Shown: positions 1 to 64,000, counted from the stretch's first letter. The stretch is DNA of 64,000 nt from Methanococcoides sp. AM1 (GCF_900774055.1 NZ_CAAGSW010000003.1:1-64000); one strand, 5' to 3'. The notes: a model not told the origin generated them from the sequence alone. A program made the numbers and translations.

Positions 1-1331
1 TCAATCTTACTGTCAGTAATATCAATGGTACTGCTTCCGAAGTCAAGACCGGTTATATCAATGTGACATCAGTTCCTATACTTCCGGTATCCGATTTCAG
101 TGCTAATGTAACTGAAGGTATTGCTCCTCTGAGTATTGCGTTTACTGATCTCTCAACCAATGCAACGTCATGGTCCTGGGATATTGATGCTGACGGTACC
201 GAGGATTACTCCAGTCAGAATATAATTCATACGTATGATACAGCTGGTTTGTATACTGTCAATCTAACTGTCAGTAATATCAATGGAACTGCTTCCGAAG
301 TCAAGACCGGTTATATCAATGTGACACCCTCAAACCAGCCACCTGTGGCAGACGCCAACGGTCCCTATATGGGTGATGAGGGATCTCCAATAACTTTCAA
401 TGCCAGTAATTCTACCGATCCTAATGGAGATACGTTGACATTCGAGTGGGATTTCAACTATGATGGTGTAAACTTTGATGTTAATGCAACTGGCCAATCA
501 CCCACTAATATATGGTACGACAATGCAACTTTTACAGTTGCTGTTAGGGTTTCTGATGATATGTTTTCAGATATTGATAGTACGACAGTAACTGTCAACA
601 ATGTCGCACCAAACATAACATCCCTTGCTGTGTTGGAAACTGAACCAGTTGAAGTTGGTACTAAAGTGAATTTAACTGCAGAATTCCTTGATCCTGGTAT
701 CGAAGATACTCATAATTATACCATAGACTGGGGAGATAATACAGAAGATGAGATTGATATTATTATACCCCCGGGTGACCGTGTTGTGGATGCAAATCAC
801 ACATATGCGACCTCTGGTTTGTACAATGTCACATTCATTGTTGAGGACGATGATGGTGGCAGTGATACAGACTTCCGGTATGTGCTTGTATATGATTCAA
901 CAAGCGGATCTGTAGCCTGTAGAGGAAGTTTCGACTCACCTGCGGGGGCATATGTGGCTGATCCTGGCCTTACGGGAGTGGCAACATTCGATTTCACTTC
1001 AAAGTACAAGAAAGGTGTGCTGATAGGCAAGACGCAGTTCGAGTTTGAGGATCTGAATTTCCATTCCGTCGATTATGAATGGATGGTTGTTGCGGGTCAC
1101 AAGGCCATTTACAAAGGAAATGGTACTGTCAACGGTGAGGGCAACTATGAGTTCCTGATATCGGTAATTGATGCAGGACGCACACCAGACTACGATACTG
1201 ATATGCTCAGGATAAAGATCTGGGACAAAGACAACAATAATGTAATAGTCTACGATAACATGTCGGGTGAAGATGATGTTGCAGATCCGATAACACCAAT
1301 ATTGAAAGGTAGGGTCCAGATTAGGCCATGA
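1..1331 (+). CDS. PKD-repeat surface protein, 5' end outside window
   Basis: The frame is open from base 3, so the true start lies before the window; the internal GTG at 63 is not a start. Seen: at least three PKD-type beta-sandwich repeats carrying motifs such as WDIDADG, WDFNYDG and IDWGDNT, followed by a distinct C-terminal domain of about 140 residues (from about base 900, beginning SVACRGSFDSP) that ends RVQIRP. The domain at the left edge and the next one are almost identical in DNA over about 68 bp with a period of 258 bp (86 residues), pointing to recent domain duplication. PKD proteins of methanogens are usually secreted cell-surface proteins. No membrane anchor or sorting tail is present at this C-terminus. 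No enzyme domain is visible in this part. Confidence 0.85.
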   Translation, partial: NLTVSNINGTASEVKTGYINVTSVPILPVSDFSANVTEGIAPLSIAFTDLSTNATSWSWDIDADGTEDYSSQNIIHTYDTAGLYTVNLTVSNINGTASEVKTGYINVTPSNQPPVADANGPYMGDEGSPITFNASNSTDPNGDTLTFEWDFNYDGVNFDVNATGQSPTNIWYDNATFTVAVRVSDDMFSDIDSTTVTVNNVAPNITSLAVLETEPVEVGTKVNLTAEFLDPGIEDTHNYTIDWGDNTEDEIDIIIPPGDRVVDANHTYATSGLYNVTFIVEDDDGGSDTDFRYVLVYDSTSGSVACRGSFDSPAGAYVADPGLTGVATFDFTSKYKKGVLIGKTQFEFEDLNFHSVDYEWMVVAGHKAIYKGNGTVNGEGNYEFLISVIDAGRTPDYDTDMLRIKIWDKDNNNVIVYDNMSGEDDVADPITPILKGRVQIRP

Positions 1332-1354
1332 TCATCTGCAAATAAGGTCAATTC

Positions 1355-1400
1355 GTGCACATTCCCGGTGATTGAGCCGGGTTTTGTGCATTCTTTTTTC
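1355..1400 (+). terminator. Hairpin terminator of the PKD gene
   Basis: A GTGCA...TGCAC outer arm and a CCCGG...CCGGG inner arm form a hairpin from 1355 to 1390. It is followed by TTCTTTTTTC and starts 24 bp after the stop codon. Confidence 0.6.
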
Positions 1401-1674
1401 GAGCTAGAAATTGATTCTAAGATCGTCTGCAAGTGACATCTCAACTTAATTATTACAAAAAGTGTTACTGAAAGATAGCTGATTTTATCTAGGGACTTGC
1501 TACAATCGTAGTTGGAAGTGCACATTATTTGAATAAAGTTCAAAGAGTGGTGGAATACGCTAAGACAATTAATCAATTTACTCCACACCCGAAACCCCAA
1601 AGCATATCTATTTCTTTCATAAAGTAAAATTAAACTTAACGATCTAAATTCATTTTTCCAACAGGGGGTACAAT
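1401..1674. other. Non-coding stretch before the Cache lipoprotein
   Basis: The 343 bp gap between genes (1332-1674) holds the terminator above and then AT-rich DNA with no convincing gene. The last 50 bp contain the likely promoter and the ribosome binding site (AGGGGG) of the gene at 1675. I see nothing else in it. Confidence 0.5.
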
Positions 1675-2211
1675 ATGAGCGATTTTAAAACCATACTTTG
1701 TATGCTACTTATGGCTGCCCTATTACTGGTGGCCTCTGGTTGTGTGCAGCCAGACGATGCATCCGTTTATGAGCAGGAGGATCAGACCGTTGAAGAGGAT
1801 CAGAGCGATCTGTCTTTACAGGAAGAGTATACTATATCCCAGGTCAATGCGGCTATTGGCCTGATAGAAGAGAATGGAAAGCTGGCATTTCCTGAATTCA
1901 GGGAGAACAACAGTGAGTGGTTCCACGATGATTCCTATATATTCGTCTGGAGGACTGACGGGATACGTGTCGTCTATCCGCCGGATCTGAGCGGTGAAGG
2001 CAAGGACATGAGCGGACTTGAGGATTTCAACGGCAAACCCATAGGTAGGGTCTTCATCGAGACTGCTTTAAGTGAAGATGGAGAAGGGTGGGTCGATTAC
2101 TACTGGCCAAAGCCCGGTGAGACTGAGCCTTCAATGAAGCATACGTTCATCAAGATAACTTATATTGGAAACGAGACATATCTTGTGGGGTCCGGCTTCT
2201 ACGTTGAATGA
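1675..2211 (+). CDS. Cache-domain lipoprotein
   Basis: 178 residues. The N-terminus is a lipoprotein signal with a lipobox ending in Cys23 (LLLVASGC). An acidic Glu/Asp/Gln-rich linker follows. The rest (about residues 58-178) looks like a single extracellular Cache-type sensor domain: a long helix with an FPEF segment, then IFVWRTDGIRVVYPP and DYYWPKPG motifs. Known for the family: such domains bind small ligands and are usually fused to a receptor or kinase. Here the domain is free-standing and membrane-anchored, so it may act as a binding protein for a separate sensor; that is inference. The start is set by the AGGGGG site 8 bp upstream. It stands alone on the plus strand. Confidence 0.75.
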   Translation: MSDFKTILCMLLMAALLLVASGCVQPDDASVYEQEDQTVEEDQSDLSLQEEYTISQVNAAIGLIEENGKLAFPEFRENNSEWFHDDSYIFVWRTDGIRVVYPPDLSGEGKDMSGLEDFNGKPIGRVFIETALSEDGEGWVDYYWPKPGETEPSMKHTFIKITYIGNETYLVGSGFYVE

Positions 2212-2220
2212 GCCAGGTCA

Positions 2221-2373
2221 CGTTTCTGCAGCCAGATTACGCTTCTGGAGCGCGGACTGAGGCGATGAGCTACGCTCACCACCTCCCTTATAGTCAAACG
2301 GAAGTCACAATTAGAAATCTAAAACAGCAAGATCAAAGCTCTTCATCGCGAAATTCAAATGAATAGAATACGA
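2221..2373 (-). repeat. tRNA-Val downstream repeat, copy A
   Basis: Read on the minus strand this block directly follows tRNA-Val(CAC). It aligns over its whole length with the 150 bp that follow tRNA-Val(TAC) at 61831. The shared features are a 16-bp identical run (GATGAAGAGCTTTGAT), a hairpin of 12 pairs (GAGGTGGTGAGC with GCTCATCGCCTC) and a second small hairpin CCAGA...TCTGG. Confidence 0.75.
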
Positions 2374-2447
2374 TGGGCCCGGGGAGATTCGAACACCCGA
2401 CCTCTGCCGTGTGAAGGCAACGTCATAACCAGCTAGACCACGAGCCC
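2374..2447 (-). tRNA. tRNA-Val (anticodon CAC)
   Basis: The minus strand folds as a complete cloverleaf of 74 nt. The acceptor stem is GGGCTCG paired with CGGGCCC, the D-arm contains CTAGCTGGTTA, the anticodon loop is TTCACAC (anticodon CAC, reads GTG), and the T-loop is TTCGAAT. The discriminator base is A. CCA is not encoded, unlike the second tRNA-Val in this window. The acceptor includes one weak pair. Confidence 0.93.
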
Positions 2448-2639
2448 ATTTTTGTTTTAATTAGGTGCCTGATATCTTGATTTTCTTCAATTTTCAGGTG
2501 CCACTGAACCATCACATGGACTTGATGGGCTATAAGGTTAACGGCAATTAATTATGATTGCAATTATATAACGAAGCATATTTCAAAAAACCCGTCTATT
2601 TATGGAAAGGTTTAAGTATAATTCGGGCATTTATTGTAT

Positions 2640-2760
2640 TGTACATTGGCAGAGAACTTTGAGTAGTTACTTGACAACTGATGAGTCACTACCCTAACAC
2701 ACACATACAAACACCACACACTCCTTTTCAACTCGAAGTTCTCTTCTGATGCTATCCTTT
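2640..2760 (+). ncRNA. Candidate structured small RNA
   Basis: This 120-nt stretch lies between tRNA-Val and the DUF3887 lipoprotein. A TATA-like box (TTTAAGTATAA, 2611-2621) sits about 25 bp before the proposed 5' end. A long-range stem pairs 2651-2664 (AGAGAACTTTGAGT) with 2731-2744 (ACTCGAAGTTCTCT): 14 continuous pairs, one of them U-G. Inside, 2663-2672 pairs with 2683-2692 to make a second hairpin. The remaining loop (2693-2730) is almost pure C and A and ends CACTCCTTTTC, which is complementary to a Shine-Dalgarno sequence. T-rich DNA follows (2757-2775). No open frame of note lies here. I do not recognise a known family. Function is inference: possibly a regulator that masks ribosome binding sites. 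Confidence 0.5.
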
Positions 2761-2924
2761 TTGTTCATTTTTTAAGATAAGATCCTTGTATTCCTGCTGT
2801 CCTTATGCCTTTATGCTTTTATGCTTTTATTTCTATACCTTTCCGGGTTTTTGCAACTGGAACTGAACTTTGATCAGAAAAAATAAGGGTAAAATAAAAA
2901 GAGTAAAAAAAGAAGCTATGGAGA
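2761..2924. other. Non-coding stretch between ncRNA and lipoprotein
   Basis: AT-rich DNA with short tandem CTTTTATG-like repeats near 2811-2830 (TGCTTTTATGCTTTTAT). It is downstream of the minus-strand gene at 2925, and T-rich runs here may help end transcripts from either side. No gene is visible. Confidence 0.4.
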
Positions 2925-3386
2925 TTAAATTCTCTCTTCCAGAGCCATACGTTTCTTTAATTGTGCTGATTCAAGCCAGATTCCCCTGAGTTCCACCTGA
3001 CCGTCTGAATTTACGAATATCAGCCGTAAGATAACATCATCGGTCTCTTTCTCGAAGTTAGCACGATATATAACAACAGTATGCTTTTCAGCAGCATTGA
3101 TCTCCAGCAGTTCCTTAGAACTATAGTTGCCCAGCTCATCCTGAATGACGTATGCAGACTTCAGAAATATCTCTTCTGTGAATGCCTTTTTCATCGTCGG
3201 ATCCAGTTCAGCGGAAAATTTGGTATAATTTTGCTCATTGATGGCCTGGAGTGCATTTTCTGCAATAGGGTCCGCATATCCTTCAATATCGGCATTGAAG
3301 CTTTCTTCATCTATGGAGGTGCATCCGCTCTGGAATATCGCTGCTACAATGATGAGAATCAATAATGCTTTGATCTTTAATTTCAT
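2925..3386 (-). CDS. DUF3887-like lipoprotein
   Basis: 153 residues. The signal peptide ends in a lipobox with Cys22 (FQSGC). The mature part has the layout of DUF3887 domains: ALQAINEQNYTKFSAELDPTMKKAF followed in the family by a cystatin-like beta sheet (here RANFEKETDDVILRLIFV). The family's function is unknown; members are exported small domains often seen near signalling genes. Here it begins 9 bp after the stop codon of the histidine kinase and is read in the same direction, so it is probably the last gene of a response regulator - kinase - lipoprotein operon and may be a signal-binding or output partner of that kinase (inference). Confidence 0.65.
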   Translation of the reverse strand: MKLKIKALLILIIVAAIFQSGCTSIDEESFNADIEGYADPIAENALQAINEQNYTKFSAELDPTMKKAFTEEIFLKSAYVIQDELGNYSSKELLEINAAEKHTVVIYRANFEKETDDVILRLIFVNSDGQVELRGIWLESAQLKKRMALEERI

Positions 3387-3395
3387 GTTTCACCC

Positions 3396-5174
3396 TTAAT
3401 ACTGTTCTATCTCTGTGAAGTCTTCTTCCTTTAGCTCTTTTGGTAATCTGAATGTGAAAGTACTGCCCTTGTTGGCCTCGCTTTCCACGAATATGGTGCC
3501 GCCCTGTCCATCTATAATTCCTTTGATGATCGCAAGTCCAAGTCCTGTACCGCCTGCTTTTCTTGTGGCGGTACTGTCCACCTGGTAGAACTTATCGAAT
3601 ATCTTCTCCCGCTTTTCAGGAGGTATGCCGATACCATTGTCTCTGATACTTGCCTGAATATGATCTCCGGCATCCGTTACGCTGATCTCCACCTCTCCAT
3701 CATGCGGTGTGAACTTGATGGCATTCGTCAGGAGGTTCACAAACACCCTGATAAGCTTGTCCTTATCTGTCTTGATGGTAAGGCTCTCTTCAGGATATCC
3801 GACCCTAATGTCTATCCCTTTGTCCTTAGCCTGCTTTTCAACTGTCTGCAGTGAAGTCTCAACGATATTCCTTATATTCACATCTTCCGGATTGAATTTC
3901 ATCTTGCCGGATTCAATGCGTGAGATGTCCAGAAGGTCGTCCACCATTCTTGCCTGACGGTCGATGTTCCTTATGATAAGGTCAAGCATCTCTTCCTTGA
4001 TCTCAGGGTTGCATTCACTTTCCTTCATGAACTCACTGGAGGTCTTCATTGCGGTCAATGGCGTTTTCAGTTCATGTGATACCATTGATACGAAATCGTT
4101 CTTGAGCCGGTCAAGCTCTTTCAGTTTCCGGTTGGCATTTTGCAGGTAGTCGTTCGACCTTTCCAGCTCTGATGTCTTACTCTTTACTTCATCCTCAAGT
4201 GTCTTGTTCCAGGAGAACAGGATCAGTGCTATAAATGAACCGATGAAGAGGATGAATGCAACAGAGATCATCGCAAAGAGTCCCTGCTTAATGTATATTG
4301 ACTGGACTAGGGATTCCACATACCACAGCGGTGTAACAACACCCACGGACCACTGCTGGTTCTTCCATATTACAGGTTCGTAGGATATGATCTTCTTTTC
4401 AAGGAAACCATTCTCATTCCTTTCCGAGAAGCTGCCATTGCCGGAAAGCCCTTCTGTCTGCATTCCGATTATTTCAAGGCGGCTGACATCAGGTTCGTTC
4501 ACAATGTCAAAGTAGTTCTTTCCAATAAGTTCTGTCTCAGCACTATCGTAGAGAAGTCTTGCATGGTCGTTGATCAGGTAGATGTATCCTGCAGGATTTT
4601 CCGTTTTTATCGTCTCTTCAGCGATCTCATCGATCTCGATAACTGCGATAAAGGAACCTTCAAAATCGTCTTCACCGACGTATACAGGTACCCAGACATA
4701 TATTGCCAGTTCTTTCTCAAATGTGGTTAGTGGATTGGTAATATAAGTTTCACCGGTTTGCTGTATTATATCAAAAGGGATATTATTTTCATTCTCGTAC
4801 AGGTTGTATCCAAGCGGTGTGTTCTCTTTAGGATAACCCGATATTATAGTTCCATTCTTGTCCACATATTCAATAACGTAAAATCCCTTTGATTTTTCAT
4901 ATATGTTGGCAAAGGTACTTTCAAAATTATCATCCGGTATCTGGTGGGGTTGTATGGAAAGAACTTCCAGCATTGTAACCTTCTCATTAAGGAAAGTCGT
5001 TATGCCGGTAGAGATCTGCTGTGCCTGTGATGTCTGTCCCTGTGTGAACTGGTCAATGAACTGCTCTTCAACCTCAGTGTTGGCCCTGATCCCTAGAAAA
5101 AGGATCGAGCTTATAAAGAGCATCGTTATGAAAAGAACGATGATCGCATTCCATCTGCTTTTTCTGGCAAACAT
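3396..5174 (-). CDS. Membrane sensor histidine kinase (dCache-HisKA-HATPase)
   Basis: 592 residues. Membrane helices lie at about 9-29 and 298-321. Between them is an extracellular double-Cache sensor (residues 36-290). A coiled coil follows, then HisKA with the phospho-acceptor His367 in FVSMVSHELKTPL, then the ATPase domain: N-box NLLTNAIKF, G1 DNGIGIPPEKREKIFDKFYQ, G2 GGTGLGLAI. All catalytic motifs are intact. It is a complete two-component kinase, probably sensing a small extracellular ligand; the ligand cannot be read from the sequence. The response regulator is encoded 32 bp upstream in the same direction and is the likely partner. Confidence 0.93.
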   Translation of the reverse strand: MFARKSRWNAIIVLFITMLFISSILFLGIRANTEVEEQFIDQFTQGQTSQAQQISTGITTFLNEKVTMLEVLSIQPHQIPDDNFESTFANIYEKSKGFYVIEYVDKNGTIISGYPKENTPLGYNLYENENNIPFDIIQQTGETYITNPLTTFEKELAIYVWVPVYVGEDDFEGSFIAVIEIDEIAEETIKTENPAGYIYLINDHARLLYDSAETELIGKNYFDIVNEPDVSRLEIIGMQTEGLSGNGSFSERNENGFLEKKIISYEPVIWKNQQWSVGVVTPLWYVESLVQSIYIKQGLFAMISVAFILFIGSFIALILFSWNKTLEDEVKSKTSELERSNDYLQNANRKLKELDRLKNDFVSMVSHELKTPLTAMKTSSEFMKESECNPEIKEEMLDLIIRNIDRQARMVDDLLDISRIESGKMKFNPEDVNIRNIVETSLQTVEKQAKDKGIDIRVGYPEESLTIKTDKDKLIRVFVNLLTNAIKFTPHDGEVEISVTDAGDHIQASIRDNGIGIPPEKREKIFDKFYQVDSTATRKAGGTGLGLAIIKGIIDGQGGTIFVESEANKGSTFTFRLPKELKEEDFTEIEQY

Positions 5175-5206
5175 GAGGTTTCAGCACAAAAAGTGCGTTA
5201 TAAGTA

Positions 5207-5719
5207 TCATTCCTGTGCTCTTCTTAGCACCGTTTTGATCCTTGCTTTCAGTTCCTTCAGGTTGAAAGGTTTTATAATATAGTCATCTGCTCCGATATCA
5301 AGGCCGCCTACCTTGTCATCGATCTCTCCTTTTGCAGTAAGCATTATGATGGGTATGTTCCTGTATACAGGATCTTCTTTTAGTCTCTTACATACCTCGA
5401 AGCCGTCCATATCCGGCATCATTACATCGAGAAGGATCACGTCAGGGATATCGGATCTCAGGAGATCGAATGCCATAGCACCATTTCCTGCATCGATAAC
5501 ATTGTATCCATCTGCTTCAAGTGCTCTTTTGGTAGCCATGACAGCATCAGGCTCATCATCCACGATAAGGATCTTCTCTCGGGTATCTGAAAGGGCTTCT
5601 ACTCTTTTTGCCACCACGTCTTCAGAAACAGATAGTTTTTCTGCAATTTCTTTGGTGCTGATATCCGGCTTTTCCTCGAGAAGTCTCAGGATGTCTTTGT
5701 CAAGCGTTTCCTTTTCCAT
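5207..5719 (-). CDS. Response regulator with N-terminal helix-turn-helix
   Basis: About 170 residues. Residues 1-47 form a small winged-helix-like segment (ISTKEIAEKLSVSEDVVAKRV). A receiver domain follows: acidic pair in ILIVDDEPD, phospho-acceptor Asp in ILLDVMMPDMDG, conserved Thr in IIMLTAKG and Lys in DYIIKPF. The order HTH then receiver is the reverse of most bacterial regulators; the effector part is short, so it may act through protein contacts rather than as a classical DNA-binding regulator. I chose ATG at 5719; a GTG three codons upstream (5728) is the alternative. It is the first gene of the operon with the kinase. Confidence 0.88.
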   Translation of the reverse strand: MEKETLDKDILRLLEEKPDISTKEIAEKLSVSEDVVAKRVEALSDTREKILIVDDEPDAVMATKRALEADGYNVIDAGNGAMAFDLLRSDIPDVILLDVMMPDMDGFEVCKRLKEDPVYRNIPIIMLTAKGEIDDKVGGLDIGADDYIIKPFNLKELKARIKTVLRRAQE

Positions 5720-5861
5720 ATATACCACAACTTTGAAATATATCTAGATATAAACGAATGATGTTATTAAAGCCTTTCGAAATATAATAAAGTCTCTTCA
5801 TATTTTGAATCTGCCAGCCAATTATTAGAAAGTCTTATAAGTTATTATTGTATATTTAACG

Positions 5862-6152
5862 ATGATATTAATGGATGCTCTTGAAAAAATATTCGGAAAG
5901 ACGGCACAGATAACTGTTCTGAAGAACCTTATCCACCACAAAGGTGAGTCCACTTACTTATCAGGTATTGCGGAAGAGACCGGCCTTTCCCATTCAAGTG
6001 TTGCGAGGGTGATCGAACCTTTGCTTGAAGCGAACATCGTGACCGAGAAACGCCTTGGCAAACAGATACGCACCTTTAGCCTGAACCTTGACAATAAGCT
6101 AACATTATTGATACTTGATTTCTACAATGATCTGGGTAAAATAAAAGTTTGA
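5862..6152 (+). CDS. Winged-helix transcriptional regulator
   Basis: 96 residues with one winged-helix domain: helices around ITVLKNLIHHKG and TYLSGIAEETGLSHSSVARVIEPLLEA, then a wing EKRLGKQIRTFSLN. The turn GLSHSSVARVI is the recognition helix. No ligand domain is present. It resembles small archaeal ArsR/MarR-like regulators that sit next to their targets. It is read divergently from the response regulator with a 133-142 bp gap between them, so it may control that operon or itself (inference). The start could also be the ATG at 5871. Confidence 0.75.
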   Translation: MILMDALEKIFGKTAQITVLKNLIHHKGESTYLSGIAEETGLSHSSVARVIEPLLEANIVTEKRLGKQIRTFSLNLDNKLTLLILDFYNDLGKIKV

Positions 6153-6250
6153 TCTTTGATCGATCTTCACTACCCTGGTATTATCTATCTTCACTATCCG
6201 AAACGCAATTTGTTCCTAAAAGCGTTTCAAACAATATTTCTGACAACATC

Positions 6251-7051
6251 TCAATTCTGTGGATCACTTTCAGCTCTATCCGCAGCATCTTCTTTTGATC
6301 CTGTTGCTTTCACCGTTGTTTCCATTGTTGCATCTGATGTCTCTTCTTTGATATCGTCTTCTATCTCTACATCTTCCATCTCAACATCATCGATGTATGT
6401 ATAATCATTCTCATCGATGCTTGCAGACCATGTACTTCCAAGCAGGTGATAGGCCAGTATTCCGGAAACCTTTGCAAGAGCATTCATTATATGCAGTGAA
6501 ATGATGCCTAAAAGCAGTCCTCCGGCCATAACCATAAGGGCTACACCGATAGACTCCACCTGGTAGGATCCGAAGTTTATGTAATTGGTCTTGTAGATAA
6601 GAGGTACTCCGATCAGGGCTATTGTAAGTGCTATCAGTGTGAAGGAAACTATCAGTGTGAATATTCCCAGTGGGAACTTTATGAACAGGAAAACCAGTCC
6701 TTTCCATGTGACCGGGTTTATGATATATCCTTTCAGCTTTTCTGTCATCTTTTGGTTTGTGACCTTCTGTGACTCCATTGGTGGGATATCAATTCCCAGA
6801 AGCCAGATGGCAAGCTGCCTCTCAAAGGATGCCAGTTCCCACCAGGCCACAAGCATCAATATTAGAATGGGGATGCCGATGAGGGTTATTGAAAGGCTTA
6901 GGCCCATTGAAAGGCCTGTCACAAGGAATATGAAATATGCTGTTCCAAGAGGGAAAGAGAACAGCAGGTATGTGAGATTCAGATAGGTCTGTTTACGTGT
7001 GACCACGCCAAAAAAATCCCGTATCATACTTTTCATGTCTTTTTCTACCAT
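6251..7051 (-). CDS. Putative sensor-domain membrane protein
   Basis: 266 residues. The start at 7051 is set by a strong GGAGG site 9 bp upstream; longer forms would overlap the next gene. Two paired membrane blocks are visible: LLFSFPLGTAYFIFLVTGLS with ITLIGIPILILMLVAWWELA, and a second similar set FIKFPLGIFTLIVSFTLIAL with LIGVPLIY, so the protein is an internal duplication of four to six helices. This is the pattern of the putative sensor domain (PF13796) that in other organisms precedes histidine kinases. Here no kinase is fused. The C-terminal 50 residues are highly acidic and soluble (DDVEMEDVEIEDDIKEE). Role unknown; it is encoded 20 bp after the small gene at 7072 and is probably cotranscribed. 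Confidence 0.7.
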   Translation of the reverse strand: MVEKDMKSMIRDFFGVVTRKQTYLNLTYLLFSFPLGTAYFIFLVTGLSMGLSLSITLIGIPILILMLVAWWELASFERQLAIWLLGIDIPPMESQKVTNQKMTEKLKGYIINPVTWKGLVFLFIKFPLGIFTLIVSFTLIALTIALIGVPLIYKTNYINFGSYQVESIGVALMVMAGGLLLGIISLHIMNALAKVSGILAYHLLGSTWSASIDENDYTYIDDVEMEDVEIEDDIKEETSDATMETTVKATGSKEDAADRAESDPQN

Positions 7052-7071
7052 ATGTTCTCCCTCCTTTGCTG

Positions 7072-7326
7072 TTAATTTTCTGTACTCATTGATATTTCCT
7101 GTGCGATCCTTTTTGGTCTTCTGAAGAAGAAATATATCACTGCTCCCAATAACTGAGTAAATACTATTATAATTACCCATATAAGCTTATCATTTCCCTG
7201 TGAAGGTTCGTTCATTACACAGTCGATAAGCATCCAGAGCCAGAATATTGTACTTGCTATTGCAAGTCCTGCAAACATAAGGAACAATATTGCGTTTATC
7301 GGGAAAAATATCCAGCTATCAAACAT
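7072..7326 (-). CDS. Small membrane protein, PLDc_N type
   Basis: 84 residues with two membrane helices: INAILFLMFAGLAIASTIFW and WVIIIVFTQLLGAVIYFFF. Between them is a WMLIDCVMNE segment and after them RRPKR, the pattern of the phospholipase D/cardiolipin synthase N-terminal domain found alone in many small proteins. No phospholipase domain is present. It lies just upstream of the sensor-like protein and is likely cotranscribed with it. Function unknown. Confidence 0.75.
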   Translation of the reverse strand: MFDSWIFFPINAILFLMFAGLAIASTIFWLWMLIDCVMNEPSQGNDKLIWVIIIVFTQLLGAVIYFFFRRPKRIAQEISMSTEN

Positions 7327-7418
7327 CTTTATTCACCTTGTTCTCTTTTTTGTTTATCCTTTTGTCATCGATGTCAGGCGTTGGTCTCATCCTCATTTTA
7401 GATTGATCTGCTTTCTTC

Positions 7419-8633
7419 TCAATCATGTCTTAATGCATCCACAGGCTTCATCTTCGCAGCTTTATTGGCCGGATAAGCGCCTGCTATTAAACCTACAAGT
7501 ATTGAGATCACAAATCCTGCGAATATCTTTGTTGCAGGTAGAACAACGGGCAGGCCCATGAAGGTTGCAGCACCATAAGCTCCCACGCATCCGAGGACCG
7601 CACCAATGACCCCTCCTATAGTTCCGACAACAGCGGATTCTACGATGAACATTGTCAGGACATCATAATTGGAGTATCCGAGAGCTTTCATAAGCCCGAT
7701 TTCGGATGTTCGTTCTGTCACCGTTACCAGCATGATGTTCATGATGCCGATGGAACCCACAACGAGTGAGATCAGTGCAACTGCTGTAAGTAGTGCAGTA
7801 AGGGCATCTGAGAGGCTTCCTGCCTCTTCAAGCAATTCCTGCTGGTCCATGATAAAGTAAGGTTTCACATCATCTTTTTCCATGTCTCTCGAAGAGATTC
7901 CCATATACCTTCCGAGCCTCTTGTCGATCTCATCCGAGGTCTCAGTGACAGTATCTATGGATTCTCCTTCTGCAAATATTGCGGAATAATCGTTTACTGA
8001 TAGGATCTCGTTCATGGTGGAGATCGGTATGAAGATGCGGGTATCAGGGTCCAGTCCCGATGAAATGAAACTTGCTTCGGATTTCTCGACAATGCCTTTT
8101 ACCTGGAAGGTTTGCGTTATGACCTCACCATCACGATTTCGGAAGGTTATATCAATGGAATTCTTGTTTGCCAGTCTGCGATCGAAGGTATTCTCGGAGA
8201 TCTCGCTTCCAATAACAGCAACGTATTGGTCATTATCCTTGAGGAAATTCCCTTCACTGAGCTGGATATTGGCGACCTCGTCATAGTCGCCTGTAACCCC
8301 GATGATTGTCACCCTTCTCGAGTCTGACATGTACGTCACCTCAGCAACCTGTTCATTGAGCGGAGATGCCCTTACAACACCAGGAGTGTTCCTGACAACC
8401 TCCAGTTCATTATCGAACAGTATGTTCGGCTCATTTGCTCCGACATAAACGAAGTTAGATCCAATTGTTCCTATCTCCTCGTCAAAGTACTGGTTAAAGC
8501 TTGCACCAATGGCCACATTTGCGATAACGGCAGCTACACCAATAACTATGCCAAGTGTTGTAAGGGTAGAGCGAAGCTTTGAGTTGAAGATGCTTCCCGT
8601 TGCGATCTCAAGTGACTGCCTGAGGTTGACCAT
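7419..8633 (-). CDS. ABC transporter permease, MacB/FtsX type
   Basis: 404 residues. Four membrane helices: one at about 22-46 after the LRSTLTTLGIVIGVAAVI motif, and three in the C-terminal half (about 282-306, 325-360 and 368-392). Between the first and second lies a periplasmic-type core domain (MacB_PCD) of about 220 residues. The SEIGLMKALGYS motif of FtsX permeases is present. Family members couple ATP hydrolysis to mechanical work on extracellular partners or export of peptides and lipoproteins. It is the last gene of a three-gene operon, 5 bp after the COG1361-type protein, which is likely its extracellular partner. Confidence 0.9.
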   Translation of the reverse strand: MVNLRQSLEIATGSIFNSKLRSTLTTLGIVIGVAAVIANVAIGASFNQYFDEEIGTIGSNFVYVGANEPNILFDNELEVVRNTPGVVRASPLNEQVAEVTYMSDSRRVTIIGVTGDYDEVANIQLSEGNFLKDNDQYVAVIGSEISENTFDRRLANKNSIDITFRNRDGEVITQTFQVKGIVEKSEASFISSGLDPDTRIFIPISTMNEILSVNDYSAIFAEGESIDTVTETSDEIDKRLGRYMGISSRDMEKDDVKPYFIMDQQELLEEAGSLSDALTALLTAVALISLVVGSIGIMNIMLVTVTERTSEIGLMKALGYSNYDVLTMFIVESAVVGTIGGVIGAVLGCVGAYGAATFMGLPVVLPATKIFAGFVISILVGLIAGAYPANKAAKMKPVDALRHD

Positions 8634-8638
8634 GCAAA

Positions 8639-9895
8639 TTACTCCTGCGATTGATCCTGTTTCTTCTTCCTATATACGAAAAGTGTTGATCCGGCAAGTA
8701 TCACAAGTCCAAAGGCTGCAGCAGCAGTTGTAGTTCCATTCCCGGTGTCTTCCTCCGTAAGATCAAAGTTACCAACATCTTCAGAGGTTGTGTGTTCGTT
8801 GAATCCGTTCCTGTATTCTGCGACAAGTGTAAGAGGAGTTACTGTCTCTTCCTCTTCCACTACTGCAGTGAATTCGATAGTGAAGAGCTCGTCAGGTTTC
8901 ATAGCTCCGATAAAATATTCTTTCGGTGAGAATCTTACACCTTCAGCTTCCGGTCTGACACTTACGGATGAAAGTGTATTTTGATGAAGATTTGCCACAT
9001 CGAACTGGATCTTTCCTTCTCCGTTGACAAGTGTCATGGGCTTCGAGGGGATCATTTTGAGTGATGAACTGTCAACTGTAAGTGGAACTCTCCAGTTGTT
9101 ATTGTAAGCGTGTGAATTTCCGATAATCGAAAGGTCAAGGTAGTATGTTCCATCCGGCGTATCCTCAGGAACTTCTACATTAAATGTCAGTGTGACCGAA
9201 TTTCCCGGTCCTATTATTCCTGCATCCTGTTCACCACCTGTTGTCTGGATCATATCGGAGCCGGAAAGAGTTGCGGACTGGATACGTGCATTAGTATCGT
9301 AGTCCTTGCCTTCGAATGTTATTGTATTCTCTGTAGCAGTATTGGTAAGCGTAAAACTAACTGTCCCTGTATCTCCGGGGCTGAACACTCCGGGGTTGGC
9401 TGTGATATCTTCCAGTTCAAGTGTCCCCTTGCTTTCAAAGGTCGTAGATCCAACCTTCATTTCAAAAGTATCTTTTACCCAGGGACTATCACTATCGCCT
9501 CTGTAATATACATTAAAAGAAGCTGTTCCGGGTTTTGCATTTTCATCCACATACAGGCGGTATTCCTGAACAGATGCAGTGTCAGGCGAGAGTATGCCGA
9601 TATTCTTGATGGCATTGTTCTCGGAATCGAGGGAGAGTGGATATTCGGGTATTAATTTAATGGACACATCATCGGATTGTCCTGAGCGGAAGTTCTCCAC
9701 TTTGATCCAGACGTCAACATATTGTCCTATCTCTGCCGGATATGGCTCATATTTCTGGACATCCACATCAAGGCTTGTTGCACTGTTCTCCTGTGCTGAT
9801 ACCGGGGTCAACATCACTGTCAACATCACCAGGAGAATTGCGAATGTGGGCAATTCTTTTGATATTTTGAAGTTGCTTCTTTGCATGATCATCAC
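8639..9895 (-). CDS. Exported COG1361-type protein, partner of the ABC module
   Basis: 418 residues. A signal peptide at the N-terminus, several beta-sandwich repeats in between (NEW3/CARDB-like, for example FSPGDTGTVSFTLTNTATEN), and a C-terminal membrane helix (AAAFGLVILAGSTLFVY) followed by a basic tail RKKKQ. The protein is thus anchored outside the cell by its C-terminus. COG1361 proteins next to MacB-like permeases are common in Methanosarcinales. The gene lies between the ATPase and the permease with spacings of 1 and 5 bp, so all three act together; the transported or contacted substrate is unknown. Confidence 0.8.
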   Translation of the reverse strand: MMIMQRSNFKISKELPTFAILLVMLTVMLTPVSAQENSATSLDVDVQKYEPYPAEIGQYVDVWIKVENFRSGQSDDVSIKLIPEYPLSLDSENNAIKNIGILSPDTASVQEYRLYVDENAKPGTASFNVYYRGDSDSPWVKDTFEMKVGSTTFESKGTLELEDITANPGVFSPGDTGTVSFTLTNTATENTITFEGKDYDTNARIQSATLSGSDMIQTTGGEQDAGIIGPGNSVTLTFNVEVPEDTPDGTYYLDLSIIGNSHAYNNNWRVPLTVDSSSLKMIPSKPMTLVNGEGKIQFDVANLHQNTLSSVSVRPEAEGVRFSPKEYFIGAMKPDELFTIEFTAVVEEEETVTPLTLVAEYRNGFNEHTTSEDVGNFDLTEEDTGNGTTTAAAAFGLVILAGSTLFVYRKKKQDQSQE

Positions 9896-9896
9896 C

Positions 9897-10604
9897 TTAG
9901 TTATTTTTGATATAGCCGTCCTTTACATGGATGATCCTGTCTGCATATTCAGAAGTTTCAGGGTCGTGCGTGATCATAATTATAGTACTTCCTTTCTTAT
10001 GGAGGTCTGAAAAAAGCTCCATGATCTCAACACTTGTCTTTGAGTCAAGGTTTCCTGTAGGCTCATCTGCAAGGATTATGGCAGGATCGTTGATCAGTGC
10101 CCGGGCAATCGCAACTCTCTGGGATTGTCCTCCCGAGAGCTCGGTTGGCTTGTGTTCCATACGGTCTGAGAGTCCCACAAGATCGAGGAGTTGCCGGGCA
10201 CGTTCATTCACGTCGATATTCGAACTGCGATTTGCGTAGGTAGGCAAAAGTACATTCTGGAGGGCTGAAAGCCTGGAGACAAGGTTGAAGTTCTGGAACA
10301 CGAACCCTATCTCCATTCCTCTAAGCTTTGCCAGTTCGATATCTGAGATCTTGTTGATGTCCATCCCCATGACCATCACATGGCCTTCATTAGGCCTGTC
10401 AAGACATCCAAGCATGTTCATAAGAGTGCTTTTACCGGAACCTGAGGGACCCATTATCGCTATGAAATCTCCCTTTTTCACGTTGATGTTAATATCGTGA
10501 AGTATGGGTACTTCCACATCCGTCAGATAGTAGCTCTTTTTTAAAGCAACAGTTTCGATAACAGTCTCTCGTCCTTTTTTATCCTGATCAGCCAGAATGC
10601 TCAT
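9897..10604 (-). CDS. ABC transporter ATPase, MacB/LolD type
   Basis: 235 residues from the chosen ATG at 10604, which has GGAG 8 bp upstream; a start eight codons earlier is possible. Walker A is GPSGSGKST (residues 52-60), the signature is LSGGQSQRVAIARAL, Walker B is IILADEPTGNLDS and the switch His lies in IIMITHDPE. The ETVALKKSYYLTDVEVPIL opening and the GNLDS motif are typical of the ATPases that drive FtsX/MacB permeases. It is the first gene of the operon with the exported protein and the permease. The short N-terminal extension is hydrophilic. Confidence 0.93.
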   Translation of the reverse strand: MSILADQDKKGRETVIETVALKKSYYLTDVEVPILHDININVKKGDFIAIMGPSGSGKSTLMNMLGCLDRPNEGHVMVMGMDINKISDIELAKLRGMEIGFVFQNFNLVSRLSALQNVLLPTYANRSSNIDVNERARQLLDLVGLSDRMEHKPTELSGGQSQRVAIARALINDPAIILADEPTGNLDSKTSVEIMELFSDLHKKGSTIIMITHDPETSEYADRIIHVKDGYIKNN

Positions 10605-10869
10605 CGCATCATCTCCGAATATGCACAAATCTGTCGATTTATCGACAATATGTCATATGACTATGTTTCAATTTAAGTCTTTCGATATTTCGGCAAGTTA
10701 GGCGATACACTCAATGTCATAATGATCTGATCAAAAAGGAAGCCAAAGGCTCAAAGAAGAAAAATATAGATCATTATCAGGCAGAAATAAATCAAAGAGA
10801 AATCCAATCGATAAAAGGAATTATGGAATAAAGAGAAAAACAAAAAAGGAAATATTGGTGAAAAGAAGG

Positions 10870-12168
10870 TCAGGAAGATGAATTGTTCTTCTGCCTGCTC
10901 TCTTCAAGTGCGCTTTTGACGATCTTCATCGCACACAATTCACCACACATGGAACATGCATCGCTTCCGCTATACCTGCTCTCTCTGATGGTACGAGCCC
11001 TTTCAGTGTCAATAGCAATCTCATACTGTGTATCCCAGTCAAGCTTTGCACGGGCGGTTGCCATCCTGTTATCCAGTGCACGTGCCTGCTCTTTCTGACC
11101 ATCGCGTGTCAGGTCGGCAGCATGGGCTGCTATTTTGGTAACAGTTGCTCCTTCGCGTATATCCTCGACGGTTGGAAGTGCAAGGTGTTCTGCGGGTGTT
11201 GTCATGCAGAGGAAATCTGCTCCACACATGCCGGCAAGTGTTCCTCCGATGGCACCGGTGATGTGATCAAAACCTGGTGCAATGTCAGTAACAAGTGGAC
11301 CGAGCAGGTAAAGTGGTGCCTGATGACATAGTTCCTTCATTGCTCTTACGCTGAGCTCAACTTCGTTCAACGGAACATGTCCCGGACCTTCAACAAAGGT
11401 CTGTACACTGGACTGTCTTGCTTTGCTCACAAGTTCTCCGAGTGTGATAAATTCCATGAACTTCGGTCCGTCAGATGCATCATGTATGCACCCAGGTCTC
11501 ATGCCATCACCAAGGCTTAAGGTAAGGTCATATTCTCTTGCTATCTCAACAAGATAGTCATACTCTGCATAGAAAGGATTTTCCTGCTCGTTGTGTGTCA
11601 TCCATGCAAAGGTAAAGGAACCACCACGGCTGACCATATTTGTGATCCTGTCGCTGTTCTTGAGCCTCTCGATCGCATTGTAGTTGACACCTGCATGTAC
11701 AGTGACAAAGTCTACTCCGTCCTCAGCATGCTTACGCACTGCATTGAACATGTCATCGGATGTCATATCAACAACGGTCTTGTGGGAAGCTGCAGCCTGG
11801 TATATTGGCACGGTACCTATTGGTACATCCACTGCATCCATGATCCTTGCACGTATCAGGTCAAGGTCTCCGCCTGTGGAAAGGTCCATGATAGTGTCAG
11901 CACCGTATTCAACTGCGACCTTGGCTTTCTCAACTTCATCTTCAATGTCCACAAAGTCCCTTGAGGTACCGATGTTAGCGTTGATCTTTACGCTCATATA
12001 TTTCCCGATACCGAATGCCCGGGATTTTCCCTTGATGTTATTTGGGATCGTTACAAGCCCTTTTGCAACGCAGGATCTAACTGTATCTGCATCGATACCT
12101 TCTACCTCTGCCACACGTTCTATCTCTGGAGTGATAAGGCCCTTATTTGCATCTTCCATTAACGTCAT
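10870..12168 (-). CDS. thiC: Phosphomethylpyrimidine synthase ThiC
   Basis: 432 residues, the normal length of archaeal ThiC. It converts aminoimidazole ribotide to HMP phosphate for thiamine, using radical SAM chemistry. The C-terminal cluster motif [10 protein letters not shown] (CxxCxxxxC) is present, as are [17 protein letters not shown] and the metal-site segment around [11 protein letters not shown]. The ATG at 12168 has GGAG five bases upstream. The gene is alone on the minus strand and diverges from the universal stress gene. I saw no TPP riboswitch fold in the 200 bp leader. Confidence 0.97.
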
Positions 12169-12230
12169 TGTAACTCCGAAAAAATGATTTTTAGCATGAT
12201 TATAGCCGGTTCTTAGGATTCAATACAGCA

Positions 12231-12252
12231 ATGATACATATATATGTTTCAT
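12231..12252. promoter_or_regulatory. Near-perfect 22-bp palindrome between thiC and usp
   Basis: ATGATACATATATATGTTTCAT reads the same on both strands apart from one position per half; the inner ACATATATATGT is perfect. It overlaps TATA-like DNA in the divergent intergenic region, so it may be an operator or simply a TATA box of either promoter. Confidence 0.4.
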
Positions 12253-12370
12253 ACTCTCAGGAACGTCAGTCTCTTGTCATGTTTTGGGAAAGTTGATATA
12301 TTATTGAAGTTTATATTTATTTGGCAAAGTGCGTCATGCACTGCTTACAGATCAACAAGGGGGTAATTGT

Positions 12371-12817
12371 GTGACTGGTAATGAATATAAGAAGATCCTG
12401 ATAGCTACTGACGGATCAGAGAATGCAGATAGTGCAATTTTATCGGGAATAGATATTGCAAAAAAACTTGATGCAAAGGTATATGCGATTTGTGTAGTAC
12501 CTACGCACCCATCGTCTTCAATGCCGATCGGCTCCAGGATGATGCAATGGGAAGTGCCATTCAAGGTCATGATGGAGGAAGCTGAAAAAGCTGTTGAACA
12601 GGTTGCAGATGCCTGCTCATCGTCTGGTGTTGAGGTTGAAACTGTGGTCCTTGAGGGTCATCCGGCAGAAGAGATCGTCAAGTATGCAGAAGATCGCAAA
12701 ATAGATCTAATTGTAATGGGCAGTCTTGGAAAGACAGGACTTACAAGATTACTTCTTGGAAGCGTTGCAGAGGAAGTGCTGCGTCATTCCAAGGTGGATG
12801 TTATGGTTTCAAGGTGA
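12371..12817 (+). CDS. Universal stress protein, UspA family
   Basis: 148 residues from GTG 12371, which has AAGGGGG seven bases upstream; a longer form from GTG 12329 would include the ribosome binding site in coding DNA and is unlikely. The fold starts with KKILIATDGSENADSAI. The ATP-binding motif GSLGKTGLTRLLLGSVAEEVL is intact, so this is the ATP-binding class. A central LEGHPAEEIVKYA helix precedes the IDLIVMG strand. Such proteins are general stress factors with no defined reaction. It is a single-gene unit followed by a hairpin terminator. Confidence 0.92.
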   Translation: MTGNEYKKILIATDGSENADSAILSGIDIAKKLDAKVYAICVVPTHPSSSMPIGSRMMQWEVPFKVMMEEAEKAVEQVADACSSSGVEVETVVLEGHPAEEIVKYAEDRKIDLIVMGSLGKTGLTRLLLGSVAEEVLRHSKVDVMVSR

Positions 12818-12840
12818 GCTTCCTAGCTCACTTCTTTGAT
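12814..12840 (+). terminator. Hairpin terminator of usp
   Basis: GTGAGCT and AGCTCAC form a perfect 7-bp stem around TCCT (12814-12831). It overlaps the stop codon and is followed by T-rich DNA. Confidence 0.5.
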
Positions 12841-13032
12841 ATCTTTAAATCCCTTATTTTCTAAATACCGGCTTTTTTATTTCCTGTGGGCTTGATCATA
12901 CCGGGATCTTATAGAACAGCTAATGTTATTGGGTTTCAATTAGCTATTTTTCTCAAAAAATGAATTGTAAGGACAGTGTGGGTGGTAAGGAAATATCCAA
13001 TTTCGTATTCCACCCATTATTTTAGTCTGATA

Positions 13033-13239
13033 TTAATCTTCAACTTCCATTGCGTTGATTATGTCATTAACGGTCAGTTCTCCTTTGGTTGCCCTTTTTA
13101 TCATAGGATAGATGTATGAGCAATCGTCAATTGCACTCCAGCGCTTTTCTCCGACCTTCTGGATTATTTCTTCCAGTATCTTTTCACAATCATTACAATA
13201 TTTGTTTTCAGTTTCAACTCCACAAACAGTACATTGCAT
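13033..13239 (-). CDS. Small zinc-ribbon protein
   Basis: 68 residues. The N-terminus holds two pairs of cysteines, CTVCGVETENKYCNDC, spaced as a zinc ribbon. The rest is helical and contains a DDCSYIYPMIKRATKGELTVNDIINAME segment. I do not recognise a named family. It is an isolated gene in a spacer between usp and topA. Such small ribbons in archaea usually bind nucleic acid or proteins; here the role is unknown. Confidence 0.65.
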   Translation of the reverse strand: MQCTVCGVETENKYCNDCEKILEEIIQKVGEKRWSAIDDCSYIYPMIKRATKGELTVNDIINAMEVED

Positions 13240-13457
13240 GGTTACCCTCCAATATTAGATTGGTTTGTATATTTATGAAGTTTTTGATGAGGTTTCATTG
13301 CTTTATCTTGATAAGCTAAATATCTTCAAAAATTCCTGTTTTTTGATCTTTACAACTCTTGTTAATACGATAATTAATGTACTGTTAGTACCATTTTATG
13401 TCACACCTTTTTAGGTACAGTATCGCTAGTTGAAAACGTTATTTGCCTTTGATTTCC

Positions 13458-15812
13458 ATGACCACAGTCGTATTTACAGAGAAGAACAAAGCTGCAGCTC
13501 AGATATCGAACATATTAGCCGGCGGCTCGGCCAGACGAACAATTGTAGCCGGGGTTCCTGTTTATGAATTCCAGAGGAACGGTGTCCTATGGAGAGTAAT
13601 GGGACTTGCAGGACATATCATGGGCTATGATTACCCGGAGGAGTTCAATAACTGGAGGGATGTAGATCCTGCTATGCTTCTGGACACCGCACCGGTAAAA
13701 CAGATAACAAAAGCCCAGTTTGGCAATGCGATACTGAAGCTTTCACAGGACGCTGACCTTCTCGTGCTTGCCTGCGATTTTGACAGGGAAGGGGAAAATA
13801 TCGGTTTTGAGGCGAAATCCATCGCTGAAAAGGTATCCGGGTCGACCGTCAAGCGAGCAAGATTCTCATCTCTTTCGAAAAGTGAGATCGAAAAGGCCTT
13901 TACCGATCTTGTGGAGCCTGATGAGAACATGGCAATGTCCGCAGAAGCAAGACAGATACTTGACCTGAAGATGGGTGCAGCATTTACTCGCTTTGTAACC
14001 CTTTCCGTGAGGGAGCGTGCAAGGACCAAAGGGGTGTTGTCCATTGGTCCCTGTCAGACACCGACATGTGGGTTCGTCTATGAGCGCGAACTTGCCATAC
14101 GGAAGTTCGATTCGAAGGACTTCTGGAAGATCGAGGGGATCTTCAATGGAAAAGGTACCGACTTTACAGGAACTCACCGTGGCGGTCATATCTATGAAAA
14201 GGAAAAAGCGGATGCTATATTCAGCAAGATCAAAGGCTGCAAGACCGCGGTTATATCAAAGAAGACTGTAAAGGAGATGAAAACCAATGCTCCTTTCCCG
14301 CTTAATACTAATGAATTCCTGAAACGTTCATCCAAATACCTTGGCGTAAGTCCTGAAAAGGCCCTGGAGGTCGCAGAGCAGCTTTACCTTTCCGGTTTTA
14401 CAAGTTATCCCAGGACAGAGACCAACAAGTATGCCGATGATATGGATTTCAAGAATATCCTCAAAGGATTCACCAGAGGCGATTACCAGGACTTTGCCCT
14501 GTTTCTTCTATCTCAGAATACGATAACTCCCCGTAACGGGAAGAAAGATGGTCATGACCACCCTCCTATCCATCCGATCAAGGCTGGTTCCCGCGCAGAA
14601 GTGGAAAAGGCGATCAAGATGCCTCATGCATGGGATATCTATGATCTTATTGTAAGGCACTTTATTGCAAACCTGCTGCCTGAAGCTGTCTTTGAGAAGA
14701 CGCGCTTTGAGCTAACCGCAGGGGACGAATTATTCGATTCCACAGGTTCTATCCAGAAAAGTGCCGGCTGGCTTGCAGTTTATCCTTTTGAGAAACCAAA
14801 GGATAAACTGTTGCCTGATCTTGAAGAGAATGAGATCGTAGATGTAAAGAAGATCAGCAACATCAAGTCGCAGACAATGCCTCCAAAGAAGCTTACGGAA
14901 GCGGAGTTGCTGACCCTTATGGATAAACATGGCATTGGTACCAAAGCAACCGCGCCTTCTCATATCGAAACGAACAAGAAACGTGGCTATTTTGAGACAA
15001 AAGGCAAGACCATTGCAATACTGGACACAGGTTTCACTTTGATGGATGCACTGAACAGCTCTGTGCCCATACTTGTCAAACCGGATATCCGTTCCCGGAT
15101 AGAATCCCTCATCCAGGAAGTGGAGGACGGGACAAAGAAGTTCCCACAAGCCCTTGAGGAAGGAACTGCCCTTATCAAGGAAATGTATTCCCAGCTGCTG
15201 AAGAACCGTGACCTTATGGTCTCCCAGATCGCAGGTACGATCACAGATGAGGCTGTTGCAGCGGACAAGAAGAACCATATTGGCACATGTCCCGAATGCG
15301 ATCGTATGCTTCGTATCGTTACTACGGACAAGGGTCGTTTTGTGGGATGTACAGGTTATCCGCAGTGTAAGAACACATTCCCGCTTCCCAAGACCGGTGC
15401 ACTGGCAGTGCAGCGCTCTCGTAAGTGCAAAAAAGGTGGTGCTGCGGTAATAAAGGTGGGGAACAAATACTTCTGGTCTGTTGGTATCGGTCCATGTTTC
15501 TCATGCGATCTGGAAAAGGAATGCTTTCCGCCTGAAGTGATTGGTCCGTGCCCTTCCTGCGATGGTCAGACGTTCCTTATAACTACCAAGGATTCACGTT
15601 TTCTGGGATGTACCAAACGCTGTGGACATACGCAATCTGTTCCGAAAGCAGGAAGATTAACAGTAACAGATAAGGTATGTGATGGCTGTGGCTGGCATTT
15701 TATCAGGGTAAAGGAGCAGGGAAAGGATGCTAAAGAATACTGTGCCAATCGCAAGTGCGAAGCTGCAGCTGCAGCCCGTAAAGATGCGATAAGGAAGGCC
15801 AGGGCCAAATGA
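13458..15812 (+). CDS. topA: DNA topoisomerase I (type IA)
   Basis: 784 residues from ATG 13458. It relaxes negative supercoils by cutting one strand through a tyrosine. The TOPRIM domain shows LVLACDFDREGENIGFEA (residues 102-119), the active tyrosine is about Tyr317 in GFTSYPRTETNKY, and the HPPIHP motif is present. The C-terminus carries a string of zinc fingers: CPECDRMLRIVTTDKGRFVGC, C...C in CKKGG/CFSCDLEKEC, CPSCDGQTFLITTKDSRFLGC and CDGC...YCANRKC. A TTG five codons upstream is the other possible start. No clear ribosome binding site precedes it, so it may be leaderless. A single-gene unit. Confidence 0.95.
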   Translation: MTTVVFTEKNKAAAQISNILAGGSARRTIVAGVPVYEFQRNGVLWRVMGLAGHIMGYDYPEEFNNWRDVDPAMLLDTAPVKQITKAQFGNAILKLSQDADLLVLACDFDREGENIGFEAKSIAEKVSGSTVKRARFSSLSKSEIEKAFTDLVEPDENMAMSAEARQILDLKMGAAFTRFVTLSVRERARTKGVLSIGPCQTPTCGFVYERELAIRKFDSKDFWKIEGIFNGKGTDFTGTHRGGHIYEKEKADAIFSKIKGCKTAVISKKTVKEMKTNAPFPLNTNEFLKRSSKYLGVSPEKALEVAEQLYLSGFTSYPRTETNKYADDMDFKNILKGFTRGDYQDFALFLLSQNTITPRNGKKDGHDHPPIHPIKAGSRAEVEKAIKMPHAWDIYDLIVRHFIANLLPEAVFEKTRFELTAGDELFDSTGSIQKSAGWLAVYPFEKPKDKLLPDLEENEIVDVKKISNIKSQTMPPKKLTEAELLTLMDKHGIGTKATAPSHIETNKKRGYFETKGKTIAILDTGFTLMDALNSSVPILVKPDIRSRIESLIQEVEDGTKKFPQALEEGTALIKEMYSQLLKNRDLMVSQIAGTITDEAVAADKKNHIGTCPECDRMLRIVTTDKGRFVGCTGYPQCKNTFPLPKTGALAVQRSRKCKKGGAAVIKVGNKYFWSVGIGPCFSCDLEKECFPPEVIGPCPSCDGQTFLITTKDSRFLGCTKRCGHTQSVPKAGRLTVTDKVCDGCGWHFIRVKEQGKDAKEYCANRKCEAAAAARKDAIRKARAK

Positions 15813-15843
15813 AATATTGATAATTTTAAAATGGTTGGGGGTT

Positions 15844-16377
15844 TTAATTTCCCTCTATCCACTTCTCGCCATACTTTTCGCTGAACGTGATCTCCTCGAG
15901 AGTTCTCCTTGTCGATGAGCGCTCTTTTTCTACCGGGTGGCCGATAGCGAGGACTGCCATAAGCTCAAAGGTATCCGTTACTTCCAGAATGGCATTTACA
16001 TGCTCGCTCTTTTTGAGTATCTCGCCAAGCCACACAGCTCCAAGACCAAGATCTTCGCATGCGAGAAGCATGTTCTGTATGGAAGCACCGATGGCAAGCA
16101 CATCCTTGTCGTGGTGATACATGGTTTCCTGATCAAGATATACTGCGATCAGCACCTTTGCCTGCAGTACTATCTTTGAGTAATGTGTGCATTCTGCAAG
16201 TCTTTTAATGGTATCTTCATCTTGGATTACAATGAATTTCCAGGGTTGGTTGTTAAGCCCTGAAGGTGCCCATTTCCCGCATTCAAGGATAGTATTGATA
16301 TCATCTTTGCTCACAGGATCTTCTGTATATTCCCTGACGCTTCTGCGTGCAAGTATGGTCTCTATAGTAGCTGACAT
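15844..16377 (-). CDS. Nitroreductase-family flavoprotein
   Basis: 177 residues, the usual size. It has the FMN-binding start RRSVREYTEDPVS and the segment CGKWAPSGLNNQPWKFIVI, plus a C-terminal AVLAIGHPVEKE. These enzymes use FMN and NAD(P)H or F420-type donors to reduce nitro compounds, quinones or dehydroamino groups; the substrate cannot be told here. The gene is convergent with topA with a 31-bp gap and lies downstream of the ilv operon terminator, so it is expressed separately. Confidence 0.9.
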   Translation of the reverse strand: MSATIETILARRSVREYTEDPVSKDDINTILECGKWAPSGLNNQPWKFIVIQDEDTIKRLAECTHYSKIVLQAKVLIAVYLDQETMYHHDKDVLAIGASIQNMLLACEDLGLGAVWLGEILKKSEHVNAILEVTDTFELMAVLAIGHPVEKERSSTRRTLEEITFSEKYGEKWIEGN

Positions 16378-16407
16378 GTTATCACAGGATCATCAAAAAA
16401 AGAATGG

Positions 16408-16433
16408 TTTTTCAGGACAACTGTCCTGAAAAA
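16408..16433 (-). terminator. Terminator of the ilvBNC operon
   Basis: A perfect 12-bp inverted repeat, TTTTTCAGGACA and TGTCCTGAAAAA, with only two bases between the arms. It lies 13 bp after the ilvC stop codon and ends in a T-run on the minus strand. Confidence 0.75.
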
Positions 16434-16446
16434 TATATGGTTTACT

Positions 16447-17454
16447 TTACTCTTCGTTGAGTTCGCTGTTGAGCCATGGCATCATTGCCCTGAGCTTCTT
16501 ACCAACGATCTCTACAGGGTGCTCGTTCTCCAGGCGCTCCATGGAGGTAAGTACAGCGTGGTTTGTCTGTCCTTCAAGGACGAACTCACGTGCGAACTCA
16601 CCGTTCTGGATCCTCTCGAGTGCAATGTACATTGCTTCACGGGACTCTTCGTTGATGACCTGTGGACCAACTGTAAGACCGCCGTATTCTGCTGTGTTGG
16701 AGACTGAATACCACATCTTCTCAAGACCGCCCTCGTGGATGAGATCAACGATGAGCTTGAGCTCGTGGAGTGTCTCAAAGTATGCCATCTCTGGCTGGTA
16801 TCCTGCTTCGACAAGTACTTCGAAGGATGTCTTGATGAGGCTTGCGACACCACCACAGAGGTCGACCTGCTCACCGAACAGGTCGGTCTCGGTCTCCTCG
16901 CGGAAGGTTGTCTCGATGACACCGGCTCTTGTACAGCCGACACCCTTTGCGTGTGCGAGTGCCATTTCATGCGCATTTCCGGTTGCATCCTGGTAGATAG
17001 CGATAAGACCTGGTACACCAGCGCCTTCATTGTATGTCCTTCTTACAAGGTGCCCCGGGCTTTTTGGTGCGACCATGTAGACGTCCACATCTTTTGATGG
17101 TACGATCTGGTTGTAGTGGATGTTGAATCCGTGGGAGAATACAAGCGCATTGCCTGCTTCAAGTCCTGGCTCGATCTCAGCGTAGTATATCTTTGACTGG
17201 ATCTCGTCAGGGAGGAGGATCTGGATAACATCTGCAGCTTTTGCAGCGTCTGCAACGGTCATTACCTTAAGACCATCGTTCTCTGCCTGTTTCCAGCGGC
17301 GGCTACCTTCCCTGAGACCTACGATAACATCAAGGCCTGAGTCGTGAAGGTTCTGAGCCTGTGCGTGTCCCTGGCTTCCGTAACCCATTACAGCTACTTT
17401 CTTACCTTTAAGTGCGCCAAGATCGGCGTCTTTGTCATAGAACATTTCTACCAT
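16447..17454 (-). CDS. ilvC: Ketol-acid reductoisomerase IlvC
   Basis: 335 residues, the class I length. It isomerises and reduces acetolactate and acetohydroxybutyrate for valine, leucine and isoleucine. The NAD(P) motif is [17 protein letters not shown], followed by [12 protein letters not shown]. Metal-site and active-site segments [12 protein letters not shown] and [18 protein letters not shown] are intact. The ATG at 17454 has GGAG eight bases upstream; the longer frame from 17490 lacks this. It is the third gene of ilvB-ilvN-ilvC. Confidence 0.97.
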
Positions 17455-17490
17455 GTTTATTTCTCCATATTTAATATCAAAATAATTCAA

Positions 17491-17976
17491 TTATGAACTT
17501 TTAGAACCTCTTGTAAGTGCTACCTTACCGGTCCTTGCCATTTCCTTGATCCCGAAAGGTTTCAGCAATGTCTGGATCGCCTTGATCTTGTTGGAATCTC
17601 CGGTGACCTCAACGGTAACTGATCTTGAAGCAACGTCAATGATCCTTGCCCTGAAGATGTCCACGATCTGGATGATCTCAGCACGGTTGCTGGCATCGGT
17701 ATTCACCTTTATCAGTGCCAGTTCCCTTTCAACGGATTCATCAGCGCCAAGGTCTGTTACACGAATGACATCGATCAGCTTGTTAAGCTGCTTGGTGACC
17801 TGTTCAAGCACATGGTCATCACCACGGACAACAATTGTCATCCTTGAAATGGTGGGGTCTTCAGTGATTCCCACCGCCAGGCTGTCAATATTGAAACCTC
17901 TTCGTGAAAAGAGTCCTGCAACCCTTGCCAGTACTCCGTATTTGTTCTCTACCAGAACTGCAAGTGTATGTTTCAT
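17491..17976 (-). CDS. ilvN: Acetolactate synthase small (regulatory) subunit
   Basis: 161 residues. An N-terminal ACT domain ([21 protein letters not shown], then [16 protein letters not shown]) binds valine for feedback control, and the C-terminal half ([10 protein letters not shown]...[15 protein letters not shown]) is the ACT-like ALS_ss_C domain. It overlaps the end of ilvB by 4 bp and precedes ilvC by 36 bp, so the three genes are translated from one mRNA. Confidence 0.96.
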
Positions 17977-19664
17977 TGTATCTTCTCCAGGTCAAGTATC
18001 TCGTTGATCGCTGCACCTGCCGGTACCATTGGTGATACATTCTCTTCTCGTTCGACTATGAAATCGATGATCACAGGCCGGTTTGCTTCAATTGCTTTTT
18101 CAATTGCAGGCCTGACCTCTGATGGCTTATTCACACGAATTCCAAGTGCACCGTAGGCTTCTGCCAGTTTGACGAAGTCCACGCTGTCCTCTATGGTGGT
18201 GTGTGAGTAGCGGTGTTCAAAGAACAATGCCTGCCACTGCCTGACCATTCCAAGATATCCGTTGTTGAACAACGCGATGATTATCGGAATGTCATTCTGC
18301 ACGATGGTTGCCATCTCCTGAGAGTTCATCTGGAACGATCCGTCTCCGGAAATGTCGAATACGACCTTGTCAGGCCTTCCGAGCTTTGCACCGATGGCTG
18401 CGGGGAATCCGTATCCCATGGTCCCCAGTCCGCCTGAGGTTATGAATGTACGTGGCTCTTTGTACTTGAAGTACTGGGCAGCCCACATCTGGTGCTGTCC
18501 GACCTCTGTAACGATGATCGCATCAGGACATGCCTCATTGATCTGTTCTATAATGTATTGTGGCTTGATCGCATCATCCCTGTTGACATAGAAAAGTGGG
18601 AAGTCCCGTTTCCATATGGCGATCTTGTCAAGCCATTCCTTTGTGTCACATTCGCTAACATGTGAAATGAGTGACTTGAGGATATCTTTTGCATCTCCAA
18701 CGATAGGGATGTCTACATTGATATTCTTTGAGATCTCTGCCGGATCGATATCGATGTGGATGATCTTCGCATTTGGTGCAAATGACTGGAGCTTTCCGGT
18801 GACCCTGTCATCAAAACGTGCTCCCACAGCGATCAAAATGTCTGATTCCTGTACTGCATAATTGGCGTACTTGGTACCATGCATTCCCAGCATCCCCAGG
18901 TAAAGATCATTGTCATTTGGGAATCCGCCTATACCGGTCAATGTACTTGTGACAGGTGCCCTGATCTTCTCAGCAAAGGCGAGTAGCTCCTTGCTTGCGT
19001 CTGATCCGATAACACCGCCACCTGCATAGATGACGGGTCTTGTTGATTTTGCTATAGCTGATGCAGCTCTTTTGACCTGCTGGATGTTGCCTTTATAGGT
19101 AGGCTTGTAGCCGCGAAGCTCGACCTTATCAGGATATACGAAATCGATCTCAGTGGTCGTAATATCCTTTGGCATATCAATAAGTACGGGACCTGGCCTG
19201 CCTGTGGAAGCGATATGGAATGCTTCCTTTATGATCCTTGGCAGATCTTTTGCATCCTGTACAAGATAATTGTGTTTTGTGATCGGCATTGTAATGCCTG
19301 TGATGTTAGCTTCCTGGAAGGCATCGTTGCCTATCATTGAGCTTGGTACCTGTCCGGTGAAAGCTACCATTGGAATTGAATCCATGTATGCGTTTGCGAT
19401 ACCTGTGACAAGGTTTGTTGCTCCCGGGCCTGATGTTGCCAGGCAGACACCTACTTTACCTGTGGCTCTTGCATATCCTTCGGCTGCATGGACTGCTGCC
19501 TGTTCGTGCCTGACAAGTAGATGGTGCAGATGTGCATCATAGAGTTCATCATAGATAGGGAGCAGCACGCCGCCTGGATATCCGAAGATAACGTCGACAT
19601 TTTCCCTGTACAGGCACTCGACGAATGCTCTTGCGCCTGTCATTCTTTCTGGTTTTCCGGTCAT
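17973..19664 (-). CDS. ilvB: Acetolactate synthase large subunit
   Basis: 563 residues from the ATG at 19664, which has AAAGGAA about eight bases upstream; an ATA/ATG further out (19703) is less likely. It joins two pyruvates, or pyruvate and 2-oxobutyrate, using TPP. The catalytic Glu lies in [22 protein letters not shown], the central FAD-type domain in [18 protein letters not shown], and the TPP motif is [20 protein letters not shown] with a later [12 protein letters not shown]. All domains are intact. First gene of the operon. Confidence 0.97.
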
Positions 19665-19772
19665 GCTATCTTTTCCTTTGGTTGATCGGTAAGATATTAT
19701 CAATATATGTTCAAATCTTTGTTTTTCAGTTTGTTGTTTGTTATTGGGCTGATCAGTACTGTATGTGAACGT

Positions 19773-21230
19773 TCAGTCCTGTATAAGCTGGTTGATCCCG
19801 TTAATGACGGCTTCTACGGAAGCCATGATTATGTCGGTACGTGCGCCTCTTGAAGTGACCATTTTTCCATCCTTGGAAAGTTTGACCAGTACTTCTACAA
19901 GTGCATCAGTTCCACCGGTGATCGAATCCACATGATATTCTTCAAGATGAATGTCTGCAACACCTGAGATGGCTTTACGTATTCCTTCAAAGGTTGCATC
20001 CACAGGTCCGTCTCCAATACCCGCTTCAACGATCTCTTTCCCATCAACTGTAAGTCTCACGGAAGCTGTTGGTATTACCTTGTTACCTGAAACAACAGTG
20101 AATTCCTCGAGCTTGACCTTTGATTCACGATAGATATCAAGCACAGTCTCAGCGATCGTCTGGAGGTCTGCATCTGTGACACGTTTTCCATGGTCACCCA
20201 ATTGCTTGACACGACCTACGATCTCGTTCAACTGTGAGTCATCAACAGCAAGTCCCAGTTCTTTCAATGCAAGTGTTACGGAACTCTTTCCTGCATGCTT
20301 TCCAAGCACGATCTGCCTTTCACGTCCAATGCTCTCAGGAGTTATTGGCTCATATGTGGAAGTATCGGCCAGCAATCCATGTACATGGATTCCTGCTTCA
20401 TGGGTGAATGCATTTCCACCTACAAGGGATTTGTTAGGTGCTACTGCAAGTCCGGTCAGGCGGCTGACAAGCCTTGAGATCTTGTAAAGATCATTGGTCT
20501 TGATCCCTGTATCGTATTTGTAGAGCCACTCAAGGACCATTACGACCTCTTCAAGTGCTGTATTTCCTGCCCTTTCACCGATACCATTGATGGTCATATG
20601 TGCTTCTTTTGCACCGCCATTCAATGCTGCGATAGTGTTCGAGACCGCAAGACCGAAGTCATTATGGCAGTGAATGGCCACCGGTACATCGATGGCTGAT
20701 GATAGTTCTTTGAATATCTCGGTCGTTCTTTCCGGCACAAGTAATCCCACTGTATCACAGAAGCATACCCTGTCAGCACCGACTTCCACGCCTGATCTGT
20801 ACAGGTCCTTTAAGAATTCCAGATCTGCCCTGGATGCATCCTCTCCACTAAGTTCCACTATCAGCCCGTGGTCCTTTGCATATTCAGTGGTGCTTAATGC
20901 CATTTCCTTTAATGCTTCCCTGTCCTTCTTGAGCTTCACATTAATGTGAAGGTCTGATACAGGTGCTACGAGGTGAATTGAATCCACATCGCATTCTAAG
21001 GCATAGTCCACATCCTGCTGCATGATACGGCAGTAGCTGCAGATCTCTGCATCCAGCCCTTCAGCTGCCACAGCACGAATGGCTTCGCGCTCGCCTTCGG
21101 AAGTGATGGCTGAGCCTGCTTCGATGATGTCAACTCCCAGATCGTCAAGCTTGCGTGCGATCCAGACTTTCTCTTCTGTTTTCAGTGCGACACCAGGTGT
21201 CTGTTCACCGTCTCGTAAAGTTGTGTCCAA
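19773..21230 (-). CDS. cimA: Citramalate/2-isopropylmalate synthase family, probably CimA
   Basis: 485 residues from TTG 21230. It condenses acetyl-CoA with a 2-oxoacid. The catalytic TIM barrel shows [25 protein letters not shown] and NGIGERAGN; the C-terminal regulatory LeuA domain is present. The segments [15 protein letters not shown] and [13 protein letters not shown] resemble methanogen citramalate synthase (isoleucine route) more than LeuA, and it sits beside ilvBNC; isopropylmalate synthase cannot be excluded. The start is odd: the frame continues upstream as IRFLD before DTTLRDG, which is the usual family N-terminus, but no ATG or GTG precedes it; the only upstream codons are ATC and ATT types before a stop at about 21266. 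Confidence 0.85.
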
Positions 21231-21517
21231 AAACCGGATATTTTCGAATAATGCAATCCCTCAGTTGTGTTTTTTTGTTTCAGCGAATTATATTTTTTTC
21301 GATCGTGATCTTCTTGCTTTCATTTCAAGATTTATCACTAATAATCAATATGTTATTTATAGATGCATGTCGCTGACTATAACAGCCAAAAGAATACTCC
21401 TATTGGTTTTAGTACTTTTGGTTTGGAGCTTATCTGATCCAGTTTATCGTTCCGATCAGTCGATATTTTTGTACCGACTATACATATCCAATAAATTCAA
21501 ACCTCATAAGTTTGCTA
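21231..21517. other. Non-coding stretch holding the cimA promoter
   Basis: AT-rich spacer between the M42 peptidase and cimA. On the minus strand a TATA-like AAAAATATAATT lies near 21285-21296. If it is used, the RNA would begin close to the first sense codons of the extended cimA frame, so the mRNA may be nearly leaderless. An imperfect CTGATC...GATCAG repeat lies near 21434-21460. No gene is visible. Confidence 0.4.
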
Positions 21518-21547
21518 AAATAAAAAAAGAGATGCCAGGAAGGCATC
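21518..21547 (-). terminator. Hairpin terminator of the M42 peptidase
   Basis: GATGCC and GGCATC pair around five bases (21531-21547). On the minus strand a run of seven T follows (21518-21530). It overlaps the stop codon. Confidence 0.6.
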
Positions 21548-22598
21548 AGAAATATTTCTCAATATTAAGTACTGCTTTTGCTATAAGATCTGCACAGGCT
21601 TTAAGGTCCTCAAGGGACAATACCTCAACAGGCGAATGAATATATCTTGTAGGCACACTGATAGTGCTTGAAGGAACACCTTCACGTGTCAGATGGATCG
21701 CAGTGGCATCTGTAGTGCCGCCACCACCCACATTGAGCTGGTATGGTATGTCGTTCTCCTCAGCGGTCTCTTTCAGCCATTTCACGACTGTTTTATCTGC
21801 AATGAGCCCTCTTCCGGATGCATCAACAACGGTGATGACAGCACCTTTTCCCATTTCGAGTGCAGAATCCTTCTTTTCGATACCGGGATGATCTCCCGGG
21901 AATGTGACATCAACTGCTATTGCAACGTCAGGATTTAAGCCGAATGCGGATGTTCGTGCACCTTTTAGCCCGACCTCTTCCTGTACGGTTCCAACAGCGT
22001 GGACTGTTGCCTTAACATCAGTTTCAGAAAGCTGTTTCATTGCATCGATAAGCATAGCAACGCCTGCGCGGTTGTCAAAGGCTTTACATGTGACAATTCC
22101 GTTAGCAAGTTTCGTATAGTCTCTGTCCATGGATATGGCAGTTCCGACATCCACTCCCATGTTGATGGCGTCTTCCTTGTCTTTCGCACCGATGTCGATG
22201 AACATGTCCTCGGCCTTTACAGGACGTTTCCTGTCGTCTTCTTTCATAACATGTGGTGGTTTTGATCCGATCACTCCCGGGAGAGGTCCGTTGTTTCCGT
22301 GAACTACCACTCTCTGGCTGTGAAGTGTCTGGTCGAACCAGCCTCCTATTTTAACAAAGCGCAGGAATCCCTTATCATCGATGTACTGCACCATGAGCCC
22401 GATCTCATCCATGTGTGCTGCCAGCATGATCGTAGGACCTTCTCCTTTCTTTGTGGTGATGAGATTTCCCATCTTGTCGGTCTTTGTCTCATCCACATAT
22501 GGTCTGATCTCATCTTCCATTATCTGTTTAATGTCATTCTCATATCCGGATATGCCGTGCGCATTGGATAACTTTTCAAGTAGCTTCTCTAGTTCCAT
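21546..22598 (-). CDS. M42-family aminopeptidase (endoglucanase-like)
   Basis: 350 residues, the usual length. A dinuclear zinc exopeptidase. Metal and catalytic motifs: LAAHMDEIGLMVQ, FDNRAGVAMLIDAM, GTVQEEVGLKGARTSAF, VAIAVDVTFPGDHPG, and RYIHSPVEVLSLEDL. The set matches TET/M42 peptidases of archaea, which form large hollow complexes and break down short peptides in the cytosol. A single-gene unit with a hairpin terminator; the upstream gap to mdh is divergent. Confidence 0.94.
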   Translation of the reverse strand: MELEKLLEKLSNAHGISGYENDIKQIMEDEIRPYVDETKTDKMGNLITTKKGEGPTIMLAAHMDEIGLMVQYIDDKGFLRFVKIGGWFDQTLHSQRVVVHGNNGPLPGVIGSKPPHVMKEDDRKRPVKAEDMFIDIGAKDKEDAINMGVDVGTAISMDRDYTKLANGIVTCKAFDNRAGVAMLIDAMKQLSETDVKATVHAVGTVQEEVGLKGARTSAFGLNPDVAIAVDVTFPGDHPGIEKKDSALEMGKGAVITVVDASGRGLIADKTVVKWLKETAEENDIPYQLNVGGGGTTDATAIHLTREGVPSSTISVPTRYIHSPVEVLSLEDLKACADLIAKAVLNIEKYF

Positions 22599-22798
22599 AG
22601 CTGATCGGTGGTAGATTGGTCTTTGAGGATATAAATGTTTGAGTAAGGTAGTTTTGATTTTAGAGCTTTTTTATTTTGTTTTACATTTTGGCGGATTTAA
22701 ACGAAACCAAGAAAACATATATTAATTTTGAGTGTCAAACTTAGATATAGTATATTGAGCATTTGATATATCCAATCATCTTGGGGGGTTATTACGAA

Positions 22799-23722
22799 AT
22801 GAAGAAAATTACAGTCATAGGATCAGGTAACGTTGGCTCAACCACGGTTCAGCGTCTCGCAGAACTTGAACTTGGGAATATTGTTATGACCGATGTTGTT
22901 GATGGTCTGCCTCAAGGAAAGGCACTTGATATTATTGAGGCTGCTCCGGTTCTTGGGTTTGATGTGGACATACTGGGAACGACCGATTACGCTGATATTG
23001 AGGATTCTGACATTGTTATCATTACCGCAGGAATTGCCCGTAAAAAAGGAATGGTGCGGGATGACCTGATGAAGGTCAATGCAAATATCATAAAAGAAGT
23101 CTGTGAAAATATCTCATTATATGCACCTGAAGCCATAGTTATCACTGTATCTAATCCACTGGACATAATGACCTATGCCACACAGAAATATACCGGATTG
23201 GAAAAGAACCGGGTATTTGGAATGAGCGGAGTACTTGATTCAAGTCGATTTGCAGCATTTATTGCAATGGAACTTGGAATTTCGGTAAAGGATGTTTCTG
23301 CATTGGTACTTGGCGGACACGGCGATTCCATGGTCGCATTGCCACAATACACTACAGTATCAGGAGTTCCATTACCAGAATTACTTTCTGAAGAAGCGAT
23401 TGATAGGCTGGTAAATCGCACTGTGAACGCCGGAACTGAAATTGTTGATCATCTTAAGACTGGCAGTTCTTTCTTTGCCCCGGCAGCAGCTATTGCAACG
23501 ATGGTAGAATCCGTAATTAATGACCAAAAGCGAGTTCTTCCTGCAGCCGCTTATTTGCAGGGAGAATATGGTGAGAACGGTCTTTATTTAGGAGTGCCTG
23601 TAATATTAGGTAAGAACGGCATAGATAAAGTAATCGAACTTGAACTGACAGAAAGCCAACAACAGGCATTTTCAAGATCTGCTGAGTCTGTGCGTGAAGG
23701 TATAGCAAAGTTGCAATTGTAA
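22799..23722 (+). CDS. mdh: Malate dehydrogenase (LDH-like)
   Basis: 307 residues from ATG 22799, preceded by GGGGGG ten bases upstream. It interconverts malate and oxaloacetate with NAD(P). The nucleotide motif is ITVIGSGNVGSTTVQ; the acidic residue after strand two (MTDVVDG) suggests NAD. Substrate arginines lie in ARKKGMVRDDL, where the pattern fits malate rather than lactate. VSNPLDIMTY and the catalytic His in LGGHGDSMV are intact. In methanogens it belongs to the partial TCA pathway. A single-gene unit. Confidence 0.93.
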   Translation: MKKITVIGSGNVGSTTVQRLAELELGNIVMTDVVDGLPQGKALDIIEAAPVLGFDVDILGTTDYADIEDSDIVIITAGIARKKGMVRDDLMKVNANIIKEVCENISLYAPEAIVITVSNPLDIMTYATQKYTGLEKNRVFGMSGVLDSSRFAAFIAMELGISVKDVSALVLGGHGDSMVALPQYTTVSGVPLPELLSEEAIDRLVNRTVNAGTEIVDHLKTGSSFFAPAAAIATMVESVINDQKRVLPAAAYLQGEYGENGLYLGVPVILGKNGIDKVIELELTESQQQAFSRSAESVREGIAKLQL

Positions 23723-23908
23723 TATGTAAGGACATCGGATCAATTGCATTTTCGGTTGTATCTTTCTACTTATGTCAGTGTTATCTGATCGTGTGGAAAT
23801 GATGCAACTGAGTTTTAATTCTATGTTCTATATATATTTAGAAACCTTTTATATCATAGGATACAAATCTGTTTATTATATATTACAAGTTGCTGGTGAG
23901 GGGTATTC

Positions 23909-24736
23909 ATAAGAAACAATACTAAGATCATTCTCTTTTTTGCTCTGTCTTCAATAGTTGTCTCAGCATTCACATTTTTTATTTCAGGTCCGTTTGCTGC
24001 TGAAATAGTTATGGTCGCATTCATATGGATAAGCTATGTCCTCTATAGGTATAGTGGCAAACTTCTCCTAAAATGGTATCATGCAGAGAAGGTGGGTGTG
24101 TTGGATAAACTCTCTAAAAAAGCAGGAGTATCTACACCCGGAATGTATACATTTAATTCTCCCATGCCCTTTATCTTCACGGTAGGAACCAGTTCCGAAT
24201 ATAATGTAGCTTTATCCACTGGTGCAATGGGTATGTTTGATGTAGCTGAGATTGAAGTGTTGCTTGCTCGTGAGATTGGCCATATTAGGAATGGGGATGT
24301 TCCGATCAATACTATCTCAGCACTTTTTGCTGGTACTTTAGTAGGACTTTCATCTGCTGCTTATAATTTATCATTGATGGCAGTGTTTGGAAGAGAAAAT
24401 AACCCAATACCTAAATTAATTCATTTCTTTATAATGGGTTTTGTAGCGCTTCCGGCAGCATTGCTGATAAAGCTTATGATCTCTCCTTCCCGGGAGTATA
24501 CTGCTGACGAATTTGTGGAAGGGGTCGCTGGCAGGCCAAATCTATTGCCAGAACTGTTAAAGCGTCTTGAAAGTCAGACCGAGTCATTCCACAGAAAAAT
24601 AAATCCTGGTCATGGTCACTTGTTTCCTGTAAATTTCCTATGTATCAAAGACGGTTATGATGTGTATCTATCAATGTTCAATACCCATCCAACTATAGAT
24701 CAAAGGCTTGATCATCTTATGAAGAAGAGTGATTGA
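23909..24736 (+). CDS. M48-family (HtpX-like) membrane protein, zinc site lost
   Basis: About 275 residues if begun at ATA 23909, or 241 from the first ATG at 24011. The part before 24011 is coding-like: it supplies the first membrane helix (IILFFALSSIVVSAFTFFIS) and follows a strong GAGGGG site by 5 bp, but the codon there is ATA, not ATG. The zinc motif HEIGH of the family reads AREIGH here: the first His is Arg (CGT, one base from CAT). The third ligand motif REYTAD is kept, as are the NGDVPINT and membrane segments. Known: HtpX proteases need both His residues, so this protein is probably inactive as a protease. It may be a pseudogene in early decay or a non-catalytic homologue. No operon partners. 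Confidence 0.75.
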   Translation: MRNNTKIILFFALSSIVVSAFTFFISGPFAAEIVMVAFIWISYVLYRYSGKLLLKWYHAEKVGVLDKLSKKAGVSTPGMYTFNSPMPFIFTVGTSSEYNVALSTGAMGMFDVAEIEVLLAREIGHIRNGDVPINTISALFAGTLVGLSSAAYNLSLMAVFGRENNPIPKLIHFFIMGFVALPAALLIKLMISPSREYTADEFVEGVAGRPNLLPELLKRLESQTESFHRKINPGHGHLFPVNFLCIKDGYDVYLSMFNTHPTIDQRLDHLMKKSD

Positions 24737-24983
24737 TAATATGAAATGAAAAAACAGCTATAGCTTAGAGTTTATTATCTTATTGTCTTTTACTTCTAAT
24801 GACCGTCTTTATTGATATATTTTGGAAACAGGTTTTCATATTCAAAGAAATTGCGATAATAGCTGATGTGTTTATTAGTATAGTCTTACTTCTAACTATC
24901 CCTGATCTGTAGTATTTGAATATCGATTAGTAAAGATCAATGATTTTTGATTGTCTGTTGTTTCAATTTGAATTGTCAATTGT

Positions 24984-25724
24984 TCAGAGCGTTTGACATC
25001 CATCAACAGATATTACCTGACCACTTACATAATCCCCAAGCTCTGAGCTTAAAAACAAAACTACTTTTGCAACGTCTTCCGGGTTACCGCTTCGACCAAG
25101 AGCTATGTTTGAGATAAGTTTTTCGCGAATTTCTTCTTTAACATCTCTGGTCAGATCAGTTTCAATGAAGCCCGGTGCAATGGCATTCACAGTAATTCCA
25201 TATCTGCCAAGTTCTTTTGCTGCAGACTTTGTAAACCCGATAACCCCTGCTTTACTTGCTGAATATGCGGTTTGCCCGGCATTCCCATTTAACCCTATTA
25301 TGGATGAGATATTAATTATTTTTCCTGATCCTTGTTTTCTCATCATGTTTGAGGCGTATCGACTACATAGAAAAGTTCCTTTTAAATTGACATCAATAGT
25401 ATGATCAAACAACTCAGTGCTTGTCATCATCAACAAATTATTTTTTAGTATTCCAGCATTATTAACAAGTATATCAAGTTTTGAGTATCGCTTTTTAATA
25501 AAATCAAACATGTCTTTGACTTCATTTTCAACAGAAACATCTGCTTTTATCATTGTGGCTTGAAGTCCTTTTTCAGTAATGTTGTCTACAAGTTCAGCTG
25601 CTTTATCTTCACTTTCTTTGTAGTTTATAATCACATTTGCATGGTTCTCTGCTGCCAATAATGCCGTAGATCTTCCAATTCCGCGGCTCGCTCCTGTGAT
25701 CAGTATGACTTTACCTTCGAGCAT
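24984..25724 (-). CDS. SDR oxidoreductase, FabG-like (3-oxoacyl-ACP reductase)
   Basis: 246 residues. Rossmann motif ITGASRGIGRSTALLA, NNAG at about residue 90, catalytic Ser in INISSIIGLNG, and Tyr-x-x-x-Lys in AYSASKAGVIGFTKS. The C-terminus GQVISVDGCQTL is typical of FabG. FabG reduces 3-oxoacyl groups bound to acyl carrier protein. An archaeon normally lacks fatty acid synthase, but a carrier protein, its PPTase and an acyl-activating enzyme are encoded just upstream on the same strand, so a role on a carrier-bound intermediate is plausible (inference). It lies 71 bp after the NadE-like gene. Confidence 0.85.
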   Translation of the reverse strand: MLEGKVILITGASRGIGRSTALLAAENHANVIINYKESEDKAAELVDNITEKGLQATMIKADVSVENEVKDMFDFIKKRYSKLDILVNNAGILKNNLLMMTSTELFDHTIDVNLKGTFLCSRYASNMMRKQGSGKIINISSIIGLNGNAGQTAYSASKAGVIGFTKSAAKELGRYGITVNAIAPGFIETDLTRDVKEEIREKLISNIALGRSGNPEDVAKVVLFLSSELGDYVSGQVISVDGCQTL

Positions 25725-25795
25725 GCTGTATTCCTTTTTTTGAATAGCTCAAGTTTGAAATATAATAATCTGAATGTTTTTAGCTTGATCTTCGA

Positions 25796-26764
25796 TCATT
25801 TGTCAAGATAACATATAGGAGGCGGTGATGTGATGTATTTGGCTGTATTTCTTATTTTATCAATGCTTCTTCTTGCTTTGTTTATTGTTTCTTCTGATAG
25901 TTCTGTATTTTCTTTGATAATATCCATCGGTAGGTCATATTCCTGTGAATACAATAATTGGTCCAGAATATGAATTGGCATACGCCAGAAAAAATCTTCA
26001 TCCGATGTGAAGTTGCTCCATGTATCGGCGCTTGGAGGCCTTTCTATTATTTCTTTATCAATACCAAGTAGATCTGCTAATGCATATACTTGAGTTTTGT
26101 AACAGTCTGCCAGAGGTTCGATATCCACTCCACCGTCTCCATATTTCACGAACTGTCCCAGAAAATGTTCGGTCTTATTAGTGGTACCGCAGACAAGATA
26201 ATTGTTCTTTTCCGCGTATAAATACTGGATCAACATTCTTGATCTCTGTTTCACATTCTGGATTCCGATCAATTCGAGATAGTCCTTTGCTTTCAACTTG
26301 TTCTTTGCAATTACTTCATCATCTTTTACCAGTCTTATTGATGGGATGCATAACATGTTACTATCTAAGATGTTAGGTAGAACCAGTGAGGTCTTATGGA
26401 TATCCGGATCATATTCCGGGCAGGTTTTCTTTATTATCCGATCCTTTTTACCGTATATGTCAAGTGCTTGCAATATTGGGGTAATTGGAACTTCTTCATA
26501 GGAAACATCCAATGAGTCACAAAGTCTTGCTCCAAGTTCTTTGCTGGATGTAGCTGATTCTTCTTCAGGAAGTAGCAATCCGTAAACATTCTTATTGCCC
26601 AAAGTCTGAACAACTAGTGCGAGTATGACTGCAGAATCGATTCCTCCTGAAACTCCTACAACAACTCCCTTTTTCTTAAAATCCTTTACATTACTTTCAA
26701 TAAATGCCTGGATATGAGAGGCGTTCTTTTCTGTATCTTTATTAAGTTCATCAATTATTTTCAT
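25796..26764 (-). CDS. NadE-like NAD synthase / amide-forming PP-loop enzyme
   Basis: 322 residues from ATG 26764 (GGGG seven bases upstream). The PP-loop is VVVGVSGGIDSAVILALV; the other NadE landmarks LVCGTTNKTEHFLGQFVKYGD and DIEPLADCYKTQVYALA are intact. It is longer than typical archaeal NadE because of an insert around residues 100-145 (IIKKTCPEYDPDIHKTSL...). The insert and the position inside a carrier-protein cluster suggest either a second NadE or a relative that makes an amide on a pathway intermediate. No glutaminase domain, so ammonia is the direct nitrogen source. It follows the PP-loop gene at 26842 by 77 bp. Confidence 0.8.
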   Translation of the reverse strand: MKIIDELNKDTEKNASHIQAFIESNVKDFKKKGVVVGVSGGIDSAVILALVVQTLGNKNVYGLLLPEEESATSSKELGARLCDSLDVSYEEVPITPILQALDIYGKKDRIIKKTCPEYDPDIHKTSLVLPNILDSNMLCIPSIRLVKDDEVIAKNKLKAKDYLELIGIQNVKQRSRMLIQYLYAEKNNYLVCGTTNKTEHFLGQFVKYGDGGVDIEPLADCYKTQVYALADLLGIDKEIIERPPSADTWSNFTSDEDFFWRMPIHILDQLLYSQEYDLPMDIIKENTELSEETINKARRSIDKIRNTAKYITSPPPICYLDK

Positions 26765-26841
26765 AATATTCCCCACTGGAATAATTTGATTTTGCACTGT
26801 GTTTAGTTTAGAATATTGTTACATCTCATCGGTATGGCAGT

Positions 26842-27855
26842 TTACTCTAGTTCCATTTCAAGTTTCTTTGCAGCCATTTCTATCAATGGCTCTGACAGTT
26901 CTTTATGCAATTTTTCCAATCCTTCTTCCCGGGTCATATCTCCGCTTCTCACAAGCCCTGCTATGTCGAAAGCATATGGGTGGATGTCATATTTATTGAT
27001 ATGATTCTGACAGGCAAATGCATTCAAAAGACAGTTTGTTGAATTGCTGTCATTGATCTTTGGAGGCATCCATCCGAGGTCTATCAGAGTCTCAATTATC
27101 TTATCTTCATTGTAATCCCACAGGCACATTGGGTGTAATATAACTGGTGTGGTGCCTTTATCTATACTCTTTATGATATCATTTTTTAAAGTGAAACTCT
27201 CATCCTTATCCTCTACACCGATATTTTGCAGTTGCTTCTCAAAAAGATCCCGGGACCACTTTATGAAACTGGGTTTAAGATCGATTATTGGATTAGGGGC
27301 CTGGCCCGATGTGAAAGCAAAAACAATGAATGGTGCTTTATGAATAATTGCCTGTTCTATCAGTTTCTGTTTGATGATACTAATGCATGTGTTACAGATA
27401 TCACTGGCTCGATATCTAGCAAATTTTGAGTATGCATTGGTAGATCCAGCTGCTTTTCGAAATGTATCACAGAGTTTCTTTTCTTCCATACCCAGCTTGA
27501 AATAGTCGCATTCCACGATCTCACACATCTTTTTTGCATTATCAATAGCAGTGTCTGAAATGAATGCATTATCAAATTGAACTGCAAGGATGTTCAGGAA
27601 TGGGTACTCCTTTTTAAGTTTATAGAGTCCATATGAGGAGTCCTTTCCACCGGAAAGTGCAAAAATGACATCATATTCTCCTGTTCCACTGTTCTCTTTA
27701 AGCATCTTTTCTATAATTCCCAAATAATTCTTCTTTTCTTCCGAAGACATGGGTGTATAGCTCTCGCAGAACTGGCAAAGGCCACTTTCTTCGTTTATTG
27801 TTATACCAGGAATGTCTGAATCTAAAATACATTTCTTACATATTAGCTTTGACAT
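26842..27855 (-). CDS. N-acetyl sugar amidotransferase-like PP-loop protein
   Basis: 337 residues. The N-terminus has a cysteine pair arrangement CKKCILDSDIPGI...GLCQFC typical of WbpG/PseA-type amidotransferases. The PP-loop is IFALSGGKDSSYGLYKLK (about residues 62-79), and CNTC lies further on. Known: WbpG-type enzymes convert an acetamido group on a sugar to an acetamidino group, usually with a separate glutaminase; none is encoded nearby. The gene overlaps the upstream adenylate-forming ligase by 20 bp and is therefore part of the same operon. Substrate unknown; it could modify a sugar or a carrier-bound acid. Confidence 0.75.
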   Translation of the reverse strand: MSKLICKKCILDSDIPGITINEESGLCQFCESYTPMSSEEKKNYLGIIEKMLKENSGTGEYDVIFALSGGKDSSYGLYKLKKEYPFLNILAVQFDNAFISDTAIDNAKKMCEIVECDYFKLGMEEKKLCDTFRKAAGSTNAYSKFARYRASDICNTCISIIKQKLIEQAIIHKAPFIVFAFTSGQAPNPIIDLKPSFIKWSRDLFEKQLQNIGVEDKDESFTLKNDIIKSIDKGTTPVILHPMCLWDYNEDKIIETLIDLGWMPPKINDSNSTNCLLNAFACQNHINKYDIHPYAFDIAGLVRSGDMTREEGLEKLHKELSEPLIEMAAKKLEMELE

Positions 27856-29314
27856 TTTGATACTCCTCTATTATAGACCTGTTAGATATTTTTCCACTTT
27901 TACTCAGTGGCAAGTTTTCGATAAGAATTATTTCCAGTGGACACAGGAAGCCTGGCAAATTCTTTCTGCAAAATGTATACAATGTTTCAACTTCTGTATC
28001 CTGAGTTGGAATTACCATCAGGCTGATGGCATTTCCCATATACTCATGATCAACCGGGACGACGAATACATCTGAAACTTCATTATTTTGGCCAATATAT
28101 TTTTCCAGTTCTCTTGGATTTATACGATGATCAGCAACTTTGATCAGGTCATCTTTGCGACCTAATAATTTAAAATAACCATTTGGCAACTTTTGTGCCA
28201 GGTCGCCGGTATACATCCAACCATCGATGACCTTTTTACGGCTAGCTTCCTCATCATTAAGATAGCCTATCAGTATGTTCTTTCCTCTGGCTATCAATTC
28301 ACCTGTTATGCCAGGTCCAACTGGCTTTTTACTATCATCAACCACATCAAGTTCAACTCCCGGGATTGGTCTGCCGATTGTATCAGGATACTTTTCCAGA
28401 TCTGCTGGTGGAAGATACGCAAGCCTTGCGGTTGCTTCTGTTTGGCCATACATTGGTATGATTTCTATACTGCCATTCAACTGCTTTATCTTTTCGATAA
28501 TTTCTACTTCCATGGCACCGCCTGCAGATGCAGCAAGTCTGACGTTCTTGAATGATTTCTGGAAGCGGGATGGGTATTTGAGAAGGATTCGATAAGTGCT
28601 TGGGACTCCATAGAATATTGTTACTCCAGATCCCACAAGTTTAAAGGTTGATTCGAGGAAAGTAAGGCCACCGATCTTTATAGATCCTCCTGCAACCAAT
28701 TGGGAATTAATTATTGAATTTCCAAAAGCATGGTGTGGAGATATCACTTGTGCAGCGTTGTCTTCTGGTGTTATGCTCAGTACCTCTATTATGGAATTTG
28801 CATTTGCTATTAGATTTTCATCACTTAGCATAACACCTTTTGGAGCACCTGTAGTTCCGGATGTATACATTACAAGCCTTAATTGATCATTATTGTTCTC
28901 ACTAATGATCTTTTTATGTAAAGTTTTCACAGTGGAATCCTTTGAAATATAGATTATAGTGGTAAATCCTTCAAAGAAGGCATTTTCAAATCTCGAATAT
29001 TGCTGTTCAGTGACAATGATATTGCTTATCTGGTTGCTATCTAATATTTGTCTAATATTGGATTCTGTCAGTTCCACCGGTAGGGGTACAGCAATGTTAT
29101 CCGATCGATAGACTGCCATTAGGGCCCGAATATACTCTATACCTGATTCTGCAAGGATTGCCAATTTGCAATGTTCGAAATCATCGATTTCTGCTGCTAT
29201 GGTGTTTATAGCTTCATCGAGATGACTATAAGAAATTGATCTGTCTTTCTCTTCAAGAGCAGTTTTTTGAGGATTTTCTTTGGCATGGTTTGCAATATAT
29301 TCGTCGATTCTCAT
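27836..29314 (-). CDS. AMP-dependent acyl/aminoacyl ligase
   Basis: 492 residues. It activates a carboxylic acid with ATP and passes it to a thiol. Core motifs: LVMYTSGTTGAPKGVML (A3), PMYGQTEATARLAYLP (A5), MYTGDLAQKLPNGYFKLLGR (A7-A8), DLIKVADHRINPRELEKYI and PLSKSGKISNRSI (A10) with the catalytic Lys. The carrier-protein gene ends 4 bp upstream, so the thiol acceptor is probably that carrier rather than CoA. The acid cannot be named from sequence alone. It overlaps the amidotransferase-like gene downstream. Confidence 0.9.
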   Translation of the reverse strand: MRIDEYIANHAKENPQKTALEEKDRSISYSHLDEAINTIAAEIDDFEHCKLAILAESGIEYIRALMAVYRSDNIAVPLPVELTESNIRQILDSNQISNIIVTEQQYSRFENAFFEGFTTIIYISKDSTVKTLHKKIISENNNDQLRLVMYTSGTTGAPKGVMLSDENLIANANSIIEVLSITPEDNAAQVISPHHAFGNSIINSQLVAGGSIKIGGLTFLESTFKLVGSGVTIFYGVPSTYRILLKYPSRFQKSFKNVRLAASAGGAMEVEIIEKIKQLNGSIEIIPMYGQTEATARLAYLPPADLEKYPDTIGRPIPGVELDVVDDSKKPVGPGITGELIARGKNILIGYLNDEEASRKKVIDGWMYTGDLAQKLPNGYFKLLGRKDDLIKVADHRINPRELEKYIGQNNEVSDVFVVPVDHEYMGNAISLMVIPTQDTEVETLYTFCRKNLPGFLCPLEIILIENLPLSKSGKISNRSIIEEYQNVKANM

Positions 29315-29318
29315 GATC

Positions 29319-29564
29319 TCACTTTGTCAATTTTTGGATGGTATCTACTATTCCGCGGATTGAATCAAAATTTTCAGGAGTTAATAGGTCTTCAGGAATT
29401 TCTATGGAATATTTTTCAGAAATGAAATCTATAAATTCGATTAATCCAATTGAATCGATAATTCCTTTCATTGTTAAAGAATCATCATCATTTAATTGTG
29501 TACTACTGTCCATAAACGATCTTTCTTGCAAATATGCCATTATATTTTCTTTAATTTCATCCAT
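29319..29564 (-). CDS. Acyl carrier protein
   Basis: 81 residues from ATG 29564; a TTG six codons upstream is the other start. The family motif GIIDSIGLIEFIDFI contains the Ser (about residue 38) that carries 4'-phosphopantetheine. The acidic four-helix pattern (EIKENIMAYL..., EIPEDLLTPENFDSI, IRGIVDTIQKL) is complete. ACPs are rare in archaea, which make lipids without them. With a PPTase upstream and a ligase 4 bp downstream, it is the tether of the pathway encoded here. It is too small and isolated to be a domain of a larger synthase. Confidence 0.92.
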   Translation of the reverse strand: MDEIKENIMAYLQERSFMDSSTQLNDDDSLTMKGIIDSIGLIEFIDFISEKYSIEIPEDLLTPENFDSIRGIVDTIQKLTK

Positions 29565-29762
29565 GTTTGTCAGCCCACTCAACGTATTTATTACTTAAAG
29601 AGCATAATAATGCAATCTTGATTCAACAAAGTCACGTAATACAAGCATAAGGAATACTCTATGCTTCATAGCTGCTTGAATTAATTCCCCATAAGCAAAA
29701 TAACTTCAATCGTATATAAGATGTTCTTATGGCAAACAAATTCTTCTCTCTGCCAAATTGAT

Positions 29763-29846
29763 CTATGATATTCCAATTACGTCCTTATTCATTAAATCTA
29801 TATATTTGGCATCGACGGCTTCTATTATTTCAGAAGTGTTGTTCAT
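29763..29846 (-). CDS. 27-residue reading frame coupled to the PPTase stop
   Basis: The ATG directly follows the TAA of the PPTase (TAAATG). The product is 27 residues, acidic and helical (starts MNNTSEIIEAVDAKYIDL). The remaining 200 bp before the carrier-protein start show only short open pieces in other frames. It may be a real short peptide, the start of a decayed gene, or chance. No family is recognised. Confidence 0.3.
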   Translation of the reverse strand: MNNTSEIIEAVDAKYIDLMNKDVIGIS

Positions 29847-30530
29847 TTAAATGGAAATACCTTTTTGGAGATAGCAAATATTGATCCTATCATTTATCGA
29901 GGCAAAAGCAACAGATAGTACATATCGGTTATCTATAACGCATTCTTGGTGATCGATATCATTGAGATCAATTTCTTTATTCAAACATGCTAACATACTC
30001 TGATCGGTCAGTTTACAATATGCTTCTCGCAATGTCCAATTTTTTAGTTTATTAACATTGTCTTTTTGAAGCAGATCTCTTTTCGATCCTGTATCAAGCA
30101 AACCTTTCGAAATATTCCCGAAATGTATTGGTCTGATATATTCAATATCAATTCCTGTTTTCAGTTTTGATATTGATACAGCAGCAAGATCTCCGGTGTA
30201 CGAGATGCAGATATAAATATCCTCATGTTTGTGTACGCACACACGTCCGGCATTATTTCGATAGAGGGATATATCTAACAATGATTCTTTTTTAAGAATA
30301 TGCTGCAGAATAAATTTCAGGAATGACCGAGATCCGATGAACCTTTTTCTAAAATAATTCGTTTTTAGTGTGTTTAGGTATTCTTTTTCATCGTTGCTTA
30401 GATCTGATAGGTCGAATTGTTCATCAATTTTCAGATCAATCAAAAAAATAAGGGCATCGTTCTTATTCCATAATTTACAGACTGACAAAGAAGATAGAGA
30501 AGTTAACGATCCTACTGTTTCAATAACCAT
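29847..30530 (-). CDS. 4'-phosphopantetheinyl transferase, Sfp type
   Basis: 227 residues. It moves phosphopantetheine from CoA to the Ser of a carrier protein. Two diagnostic motifs are present: GIDIE (residues 126-130, magnesium ligands) and WTLREAYCK (165-173; the family has W-[ST]-x-[KR]-E-[AS]-x-x-K). CISYTGDLAAVSISK fits the conserved HSG..A.V.. region, with Tyr-Thr-Gly in place of His-Ser-x. The length and layout fit the Sfp/Gsp class. It is the first gene of the carrier cluster, 264 bp before the ACP. Confidence 0.87.
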   Translation of the reverse strand: MVIETVGSLTSLSSLSVCKLWNKNDALIFLIDLKIDEQFDLSDLSNDEKEYLNTLKTNYFRKRFIGSRSFLKFILQHILKKESLLDISLYRNNAGRVCVHKHEDIYICISYTGDLAAVSISKLKTGIDIEYIRPIHFGNISKGLLDTGSKRDLLQKDNVNKLKNWTLREAYCKLTDQSMLACLNKEIDLNDIDHQECVIDNRYVLSVAFASINDRINICYLQKGISI

Positions 30531-31099
30531 GAAATAACCTTTCAGTTTATGATAATAGCAAAGACCATAGCAGGCAATGATCAGGCTTGTAAATATCTAT
30601 TATGTTCAAGTTAGTCCGGTGGAGATCTATTCATTTCTGTTTAATATTATTCTAATTAATGTGCTGTGTGTTTCAGATTGATTTAAACTAACCTTTTCAT
30701 TCCATGGTTAATTGGTATTATATTAGTTGTTGGGACATAAGTACTTTAATAAGAGTATGGTACGATATCTAAGTTTTTTCGGGAGTGCTAATTGAAGGAT
30801 TTGAGAATATTTCAATGATGGACTACGTATCTGTTATGTTTACATTTGTTTTGGTATCAGGAACATCATGGACTGGTTTTCAGTTTTCAGTGGTATTTCT
30901 TTTTCATATAGTTTTTATTCATTGTTATTATTTAGGTATATTATAAATAGCTCATAATAATGATAGTAATGACATCTTTGTTTTTTTCACAATGTATATA
31001 TAGCACCAGTACTATTTGAAATACGGGGATTTTGAATTTTGGTGATTAGGATCAAGTCAGCTCAACTCATCAGATGCATTTCAAAATAAAGGAAAAAAC
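30531..31099. other. Non-coding stretch between divergent PPTase and dockerin genes
   Basis: 569 bp, strongly AT-rich. It must hold the promoters of the carrier cluster (minus) and of the dockerin gene (plus). A TATA-like TGTATATATAG at 30992-31002 probably serves the dockerin gene. A hydrophobic 44-codon frame at about 30815-30949 (plus; MMDYVSVMFTFVL...) has no ribosome binding site and is weak. I see no RNA gene or repeat. Confidence 0.4.
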
Positions 31100-31756
31100 A
31101 TGTCTAGCATAAAAAAGATCTTGATGGTAGTAACTTTAATCACATTGCTGGTAGGTCTAACTAATGTTTCTGCAGCTGCTTCAGATGTAACTCTAAAGCC
31201 ATCATCACAGACCATTGCACCGGGTGAATCTTTCACAGTCGATGTTTTTGTCTCTCCTGATGTTGATATTGCAGGAATCCAGTTCGATCTGCTTTTTGAT
31301 AGTTCTCAGTTCCAAGTATCAGATGTGAGTGAAGGAAGCTTGTTCAAGCAAAGTGGTATGAACACATTTTTTGTTTCAGGTTCTGCAAATTCAGGTTTAA
31401 TAAATGATGCATATGGTTGCATTCTCGGTGCTTCAGATGTGACAACACCAGCAACTTTTGCTATCATCACGTTAACAGCAACTGAACAGGCAAAAGGAAG
31501 ATCAGAATTAGTCCTGAAAGATGTTATTATAAGTGATCCAGAAGGTAATTCTGTAGATCTCGAATTAACAAATACAGTGATCTCAGTACTGGTATTTGAT
31601 ATAAACCAGGATCATGTAGTTGATTTTAATGATTATGGTCTAGTTGAACAGCATTTCGATGAAACCACCTCATATCCTTATCCTCTATGGGATGTTAATC
31701 AGGATAATATTGTAAATGTCCTTGATATGATGCTGGTGCTATCGCATATGGACTGA
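31100..31756 (+). CDS. Secreted cohesin-dockerin protein
   Basis: 218 residues. Signal peptide at 1-27. A cohesin domain follows (SDVTLKPSSQTIAPGESFTV, then IAGIQFDLLFDSSQF and a terminal VVISDPEGN-like strand). The C-terminus is a type I dockerin with two calcium-binding repeats: DINQDHVVDFNDYGLVEQHF and DVNQDNIVNVLDMMLVLSHM. Cohesin and dockerin bind each other, so such a protein can polymerise or link to other cohesins. The next gene encodes a second cohesin 18 bp downstream, so the two form an operon and probably a surface complex (inference). Confidence 0.85.
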   Translation: MSSIKKILMVVTLITLLVGLTNVSAAASDVTLKPSSQTIAPGESFTVDVFVSPDVDIAGIQFDLLFDSSQFQVSDVSEGSLFKQSGMNTFFVSGSANSGLINDAYGCILGASDVTTPATFAIITLTATEQAKGRSELVLKDVIISDPEGNSVDLELTNTVISVLVFDINQDHVVDFNDYGLVEQHFDETTSYPYPLWDVNQDNIVNVLDMMLVLSHMD

Positions 31757-31774
31757 TAATGGTAAGGTGTACCG

Positions 31775-32956
31775 ATGGAAAAGTATATTTTCATCTCTGG
31801 TAAAAGTAAATTTTATTCCTTACTATTTTTTTCTTTGTTTGCTATTACCTGCCTTAGTGGAATTGCCAGTGCCAGTACGACCATCAGCATCATGCCCGCT
31901 TCTCAATCAGTGGAGGAAGGGCAGAACTTTGTTGTGAGTGTCTATTTGGATCCGGACCATCCGGTTGCTGGTGTCCAGTTCGACTTGTCTTATGACAGTG
32001 AACTTGTCAGGGTTGTTCAGGTCTCAGAAGGTGAATTATTAAGACAGGAAGGTGCTCTTGTCTGGTTCAATCCCGGTGAGATCAAAAGTTCAAATGGAGA
32101 AATTAATTCTGTATATGGGTTGATACTAGACAAGACAAGTGTTACAGGTCCGGAATCTTTTGCTATGGTCCAGATGACCGCTGGTAATACATCAGGCACA
32201 AGTTCCCTGTCCTTATCAAACGTTGTGGTCAGTGATACTCAGGGTCAGATCATTCCTACAGATATTGTTGATGGATCTATCACTATTGGCTTTGATTCAT
32301 CTTCTAAATCTACGACCAGTAACACGAATGATTCTGAAACTGGTGAAATTAGCATCACAAGCAGATCCTATGAGGAATTGAAGATCATAGAAAGATCTAT
32401 CCAGCCTGTGTATCTTGGATCTCAGGTTTCCTATCAGTTCGATAAGCCTGATAATCCCATTATGTACATCAATTACGAATCTCTCGCAAATGCCGGTAAT
32501 GTTGTAGCAACAATTGAGATCCTTAAGCAGACGTCCCTTCTCGTTTCATCGCCTCCTCCCGGTATTGTCTACAAAGATGTGAATATCTGGTTGGGTAAAC
32601 CCGGTTATAGTGCTGAGGGTAATATAAAGGATGCAGTAATCGGATTCAGTGTAGAAAGACCCTGGCTTGAGGAGAATCAGGTATCTGATAGTTCAATATT
32701 GATGTATCGTTATGAACAGGACAAGTGGCTACCCCTTTCAACAAAGAAGATCAATGAGAGCAACAGCCACGTGTTTTTTGAAGCAGAAACGTCTGTTTTT
32801 TCGCCTTTTGTAATTGTGGCTTCCAGTTCAACAGAGGATATTGTTAGGAATACAGAAGTCGATAATACTCCTGAAGAAAATGAAAGTCTTGATCAGAACG
32901 CGGCTTTTATTCTGAGTATGTCGATATTGATACTTCTATTTGCCAGAAGGCATTAA
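31775..32956 (+). CDS. Secreted cohesin and PGF-pre-PGF domain protein
   Basis: 393 residues. Signal peptide at 1-32, then a cohesin domain (ISIMPASQSVEEGQNFVVSV, VAGVQFDLSYDSELV). A Ser/Thr/Asn linker leads to a second domain (about residues 205-350: PIMYINYES..., FSVERPWLEENQVSDSSI, YRYEQDKWLPL, SPFVIVAS) that matches the PGF-pre-PGF domain of methanogen surface proteins. The C-terminus is a hydrophobic helix ending in FARRH, like an archaeosortase tail but without the PGF motif. It is likely to be cell-anchored and to receive the dockerin of its neighbour. Confidence 0.8.
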   Translation: MEKYIFISGKSKFYSLLFFSLFAITCLSGIASASTTISIMPASQSVEEGQNFVVSVYLDPDHPVAGVQFDLSYDSELVRVVQVSEGELLRQEGALVWFNPGEIKSSNGEINSVYGLILDKTSVTGPESFAMVQMTAGNTSGTSSLSLSNVVVSDTQGQIIPTDIVDGSITIGFDSSSKSTTSNTNDSETGEISITSRSYEELKIIERSIQPVYLGSQVSYQFDKPDNPIMYINYESLANAGNVVATIEILKQTSLLVSSPPPGIVYKDVNIWLGKPGYSAEGNIKDAVIGFSVERPWLEENQVSDSSILMYRYEQDKWLPLSTKKINESNSHVFFEAETSVFSPFVIVASSSTEDIVRNTEVDNTPEENESLDQNAAFILSMSILILLFARRH

Positions 32957-32968
32957 TTTATAATTTGT

Positions 32969-33013
32969 AGCTATCAAATCCCTATCCGCCGATTTTGATA
33001 GCTTTAATTTTTT
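32969..33013 (+). terminator. Hairpin terminator of the cohesin operon
   Basis: AGCTATCAAA (32969-32978) pairs perfectly with TTTGATAGCT (32994-33003), followed by TTAATTTTTTA. Confidence 0.75.
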
Positions 33014-33252
33014 ATTGTAACATCAAATTATAATGAATTCAAACAATGCCAAAATTATTTAAATGATCAAGTTTGATGCAATGATATCTTATAATATCGT
33101 TATCAACTCCAAATTTATACAATTCACTTGAAATAATTCTCTTGAAATTAATGTAGGAAAGGACTTTTATGCAATATTCAATTCAATAATTACAAGAGCA
33201 ATTGCTTGAAACCCGATACTAACAATCGTATTTATTCTTATGAGGTGATATC

Positions 33253-33657
33253 ATTCTTGAACGAATAATTCCTAAACAGAGGACAACTTCTACCCGTCTG
33301 GGAGGGATCCTTATCCTGGTAGGCGAGACCATGTTCCTGTTCTCGATCCTGAATTTTATGATGATCACCCGGCTTCAGTATTACAGTTCCGGTGATTCGT
33401 TTGCCAGAACGATCTTCCCGGAATATTATTTCTTCCTTCTATCAATGTTCATCGTAGCTTTCATAGGAATGTGGCTTACATATGTCTATATTTTCCCGAG
33501 CAAGCAGAAGTTCTCACAGGAACAGGCAGTAAAGGATGACAGGAGTCCCATGTACAATCGCCTGGTACAGATGCACGATGAAATGCGTGAGATGCAGTCC
33601 ATGGTAAAGGAGTTGCATGAAAAGGTAGATACCCTTAGCAAAGAGGGACAGAAATAA
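33253..33657 (+). CDS. Two-helix membrane protein with C-terminal coiled coil
   Basis: About 134 residues if begun at ATT 33253. Helices: GGILILVGETMFLFSILNFMM and YFFLLSMFIVAFIGMWLTYV. A C-terminal coiled coil follows (NRLVQMHDEMREMQSMVKEL). The first ATG (33331) falls inside the first helix and would destroy it. A near-perfect ribosome binding site, GAGGTGAT (33242-33249), stands right before the upstream part, but the codons there are ATC and ATT with no ATG, GTG or TTG in frame after the stop at 33241. Either a rare start codon is used or the start has mutated. It begins an operon with the phosphoesterase (1 bp gap) and Lhr. No family recognised. Confidence 0.7.
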   Translation: MLERIIPKQRTTSTRLGGILILVGETMFLFSILNFMMITRLQYYSSGDSFARTIFPEYYFFLLSMFIVAFIGMWLTYVYIFPSKQKFSQEQAVKDDRSPMYNRLVQMHDEMREMQSMVKELHEKVDTLSKEGQK

Positions 33658-33658
33658 A

Positions 33659-34636
33659 ATGACAATAACAATCGATCCTGTGATCAATGAGCCTGCACTC
33701 TTAGTTTCAGGTGATACAAAGGCCCTTGTACTGGCGGACATCCATTTGGGGATCGAATGGGACCTTTACCGGAGCGGGTTTTCCATACCCAGCCAGATAG
33801 AGCAGCGACTTGAGCGTATCATGAGGCTTGTGGAGCAGGAGAGGCCTGACCGGATCGTGCTGCTTGGTGACATAAAACACAACGTACCACAGGTTTCCTG
33901 GCAGGAACGTGATGAGATCCCGTACTTTATTGGCAGCCTTGCAGAGAAGGCCATTGTTGATATCTTCCCCGGGAACCATGACGGTGGGATCGAGTTCCTG
34001 CTTCCGCCGGACAGTGATGTAAATGTTTATTCTGCACGTGGCGATGTTATTGACGGAGTTGGTTATTTCCATGGTCATACGTGGCCATCGGTGGAATTAT
34101 TATCTGCCGAGCATGTGATCGTTGCTCACAACCATCCTACAGTACGTTTCACGGATGCCATGGGATACTCGGTGGTGGAGCAGGTATGGATAAGGGCACG
34201 ACTTGAAAGGGAAGTACTTGCAAATCACTTTAAGAGTGCTGATCTCTCTTCTGAAAGTGATATCTGGTCCGATCCTGATGTGGTGGTGGTTCCGGCTTTC
34301 AACGAACTTTGTGGCGGGGTTGCATTTAATGAGTCCGTGCGTGATGATCTTCTGGGACCCATATTTTCATCCGGTGCACTTGACATTGATAATTCTGATA
34401 TCTATCTGCTGGATGGAACGTATCTGGGGATATTGAAGAATATCCGAAAACTGGAGGAAACCCAATCCGATCGAAGCAGAATCCGGAAAAGCAGCAAAAA
34501 TAGGATCAACAAACGAAAAAAGGATAGCAGAACCAGCAACCCAAAAGAGACTTCCCGGAAGAACAATACTGCAAAAGGAAACAGTAAAAAGAGTATCATT
34601 ACAAAAGGAAATACCACAAAGGAGGATGGAAAATGA
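33659..34636 (+). CDS. Metallophosphoesterase, archaeal SbcD-related
   Basis: 325 residues. Calcineurin-like motifs: [31 protein letters not shown] and VAHNHP, giving all metal ligands of a dinuclear site. The layout matches the archaeal family near helicases (MJ0037-like). The C-terminal 60 residues (after about 265) are a Lys/Arg/Asn/Thr-rich low-complexity tail, probably DNA- or RNA-binding and unstructured. It overlaps lhr by 4 bp (ATGA). Known members are of uncertain substrate; a nuclease or phosphatase role in DNA processing with the helicase is inferred. Confidence 0.85.
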
Positions 34637-37467
34637 GCTTCGGTAATCAGTTCGATGATTTTCATCCTGCCATTCAGGAAACCCTTGTGAAAATGGGCTT
34701 CACTGCTCCTACTAAACCGCAGGAGATGTGCTTCCCTCACCTCCTCGCAGGAGAACATACATTCCTGATAGCACCCACAGGTTCCGGTAAGACCGAGTCT
34801 GCAGTACTGCCTATGTTCGATCATATCCTTGGCAAAAGTGAAGAAGGGCGCACGGGTATTTCTGCTCTTTATATAACACCACTACGTGCGCTGAATCGTG
34901 ATATGCTCACACGTATCCAGACATGGGGCAAAGAGTTAGGCATAACAGTACAGGTCCGCCATGGGGATACCTCGCCATACGAAAGGCAGAAACAATCCAA
35001 GAACCCTCCTGATCTTCTGATAACAACTCCTGAAACACTCCAGGCGATGTTCACAGGTTCGCGGCTTCGGAAGAACCTTGAGTGCGTCAGTTACGTTGTT
35101 GTGGATGAGATACATGAACTTGCATCATCCAAAAGAGGTGCACAGCTTTCTGTGGGACTTGAAAGGCTTGTGGAAATATCCGGTGAGTTCCTGAGGGTTG
35201 GTCTTTCAGCCACTGTGGGTAACCCTGATGTGGTCTCTCAATTCCTTGTTGGGTCCGGCAGGGAAGTATCTGTTGTACAGGTTTCCATGATAAGCCTGCT
35301 TGAGTTCAATGTGGTCAGTCCGCAGGTTATCGATGAGGATGTTGAACTTGGAAGGAAGATCGGCTGTGAGCCGGAGTTTGCATCCCATCTGCGTTGTATC
35401 CGTGAGATCGTGGAAACCCATCTGTCAACTCTTATTTTCGTTAATACAAGACAAAGTGCTGAAGCCCTTGCATCAGGTTTCAAGATACTGGAGGCTTCAA
35501 TAGGTGTACATCACGGTTCTCTTTCTGTGGATGCACGTATCGAAGCTGAAGAATCGTTCAAGGCAGGCGATATAAAGGGTTTGATCTGTACTTCATCAAT
35601 GGAGCTTGGTATTGATATCGGTAAAGTTGACCACGTTGTACAGTATGGTTCCCCAAGACAGGTCTCGCGCCTGCTCCAGCGCGTGGGACGTGCCGGACAC
35701 AGAATACACGAGGTTTCCAGGGGTACGATCCTTGCAATGGGATCCGATGATATTCTGGAGAGCATGGCCATTACAAAGGCTGCAATGGAAGGTAAAGTTG
35801 AGAATATTATTCCTCACAGTGGTTCCCTTGACGTTGTGGCGAACCAGATCTCCGGCATGGTTATCGATTTTGGTGATGTTGAGATAAAGAAGATCCATTC
35901 CATACTGAGGAGGACCTATCCTTTCAGGGACCTTTCCATAGAGCAGCTCGAACGCGTCGTTGAACAGGTTACAGATTACCGGATGGTCTGGCGTGATGAG
36001 GGTTCCAGCAGCATTAGCAGGCGAAAGAAGAGCTGGCAATATTACTACGAAAATCTTTCAATGATCCCTGATGAAAGGAAGTTCGAGATCTACGATATTG
36101 TCTCCGGCAGGTCCGTGGGAATGCTGGATGAAGCCTTTGTTGTCAATTTCGCATCTCCCGGTGCAGTTTTTATTACCAAGGGTGACATGTGGCGTGTCAT
36201 TGAGATGAATACGGACCGTGACAGGATAAAAGTTGAGCCTGTCAAGACCATGGGTGAGATCCCAAGCTGGGTTGGTGAGGAGATCCCGGTTCCGTTCGAG
36301 GTGGCACAGCAAGTTGGTCGTATCCGGTTTAGAGTATCGTTCCTGATACACGATGGGAAAAGTGATGAGGAGATCGTTGAAGCACTGATGGAAGAATATC
36401 CTGTTGATATTCACAGTGCTCTTACAGTCATAGATCTCATAAAAGAACACATTTCAAAGGGCTACCCGCTTCCTGATAATGATACGATCGTAATTGAGGA
36501 TGAAGGGGAAGCCATCATAATTAATTCGTGTTTCGGACACACTACCAATGAGACCATCGGGAAGGTAATTACTTCCCTTCTTGCTGCCCGTTTTGGCAGT
36601 AGTGTAAGTCAGGAGATTGATCCTTACAGGATAAGGATGCAGCTCCCAAGGCGCATGAAGGCCCTGCATATTCAGGAAATGATCTACGACATCCAGCCGG
36701 AGCATATTGAGCCGATCATTGAGATGACGCTGAAGAACACTTCTGTGATGAAATGGAAGATGGTCCATGTGGCACGGAAGTTCGGTGCATTGAGCAAGGA
36801 CATTGATTATGATCGCATCAGCATGAAGAAACTGCTCGAGATCTACAAGGATACTTCCATGTATGATGAGGTCATGCGTGAGATCTTCCACAACATGCTG
36901 GATGTGGACCGGGCAAGGGATGTGCTTTCGCGTATAGCTTCTGAGGAGATGGTCATACTGGTCAGCCCTATGCCAACACCCATTGGTTCTGCAGGATTTG
37001 CAATGCGACGTGATCTTGTAGCTCCGGAGAAAGCCGACAGGTCCATTGTCCTTGCCCTGAAGGACAGGATCATGCACGATCGGATCATATTGTTCTGTGT
37101 GCATTGCAAGAAATGGGTGTCACGCAGGAAGGTCATGAATGTTCCCGATGAGATACAGTGTCCGGTATGTGATTCCAGAATGGTGGCTGCCCTTAAACCG
37201 TGGGAAGAGGAAGAGATCAAGCTTGTCCGCAAGCAGGATAAGGTAACTGCAAAGGAAGATGTGAAGCGCATTCAGCGGGTATATCGAAATGCAGGCATCG
37301 TGATGGGGAACGGGAAGCTTGCGGTCATAGCTCTTGCAAGTCGTGGGATCGGTCCTGATACTGCTTCACGTGTGATTGAAAAGATGCGTGTTGATGAGGA
37401 AACATTCTACAGGGATATCATGGCTGCAGAAAGGAACTATGCCAAGAACAAGCAGTTCTGGAAATAA
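34633..37467 (+). CDS. lhr: Large Lhr-type superfamily 2 helicase
   Basis: 944 residues. Helicase motifs: [16 protein letters not shown] (Walker A), [27 protein letters not shown] (DEIH), [21 protein letters not shown], and GRAGHRI. After the two RecA domains come the winged-helix and Lhr core domains. Near the C-terminus is a zinc-binding CVHCKKW...CPVCDSR pair. It unwinds DNA 3' to 5' with ATP and acts in repair; that is known for Lhr. Coupled to the phosphoesterase gene by a 4-bp overlap. Confidence 0.94.
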
Positions 37468-37560
37468 AATGTCAGTGCATGCTATTTACAAAAAGGGTCT
37501 GCCATTTACTACTTTCTATGGCGCAATATCCTTATACTTTGTACATCCAAGAAATCTTTC

Positions 37561-39315
37561 ATGGACATAAGGGACAGGATATTTGCAGCTACAGGTAAAG
37601 TTAAAGCAGACACGATCTTTACCGGCGGTCATATTGTAAATGTCAATACAAAAGAGATATTGGACAGGGACATTGCAGTAAAAGACGGCTATATTGCAGG
37701 CATCGGTGATGTTTCCTGCCTTAAAGGTGATGATACTCAACTCATCGATGTAAGTGGGCGTTACATCTGTCCCGGATTGATCGATGGTCATGTTCATTTT
37801 GAATCCAGCATGGTAACCCTGAGCCAGTTCTCAATGTCGGCTCTGGAACACGGCACGACATCCGTGGTGATAGATCCTCATGAGATTGCTAATGTGCTTG
37901 GCAGGAAAGGTATTGAAATTGTGCTTGAAGAAGCGAGATCTCTTCCTTTGAACGCTTTTGTAGCGATCTCATCCTGTGTGCCTGCAACAGTTTTCGAAAC
38001 AGCTGGTGCATCCATCAGTGCAGATGATATTGATTCCCTGATAGACAATGAGAATGTCGTGGGCCTTGGAGAGATGATGGACTATCCTGGTGTGCTGTCA
38101 GGGGATGACAATAAATTATCCATGATAAGGGCTGCACTTAAAGACAAACTCGTGGTCGATGGGCATTGTCCTGCACTTACCGGTGAACAGTTATGGGGCT
38201 ATATAGCAGCTGGTATCTCTACAGACCACGAATCTATTGAATATGAAGAGGCACTTGAAAAACTGCGTCTTGGAATGAAGCTTATGATAAGGGAAGGGTC
38301 TGCTGCGAAATCTCTCGATCGTTTCCTTCCACGACTTATTGAAGATGGTGTGTCTCTTGAGAACGTCTTCTTTGTGACCGATGACAAACATCCGTCTGAC
38401 CTGATGGAAGGTTACATGGACGTGATCGTCAGAAGGGCCATAGAAATAGGGCTCTCCCCGATCGATGCTATCTGTATGGCCAGCATCAATACAGCGAAGA
38501 ATTACCATATTGACAACCAGGTTGGTTCCATTTCAATTGGCAGGAAAGCCGATCTTATTGTGCTTGATGACCTTGATACTTTCAGCATAGATTCGATCTA
38601 TGCGGCAGGAAAACCCGTTGATGGATTTACTCCATCTTACGATCATCCTGATCTCGTCTTTAATACCATTAGTTTCTCAAAGGTCGATGCGTCTGACCTG
38701 CAGCTAAAAGCAGATGCTGACAGGGATTACAAGGTTTCAGTTATAAAGGTCCTGCCTGATCTCATCCTTACGGAAAAAGAAAATGCTATACTTCATTCAG
38801 ATCGTGATGGTGTGTTGCTTCCAGACGTTGATAATGATATACTATGTGCTGCTGTGATCGAAAGGCATGGAAAGACAGGTAACATCGGTCTTGGTTTTAT
38901 CAAGGGAATAGGTATCCGGAATGGTGCTATTGGCCAGAGCATAGGACACGACAGTCACAATGTTGTTGTAACCGGGGATAACCATTCGGATATGGCATTG
39001 TGTGCCAACACCATTAGGGATATGAATGGTGGTATTTGTGTTGTCAATGATGGTAAGGTGGTGGACAAGCTTGAACTACCATTTGCCGGGCTGTTGAGCA
39101 CTCTTCCGGTCGAAGAGGTTGAAAAAAGACTGAACGATCTTCACATGGCAGTAAAGAGTATCGGTTGCAGCCTTCCGGCACCGTTCATAACCCATTCTTT
39201 CATTGCTCTTCCGGTGATACCTTCACTAAGGCTTACTGATATGGGGCTTTTTGATGTAGATAATTTTAGTCTGGTATCTCCGATAGAAGAAGAGGTGAAG
39301 TCCTCTGAAAAATGA
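37561..39315 (+). CDS. adeC: Adenine deaminase
   Basis: 584 residues, the usual length. It converts adenine to hypoxanthine in purine salvage. Amidohydrolase metal motifs: GLIDGHVHFESSMV, VIDPHEIANVLG, DGHCPAL, STDHESI. The C-terminal domain contains RHGKTGNIGLGFIKG and SHDSHNVVVTGDN, conserved in AdeC. The ATG at 37561 has only a weak ribosome binding site. A single-gene unit convergent with the GH15-like gene. Confidence 0.96.
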   Translation: MDIRDRIFAATGKVKADTIFTGGHIVNVNTKEILDRDIAVKDGYIAGIGDVSCLKGDDTQLIDVSGRYICPGLIDGHVHFESSMVTLSQFSMSALEHGTTSVVIDPHEIANVLGRKGIEIVLEEARSLPLNAFVAISSCVPATVFETAGASISADDIDSLIDNENVVGLGEMMDYPGVLSGDDNKLSMIRAALKDKLVVDGHCPALTGEQLWGYIAAGISTDHESIEYEEALEKLRLGMKLMIREGSAAKSLDRFLPRLIEDGVSLENVFFVTDDKHPSDLMEGYMDVIVRRAIEIGLSPIDAICMASINTAKNYHIDNQVGSISIGRKADLIVLDDLDTFSIDSIYAAGKPVDGFTPSYDHPDLVFNTISFSKVDASDLQLKADADRDYKVSVIKVLPDLILTEKENAILHSDRDGVLLPDVDNDILCAAVIERHGKTGNIGLGFIKGIGIRNGAIGQSIGHDSHNVVVTGDNHSDMALCANTIRDMNGGICVVNDGKVVDKLELPFAGLLSTLPVEEVEKRLNDLHMAVKSIGCSLPAPFITHSFIALPVIPSLRLTDMGLFDVDNFSLVSPIEEEVKSSEK

Positions 39316-39384
39316 TAGTTGCAATGTCTCATCGGAAAGACGAGATCTGATCTTGGAATATGGCAAAATAAAAGAACAAATTCG

Positions 39385-39434
39385 AAAGTGTTGCAGGACA
39401 CTTTTCTGACAAGTGTTAGCAAGTTGTCAGAAAA
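39385..39434. terminator. Nested hairpins between convergent genes
   Basis: TTTTCTGACAA (39402-39412) pairs perfectly with TTGTCAGAAAA (39424-39434). A competing hairpin AAAGTGT/ACACTTT (39385-39404) shares three bases with it. The site lies between adeC and the GH15-like gene and can serve as a two-way terminator. Confidence 0.55.
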
Positions 39435-39485
39435 CTGTCAGCACAACTTTCACTTTTAAAATGAAATATACGCAAACTACAGGTC

Positions 39486-40718
39486 TCATCCAAACTTCTC
39501 AATATAGCTCTTGTAAGTCCTGATATACTCTGCATGGGGCCATATCAGGGGTATCGTTACGTATGCCATTCCGTCTTTCCATTTTGGATGGTTACGTACG
39601 TTCTCGATCATGGTGAGCTTACTATCCCTGAGGATCTTTGCATTGGTATAGTCTTCATACCATATCTCGAACCGTTCAATTGTTGATATATGTTCAGGCA
39701 GGAAATAGTTGTGTGCCATGTCCACTACCCAACCCATATACATCTCTGCCATATCCTGATCATCAATAGCAATATAGTGGTTAGCAAGCTGGCAGGTAAA
39801 GTGGCACCATGGTCCGTATCCTCCGTTATTCCTGTCCCACATTTCCGGATAGCGGTTCAAGCCTCCGATCTCCTTGTCCCAGAGGCGATCGTGTATCCTC
39901 CGGACAGTATAGCGATTCTTGATGTCATGGTGATCGATGAGCTCAAAGTATGCAGGTGCGTATTCCACAACATCCACATCGATAACGCTTGATGCAAATG
40001 CATCATATCCAATAGGGTTGCTACTTTTTTCTTTCACACGAATGCATTTGATGAATGAACGCCTACGCGGGCTGTACATTCGTGTAAGGATAGCCTCTCT
40101 TACTTTTTCAGCCTCAGCTTCCCAGTCAGCAACATCTTCGCCAAGAGCCTCTCCCATTTTTACTGCTGCAAGGATCCCTGCACAACAGGCAGAGTTGGCA
40201 TAGATCTCAAATCCATGTTCGTATGCCGGATATTCATGGATGCTGTTCACGGTATGGATAAGGTCAACTTCGTCGTTCTTGTTCATCAGTATGAACTCTA
40301 CGGCCTTTTTGACAGTTTCCCAGTGCTTTTCCACAAAGGTCCTGTCAGCCATTGATTCAAAGAAGAGTCCGCCTGTTGCTTCGAAATATTTTCCCATTGC
40401 AAAAAGGACCAGCCCATTCCCATCGATCTGAAGGTCCTTGTAACTGGCGTCATTTCCGTCAACATCATATCTCTGGGAAAATTCTCCAAGGGGCTTCTGG
40501 GAATTCAGGACGAATTCAAGACCTCTTCGGGCCTCGTCCATCATCTCGGCTTCAATGCAGCCAAGTATTGCCACAGAGTGGTCTCTCGGGTAAATAAAGG
40601 GATAACGTGTTCCCGGGGGACTTGCATAAAATCCTCCTTTTTCATGCTGGTTGTTTTTCAGGATCTTCACGCTGTTCTCGTAGAGTTTTTCAGCTTCGAT
40701 CAGGTTCAAGAAATTCAC
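39486..40718 (-). CDS. GH15-like glycoside hydrolase
   Basis: 410 residues. An alpha/alpha-toroid glycosidase: GTRYPFIYPRDHSVAIL near the N-terminus is the GH15-type substrate motif, and helix pairs run throughout (EEARRGLEFVL..., EKHWETVKKAVEFIL). It lacks a signal peptide, so it acts in the cytosol. It is the last gene of a minus-strand operon with an unknown protein (4-bp overlap) and the glucosylglycerate phosphatase, so it may hydrolyse glucosylglycerate or a related storage glycoside; known glucosylglycerate hydrolases of mycobacteria are in a different family (GH63), so this is inference. Confidence 0.75.
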   Translation of the reverse strand: MNFLNLIEAEKLYENSVKILKNNQHEKGGFYASPPGTRYPFIYPRDHSVAILGCIEAEMMDEARRGLEFVLNSQKPLGEFSQRYDVDGNDASYKDLQIDGNGLVLFAMGKYFEATGGLFFESMADRTFVEKHWETVKKAVEFILMNKNDEVDLIHTVNSIHEYPAYEHGFEIYANSACCAGILAAVKMGEALGEDVADWEAEAEKVREAILTRMYSPRRRSFIKCIRVKEKSSNPIGYDAFASSVIDVDVVEYAPAYFELIDHHDIKNRYTVRRIHDRLWDKEIGGLNRYPEMWDRNNGGYGPWCHFTCQLANHYIAIDDQDMAEMYMGWVVDMAHNYFLPEHISTIERFEIWYEDYTNAKILRDSKLTMIENVRNHPKWKDGMAYVTIPLIWPHAEYIRTYKSYIEKFG

Positions 40719-41245
40719 TCCTTTTTTATGTAATTGATCTTACAAACGTAATATGCTTTCTCAAGGTACTTGTCCACGTCTTCTTTTGTCATATTTGCCT
40801 TTTCAAGGGCTTTCTCGTTGTATACTATGTTGTTGGTCCGGGGACATCTTGATCCAATGTTGAGAAGTTCTACCCCTGCCAGTTCACCTCGCCTTTTAAT
40901 GTAACTGTGATGAAGTATGCCTGTGACCGTTGTAAGTGCCGGATATTCCCATCCGTCTTCAGCTTCCATCATCTGCTTGTTAGAAAGATTCACAAGCTCT
41001 ATGAATTGCGAAGGCCTTTCTCCATAGATCTGTATAAAATCAAGAAGTGTGTTCGAGAACGGGCAGACCGGCAAATAGTTGATATCATCCTCACGTGCAC
41101 CTTCGAATCCCGGACCTTCGATCTCAGCCATTTCTTCTCCTATCTCACGTAGCCATTCCAGTGCATTCTGAGCCCCGTTCTTGTCCACCATCTTGATAAT
41201 GCCTATCAAAAAAGCTCTAGATATCATATTCTCAATTCGTATCAT
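40715..41245 (-). CDS. Unknown protein in glucosylglycerate cluster
   Basis: 176 residues from ATG 41245 (AAGGGG eight bases upstream). I do not recognise the family. It is soluble and mixed alpha/beta, with cysteines in YLPVCPFSNTLLDF and GSRCPRTNN and a final YYVCKINY. It overlaps the GH15-like gene by 4 bp and follows the phosphatase gene by 27 bp, so it is translated with them. Its segment CPFSNTLLDFIQIYGERP and the paired cysteines suggest a metal or ligand site, but no function is claimed. Confidence 0.7.
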   Translation of the reverse strand: MIRIENMISRAFLIGIIKMVDKNGAQNALEWLREIGEEMAEIEGPGFEGAREDDINYLPVCPFSNTLLDFIQIYGERPSQFIELVNLSNKQMMEAEDGWEYPALTTVTGILHHSYIKRRGELAGVELLNIGSRCPRTNNIVYNEKALEKANMTKEDVDKYLEKAYYVCKINYIKKE

Positions 41246-41272
41246 TCCACGTACCCCTTTAAGTTCTTAAAA

Positions 41273-42094
41273 TTAAATTTCAGATCCCTTCTCAATTATT
41301 TCCCTGATAGCATTGTTCCACCCTATGGGTCCGATCCCTTTCACACGCTTTATATTGGGATCAGTTATGGAAGGATCATGTACATTGCCCGGCTTTTGTA
41401 CAAGAACGGGCATATCCACAGATTCCAGCATTGGCAGATCATTTAAACTGTCACCCAGACCGATTGTAATAACATCAGTGAACTGCTGCCTGTATATCTT
41501 GCTTAGTATCCTGACAGCTTTGCCTTTATCGTTATTTCCGATAATGTGCCAGTATCTGCCACCTCTTGTATGATTGTATCCTGCAGCCCCTATAAGCTCC
41601 ATCATCCGGGAAGCTTTGTCCTCAGTCTCATCAATTATCCGGAAAACCTCATCATATTCGCGTATCTTTGCAAGTCCTGCAGAGTGAAGATCAAGTCCTG
41701 TATCCTTACTTACCTCTTCAGTGGTCATGTTTCCGAAGTTGATCACCTCAATACCGGATATCTGGCAGATCTCAATTAGTGCATCTTTTAATTTTGAATA
41801 GCTGGTCCCAAGTTCTATAACATTGTAGCCTCCGAACTTGTGGTCGAATTTAAGGTCAATATCAAAATATCCTTCCGGTATGAAGATACCTCCGCCATTT
41901 TCTGATATGAAGGGATGGCGGCAGTCCAGTTCTTCAACATAGACCTCAAGCTCTGCATGTGTTTTGCTGGTACAGAATATCAGTGGTACATGCTCTTGTT
42001 TTAGCAGGTTAAGTGCAGGTTTTGCTGCCTCGTATGAATATGTATCATGGTCTATCAGCGTGCCATCAAGGTCCGTGAATACTATATATCTCAA
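41273..42094 (-). CDS. gpgP: Glucosyl/mannosyl-3-phosphoglycerate phosphatase
   Basis: 273 residues. HAD-superfamily motifs: FTDLDGTLIDHDTYSY (I), PLIFCTSKTHAE (II), then a Cof-type cap, and ITIGLGDSLNDLPMLES (IV). The sequence around KTHAELEVYVEEL and NGGGIFIPEG fits the MpgP/GpgP family, which removes the phosphate from glucosyl- or mannosyl-3-phosphoglycerate. The start codon is TTG with GGGGGAG seven bases upstream. The synthase gene is divergent 176 bp away, so the two share a promoter region. Confidence 0.88.
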   Translation of the reverse strand: MRYIVFTDLDGTLIDHDTYSYEAAKPALNLLKQEHVPLIFCTSKTHAELEVYVEELDCRHPFISENGGGIFIPEGYFDIDLKFDHKFGGYNVIELGTSYSKLKDALIEICQISGIEVINFGNMTTEEVSKDTGLDLHSAGLAKIREYDEVFRIIDETEDKASRMMELIGAAGYNHTRGGRYWHIIGNNDKGKAVRILSKIYRQQFTDVITIGLGDSLNDLPMLESVDMPVLVQKPGNVHDPSITDPNIKRVKGIGPIGWNNAIREIIEKGSEI

Positions 42095-42270
42095 GAAATC
42101 GCTCCCCCTACAAGCAGTTAAAAAAACATTGTGCAGTCTATTAATATTTTAATTGACCGATGTCAGTTTTGTATTTCCCGTTCGTATAAAAGTTTATATT
42201 AAATGTTCTATATATAGATATTCAACCTATAATACATCCGGAATGTTGGGATGCATCTACATTTGGGGGG

Positions 42271-43563
42271 ATGCATTTCGAGACAGTTTGTTTTCCGGAA
42301 TATGGATACTTTGTAGACTTATCAGATCTATCGTCTTTGTTGGGGAGTTATATGGATTTTTATCAGGAATACATAACGACAATTCATGATTTTAGTATCG
42401 ATAAAGAGATGCTTATCAAAAGAATACATGAACTTAAAAGTCGCAGACCCGCGTCACTTATAATTCCTATCTTGTATGAAGAGGTTAACAATCCACCTCT
42501 TAAGAACATAATTTCCAATCTTAATGAGTGTACTTGTCTTAATCAGGTCGTTATCGCCCTTGCAGCTGAAAATGCAGAAGAGTATGTTCACGTGGTGGAA
42601 TTTTTCAAAGAATTGAAAACACCTCACATTGTGGTATGGTGTGATGGTCCCAGGGCTCAGCACATCTTATTCACTATGAAAAAGATGGGGATTGACATTA
42701 CCTCTTATAAGGGTAAAGGGAAAGACGTCTGGCTGGCCACGGGGATCGCGACTCTCGATTCCTATGCAATTGCCTATCATGATGCTGATATTGTCACATA
42801 TTCAAAGGATTTCCCTGCAAAATTATTGTACCCTATTGTTGAACCAGAACTTAATTTCTTTTTCAATAAAGGATATTATGCCAGGATAAATCTGGAGAGT
42901 AAGACCATGCATGGTCGTGTTTTCAGACTTTTCGTCCGTCCTTTGCTCGATACTTTACAGGCAGATTCAAAGGCAGACATACTTCGATATCTTCTTGCTT
43001 TCAGGTACACTCTTGCAGGAGAGTTTGCCATGACCAGTGATCTTGCGATGAACATACGTATCCCTGCTGATTGGGGACTTGAAGTGGGTCTTCTTGCAGA
43101 GGTCTACAGAAATGCATCAACTAAGAAAGTCTGTCAGACTGATCTTGGTTATTATGATCACAAGCATCAGGAGGTAGGTTCCAACAGATCAGAAGGCCTT
43201 TGCAAAATGGTCGGTGATATCTTCACGACCTTCATGAGGATCACAACAGAATCCACGGATAATATAATTTCACCTTCTTACCTGCATGGTATCCATGTAA
43301 AATACAAGCGTCTTGGGCAGGACCTGATACGCAGGTATCATGCTGATGCCCTTTGCAATGGCCTGTGCTATAACAGACATGAAGAGGAGCTATATGTCGA
43401 TATGTTCGCAAATGTTATCAGGAGATCAGGCGAAGATTACCTTGAACATCCTTCAGATGTACTTATGCCTGACTGGACACGTGCCCTTTCAGCTATGCCG
43501 GACCTTCGTGAACAGTTATATGAAGCCTGTCTTGCTGATGAAAAGGAATATTGTAAGGAATGA
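42271..43563 (+). CDS. gpgS: Glucosyl-3-phosphoglycerate synthase
   Basis: 430 residues. A GT-A fold glycosyltransferase of family GT81: PASLIIPILYEE at the N-terminus, the metal motif HDADIVTY, and the conserved EPELNFFFNKGYYARI and DWGLEVGLLAEVYRN segments. It makes glucosyl-3-phosphoglycerate from a nucleotide sugar and 3-phosphoglycerate; the phosphatase encoded next door gives glucosylglycerate, an osmolyte. This enzyme pair was characterised from Methanococcoides burtonii. The start is unclear: GGGGGG directly touches the ATG, too close for a normal site, and no earlier ATG is in frame. Confidence 0.92.
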   Translation: MHFETVCFPEYGYFVDLSDLSSLLGSYMDFYQEYITTIHDFSIDKEMLIKRIHELKSRRPASLIIPILYEEVNNPPLKNIISNLNECTCLNQVVIALAAENAEEYVHVVEFFKELKTPHIVVWCDGPRAQHILFTMKKMGIDITSYKGKGKDVWLATGIATLDSYAIAYHDADIVTYSKDFPAKLLYPIVEPELNFFFNKGYYARINLESKTMHGRVFRLFVRPLLDTLQADSKADILRYLLAFRYTLAGEFAMTSDLAMNIRIPADWGLEVGLLAEVYRNASTKKVCQTDLGYYDHKHQEVGSNRSEGLCKMVGDIFTTFMRITTESTDNIISPSYLHGIHVKYKRLGQDLIRRYHADALCNGLCYNRHEEELYVDMFANVIRRSGEDYLEHPSDVLMPDWTRALSAMPDLREQLYEACLADEKEYCKE

Positions 43564-43611
43564 TGAAATATTCACCTAAAAATATCTCTTATTTTGTGAG
43601 ATGGAGGATAT

Positions 43612-43929
43612 TCACGATTCAAAATTTATGCTTATACTTCCGGATCTCTCTGCCAGGCTCTTTGACAGGAACCCTGCCTCCAGATTGCACATGTGAAGTA
43701 CTGCACAAGGGATAAGACAAGTAGAGCTGCATTTTGCATCTTTTGCTTTCCTGATTACATAGTTATCATCGATCCCGAATATCTCCATCGTAGGGACTTC
43801 CATGTGGGAAAATTCTTTGACCTTTTCACATGGTGTATCGATATCGATGATGACCTTGTCACCTTTCAACTGGCCGGTAATTGTATGGGTAAATCCGCAT
43901 ATTGTCGAATCGACAGTGATCTTTGTCAT
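43612..43929 (-). CDS. Small cysteine-rich protein of methanogens
   Basis: 105 residues. The start MTKITVDSTICGFTHTITGQ and the later KCSSTCLIPCAVLHMCNLEAG give six or seven cysteines, in part as CxxxCxxPC. It resembles a small family (DUF6951-like, from memory) of methanogens without known function; the cysteines suggest a metal or Fe-S centre. It is convergent with gpgS and stands alone on the minus strand. I am not certain of the family name. Confidence 0.6.
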   Translation of the reverse strand: MTKITVDSTICGFTHTITGQLKGDKVIIDIDTPCEKVKEFSHMEVPTMEIFGIDDNYVIRKAKDAKCSSTCLIPCAVLHMCNLEAGFLSKSLAERSGSISINFES

Positions 43930-44048
43930 ATTGTTATCTTTCCTTATTTTTTGTTAAGAGACATCTTCTTCTATCATATACTATAAGTTATCCTTAAATA
44001 AACCTCAAGAGCATACATATTAAGAACTTCGGACAGGAGCTACCAAAA

Positions 44049-45224
44049 ATGTCACATCCACCTACCTCTTCATTGTTATCTGAAAGATCCATGAACATAC
44101 CGCCTTTCTATGTAATGGATGTGCTGGAAAGTGCCCAAAAACTGGAACGATCTGGCAGAGATATCGTTCATCTTGAGATCGGCGAGCCTGATTTCCCAAC
44201 AGCACCTCACATTTGTGATGCAGCAAACCAATCACTTGCATCATGTAATACCCGCTATACCCATAGCCTTGGTCTGCCTGAGCTGAGAAGTGCCATCGTG
44301 GATGATTATAACAACCGCTTCGGGCTCGACCTTGTTCCTGAGCAGGTCCTTGTAACGTCCGGGACAAGCCCTGCGTTGATGCTGGTTTTCATGGCATTGC
44401 TGGATCAGGGTGACGAGGTCCTTTTGCCAAATCCTCATTATGCATGCTATCCGAATTTTGTCAGTGCTCTTGGCTGTACATCGAACTTTGCATACACCTC
44501 CGAAGAGAATGGATTTGGTCTGACACCGGAACTTGTATCCGAGAATCTTAATGCAGATACCAGTTCGATCCTTATCAATAGCCCCTCCAACCCAACTGGT
44601 TATGTAATGTCATCAAAGGAGATGCAGGGGATCGCAGAAATTGCAGAAACAAAAGGCAATATCCCGATAATTTCAGATGAGATCTACCAGGGTCTTATCT
44701 ATGGCGGAAAGGACCACAGCATTCTGGAATACACTGACAATGCCTTTGTCCTCAACGGATTCTCCAAGAAATATTGCATGACAGGCTGGCGTCTTGGATA
44801 CATGATCGCACCTCTTGACTGCATGAGGGTCCTGCAAAAGCTCCAGCAGAACTTCTTCATCTGTGCCAATAGCTTTGTGCAGGAGGCAGGTATCGCTGCA
44901 CTTCGTGGCCCTCAGGACCATGTTGATAAAATGGTGGCAACATACGACGAACGCAGGAAATACATGCTTAAGAGGCTGCAGGACATCGGGTTCAAAGTGG
45001 GATACGAACCAATGGGTGCTTTCTATGTGCTTGCTGATGCCCATGAGTTTGGGACTGATTCTCTTGAAATGAGCCGTACAATGCTGAATGAAGCAGGCGT
45101 GGCCGTCACTCCGGGAATTGATTTTGGTGATGGTGCCGAAGGCTATATCAGATTCTCGTATGCAAACAGTATCGAGAATATTGAAGAGGGGATGAAGAGG
45201 CTCGATGCTTTCCTGAATGGATGA
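44049..45224 (+). CDS. PLP-dependent aminotransferase (AspC class I/II)
   Basis: 391 residues. Fold type I aminotransferase: IVHLEIGEPDFPTAPHI, SLGLPELRSAIVDDYNNRFG, VTSGTSPALML, NSPSNPTGYVMS, ISDEIYQGLIYGG, the PLP lysine in NGFSKKYCMTGWRLGYM, and the arginine in GYIRFSYA. The set is that of aspartate/aromatic/LL-DAP type enzymes of archaea; the substrate is not fixed by sequence. A single-gene unit. Confidence 0.92.
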   Translation: MSHPPTSSLLSERSMNIPPFYVMDVLESAQKLERSGRDIVHLEIGEPDFPTAPHICDAANQSLASCNTRYTHSLGLPELRSAIVDDYNNRFGLDLVPEQVLVTSGTSPALMLVFMALLDQGDEVLLPNPHYACYPNFVSALGCTSNFAYTSEENGFGLTPELVSENLNADTSSILINSPSNPTGYVMSSKEMQGIAEIAETKGNIPIISDEIYQGLIYGGKDHSILEYTDNAFVLNGFSKKYCMTGWRLGYMIAPLDCMRVLQKLQQNFFICANSFVQEAGIAALRGPQDHVDKMVATYDERRKYMLKRLQDIGFKVGYEPMGAFYVLADAHEFGTDSLEMSRTMLNEAGVAVTPGIDFGDGAEGYIRFSYANSIENIEEGMKRLDAFLNG

Positions 45225-45327
45225 TCGATGAAGGTCTAATAATTAACTTTAATTTTGTTACAAAAACTGTTCCTTACAAAAATTAGAAATCAGATGTACG
45301 CAGATTTCTTATTACAGAGGTGTTTGA

Positions 45328-45963
45328 GTGGAGAAAGAAGTCAGGCCTTCAATAAAAGTATCAAAAAATGGGCCATATATTGTGAAAGACCTTAAAACAC
45401 TCAGGAATTCAAAGGGTGTTTTCATCGAGATAAAACCGGTTATGGCACTTTGCAGATGTGGAGGCTCGGCAAATATGCCATTTTGTGATGGAACACATTT
45501 AGGGAACGATTTTTCCGGGGAAAAAGAAAAAGACCGTGTTCCCGACAGGGTTGATACTTACGTCGGAAAACATATTACCATTCATCGTAACAGGGATGTG
45601 TGTTCTCACGTAGGCCATTGTGTTCGTAATCTACCTTCTGTTTTCAAAAAGGGTGAAGAACCCTGGGCAGATCCGGATGCTGCAGACCCGGAAGAGATAG
45701 CAAAACTCATCAGGACCTGTCCTTCTGGCGCATTGAGTTATACTGTTAATGGAAATTTGTATAAGGATTATTCACATGGCCCGGAAATTTTTGTTCTGAA
45801 AGATGGACCTTACAATGTTACAGGAGCCAAGCTTGACGATCCTGATGATTTAGTACCTGAAACCCAAGACCATTATGCTCTCTGCAGATGCGGTGAATCC
45901 CGAAATAAGCCATTCTGTGACGGCCAGCACTCCAATGCTAAATTTAAGGACAGGAAGAATTGA
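45328..45963 (+). CDS. CDGSH - Fer4_19 - CDGSH iron-sulfur protein
   Basis: 211 residues from GTG 45328. Three Fe-S modules in a row: a CDGSH domain (CRCGGSANMPFCDGTH, about residues 42-57), a divergent single 4Fe-4S ferredoxin domain (Fer4_19; cysteines in CSHVGHC and CPSGALSY), and a second CDGSH domain (CRCGESRNKPFCDGQH). CDGSH centres are 2Fe-2S with three Cys and one His; both His are present. Such tandem proteins occur in anaerobes and are thought to transfer electrons or clusters. Partner unknown. It is convergent with the ferredoxin gene. Confidence 0.88.
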   Translation: MEKEVRPSIKVSKNGPYIVKDLKTLRNSKGVFIEIKPVMALCRCGGSANMPFCDGTHLGNDFSGEKEKDRVPDRVDTYVGKHITIHRNRDVCSHVGHCVRNLPSVFKKGEEPWADPDAADPEEIAKLIRTCPSGALSYTVNGNLYKDYSHGPEIFVLKDGPYNVTGAKLDDPDDLVPETQDHYALCRCGESRNKPFCDGQHSNAKFKDRKN

Positions 45964-46038
45964 ATCAACAGGTAGAACAGGAATTGGAAACGAAACTACT
46001 GAATATTAAAAATAGAAAAATAAATGGAATAAAACTGC

Positions 46039-46215
46039 TTATTCCATTGAAATTGCTTCGGATGGACAGGAGTCCACACATATACCACATTCAGTACATT
46101 TGTCAGCATCTACTACAGCGATGTTGTCGCCGTCCATTGAAATTGCTTCGGCTGGGCAGTCATCTACACATACTCCGCATCCTACACATTCGTCCCTGTT
46201 AATTACAGCTACCAT
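46039..46215 (-). CDS. 2[4Fe-4S] ferredoxin
   Basis: 58 residues from ATG 46215 (GGAG ten bases upstream). Two cluster motifs: [17 protein letters not shown] and [17 protein letters not shown]. It is a small soluble electron carrier for methanogenesis enzymes such as CO dehydrogenase or hydrogenases. The two halves are very similar, and a 19-bp run coding for the EAISM end is identical in both, so it arose by duplication. Confidence 0.93.
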
Positions 46216-46296
46216 TATTATTTTCTCCAATTCAAGTTGGTTTAACTTGCACGATTTGCAAGTTTTACAATACACTCATTAAGTGATGTTCGATAA

Positions 46297-46518
46297 AAAT
46301 GTATCGAGTATCAAAAAAGGTTTGCTAAATATCATGCTTATGAAGATGATATGGTGAATGGGAAGGTCAAGTACAGGAAGAAGATCATTGAAATGCCTTA
46401 TACTGATTGGAAAAAGCTAGGATATTCCAAAGGTACATTGCATTATATGAAACAAAATGCGAAGGGTGATAAGCCTTTTACTCTCAATGCTCATGTGAGG
46501 GAAAGATTGGGGATATAG
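46297..46518 (+). pseudogene. Fragment resembling the C-terminus of Cas1
   Basis: A 73-codon open piece with no upstream gene. The reading frame starts after a stop and the first ATG (46351) has no ribosome binding site. It codes for KYRKKIIEMPYTDWKKLGYS followed by KGTLHYMKQNAKGDKPFTL and ends HVRERLGI. The pattern LG.SKGTLHYMK.N...KPF is the one I associate with the end of some archaeal Cas1 integrases. No other cas gene or repeat array is near. It looks like the remnant of a lost cas region. The assignment rests on memory of the motif and is tentative. Confidence 0.4.
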
Positions 46519-46595
46519 TGGTAAATAGGACATAAATATGATTTTATTCGGATGTGACCTGCTTTTTATGAGCAAGTCACTCCACATATACGCTA

Positions 46596-47363
46596 TTAGA
46601 GTTTGTTCTTCTGAAAAATGTAGAACGCATAACCATATTCATCTGGGCGTTCTCTGAAGAGTTTTATCTCTTTTCTGTTAAACTCAAGTATCATTTCTGC
46701 CTCAGTGTTTCCTTTATAGTTATCACTGATTTCATCAACTCTTTTTTCCAGATTGTCATAAAACTCGTACCAGACAGAAACTGGCAGTTTAAAGTGATCA
46801 ATGACATCATATCCTACTGCTGTAATAACTTTTTCAGTATCAGGTATATTCATGATACCAGGATATATTTCCTGCCAGAATTCAACAACTTCTGAAGAAG
46901 GTTCATCCGTGAACCATGTATTCTCTGTCACTGCCATATAGCCTCCTTCTTTCAGAAACTGTTTCCAGTAGCTAATTCCTTTCTCAAAACCAAGGATAAA
47001 GATGGAGCCTTCTGCCCAGATGACGTCGAATTCTCCTGCTTCGAAAGGCAGTTCATCCATGGAAGCACAAACTGTGGAAATCTTATTGTCAACTCCTTCA
47101 TTAGCTGCATTTTCCATCAGTTTATCCAGAAATGGCTGGTAAATGTCAGTTGCAGTGATATGGCAGTCGTTGCAGATCTTCGCAAGATGTATTGTCTGCA
47201 TACCCACACCACAACCAATTTCAAGGATCTTACTGCCTGCAGGAAGGGAAGAAATCAGATTAAAAGCTTTTTCAGTACACTCATTACTACCCGGACCCTG
47301 TCTGGGTAATCCATCAAATATTTCAAAAATTGGCGATTCCATTTTTGCACCTATACTCATCAT
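46596..47363 (-). CDS. Class I SAM-dependent methyltransferase
   Basis: 255 residues. SAM-binding motif ILEIGCGVGMQTIHLAK near the N-terminus, acidic residue in ITATDIYQPFLD, and FDVIWAEGSIFILG downstream. It resembles UbiE/ArsM-like small-molecule methyltransferases; no arsenic-site cysteines are seen. The TrmB-type regulator is encoded divergently 142 bp away, so it may be controlled by it. Substrate unknown. Confidence 0.85.
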   Translation of the reverse strand: MMSIGAKMESPIFEIFDGLPRQGPGSNECTEKAFNLISSLPAGSKILEIGCGVGMQTIHLAKICNDCHITATDIYQPFLDKLMENAANEGVDNKISTVCASMDELPFEAGEFDVIWAEGSIFILGFEKGISYWKQFLKEGGYMAVTENTWFTDEPSSEVVEFWQEIYPGIMNIPDTEKVITAVGYDVIDHFKLPVSVWYEFYDNLEKRVDEISDNYKGNTEAEMILEFNRKEIKLFRERPDEYGYAFYIFQKNKL

Positions 47364-47505
47364 TTATTTTGCTTGATATGGATATGTAATAAAGTCAATA
47401 TGACCTTTTGACAATTATAATTTTATATGTCCAAGCAGTGATTCTTAATATCACGCAGAATATATAGCAATTTTACTTTACAATAAACTCAGAAGTAGTG
47501 AAAAA

Positions 47506-48339
47506 ATGGATAAAAAGTTACTTGCAAACATCGGTTTAAACAAATATGAGAGCTCTGTTTACTGTACGCTTTTGAAAAAAAGAGAGCTGGAAGCAAGCAA
47601 ATTGTCGCAGTTATCACGAGTTCCCATTGGAAAGATCTATGAGATTTTGAAGGATTTGAACAAGTATGGCCTTGTGGAGATCCAACCTTCAAGGCCACGA
47701 AAATACAGGGCTGTTGATCCGAAAATTGCTTTTGAACTCATGTACAAAAGAAGAGAAGAAGAAGCACTCAATGAGCTCAAACTACTCAAGGAAACATTTG
47801 CTGAAATTGAACGGCAACTTTCCAATGGCGATTCTCCAAAGCATGTTGAAACAATATTCTGGCCCGACGAGTTCCATGATAATGAACTAAAAGAGATGGT
47901 GAATTCATTTTTTGAGGATATTGAGCATGACATATGTGTTGTTACTCCCCTTAAGTATAAGCCAGGAGTATCAGAACAATATGATGATTCAATATCAATA
48001 TTCAGCAAAGCTTACTTAAATTTGGCACAACGTGGCATTCATGTTAAAATTCTAGATTCCTACTCTCAACTGTTGCCGTCAATAAAAGAACTTATTAATT
48101 CAATAGAAGATGAATCAGTCAAAAGTAATTTTCAGAAATTCATGGAAATAAGAATTTTGGAAACAAAGCATGATTTTGTAATCTTTGATTCAAAGACTAT
48201 CTTTCTTGATATTGAAGATCAGATTAATATGGGTACTAGTCTCGGTATGACGCAAATTCATGATGAGTCATATACAAAGCGTTTCAAGGCTAAATTCGAC
48301 GACCTCTGGGCTAAGGGGAAGCGATTCAATTTCACATAA
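47506..48339 (+). CDS. TrmB-family transcriptional regulator
   Basis: 277 residues. The N-terminal winged helix is ANIGLNKYESSVYCTLLKKR, then ELEASKLSQLSRVPIGKIYEILKDLNKYGLVE, the start typical of TrmB. A helix follows (EEEALNELKLLKETFAEIER), then a PLD-like C-terminal domain with CVVTPLKYKPG and DFVIFDSKTIFL. TrmB proteins sense sugars or redox signals and control nearby operons. Its likely target is the divergent methyltransferase or itself. AT-rich codon use and the flanking remnants suggest an accessory patch. Confidence 0.85.
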   Translation: MDKKLLANIGLNKYESSVYCTLLKKRELEASKLSQLSRVPIGKIYEILKDLNKYGLVEIQPSRPRKYRAVDPKIAFELMYKRREEEALNELKLLKETFAEIERQLSNGDSPKHVETIFWPDEFHDNELKEMVNSFFEDIEHDICVVTPLKYKPGVSEQYDDSISIFSKAYLNLAQRGIHVKILDSYSQLLPSIKELINSIEDESVKSNFQKFMEIRILETKHDFVIFDSKTIFLDIEDQINMGTSLGMTQIHDESYTKRFKAKFDDLWAKGKRFNFT

Positions 48340-48496
48340 ACTGGTCTAGGTTATGAGTTTCTTATTGATGCCTGCTAGTTTGTAACCTCATTGAATTGTT
48401 GCATAATAATTTTTGAATAAATTGCAATTTAATTAATGGCCAAATAATTTTCTAAGAGTTCGGTTTTTCAGCCTTACCTATATCCCCGACTTGCTA

Positions 48497-48595
48497 TGCG
48501 GAGGGAGAGATTCGAACCTTCTCGTTTTTGTTTAGAATAGTACACCAAGCCTTAAGAATCGGGGTATGTTTTAACCAAAGAGCTTAAACTGCAAA
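48497..48595 (-). pseudogene. Decayed tRNA gene or tRNA 3' fragment
   Basis: On the minus strand 48524-48497 reads as a T-arm and 3' acceptor (GAAGG-TTCGAAT-CTCTC-CCTCCGC-A). A weak D-arm-like TAAGCTCTTTGGTTAAAAC lies at 48586-48568. The 5' acceptor strand that should pair (GCGGAGG) is absent and the T-stem has mismatches. It is either a dead tRNA or a 3' fragment left by an integrated element. Confidence 0.5.
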
Positions 48596-48644
48596 ATGGG
48601 CTGGAATTAAATTAAGAAAGATCTGAGATCAAATCAAAATCGAC

Positions 48645-48682
48645 AAAAGAAAAAAGAAGCCCGTATGCGACAAACGCATACG
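48645..48682 (-). terminator. Terminator of argG
   Basis: CGTATGCG and CGCATACG pair perfectly around ACAAA (48662-48682), followed on the minus strand by a T-rich run (48645-48660). Confidence 0.75.
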
Positions 48683-48693
48683 AGTAATTAATT

Positions 48694-49878
48694 TTAGTTC
48701 TTATCAACGAACTTCCTGAACAGGCGTGCCTGGAATCCGTGGTATTTTGCAAATCCTTCGGCGTCCTTCTGGTCAATGCTTGTTCCATCAAAGGATACAA
48801 GTTCTTCTGAATAAAGTGCAGCCGGGGATGTCCTTGCAAGAATTGTGAGGCTTCCCTTGTACAGTTTCATGGTAACAGTACCGTTGACACGTACCTGTGT
48901 CTTGTCAATGAACGCATTCAGGTCATCGTAGAGTGGTTCGTCCACAAGACCGTAGTATGCAAGCTCAGACCACTGTTCATCTACCATTGCCTTGAACTTG
49001 AGTTCAGAGCGGGTGAGTACCAGTTTTTCAAGGTCCTTGTGTGCTGCAAGGAGTACGGTTGCTGCAGGGTGCTCGTAGTTCTCACGTGCTTTGAGTCCGA
49101 GGACACGGTCTTCGATCATGTCAGTACGTCCGACACCGTGGGTGCCTGCAATGACGTTCATCTTCTCAATGAGCTCAACACCGTCCATCTTCTCACCATC
49201 AAGTGATACCGGCACACCGTTCTCGAAACCGATCACGATGGTCTGTGCATCAGGTGCATCTTCAGGTGAAGCTGTCCACTTGTAGATCTCCTCAGGTGGG
49301 ATGTATCCGGGGTCTTCGAGCTTTCCGCCTTCAATGCTTCTGCTCCAGATGTTCTCGTCAACGCTCCATGGTTTTGCAGTTGTGACACCTACTGGGATGC
49401 CATGTTCTTTTGCGTATTCGATCTCCCATTCACGGGTCAGGTTCATCTCTCTCATAGGTGCGATAACATCCATATCAGTGAGCCTGAAAACAGCCTCGAA
49501 ACGAAGCTGGTCGTTTCCTTTGCCTGTACAACCGTGAGCAAGTGCAACAGCACCTTCCTGCTCTGCGATCTCGACGACCTTCTTGGCGATAAGCGGGCGT
49601 GCAATGGATGTTCCCATTACATAGCCTTCGTAGTCACCATTGGCTCTGATAAGAGGGAAGATGTAATCGTTCACGAACTCCTCGCGAACATCAAGGGTGA
49701 AATGAAGGTCACTGATCTTCTTTGCCTTCTCTTCTGCCTGTGCGACATCTTCCTTTGGCTGTCCCACATCGACTGCTACGGTTATGACCTCGTCGTATCC
49801 GTATTCTTCTTTGAGGAGAGGGATACAGATAGATGTGTCCAGTCCTCCGGAATAAGCAAGTACTACTTTCTTTGACAT
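48694..49878 (-). CDS. argG: Argininosuccinate synthase
   Basis: 394 residues from ATG 49878; the longer frame from 49953 overlaps the carB end and lacks a ribosome binding site. It joins citrulline and aspartate with ATP in arginine synthesis. The PP-loop is [44 protein letters not shown] and [14 protein letters not shown] are intact. It lies 25 bp after carB and is the last gene of a carA-carB-argG operon, which links carbamoyl phosphate to arginine. Confidence 0.97.
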
Positions 49879-49903
49879 GTTAATTCGCTTCCTTAATTGA
49901 TAA

Positions 49904-52900
49904 TTAGTTCCTGACGATCTCTTTGTGATATTCATTGATGGACTTGATGGCAAGGTCTCCTTCCTTCATTGAGACAATAGCATCAGCCGCAGCTTTTGCA
50001 GACTGGATCGTGGTGATATACGGCACCTTGAAGTCCACTGCTGCACGGCGGATAGTGTATCCGTCCTTTCGTGACTGCCTTCCTGTTGGCGTGTTCACAA
50101 TGAGTGCGACCTCATCCCTGCGCATCATATCGATGACATTAGGGCTGCCTTCATGCACTTTCATCACCGCTTCCATATTGATGCCTTTCTCGGCCAAAAA
50201 GTTCACAGTACCTTTGGTACCGATGAGCTTAAGCCCTGCATCCTGCATCTTGCGGGCGGTTTCAACAAAAGCTTCCTTGTCGTTCTGTCTGATGGACATG
50301 AAAACGTAACCGCTAAGTGGCAGTATATTGTCTGCACTGATCTGTGCCTTGAAGAAAGCACGTCCGAAATCATAGTCAACTCCCATGACCTCTCCGGTAC
50401 TCTTCATTTCAGGGCTGAGCACAGGGTCTGCACCTGGCAATTTGTCGAATGGAAGTAATACTTCCTTGACGGAGTAATGCTTTACAGCTGTCTCATCAAG
50501 TTCTGTATAACCAAGGTCTTCAAGTGTATGTCCGATTATGACCTGGGCAGCTATTTTGGCAAGTGGAACTCCTACAGCTTTTGATACGAATGGGATCGTT
50601 CGGCTGGAACGTGGGTTTGCTTCAAGCACATAGACCTTGCCATTCTGCTCTGCCATCTGTATGTTGATAAGTCCCTTAACATTGAGCACAAGTGCGATCT
50701 TGCGGGTATAATCACGTACTGTGGCAAGTGTTTCTTCGGAGAGTGAGTATGGCGGGATCACGCATGCAGAGTCGCCGGAGTGTACGCCTGCTTCTTCGAT
50801 GTGTTCCATGATAGCACCGATAAGCACGTCCTTGCCGTCACAGACAGCATCCACATCGATCTCGATCGCGCCTTCAAGGAAGTCATCGATAAGTATCGGG
50901 TGTTCAGGGGATACACGTACTGCTTCTCTCATATAGCGTTCAAGGTCTGACTGCTCATAGACGATCTCCATTGCACGTCCACCGAGAACGTATGATGGCC
51001 TGACAAGCACAGGATATCCGATGCGTGTTGCGATCTCAATAGCATCTTCCTGGGATGTTGCATAACCTGCTTCCGGCTGTGCAACGTCAATCTCGCTCAT
51101 CATCAGGTTGAACTTCTCCCTGTCCTCTGCCATGTCGATGTCTTCCGGAGATGTTCCGAGAATTATCGTATCGATGTCGTCACGACGATCGAGCTCTTTC
51201 TGGAGTGGTAATGCAAGGTTGACAGATGTCTGTCCACCGAACTGGACAAGCACTCCGTATGGTTTCTCACGGTCGATAACGTTCATGACGTCCTCGAGTG
51301 TCAGAGGCTCAAAGAACAGCTTATCGGATGTATCGTAGTCAGTTGATACCGTCTCAGGGTTATTGTTGATGATATGTGCCTCAAGACCTTCATCACGGAT
51401 AGCTGTGACAGCGTGGACAGTACAGTAGTCGAACTCGATACCCTGACCAATTCGTATCGGACCTGCACCAAGGATCAGGATCTTCTTCCTGTCGGTTGGC
51501 TGGTCTTCGCACATGGTCTCGTAGCATGAATAATAGTAAGGAGTCTCTGCAGCGAACTCTGCAGCACAGGTATCTACCATCTTGTAGGTAGCACTGATGT
51601 TCTCACGGCGAAGGTCATTGATCTCCTCGCGGCTCTTGCCTGTGAGTTCTGCGATCCTGTCATCGGTGAATCCCATCTGCTTGGCAGACCTGAGCATCTC
51701 AATGTCCGGCTCACCTGCGAAAAGCCTGTTCCCAAGTTCTTTCTCCATCTCGACGATGTTGTTGATCTTTGTTACGAAGAATATATCATAACCTGAGAGT
51801 TCCGAGACCTCTTCAACGCTCATACCATTCTTCAATGCATCGAAGATAACGAAAAGCCTCTCACTGGTAGGTGTTTTTAGCAGGGTTTTGGTTTCTGCCT
51901 GATCCCATGTCTTGCTTCCGAACTTCATTCCGATATCAAGGGAACGGACTGCTTTCTGGAGTGATTCCTCGATGGTGCGTCCGATGGACATGACCTCACC
52001 GGTACTCTTCATAGCGGTTGTCAATGTCTTGTCCGCGGTCACGAACTTGTCGAAAGGCCACCTTGGGATCTTTGTAACTACGTAGTCAATGGTAGGCTCA
52101 AAGGATGCAGGTGTCTTCTTTGTGACATCGTTGAGGATCTGGTCCAGTGTCATGCCGATAGCGATCTTAGCCGTTACCCTGGCGATCGGGTAACCTGTTG
52201 CCTTTGATGCAAGGGCTGATGATCTTGAAACACGCGGGTTGACCTCTACGATCCTGTATTCACCGTCTTTTGCAGCGAACTGGATGTTACATCCACCTTC
52301 AATTCCTAAAGCACGGATGATCTTGATAGCTGCTGTCCTCAGCATCTGGTGTTCGATATCGTTCAGTGTCTGGGATGGTGTTACAACAATGGATTCACCG
52401 GTGTGAACTCCCATTGGATCAAGATTCTCCATGTTACAGATAACGATACATGTATCATTGGAGTCACGCATGACCTCGTATTCGAACTCTTTCCAGCCAA
52501 GTACGCTCTCTTCGATAAGCACTTGATTGATCCTGCTGCGGCGCAGTCCTCTTTCACTGATCTCGAGAAGCTGTTCTCTTGTGTATGCGATACCGCCACC
52601 GGCACCACCAAGGGTGTATGCGGGACGAATGATAAGTGGAAGTCCGAGCTCTTCAATGAGCGCTTCAGCTTCTTTCAGTGTGGAAACTGCCACACTTCTC
52701 GGGACCTTTTCCCCAATCTCTTCCATCTTCTTCTTGAAAAGCTCACGGTCCTCGGTGTTCTTGATGGCCTCAAGGGATGTTCCAAGCAGTTCGACATTGA
52801 ACTTTTCGAAAACTCCCAGATCAGCAAGCTCACTTGTAAGGTTTAGTCCGGTCTGACCACCAATACCTGCAATGATACCGTCGGGGCGTTCCTTCTCGAT

Positions 52901-53131
52901 TATCTTTGCGATTATCTTTGCTTCAAGGGGTTCAATGTAAACAGCATCTGCCATCTCCGGATCTGTCATTATGGTTGCCGGATTGGAGTTTACAAGGACT
53001 ACTTCATATCCTTCTTCTCTTAATGACCTGCAAGCCTGGCTTCCTGAGAAATCGAATTCTGCTCCCTGTCCGATCATGATCGGTCCGGAGCCTATCAGCA
53101 GGATCTTTTTAATATCTGTTCGTTTTGCCAT
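49904..53131 (-). CDS. carB: Carbamoyl phosphate synthase large subunit
   Basis: 1075 residues. Two homologous ATP-grasp halves: the first starts [20 protein letters not shown] and has the [20 protein letters not shown] site, the second starts [20 protein letters not shown] with [20 protein letters not shown]. The C-terminal MGS-like domain (about residue 935 on, [20 protein letters not shown]) binds allosteric effectors. It makes carbamoyl phosphate for arginine and pyrimidines. Its start overlaps the carA stop by one base. Confidence 0.98.
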
Positions 53132-54228
53132 TATATCCTGCCTCCCATAGCTTTCATGACCTTTCCAAAGAATATTTTCTCCGTGTCCCTTGGTCCGGCA
53201 TGTGCTTCCGGATGGTACTGGACACTGAAGATGTCAAGATCGTTGTGTTCGATACCCTCTACTGTATTATCATTAGTGTTGATCTGTGTAACAGTCACAT
53301 CTGTATCATCGAATGAGTCACCTTCAACAGCAAATCCGTGATTCTGTGATGTTATGTGGACAATTCCGGATTCCAGATCCTTTACCGGCTGGTTTGCTCC
53401 GCGGTGTCCGAATTTGAGCTTGTATGTATCTGCTCCAAGTGCTCTTGAGATGACCTGGTGTCCAAGGCAGATACCTGATATTGGCATTGTTCCTGCCAGA
53501 TCCTTGACAACATCAATAGCATTCTGTGCATTCTGTGGATCTCCCGGCCCATTGGAAAGGAAAAGCAGATCAGGGTTGTAATCCTCGATCACAGAAGTAG
53601 GTGTGTTGGCAGGCACTACTGTAACATCTACGCCTCTTCTCAGAAGACTTAAAGAGATGTTCTTTTTCATACCAAGATCAAAGAGCACAACGTGTTTTTT
53701 GTCAGCGGTCTTTACCTGACTTTCTATTGTGTATGGCTCTTTGCAGGTGACCCTGGAAATAAGGTCAAGGGTTGAGATGTCGGGCTGTTCCCTTGCCAGC
53801 CTGACAGCTTCTTCACCATCATCGCTGCCGTTTATCAATGCAGCACGCATGGTACCATGTTCTCTGGTACCTATAGTAAGCATACGGGTATCAATTCCGG
53901 AAATTCCCGGCTTACCTTCATCTTCCATTAATTTGTAGATATTACGTGTGGAAAGGTGGTGACTTGGAGAAGGACAGGCTTCCCTTACCACAAGACCTTC
54001 GGCCTTTACGCCATCTGACTGGAAAGTTTCCTTATTGACACCATAGTTCCCTATCAAAGGGTACGTGAACATTAATATCTGACCAGTATAGGACGGGTCT
54101 GTAAGAGACTCCTCATATCCTGTGTACTGGGTAGTAAAAACAAGTTCTCCGCAAACGATACCTTCGGCACCAAAACCAGTACCTTTTAAAATTGTTCCAT
54201 CTTCTAATCCTATTACTGCAGCCATCAT
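53131..54228 (-). CDS. carA: Carbamoyl phosphate synthase small subunit
   Basis: 365 residues from the ATG at 54228 (54225 also possible); AGG lies 5-8 bases upstream. It hydrolyses glutamine and channels ammonia to CarB. The N-terminal CarA domain shows TQYTGYEESLTDPSYTGQI; the class I glutaminase domain has the nucleophile in GICLGHQVISRAL and the His-x-Glu in VQYHPEAHAGP. First gene of the operon. Confidence 0.97.
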   Translation of the reverse strand: MMAAVIGLEDGTILKGTGFGAEGIVCGELVFTTQYTGYEESLTDPSYTGQILMFTYPLIGNYGVNKETFQSDGVKAEGLVVREACPSPSHHLSTRNIYKLMEDEGKPGISGIDTRMLTIGTREHGTMRAALINGSDDGEEAVRLAREQPDISTLDLISRVTCKEPYTIESQVKTADKKHVVLFDLGMKKNISLSLLRRGVDVTVVPANTPTSVIEDYNPDLLFLSNGPGDPQNAQNAIDVVKDLAGTMPISGICLGHQVISRALGADTYKLKFGHRGANQPVKDLESGIVHITSQNHGFAVEGDSFDDTDVTVTQINTNDNTVEGIEHNDLDIFSVQYHPEAHAGPRDTEKIFFGKVMKAMGGRI

Positions 54229-54364
54229 CCGAACCTGCGAATACATGTCATGAATAGGCTATAAGCGTTACGATGGAATCTACAACTTTCAAAACAGATG
54301 TAATTGGTAGGACTATTGATTCTAAAATAATAGGGTAATAAAAGCTAATAGAACTAAAAAGAAA

Positions 54365-54389
54365 ATTAAAGGACTGTTCTTACAGTCCT
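54365..54389 (-). terminator. Terminator of the tolB-like gene
   Basis: AGGACTGT (54370-54377) pairs perfectly with ACAGTCCT (54382-54389). On the minus strand the T-rich TTTAATTTTCTTTTT follows. It overlaps the stop codon. Confidence 0.6.
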
Positions 54390-55456
54390 CTCAGGAAGTT
54401 CCTGAGGAACATCACTATTATAACGACTGAGAGTGCGAATAGTATAATGAGTGTTCTTAAAGGTGATTCTGTTATAAAGTCTTCCAGATCTTTTATTATG
54501 TCTAACTTTTCTTCTTCGATTATCAATTCTTTATCGAGTCCCAGCTCAATTGGTTCATCAGTGTCTGAAAGTGTGATCGTCCAGATATTATAGTCACCAC
54601 CTTCGTTCGATGAAAATGCTATTTTGTCACCTTCAGGACTCCAGGCAGGGTGTGTCTGAGTCGAATTATCAAATGTTATCTGTTCTATGCCCAGACTATT
54701 TGAGTTCATCACCCATATATCGGAATTTCCAGACCTGTCAGATACAAATGCTATCTTTGTGCCATCAGGATTGAAAACAGGATGTGTGTTCACAAAAGTA
54801 TCATTTCGGAGGATCTCCGGAACCCGGCTAGTGAGGTTTACGGTCCAGAGTTTCCCTTCCAGTGAGTATACGAGCATGTCATTTTCAGGTGACCAGGAAG
54901 GTGCCCCTTCATTACTGGATGAATCGGTTATCTGCCTGCTCTCACTACCATCAGGGTTCATTAACCAGATATCATAGTTACCTGAGACCTTGGATAGGTA
55001 TGCTATCTTTGTTCCGTCAGGACTCATCACTGGTTCTCTTTTATCAGCATTTTGCGTTATCTGTGAGGTGTTGCTTTTGTCCGCAAGCTCTACCACACGT
55101 ATACTGATGAACTTGGAAGAGAGTGGCTGGACGTGTTCTGTAGCATAATAGATGAATTTTCCGTCCGAACTAAATGAGGGTTCTCCTTCCCATGCAATGG
55201 TATCATATACTCTTATCTGTTCAGAGCCGTCTACATTCATGACCCAGATGGCCTGCTCTGAAGAATATGTGATCAGCTTTCCATCAGGACTCCATGCTGG
55301 TGTTCTCTGATTGACATCGAAGGTCAGTTGTTCTGTCTCTTCTATTGTTATAGCACCTGCTAAAGCTGTTGATATCAATAGTATCGACGCGATCAATGCA
55401 ATCTTTAAGACTAATGTACCAGTGTTATTTCTCCCAAGTGTCATAATATCTAACAA
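54380..55456 (-). CDS. TolB-like beta-propeller membrane protein
   Basis: 358 residues. A signal or anchor helix at about 17-36. Six propeller blades with PAWSPDGKLITYSS, PSFSSDGKFIYYAT, PVMSPDGTKIAYLS, PSWSPENDMLVYSL, PVFNPDGTKIAFVS and PAWSPEGDKIAFSS, each followed by a DIWLMNPDGSE-like segment. A C-terminal membrane helix (LRTLIILFALSVVIIVMFL) anchors it. Such proteins bind partners outside the membrane; no enzyme site is visible. It begins 3 bp after gatE, so it is cotranscribed with it. Confidence 0.85.
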   Translation of the reverse strand: MLDIMTLGRNNTGTLVLKIALIASILLISTALAGAITIEETEQLTFDVNQRTPAWSPDGKLITYSSEQAIWVMNVDGSEQIRVYDTIAWEGEPSFSSDGKFIYYATEHVQPLSSKFISIRVVELADKSNTSQITQNADKREPVMSPDGTKIAYLSKVSGNYDIWLMNPDGSESRQITDSSSNEGAPSWSPENDMLVYSLEGKLWTVNLTSRVPEILRNDTFVNTHPVFNPDGTKIAFVSDRSGNSDIWVMNSNSLGIEQITFDNSTQTHPAWSPEGDKIAFSSNEGGDYNIWTITLSDTDEPIELGLDKELIIEEEKLDIIKDLEDFITESPLRTLIILFALSVVIIVMFLRNFLRGL

Positions 55457-55459
55457 ATA

Positions 55460-57361
55460 TTATGTATTAATACACTCATTAATCTTTTGTTTCAGGAGTT
55501 CACTGAGAACCTTTCCGTCAACCTTTCCACGGAACTCGGCCATGACAATTCCCATGAGGGGACCTACGGCGGCTGGTCCCTTTTCTTTCACAAAGTCCTG
55601 TCTTTCTTCCACGATCTTTGCGATAAACTCTTCGATCTGTGATGTATCAATGCCTGTAAGCCCAAGATCTTCCAGACTGTCCCGGATATTGACCTTTGGT
55701 TTTTTTGCAACATAGCGGAGTATCTGTTCCATGCCCTCTTTGGCAACATCACCTGAAGAGATGATCTCGAACATCTGTTTGAAGTGGTCGTCGTTGATCT
55801 TCGTGACCTCCACACCATCACGCTTGAGTTCCGGGACAAGTCCTGTAAGTGTGGTCACGATAAGAGTTGCAGTGACATTCTTGTCATTGTTGAACCTGCT
55901 CATCAATTCCTCGAAAAGCGTCAGGTCCTGTGAATATGCGATCTTCTCTGCAAGTTCCTCGTTGAGTCCGTAATCTTTGCTGAACCTCTTTGCCCTTTCT
56001 GTGAGAAGCTCAGGGATCTCGATAGTGTCAAAGTACTCCTTTCTGATCTCCACCTGTGGTACATCTGTCTCCGGGTACATCCTTGATGCACCTGGAAGTG
56101 GTCTCATGTATGCGCTGTTACCGTCAGGAAGTGCACGTCTGGTCTCTTCCGGAACGAACTCAAGTGCTTCCTGTGCGCGTATCAGCACACTTTCCATGGC
56201 ACCTCTTGCCCGTTTCTCTTTGTCTGCCACCATAACGACAGCATCGCCTTCCTTTGCACCGACGAAATCACGCAATGAGGCGACCTCATCTTCGGTTATG
56301 CCATAATTAGGCAGCTCATCAGTGTGGAATATGCCACCTACACCTGAGGTCTTTGCACGGTCGGAGAATTCGGTGCCCAGGCGTCTTCCGGGCTGTACTT
56401 CCATTCCCACATGACCTGCAAACCCGGGCAGGAGGACTGCCAGTACCTTTCCTTTCTTGAGTGATTTCTTTATGACCTTTGATTCTGTTTCGCTGAACAG
56501 GTCGGTTACATCAAAGATCTCATCATGGACGCTTGCATCCCTCTCCAAAAGGGACCTGCGTATCTCAAGCAGGTTAACCTGCCTCTCGGCTTCCCTTTCA
56601 ACAATCGTTTCGATAAGATCAAGGGCCTGGACACCTTTGACCTCTACGCGTGCTCCTTCTGCAATGGATATGTTAACATCCTGCCTGATGGTCCCAAGAC
56701 CTCTTTTCACCTTGCCGGTAGATCGGAGTAACATACCGATATTGGCAGCTGTCTCTTTCGCATGGGCTGGTGAGATTATGTCAGGTGCTGTACCGATCTC
56801 CACTAGCGGGATTCCAAGCCTGTCAAGTGAATAAAGAATAGAATCGCCTTTGTCCTCTATCTTTTGTGCGGCCTCTTCTTCCACACACAGGACATCAACA
56901 CCCACGTCTCCTTCGGAAGTGTCGAGATGTCCTCCTCCGGCGAGGAAAGCTGTTCTCTGGAATCCGCTTGTATTTGATCCGTCCACAACTATCTTTCTCA
57001 TGACATGAAGTTGCTCCACTGGTATCATGTGCAATAGTTTTGCAATTGATAATGCGATGTCAAGTGACTCTTTATTAAGTTCACGAGGTGGTTCCTCATC
57101 ATTTTCCACAAGGCAGGTGCTGTCGTATGCTTTATATATATATTTCCTGTTGACCTTTGTCTGCTCGAGTGCTGCCCTGTCGGTCTCTCCCATCTCACTT
57201 GCAGTAGGTCTCAGGTAACGGAAAAATTCAAAGTTCGACTCATCCGTGTCACGTATCTTAGTAGGGCATTTACAGAAGAGTTTCTCTTTTGAGTTCAACT
57301 GCTGATGAATCTCAAGTCCGCATTTTAATCCAAGTTCACGGTAGTCGATCTTTTTGCTCAT
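55460..57361 (-). CDS. gatE: Glu-tRNA(Gln) amidotransferase subunit E
   Basis: 633 residues, the GatE length. It recognises Glu-tRNA(Gln) and phosphorylates and amidates it with GatD, an archaeal-only pathway. The GatB-like core begins [22 protein letters not shown] and has the tRNA-binding tail domain. An AspRS-like insert (about residues 280-410) is present as in other GatE. The C-terminal YqeY-like helical domain ends the protein. GatD is not in this window. Confidence 0.96.
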
Positions 57362-57576
57362 AGAAGTATCACCAATTGCTCTTTCACGATCTAAGACAAC
57401 AAAACGTGTTAGGCGTTATAAAAGTATTGTTTGCTATTTATTTACTGGTGTCAGAATATCGCCTTTTACTTGTCTTTAATCATTTTTGATAATGATCTAA
57501 AGCTTATCTTAAGACAATATGTGTGTCTGATGGTAAGGCATTTCCTATGGCTGAATACCTAAAGACCTTGTGGATC

Positions 57577-58866
57577 TTACTTTTCCATGGACCTGTGGAT
57601 ATCTCCTGCATCACCTTTGTTCAGTTTCCTTCTGAACTTTGGATCGGTAAGTACATCCCTGGCTGTTTTCATCCTGTCAAATACTTTTCCCATCATCTCT
57701 TCATCGACCTCGGGGAACGCGATGTCCACATGCTCTTTCAATGGCTCGGTTCCAACCTCAAGTGCTCTTGAAAGATCCGGTCGCTTTCTTTCTTTTGTGA
57801 GGAGTGAATCAATAGCATCCTTCCACTCTGATGCCCAGGGTGTGTCGGGGATATCAGTATGATTCACTTTGCTGCGTGCAACTTTTATCACATCAACAGG
57901 ACAGGCATTGACACAGGCTCCACAGTAAGTGCAAAGGTCGTGTACTGCAGCGATGTTCTTTCCGTCCTCCGGGACATACCATAGGTGTGAAGGGCAGATG
58001 TTAAAACAGGCATGGCAGCCCTGCGTGTCACATTTCTCAATGTGTTCTTCAACAAGTACCAGCTCACCTTCGAATGGTTTGATCAGATCGACCGCATCAT
58101 AAGGGCAGACCGCATCGCACCAGCCGCATCGTGTGCATTTATCATCATCGACCGTCACATGTCCTGAGACCACAGGCGGTTCGCAGGGACGTTCTCCTTT
58201 TACTCGAATGGCATCTTCGGGACAGATATCCTGGCAGAGCATGCAGTAGTCGCACATGTCCTCGTCAACAATAAGTTGATCAAAAGGCATGGGGTCGGTT
58301 GCTGTCGGCTCCTTTTCCAGCATGAGGAAGGCATCACAGAAAGCTGCACATATGCCGCAGAGATTGCATTTATCGGTATCTATCTCGATCTCGCCTTCAG
58401 CGTTCTCTTTTAACGGAGCTATCTCTTCCTTTTTCGGGAAGGTATATTCCAGTTCAATGGCATCCTCGGGACATGCTGCTTCACAGAGGGAGCAGGGCAC
58501 GCATTTCTCGTTCATCTCAACCTTGTATTCCAGTACAGGATAGAGCTCTTCTTCAGGGAAGTCCCCTTCAGTCCTCATTTCCAGCGCTGTTACAGGGCAG
58601 AAGTTCACACACATAGAGCAAAATGTGCATTTCTCAAGGTCCATCATCACAGGTGGTGCGTCCATGCCTGTGGCTATTTCCTTGATAGGTCCGAGCTCCA
58701 GTGCCTTTGTGGGGCAGATCCTTACACAGATGCCACAGCCAACACATCTCTTGTAATCGTAATCAAGCGTCTTTTCAGACCGATCGGAGGCCAGCTTGTA
58801 AAGTACGTGGTTTCCCTGTATGTCCATCTCTCTTGAGACTTCCATGGGCTTCTCTTCATCACTCAC
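57577..58866 (-). CDS. Polyferredoxin associated with HdrA
   Basis: 429 residues with eight cysteine motifs of the 4Fe-4S type, for example CVGCGICVRICPTKAL, CTFCSMCVNFCPVTAL, CVPCSLCEAACPEDAI, CDYCMLCQDICPEDAI, CTRCGWCDAVCPYDAV and CTYCGACVNACPVDVI; one (CNLCGICAAFCDAF) has lost the final Pro. It is an electron wire of soluble type. The start overlaps the hdrA stop by 4 bp, so the two are made together. In Methanosarcina a similar gene sits in the hdrA1 region next to hdrC and hdrB; here gatE follows instead. Confidence 0.92.
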   Translation of the reverse strand: MSDEEKPMEVSREMDIQGNHVLYKLASDRSEKTLDYDYKRCVGCGICVRICPTKALELGPIKEIATGMDAPPVMMDLEKCTFCSMCVNFCPVTALEMRTEGDFPEEELYPVLEYKVEMNEKCVPCSLCEAACPEDAIELEYTFPKKEEIAPLKENAEGEIEIDTDKCNLCGICAAFCDAFLMLEKEPTATDPMPFDQLIVDEDMCDYCMLCQDICPEDAIRVKGERPCEPPVVSGHVTVDDDKCTRCGWCDAVCPYDAVDLIKPFEGELVLVEEHIEKCDTQGCHACFNICPSHLWYVPEDGKNIAAVHDLCTYCGACVNACPVDVIKVARSKVNHTDIPDTPWASEWKDAIDSLLTKERKRPDLSRALEVGTEPLKEHVDIAFPEVDEEMMGKVFDRMKTARDVLTDPKFRRKLNKGDAGDIHRSMEK

Positions 58867-61217
58867 TCCTGCACCTCCGGTAATTCGGAGCCAACAGGTC
58901 CAAGTTCGGTCAGTTCGTCGACGAAATCCTCTATGGTCTTTGCAAATTTATCTCCTTCTGCTGCGGATATCCATTGCAACTTAAGTCTTGCAGGGTTCAG
59001 ACCTATCTCATCGAGAACTTCCTTTAGGTTCTCCATCCTGTGTTTTGCATCATGGTTGCCGAGGATGTAGTGACATTCATCAAGGCGGCACCCTGTAACG
59101 AGCACTCCGTCAGCACCTCCCTGCAATGCTTCCAGTACGAAATCCGGGTCTACCCGTCCGGCACACATGACCTTGATGATCCTGACGTTTGTCGGATATT
59201 GTATCCTTGATGTCCCTGCAAGGTCTGCGGAACCATAGCTGCACCAGTTGCAGAGGAACGCAATGATAAGCGGGAACTCGTCCTTTACCTCAAGGGCTGC
59301 TCTGATCTGTGCTATGATCTGCTCATCGGTGCTGTGGGGCATGTTAATGGCATCTGTAGGACATGATGCACTGCATGAACCACATGTCTGGCAGGATATC
59401 TCGTCTACCACTGCTTTCCCGTCTATTACTTTGATAGTATTGAAATTGCAGGCACTTTCACATATGCGGCATCCGATACATTTTTCCGGATCGACATGTG
59501 CACTGAAGGGGTCGTTCTCAAGCTCTCCCTTTGCCAGCAGGCGGGTGGACCTTGCAGCGGTTGCACTTCCCTGTGCAATAGATGACTGTATTTCCTTTGG
59601 TCCTGAAGCACAGCCTGCGATGAAGACACCGTTTATGTGGGCATCCACAGGTCTCATCTTCGGGTGTGCAATGGAGAGGAACCTGTCAGGTCGTTTCGAG
59701 AGGTTCAGCATCTTTGCTATCGGGTCTGAGGTAGTGCTGGCTTCGATTCCTGTTGCCAGGACTACGAGATCGTAAGGATCCTCTCGGATGGCACAATCGA
59801 GCGTGTCCTCATACCTGAGCTGCATCTGTCCTTGCGGGTCAAGCTGTACTTCGGCTACTTTGCCCCGGATGAAATTAACTCCCATTAACTGTGTGCGTAC
59901 ATAGTATTCCTCATACATCTCACCGGCAGCACGTATGTCAATATAGTGAATGGTAACATCGGTTTCGGGATAGCGCTCCTTTATCATCTGTGCATTTTTC
60001 ATGGATGACATGCAGCAGACCCGGGAGCAGTAGGGATTACCAACGGTCTCGTCCCTGGAACCGACACACTGGATAAAAGCGACTTTCTTCGGGATCTCAT
60101 GCGTGGAAGGCACGACCACTTTACCACGTGTTGGTCCTGATGCGTTGAGCAGTCTTTCCAGCTCCATATTGGTCAGGACATCCGGATAGACGCTGTAACC
60201 ATACTCTTCCTTGCGTTTTGCATCGAATCCCTGGTAACCGGTTGCAACTATCACAGCTCCGACCGTAAACGAGAATTCTTCTTCCTTCAGGTTAAAGTCG
60301 ATTGCATCTGCCGGGCAGGCTTGTTTGCAAAGTCCGCAACCAACGCAGTATTCATTGTTGATGTAAGCCGACTGCGGGACAGCCTGTGGGATTGGCATGT
60401 TGATGGCCTTTGTCTTACCAAGGCCGCTGTCGAATGGATTAGGTATTTCCACCGGGCAGACGTTTGAACATTGATCTATACACCCTTTGCAGCGGTCGAC
60501 TATGACATACCTGGGATTCTGGACGCCTTTCACAGTAAAATTGCCTACTGAACCGGAGATCCCTGTGATCTCGGAGTAGGTCCGCATCTCAATGTTCGGA
60601 TGGTTCTGCACATCTGTCATCTTCGGTGCCAGTACACATATTGAGCAGTCATTGGTGGGGAATACTTCGTTAAGCAATGCCATCTTACCGCCGATGGTCG
60701 GTTCCTTTTCCACCATGTAGACGTGTGTTCCGGCGTCTGCGAGTGTCAGGGCTGCCTCGATACCTGCAACACCACCACCGATAACAAGGACATCCTTGTT
60801 CGCCTTGAACTTGCGGATCTGCAATGGAGCCAGCAGCTTGAGCTTTGCCACGCCCATTTTGATAAGATCAAATGCTTTCTGGGTGGCCATGCTATGGTTG
60901 TGCATGTGCACCCACGAGCATTGCTCGCGGATGTTCGCGATCTCCAGAAGATAAGGATTGATCCCTGCTTTTTCGAGGACACGCTTGAAAGTGGTCTCAT
61001 GGAGCTTTGGAGTGCACGCTGCTACCAATATCCTGTCGATGTTGTTTTCCTTGATGTCCTCGATCAACTGCTCCTGTCCGAAGTCAGAGCACATGAACTG
61101 GATGTCCTTTACAAGTGCAACATCCTCCATCTCCTCGATCTTCTTATGCAGTGCATCCATGTTGATGACATTGGCAATGTTCAATCCACAGTGACAGACA
61201 TATACTCCGATTCGCAT
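58863..61217 (-). CDS. hdrA: HdrA-MvhD fusion (heterodisulfide reductase subunit A)
   Basis: 784 residues. N-terminal Cys motif VYVCHCGLN, FAD-binding VLVIGGGVAGIEAALTLADA (about 143-162), cluster sites in DRCKGCIDQCSNVCP and YCVGCGLCKQACPADAI, CVGSRDETVGNPYCSRVCC, and a C-terminal ferredoxin CIGCRICESACNF with CQTCGSCSASCP. From about 650 an MvhD-type domain follows: FLCNWCSYGSADLAG and VMCAGRVDPDFVLEAL. HdrA bifurcates electrons between heterodisulfide and ferredoxin. The MvhD tail receives electrons, from hydrogenase in other methanogens and F420H2 for HdrA2 of Methanosarcina. hdrB and hdrC are not adjacent. Confidence 0.95.
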   Translation of the reverse strand: MRIGVYVCHCGLNIANVINMDALHKKIEEMEDVALVKDIQFMCSDFGQEQLIEDIKENNIDRILVAACTPKLHETTFKRVLEKAGINPYLLEIANIREQCSWVHMHNHSMATQKAFDLIKMGVAKLKLLAPLQIRKFKANKDVLVIGGGVAGIEAALTLADAGTHVYMVEKEPTIGGKMALLNEVFPTNDCSICVLAPKMTDVQNHPNIEMRTYSEITGISGSVGNFTVKGVQNPRYVIVDRCKGCIDQCSNVCPVEIPNPFDSGLGKTKAINMPIPQAVPQSAYINNEYCVGCGLCKQACPADAIDFNLKEEEFSFTVGAVIVATGYQGFDAKRKEEYGYSVYPDVLTNMELERLLNASGPTRGKVVVPSTHEIPKKVAFIQCVGSRDETVGNPYCSRVCCMSSMKNAQMIKERYPETDVTIHYIDIRAAGEMYEEYYVRTQLMGVNFIRGKVAEVQLDPQGQMQLRYEDTLDCAIREDPYDLVVLATGIEASTTSDPIAKMLNLSKRPDRFLSIAHPKMRPVDAHINGVFIAGCASGPKEIQSSIAQGSATAARSTRLLAKGELENDPFSAHVDPEKCIGCRICESACNFNTIKVIDGKAVVDEISCQTCGSCSASCPTDAINMPHSTDEQIIAQIRAALEVKDEFPLIIAFLCNWCSYGSADLAGTSRIQYPTNVRIIKVMCAGRVDPDFVLEALQGGADGVLVTGCRLDECHYILGNHDAKHRMENLKEVLDEIGLNPARLKLQWISAAEGDKFAKTIEDFVDELTELGPVGSELPEVQE

Positions 61218-61305
61218 GCGGCAAGCTTCCTCTTTAAGGTTGGTTAATTTATGAGGTAATGAATATCTAAATTTGACTATTAATTAGTACTAACATCAAT
61301 TGGCA

Positions 61306-61596
61306 TCATTTACATTTCTTTCCAATGCCTGTGAGGGTGAACATAGTCCTGATGTCATCTGCAGTAGCAAAGTTCTCATAGGCTTCCTGCGCTTTTTCGG
61401 GACTTGGGTGCATCTGGACAAAAACACAATCAAGTTTTCCATCCTCACTGGTTGTAATGATACGCAGTTCATGGTCCCCGACCGGTATCCAGATGATGAT
61501 TTGCCCCATCTCTTCATTGTAGTTGAGGTCAACTTTGAACTCTTCAAGCTGCTTGCTCTGCTGGACGATTTCAGAACTTTCGTTAGTATCGGTCAT
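61306..61596 (-). CDS. Unknown small protein upstream of hdrA
   Basis: 96 residues from ATG 61596 (GGGT six bases upstream). An alpha/beta protein: IIIWIPVGDHELRIITTSED, then CVFVQMHPSPEKAQEAYENF and a C-terminal MFTLTGIGKKCK. I do not recognise the family. It lies 88 bp upstream of hdrA on the same strand and may be part of its operon. No membrane segment. Confidence 0.65.
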   Translation of the reverse strand: MTDTNESSEIVQQSKQLEEFKVDLNYNEEMGQIIIWIPVGDHELRIITTSEDGKLDCVFVQMHPSPEKAQEAYENFATADDIRTMFTLTGIGKKCK

Positions 61597-61756
61597 GTTA
61601 CCCAAGTATGCATTACTTATTATTAATGGTTGTGATTCATTCCTGCACATCCCGTGGCCTGCACAAAAAAGCTATATACAACTAATTACATTAAGGGGTT
61701 GCACGTCCCGAATCACTTACATGATAACGGTTATTGATGTGCATTATTTGCAACAG

Positions 61757-61833
61757 GGGCCCGTGGTCTAGTCGGTTATGACATCGCCTTTACACGGCGG
61801 GAATCAGGAGTTCGAATCTCCTCGGGCCCACCA
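61757..61833 (+). tRNA. tRNA-Val (anticodon TAC)
   Basis: A complete cloverleaf: acceptor GGGCCCG with CGGGCCC, D-arm CTAGTCGGTTA, anticodon loop TTTACAC (anticodon TAC, reads GTA), T-loop TTCGAAT, discriminator A and an encoded CCA. A TATA-like CTATATACA lies near 61671-61679, about 80 bp upstream. Confidence 0.95.
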
Positions 61834-61983
61834 TGTTCATTTTCTGATGATTTTCGAGATGAAGAGCTTTGATTTTTTGATTCTGGATTTCCAATTGAGG
61901 GCTCGTTTATGCTGTCAGTGAGGTGTTGAGCATAGCTCATCACCTCGTTTCGCGCTCCAGAAGTGAGATCTGGGTGTTCAAAC
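61831..61983 (+). repeat. tRNA-Val downstream repeat, copy B
   Basis: Follows tRNA-Val(TAC) directly and aligns with copy A at the other tRNA-Val. The hairpin GAGGTGTTGAGC/GCTCATCACCTC (61920-61946) has one mismatch, and CCAGA...TCTGG follows. The rest of the 267-bp gap to the CPBP gene is AT-rich and holds its promoter. Confidence 0.75.
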
Positions 61984-62100
61984 AGAAAATATATATTTTA
62001 ATAGCAAGTTTTTACTATTACTTCAACATTAAATTTATACACATGCTCAAATATTATTGCCCTTTCAAAAGCCACAGTAATTAAGACCAGGAGAAATTAA

Positions 62101-62934
62101 ATGATACCTAACTATAATTACAAACCCGGCATCTATTATCTTTCAACTTTTATCATAACCTATGCTCTCTGGTTTGCAGGAGCATATGTAAGCTTTCAGG
62201 ATGGCGGGGACGGGTTATATATGCTGCTTATGCTGCCCGGGCTAATGGCACCATTTCTTATCTCAATTGTTATGATCATCGGGTCTAAAAATGTGGATCT
62301 TAGAAGAGATTTTGTCAACAGGTTGATCAACATAAGACTTATACAGCCAAAAATTCTCCCTGTATTTATTCTGATAATGCCTCTCTCAGTGCTGGCATCG
62401 ATCTTTATTTCCCTGTTGTTCGGAGGATCTACGTCACAGTTCCAGCTTGCTGAAGGCTTCTCCTTCTCTACCGGTTTTGTCCCTGTATTATTGTTGCTTT
62501 TACTTGCAGCAGGCTTTGAAGAGCTGGGGTGGCGAGGTTATGCCTTTGACAGCTTGCAGAGCCGGCACACATACTTCAAGGCATCGCTTATTTTCAGCAT
62601 ACTGTGGTCACTCTGGCACTTTCCGCTGATGTTTGTCAACAACTCCTATCAGTATGAGATATTCCATGAAAGTGTCTGGTATGGTGCGAACTTCTTTATC
62701 AGCATCGTCCCCATGGGAATGATAATCAGCTGGATATGCATAAAGAACAGGAAAAGTATCATGGCTGCAATTGTTTTTCACTTTATAGTGAATATGTCGC
62801 AGGAGATCCTGGATATATCCCAGACCACAAAGTGCATTGAAACCGTGGTTCTCATTATTGTGGCTGCTGCTATCATCGCATATGATCGGGAAATGTTCTT
62901 TTCCAGAGAACATCTTGCAGAAGGAGCTGACTGA
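62101..62934 (+). CDS. CPBP-family intramembrane metalloprotease
   Basis: 277 residues with about seven membrane helices. The catalytic motifs of the Abi/CAAX family are intact: EELGWRGYAFDSL (EExxxR), ILWSLWHFPLMF with the metal His, and HFIVNMSQE near the C-terminus. Such proteins cleave substrates inside the membrane or process small peptides. Substrate unknown. A hairpin terminator follows. Confidence 0.9.
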   Translation: MIPNYNYKPGIYYLSTFIITYALWFAGAYVSFQDGGDGLYMLLMLPGLMAPFLISIVMIIGSKNVDLRRDFVNRLINIRLIQPKILPVFILIMPLSVLASIFISLLFGGSTSQFQLAEGFSFSTGFVPVLLLLLLAAGFEELGWRGYAFDSLQSRHTYFKASLIFSILWSLWHFPLMFVNNSYQYEIFHESVWYGANFFISIVPMGMIISWICIKNRKSIMAAIVFHFIVNMSQEILDISQTTKCIETVVLIIVAAAIIAYDREMFFSREHLAEGAD

Positions 62935-62995
62935 GAGTTCCATGACATTTCATCAGATCAAAAATGGTAACATTCCTCCTTCAAAGTGAATTTTC

Positions 62996-63016
62996 AAAAG
63001 TCGAATCGACTTTTTT
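62996..63016 (+). terminator. Hairpin terminator of the CPBP gene
   Basis: AAAAGTCG pairs with CGACTTTT around AAT (62996-63014), followed by TT and a G. Confidence 0.55.
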
Positions 63017-63068
63017 GTTCAAGGTAACTATATGTTTCATGTTAGATGATTATCTTTAAGGGGATATT

Positions 63069-63626
63069 GTGAACATTCGATACAATCGTGTGTGTCCGGC
63101 TGAGATAGCAGGCATCTTGGATAACAGAATAAGAAGATGGTTGCAGAAACCCCGGGCTATACTGGAGCCTTATGTCAAAGAAGGGATGACAGTTCTTGAT
63201 CTTGGATGTGGTCCTGGGTTTTTCTCAATAGAAATAGCCCGAATGGTCGGTAGTTCCGGTCTGGTCATAGCTTCTGACCTGCAGGAGGGGATGCTCCGCA
63301 AGCTCAGAAAAAAGATACAGGCTACGGAACTAGAGAAACGTGTAATTCTACACAAATGTGAAGAGGATTTAATTGGTATCTCGGAGAATGTCGATCTCGC
63401 AATAGCGTTCTATGTGCTTCATGAGGTTGTAAACCCGGAAAAGACTCTCAATGAGCTGGCTTCCATTGTAAAGACCAACGGGTTCCTGTTCATAGCAGAA
63501 CCATATATCCATGTTTCATCGAATGAATTTAAAAATACCGTCAGGATGGCTTTAGATAATGGTTTCACAATTGTGGAAAGGCCAAAGATATTTTTCAGTA
63601 GAGCAGTTGTTCTAAAAAAGGAATGA
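63069..63626 (+). CDS. Small class I SAM-dependent methyltransferase
   Basis: 185 residues from GTG 63069 (GGGGATA just upstream). SAM motif VLDLGCGPGFFSIEIARM (about 42-59), acidic end of strand two in VIASDLQEGML, and IAFYVLHEVVNPEKTL. It lacks the extra domains that would name a substrate. AT-rich codons in the middle. Single gene between the CPBP gene and the repeat copy C. Confidence 0.88.
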   Translation: MNIRYNRVCPAEIAGILDNRIRRWLQKPRAILEPYVKEGMTVLDLGCGPGFFSIEIARMVGSSGLVIASDLQEGMLRKLRKKIQATELEKRVILHKCEEDLIGISENVDLAIAFYVLHEVVNPEKTLNELASIVKTNGFLFIAEPYIHVSSNEFKNTVRMALDNGFTIVERPKIFFSRAVVLKKE

Positions 63627-63673
63627 TAACTATCATTCCCTGTTTTTCACAAGTCTCAGGACATCCGGATGCC

Positions 63674-63725
63674 GAATCACCTCGCTTCGCACTCCAGAAG
63701 CGAGATCTGGCGTGTGCAGAAACGT
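63674..63725 (+). repeat. Partial copy C of the tRNA-Val downstream repeat
   Basis: The core CACCTCGCTTCGCACTCC and the hairpin CCAGAAGCGAGATCTGG match copies A and B, and TGCAGAAACG matches the end of copy A. No tRNA is next to it. A second piece, GCAGAAGCGAGGTTGAGCAC (63735-63754), is an inverted partial copy. Confidence 0.6.
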
Positions 63726-63759
63726 TATTAGTTTGCAGAAGCGAGGTTGAGCACCTTTA

Positions 63760-64000
63760 TCATTTCGGCAAGAACATCTTGATCATGTAAACCCCCATAA
63801 CCAGAACTATCAGGCTGAAGACTGCCTGCATAAGTGCCTGATACCTTGGATCGAAAAGGGCAACGATTGCCTCCTGCATACTAAAAAAGAAGGAGAACAG
63901 GGCGATGAAGATCAGAGCTACAAGAACGATCACCACTGCCACATTCACGAGTTTTTTGTAAGATTCGTCATTGTTGCTCTTTGCCGTTCTTCCTCTTGTA
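63760..64000 (-). CDS. Membrane protein with two helices, start beyond window
   Basis: The frame is open to the right edge, so the N-terminus lies outside; a GTG at 63948 is an internal alternative. Visible: a basic polar segment (AKSNNDESYKKL), helix VNVAVVIVLVALIFIALFSF, then a loop with FDPRYQA and a second helix LMQAVFSLIVLVMGVYMIKM. No family is recognised. Confidence 0.7.
   Translation of the reverse strand, partial: TRGRTAKSNNDESYKKLVNVAVVIVLVALIFIALFSFFFSMQEAIVALFDPRYQALMQAVFSLIVLVMGVYMIKMFLPK

Follow-up and report, generated by a model that had tools for sequence, protein, structure and literature searches.

A run of six co-directional genes in the methanogen Methanococcoides sp. 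AM1 encodes a carrier-protein module whose gene order is kept across the Methanosarcinaceae. The genes occupy positions 24984-30530 on the minus strand of the 64,000-nucleotide stretch of DNA that we analysed (the window), which belongs to a 2.48-Mb genome with Methanococcoides as its closest relatives. In order, they encode a 4'-phosphopantetheinyl transferase (PPTase), an acyl carrier protein (ACP), an adenylate-forming ligase, a PP-loop protein, a NadE paralogue and a FabG-like SDR. The observations below on gene content, on the conservation of gene order, on co-occurrence and selection, and on motifs and sugar-pathway neighbours are computational. We tentatively hypothesize that the module is an ACP-dependent pathway, which would attach an amidated or amidinated acyl group to a sugar of the envelope; we consider this quite possible, though short of probable.

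A first-pass annotation had described six genes on one strand in this interval, with a 4-bp gap, a 20-bp overlap and the motifs GIDIE, WTLREAYCK and DSIGL, and all of these features were found as described. The ligase gene starts 4 bp past the ACP stop codon and shares a 20-bp coding overlap (27836-27855) with the PP-loop gene, which recurs exactly in most loci across the family. In our synteny sample of 31 archaeal loci (30 extracted loci and the window), the order PPTase, ACP, ligase, PP-loop, NadE was held wherever the parts were present, and it is likewise kept in named species. The operon genes are under purifying selection, with Ka/Ks of about 0.1 for most of them and about 0.3 for the PPTase. 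Because the order and the exact overlap recur and Ka/Ks is low, the arrangement is more than chance. Two divergent neighbours (31100-32956, plus strand) encode secreted cohesin-domain proteins, the first with an additional dockerin domain and the second with a PGF-pre-PGF domain, which is characteristic of surface proteins in archaea; this pair is kept beside the operon in five relatives. A defence-system library gave no match to the operon, and a sigma-70 promoter scan was uninformative for an archaeal host.

The PPTase (29847-30530, 227 residues) carries the motifs of the Sfp type, and residues G126, D128, E130, W165, E169 and K173 are invariant among 14 homologues; its score against PF01648 is borderline, slightly below the cut-off (23.3 bits, cut-off 25). 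The listed ORF of the ACP begins at a TTG (29582), but relatives favour the conserved ATG at 29564, which gives a protein of 81 residues (29319-29564). Its attachment residue, Ser38 (codon 29453-29451), lies in the DSIGL motif, and the serine of DSI is invariant among 14 homologues. The match to PF00550 is borderline (20.6 bits, cut-off 20.8), that to NF058660 (AmcB-type ACP; E 2.6e-11) is below the model's cut-off, and among ACP families the one from cispentacin synthesis comes closest.

The PPTase genes of five Methanococcoides relatives (L031, L059, L060, L034 and L035, in genomes G095, G099, G093, G090 and G097) each contain one in-frame TAG. Two different sites are affected, codon 76 in three relatives and a position near the C-terminus in two. 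Homology runs on past the TAG, and at the codon-76 site selection is similar on either side, which suggests that the codon may be read through as pyrrolysine.

The ligase (27836-29314, 492 residues) belongs to the ANL superfamily, with both domains (PF00501, 203.9 bits, cut-off 29.9; PF13193, 39.4 bits), a TSGTTG.PKG loop, a GRKDD hinge and a C-terminal lysine; the adenylation motifs and Lys475 are invariant. The position aligned to Asp235 (GrsA numbering), which binds the amino group in NRPS alpha-amino-acid adenylation domains, is not an aspartate, in a part of the profile alignment with LgrA that is uncertain, and the AlphaFold2 model (mean pLDDT 54) is too poor for a reading of the pocket. 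From its position and motifs, the enzyme is predicted to load the neighbouring ACP.

The PP-loop protein (26842-27855, 337 residues) matches no Pfam family above cut-off. Its SGGKDSS P-loop and six cysteines (C6, C9, C27, C30, C154 and C157) are invariant, and its AlphaFold2 model (pLDDT 90) is best matched in the PDB by the Legionella N-acetyl sugar amidotransferase 8wex, with a Z score of 22.4 over 310 residues, the next entry scoring 12.9. It shares fold and P-loop with the N-acetyl-sugar amidotransferases WbuX, WbpG and PseA, which include the methanogen protein MMP1081, and is a predicted amidotransferase. In contrast to these enzymes, it is linked to an ACP and a ligase and not to ammonia suppliers of the HisH/HisF type, and its full-length match to their family model TIGR03573 (94.1 bits) lies below the cut-off of 203.2. 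The nitrile synthetase ArtA (PDB 9lei/9leh) is also among the fold matches, tied with other PP-loop enzymes at Z 11.7, and nitrile formation may be considered on the basis of the model. WbuX-like PP-loop domains also occur within NRPS genes on plasmids of Roseovarius and Streptomyces (L131:12001-12933 and L132:12001-12915).

The NadE paralogue (25796-26797, with a likely start at ATG 26764) belongs to subfamily NF002048 (430.6 bits, cut-off 313) and is predicted to carry out an ammonia-dependent amidation. NCBI names proteins of this subfamily NAD(+) synthase, as would be expected if the gene served ordinary NAD synthesis and the operon were a loose collection of unrelated genes. However, the genome has a separate housekeeping NadE (G000:C2:28308), and each of the 11 genomes of the genus, including those without the operon, encodes a full housekeeping NadE, which leads us to reject ordinary NAD synthesis as the role of the operon enzyme. 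The gene set also clusters in differing orders in Methanoregula and rhizobia, and we find a loose collection hardly credible. The operon enzyme is a dedicated paralogue. It contains some 50 inserted residues, which the housekeeping NadE lacks and which are common to NadE proteins of a rhizobial and Azospirillum gene cluster. A search of viral contigs found no relatives of it.

The last gene (24984-25724) encodes a 246-residue SDR with a strong match to PF13561 (adh_short_C2; 224.6 bits, cut-off 27). It falls short of the FabG model TIGR01830 (288.1 bits, cut-off 297.75) and passes the broader subfamily NF009466. The SDR follows next in order in Methanococcoides, Methanolobus, Methanomethylovorans and others, but most Methanosarcina copies lack it, as do clusters of the Methanoregula type. 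The best reading is therefore that the SDR is accessory and that the core consists of PPTase, ACP, ligase and the two PP-loop ATPases, and the first-pass proposal of reduction as a core step is not supported. In most Methanosarcina, a DUF362-ferredoxin protein and a hexapeptide acyltransferase take the place of the SDR. We rejected the DUF362 protein as a core member, as most genomes have a paralogue of the family whether the operon is present or absent. The DUF362 gene beside the first operon copy in G148, which we take to be M. acetivorans, is a pseudogene with eight stops (G148:C1:4592883-4593776).

Among 186 genomes of the order, a search with the PP-loop protein gave about 50 strong matches, and an ACP profile matched 49 genomes, every one of which also has the PPTase and the PP-loop gene. 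The same profile found nothing in relatives without the operon within these 186 genomes. For example, ACP, PPTase and PP-loop gene are all lacking from the Methanococcoides relative G091, presumably M. burtonii. The first-pass proposal of a free-standing carrier-protein pathway is supported, in a lineage otherwise without an ACP match, as is a dedicated PPTase. The underlying premise that archaea mostly lack ACP is supported by the literature, in which the protein is present in only a few archaea (PMC3533463). The proposal of a conserved neighbourhood was likewise borne out, since our archaeal search for the gene order found it kept across the family and not as scattered homologues.

The idea of a complete cluster of six genes is not supported in that form: five genes make up the core, and the PPTase gene can be located apart from the others, as in Methanomethylovorans. 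In two Methanococcoides genomes (G096 and G098), only a decayed fragment is left of the local PPTase gene and another copy lies beside UDP-sugar dehydrogenase genes, which suggests that the module needs a PPTase. The core is also found without the SDR, in altered order and on both strands, on two contigs labelled Methanoregula (L118 and L120) and on one labelled Thermoplasmata that is possibly misbinned (L119), with 50-54% identity for the PP-loop and NadE proteins. All five core genes are present in L120; the ORF search picked up no PPTase in L118 and no ACP in L119. That the genes stay clustered although their order has changed argues well for a functional link.

Some Methanosarcina have extra operon copies (L037, L047, L048, L050 and L058), located just downstream of indolepyruvate oxidoreductase genes (IorA/IorB) or their remnants. 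Some Methanosarcina copies are broken. Genome G177 carries the operon three times, and its PP-loop genes are nearly identical. A single copy was found in M. mazei and two in the presumed M. acetivorans. The position of the second copies would fit a module of aromatic acid metabolism, in which the ligase uses arylacetates or like acids produced by the oxidoreductase. The primary copies, including that of the window, have no such neighbour, and we regard this explanation as highly improbable.

In several relatives the operon adjoins genes for nucleotide-sugar metabolism. In the M. alaskense-type genomes G090 and G097, genes for a UDP-GlcNAc 3-dehydrogenase and a nucleotide-sugar dehydrogenase immediately precede the operon on its own strand, the gaps being 53 and 50 bp. 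The 3-dehydrogenase at the homologous G098 locus scores 520 bits against NF040723, over the curated cut-off. The same pair accompanies the PPTase and an acyltransferase in G098, and the PPTase alone in G096. In Methanolobus, WecB/WecC-like genes and a hexapeptide acyltransferase are divergent from the operon, and a member of the linked acyltransferase family lies inside a glycosyltransferase cluster in G098. These sugar-nucleotide and acyltransferase neighbours back the earlier suggestion of a surface glycan. A thiolase, a 3-hydroxyacyl-CoA dehydrogenase and a hexapeptide acyltransferase are also encoded in a row inside a glycosyltransferase cluster of G098 (L161:3926-6694), an arrangement that looks suited to producing a further acyl decoration.

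The sugar-gene link is present only in some lineages. At the window, no glycosyltransferase or sugar-nucleotide gene is adjacent to the operon, and no protein closely related to the linked acyltransferase is encoded in the genome; the presumed M. burtonii retains the sugar genes without the module. Together with the Methanosarcina copies beside IorA/IorB, these observations keep our glycan reading tentative.

The acyltransferases leave room for a different acceptor, in that the acyl-ACP could serve to modify a protein side chain or the head group of a polar lipid instead of a sugar. Hexapeptide acyltransferases act on lipids too; the linked one weakly matches heptaprenylglyceryl phosphate O-acetyltransferase (62.5 bits, against a cut-off of 300), and in Methanosarcina a gene for undecaprenyl diphosphate synthase often lies next to the operon in divergent orientation. 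Sugars are indicated, however, by the fold of the PP-loop protein and by the adjacent UDP-sugar genes, which make such an acceptor improbable.

Known sugar pathways resemble the envelope-sugar route in part. Beside the module in some relatives are counterparts of the Wbp-type UDP-diamino-uronic acid pathway of archaellin and A-LPS linking sugars, namely a 3-dehydrogenase, a 6-dehydrogenase, a hexapeptide acyltransferase and a WbpG-like enzyme. In its known form, that pathway draws on acetyl-CoA and works without ACP or ligase. Among methanogens, M. maripaludis is reported to have uronic sugars with acetamidino and threonyl-amide groups, in which a WbpG homologue is implicated (PMC2952790), and Porphyromonas has a seryl-glucuronamide linking sugar (PMC7468200). 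Exosortase A-associated exopolysaccharide genes likewise combine an ACP with an adenylate-forming ligase (TIGR03098) and an amidotransferase (TIGR03108), and related bacterial loci also have acyltransferases and a nucleotide-sugar dehydrogenase. Our operon differs in that its ligase is not a member of TIGR03098 (231.1 bits, cut-off 592) and in having no exosortase, PLP decarboxylase or polysaccharide genes. Bacterial relatives of the ligase-ACP pair are located in polysaccharide and exosortase-type loci, and such pairs are found outside glycan loci too.

We read the module as acting on an envelope sugar because of the PP-loop fold match, the sugar-nucleotide and acyltransferase neighbours, the bacterial polysaccharide loci and the precedent of methanogen uronic sugars. 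All catalytic steps, substrates and products in the following scheme are predicted. The PPTase would modify Ser38 of the ACP with phosphopantetheine taken from CoA. The ligase would adenylate a carboxylic acid, probably one other than an alpha-amino acid, and load it on the carrier; as types of chemistry, both of these steps are very likely. The two PP-loop ATPases would then bring in nitrogen. In both enzyme families, ATP activates a carbonyl oxygen, which nitrogen replaces. The NadE-like enzyme could convert a carboxylate and ammonia to a carboxamide, and the WbuX-like enzyme could convert an amide to an amidine or form a further amide. Their target might be the carrier-bound acyl group, so that they would amidate ACP cargo, or the acylated sugar. 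Where present, the SDR would reduce an oxo group. In many relatives, the hexapeptide-repeat acyltransferase would complete the route by acylating a nucleotide sugar at an amino or hydroxyl position; a sugar of the UDP-diamino-uronic acid type is a plausible acceptor.

The same enzymes could instead build a free small molecule on the carrier, such as a secondary metabolite, signal, osmolyte or cofactor, with the nearby sugar genes being coincidental. The cispentacin-type ACP model and the WbuX-like domains within NRPS genes on bacterial plasmids are consistent with such a product, as is the lack of an adjacent sugar-nucleotide gene at the window and at most Methanosarcina operons. Yet the condensation domain PF00668 has no match in the whole genome, so the module does not fall in the NRPS class, and the operon contains no thioesterase. 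Neither does it belong to the FAS II or PKS systems, as there is no ketosynthase in the operon and one weak ketoacyl-synthase-family match elsewhere in the genome; the first-pass annotation had noted the absence of all three from the operon. Since sugar-nucleotide dehydrogenases and hexapeptide acyltransferases recur by the operon in several genera, we consider a free small molecule unlikely, without being far-fetched.

A comparable gene set exists in nitrogen-fixing bacteria. Genes for AsnB, an ACP, a class I adenylate-forming ligase and NadE adjoin in S. meliloti pSymB, Rhizobium ACO-34A, Mesorhizobium, Shinella and Azospirillum plasmids. As in our operon, ACP, ligase and an NF002048 NadE with the same insertion are adjacent, whereas an AsnB-type amidotransferase stands in for the WbuX-type PP-loop protein, and a local PPTase and an SDR are absent. 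Bacteria have their own PPTase and do not require a local copy. Therefore, the combination of ACP, ligase, NadE and a further PP-loop amidotransferase recurs in two domains. We speculate that there may be a cross-domain class of modules in which a free-standing ACP and its ligase, together with two PP-loop ATPases, build an amide, amidine or similar nitrogen group on the carrier. The methanogen members of this class would bring their own PPTase, and their ACP would serve a purpose other than the synthesis of fatty acids, polyketides or peptides. The proposal, taken as a whole, is possible but on the doubtful side.

Bacterial modules of ACP and ligase for cell-surface products are already known. 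A partial check of the open-licence literature found no description of the present gene set, as an archaeal ACP operon or as the rhizobial cluster, and no functional study of the latter. The envelope-sugar module would explain why these methanogens retain a PPTase, and would likely reveal an unusual surface sugar. It would also help to give a function to the uncharacterised rhizobial cluster with the same core of ACP, ligase and NadE. As a conserved, dedicated ACP pathway in the genetically tractable Methanosarcina, it offers a clear test of the carrier's role in archaea.
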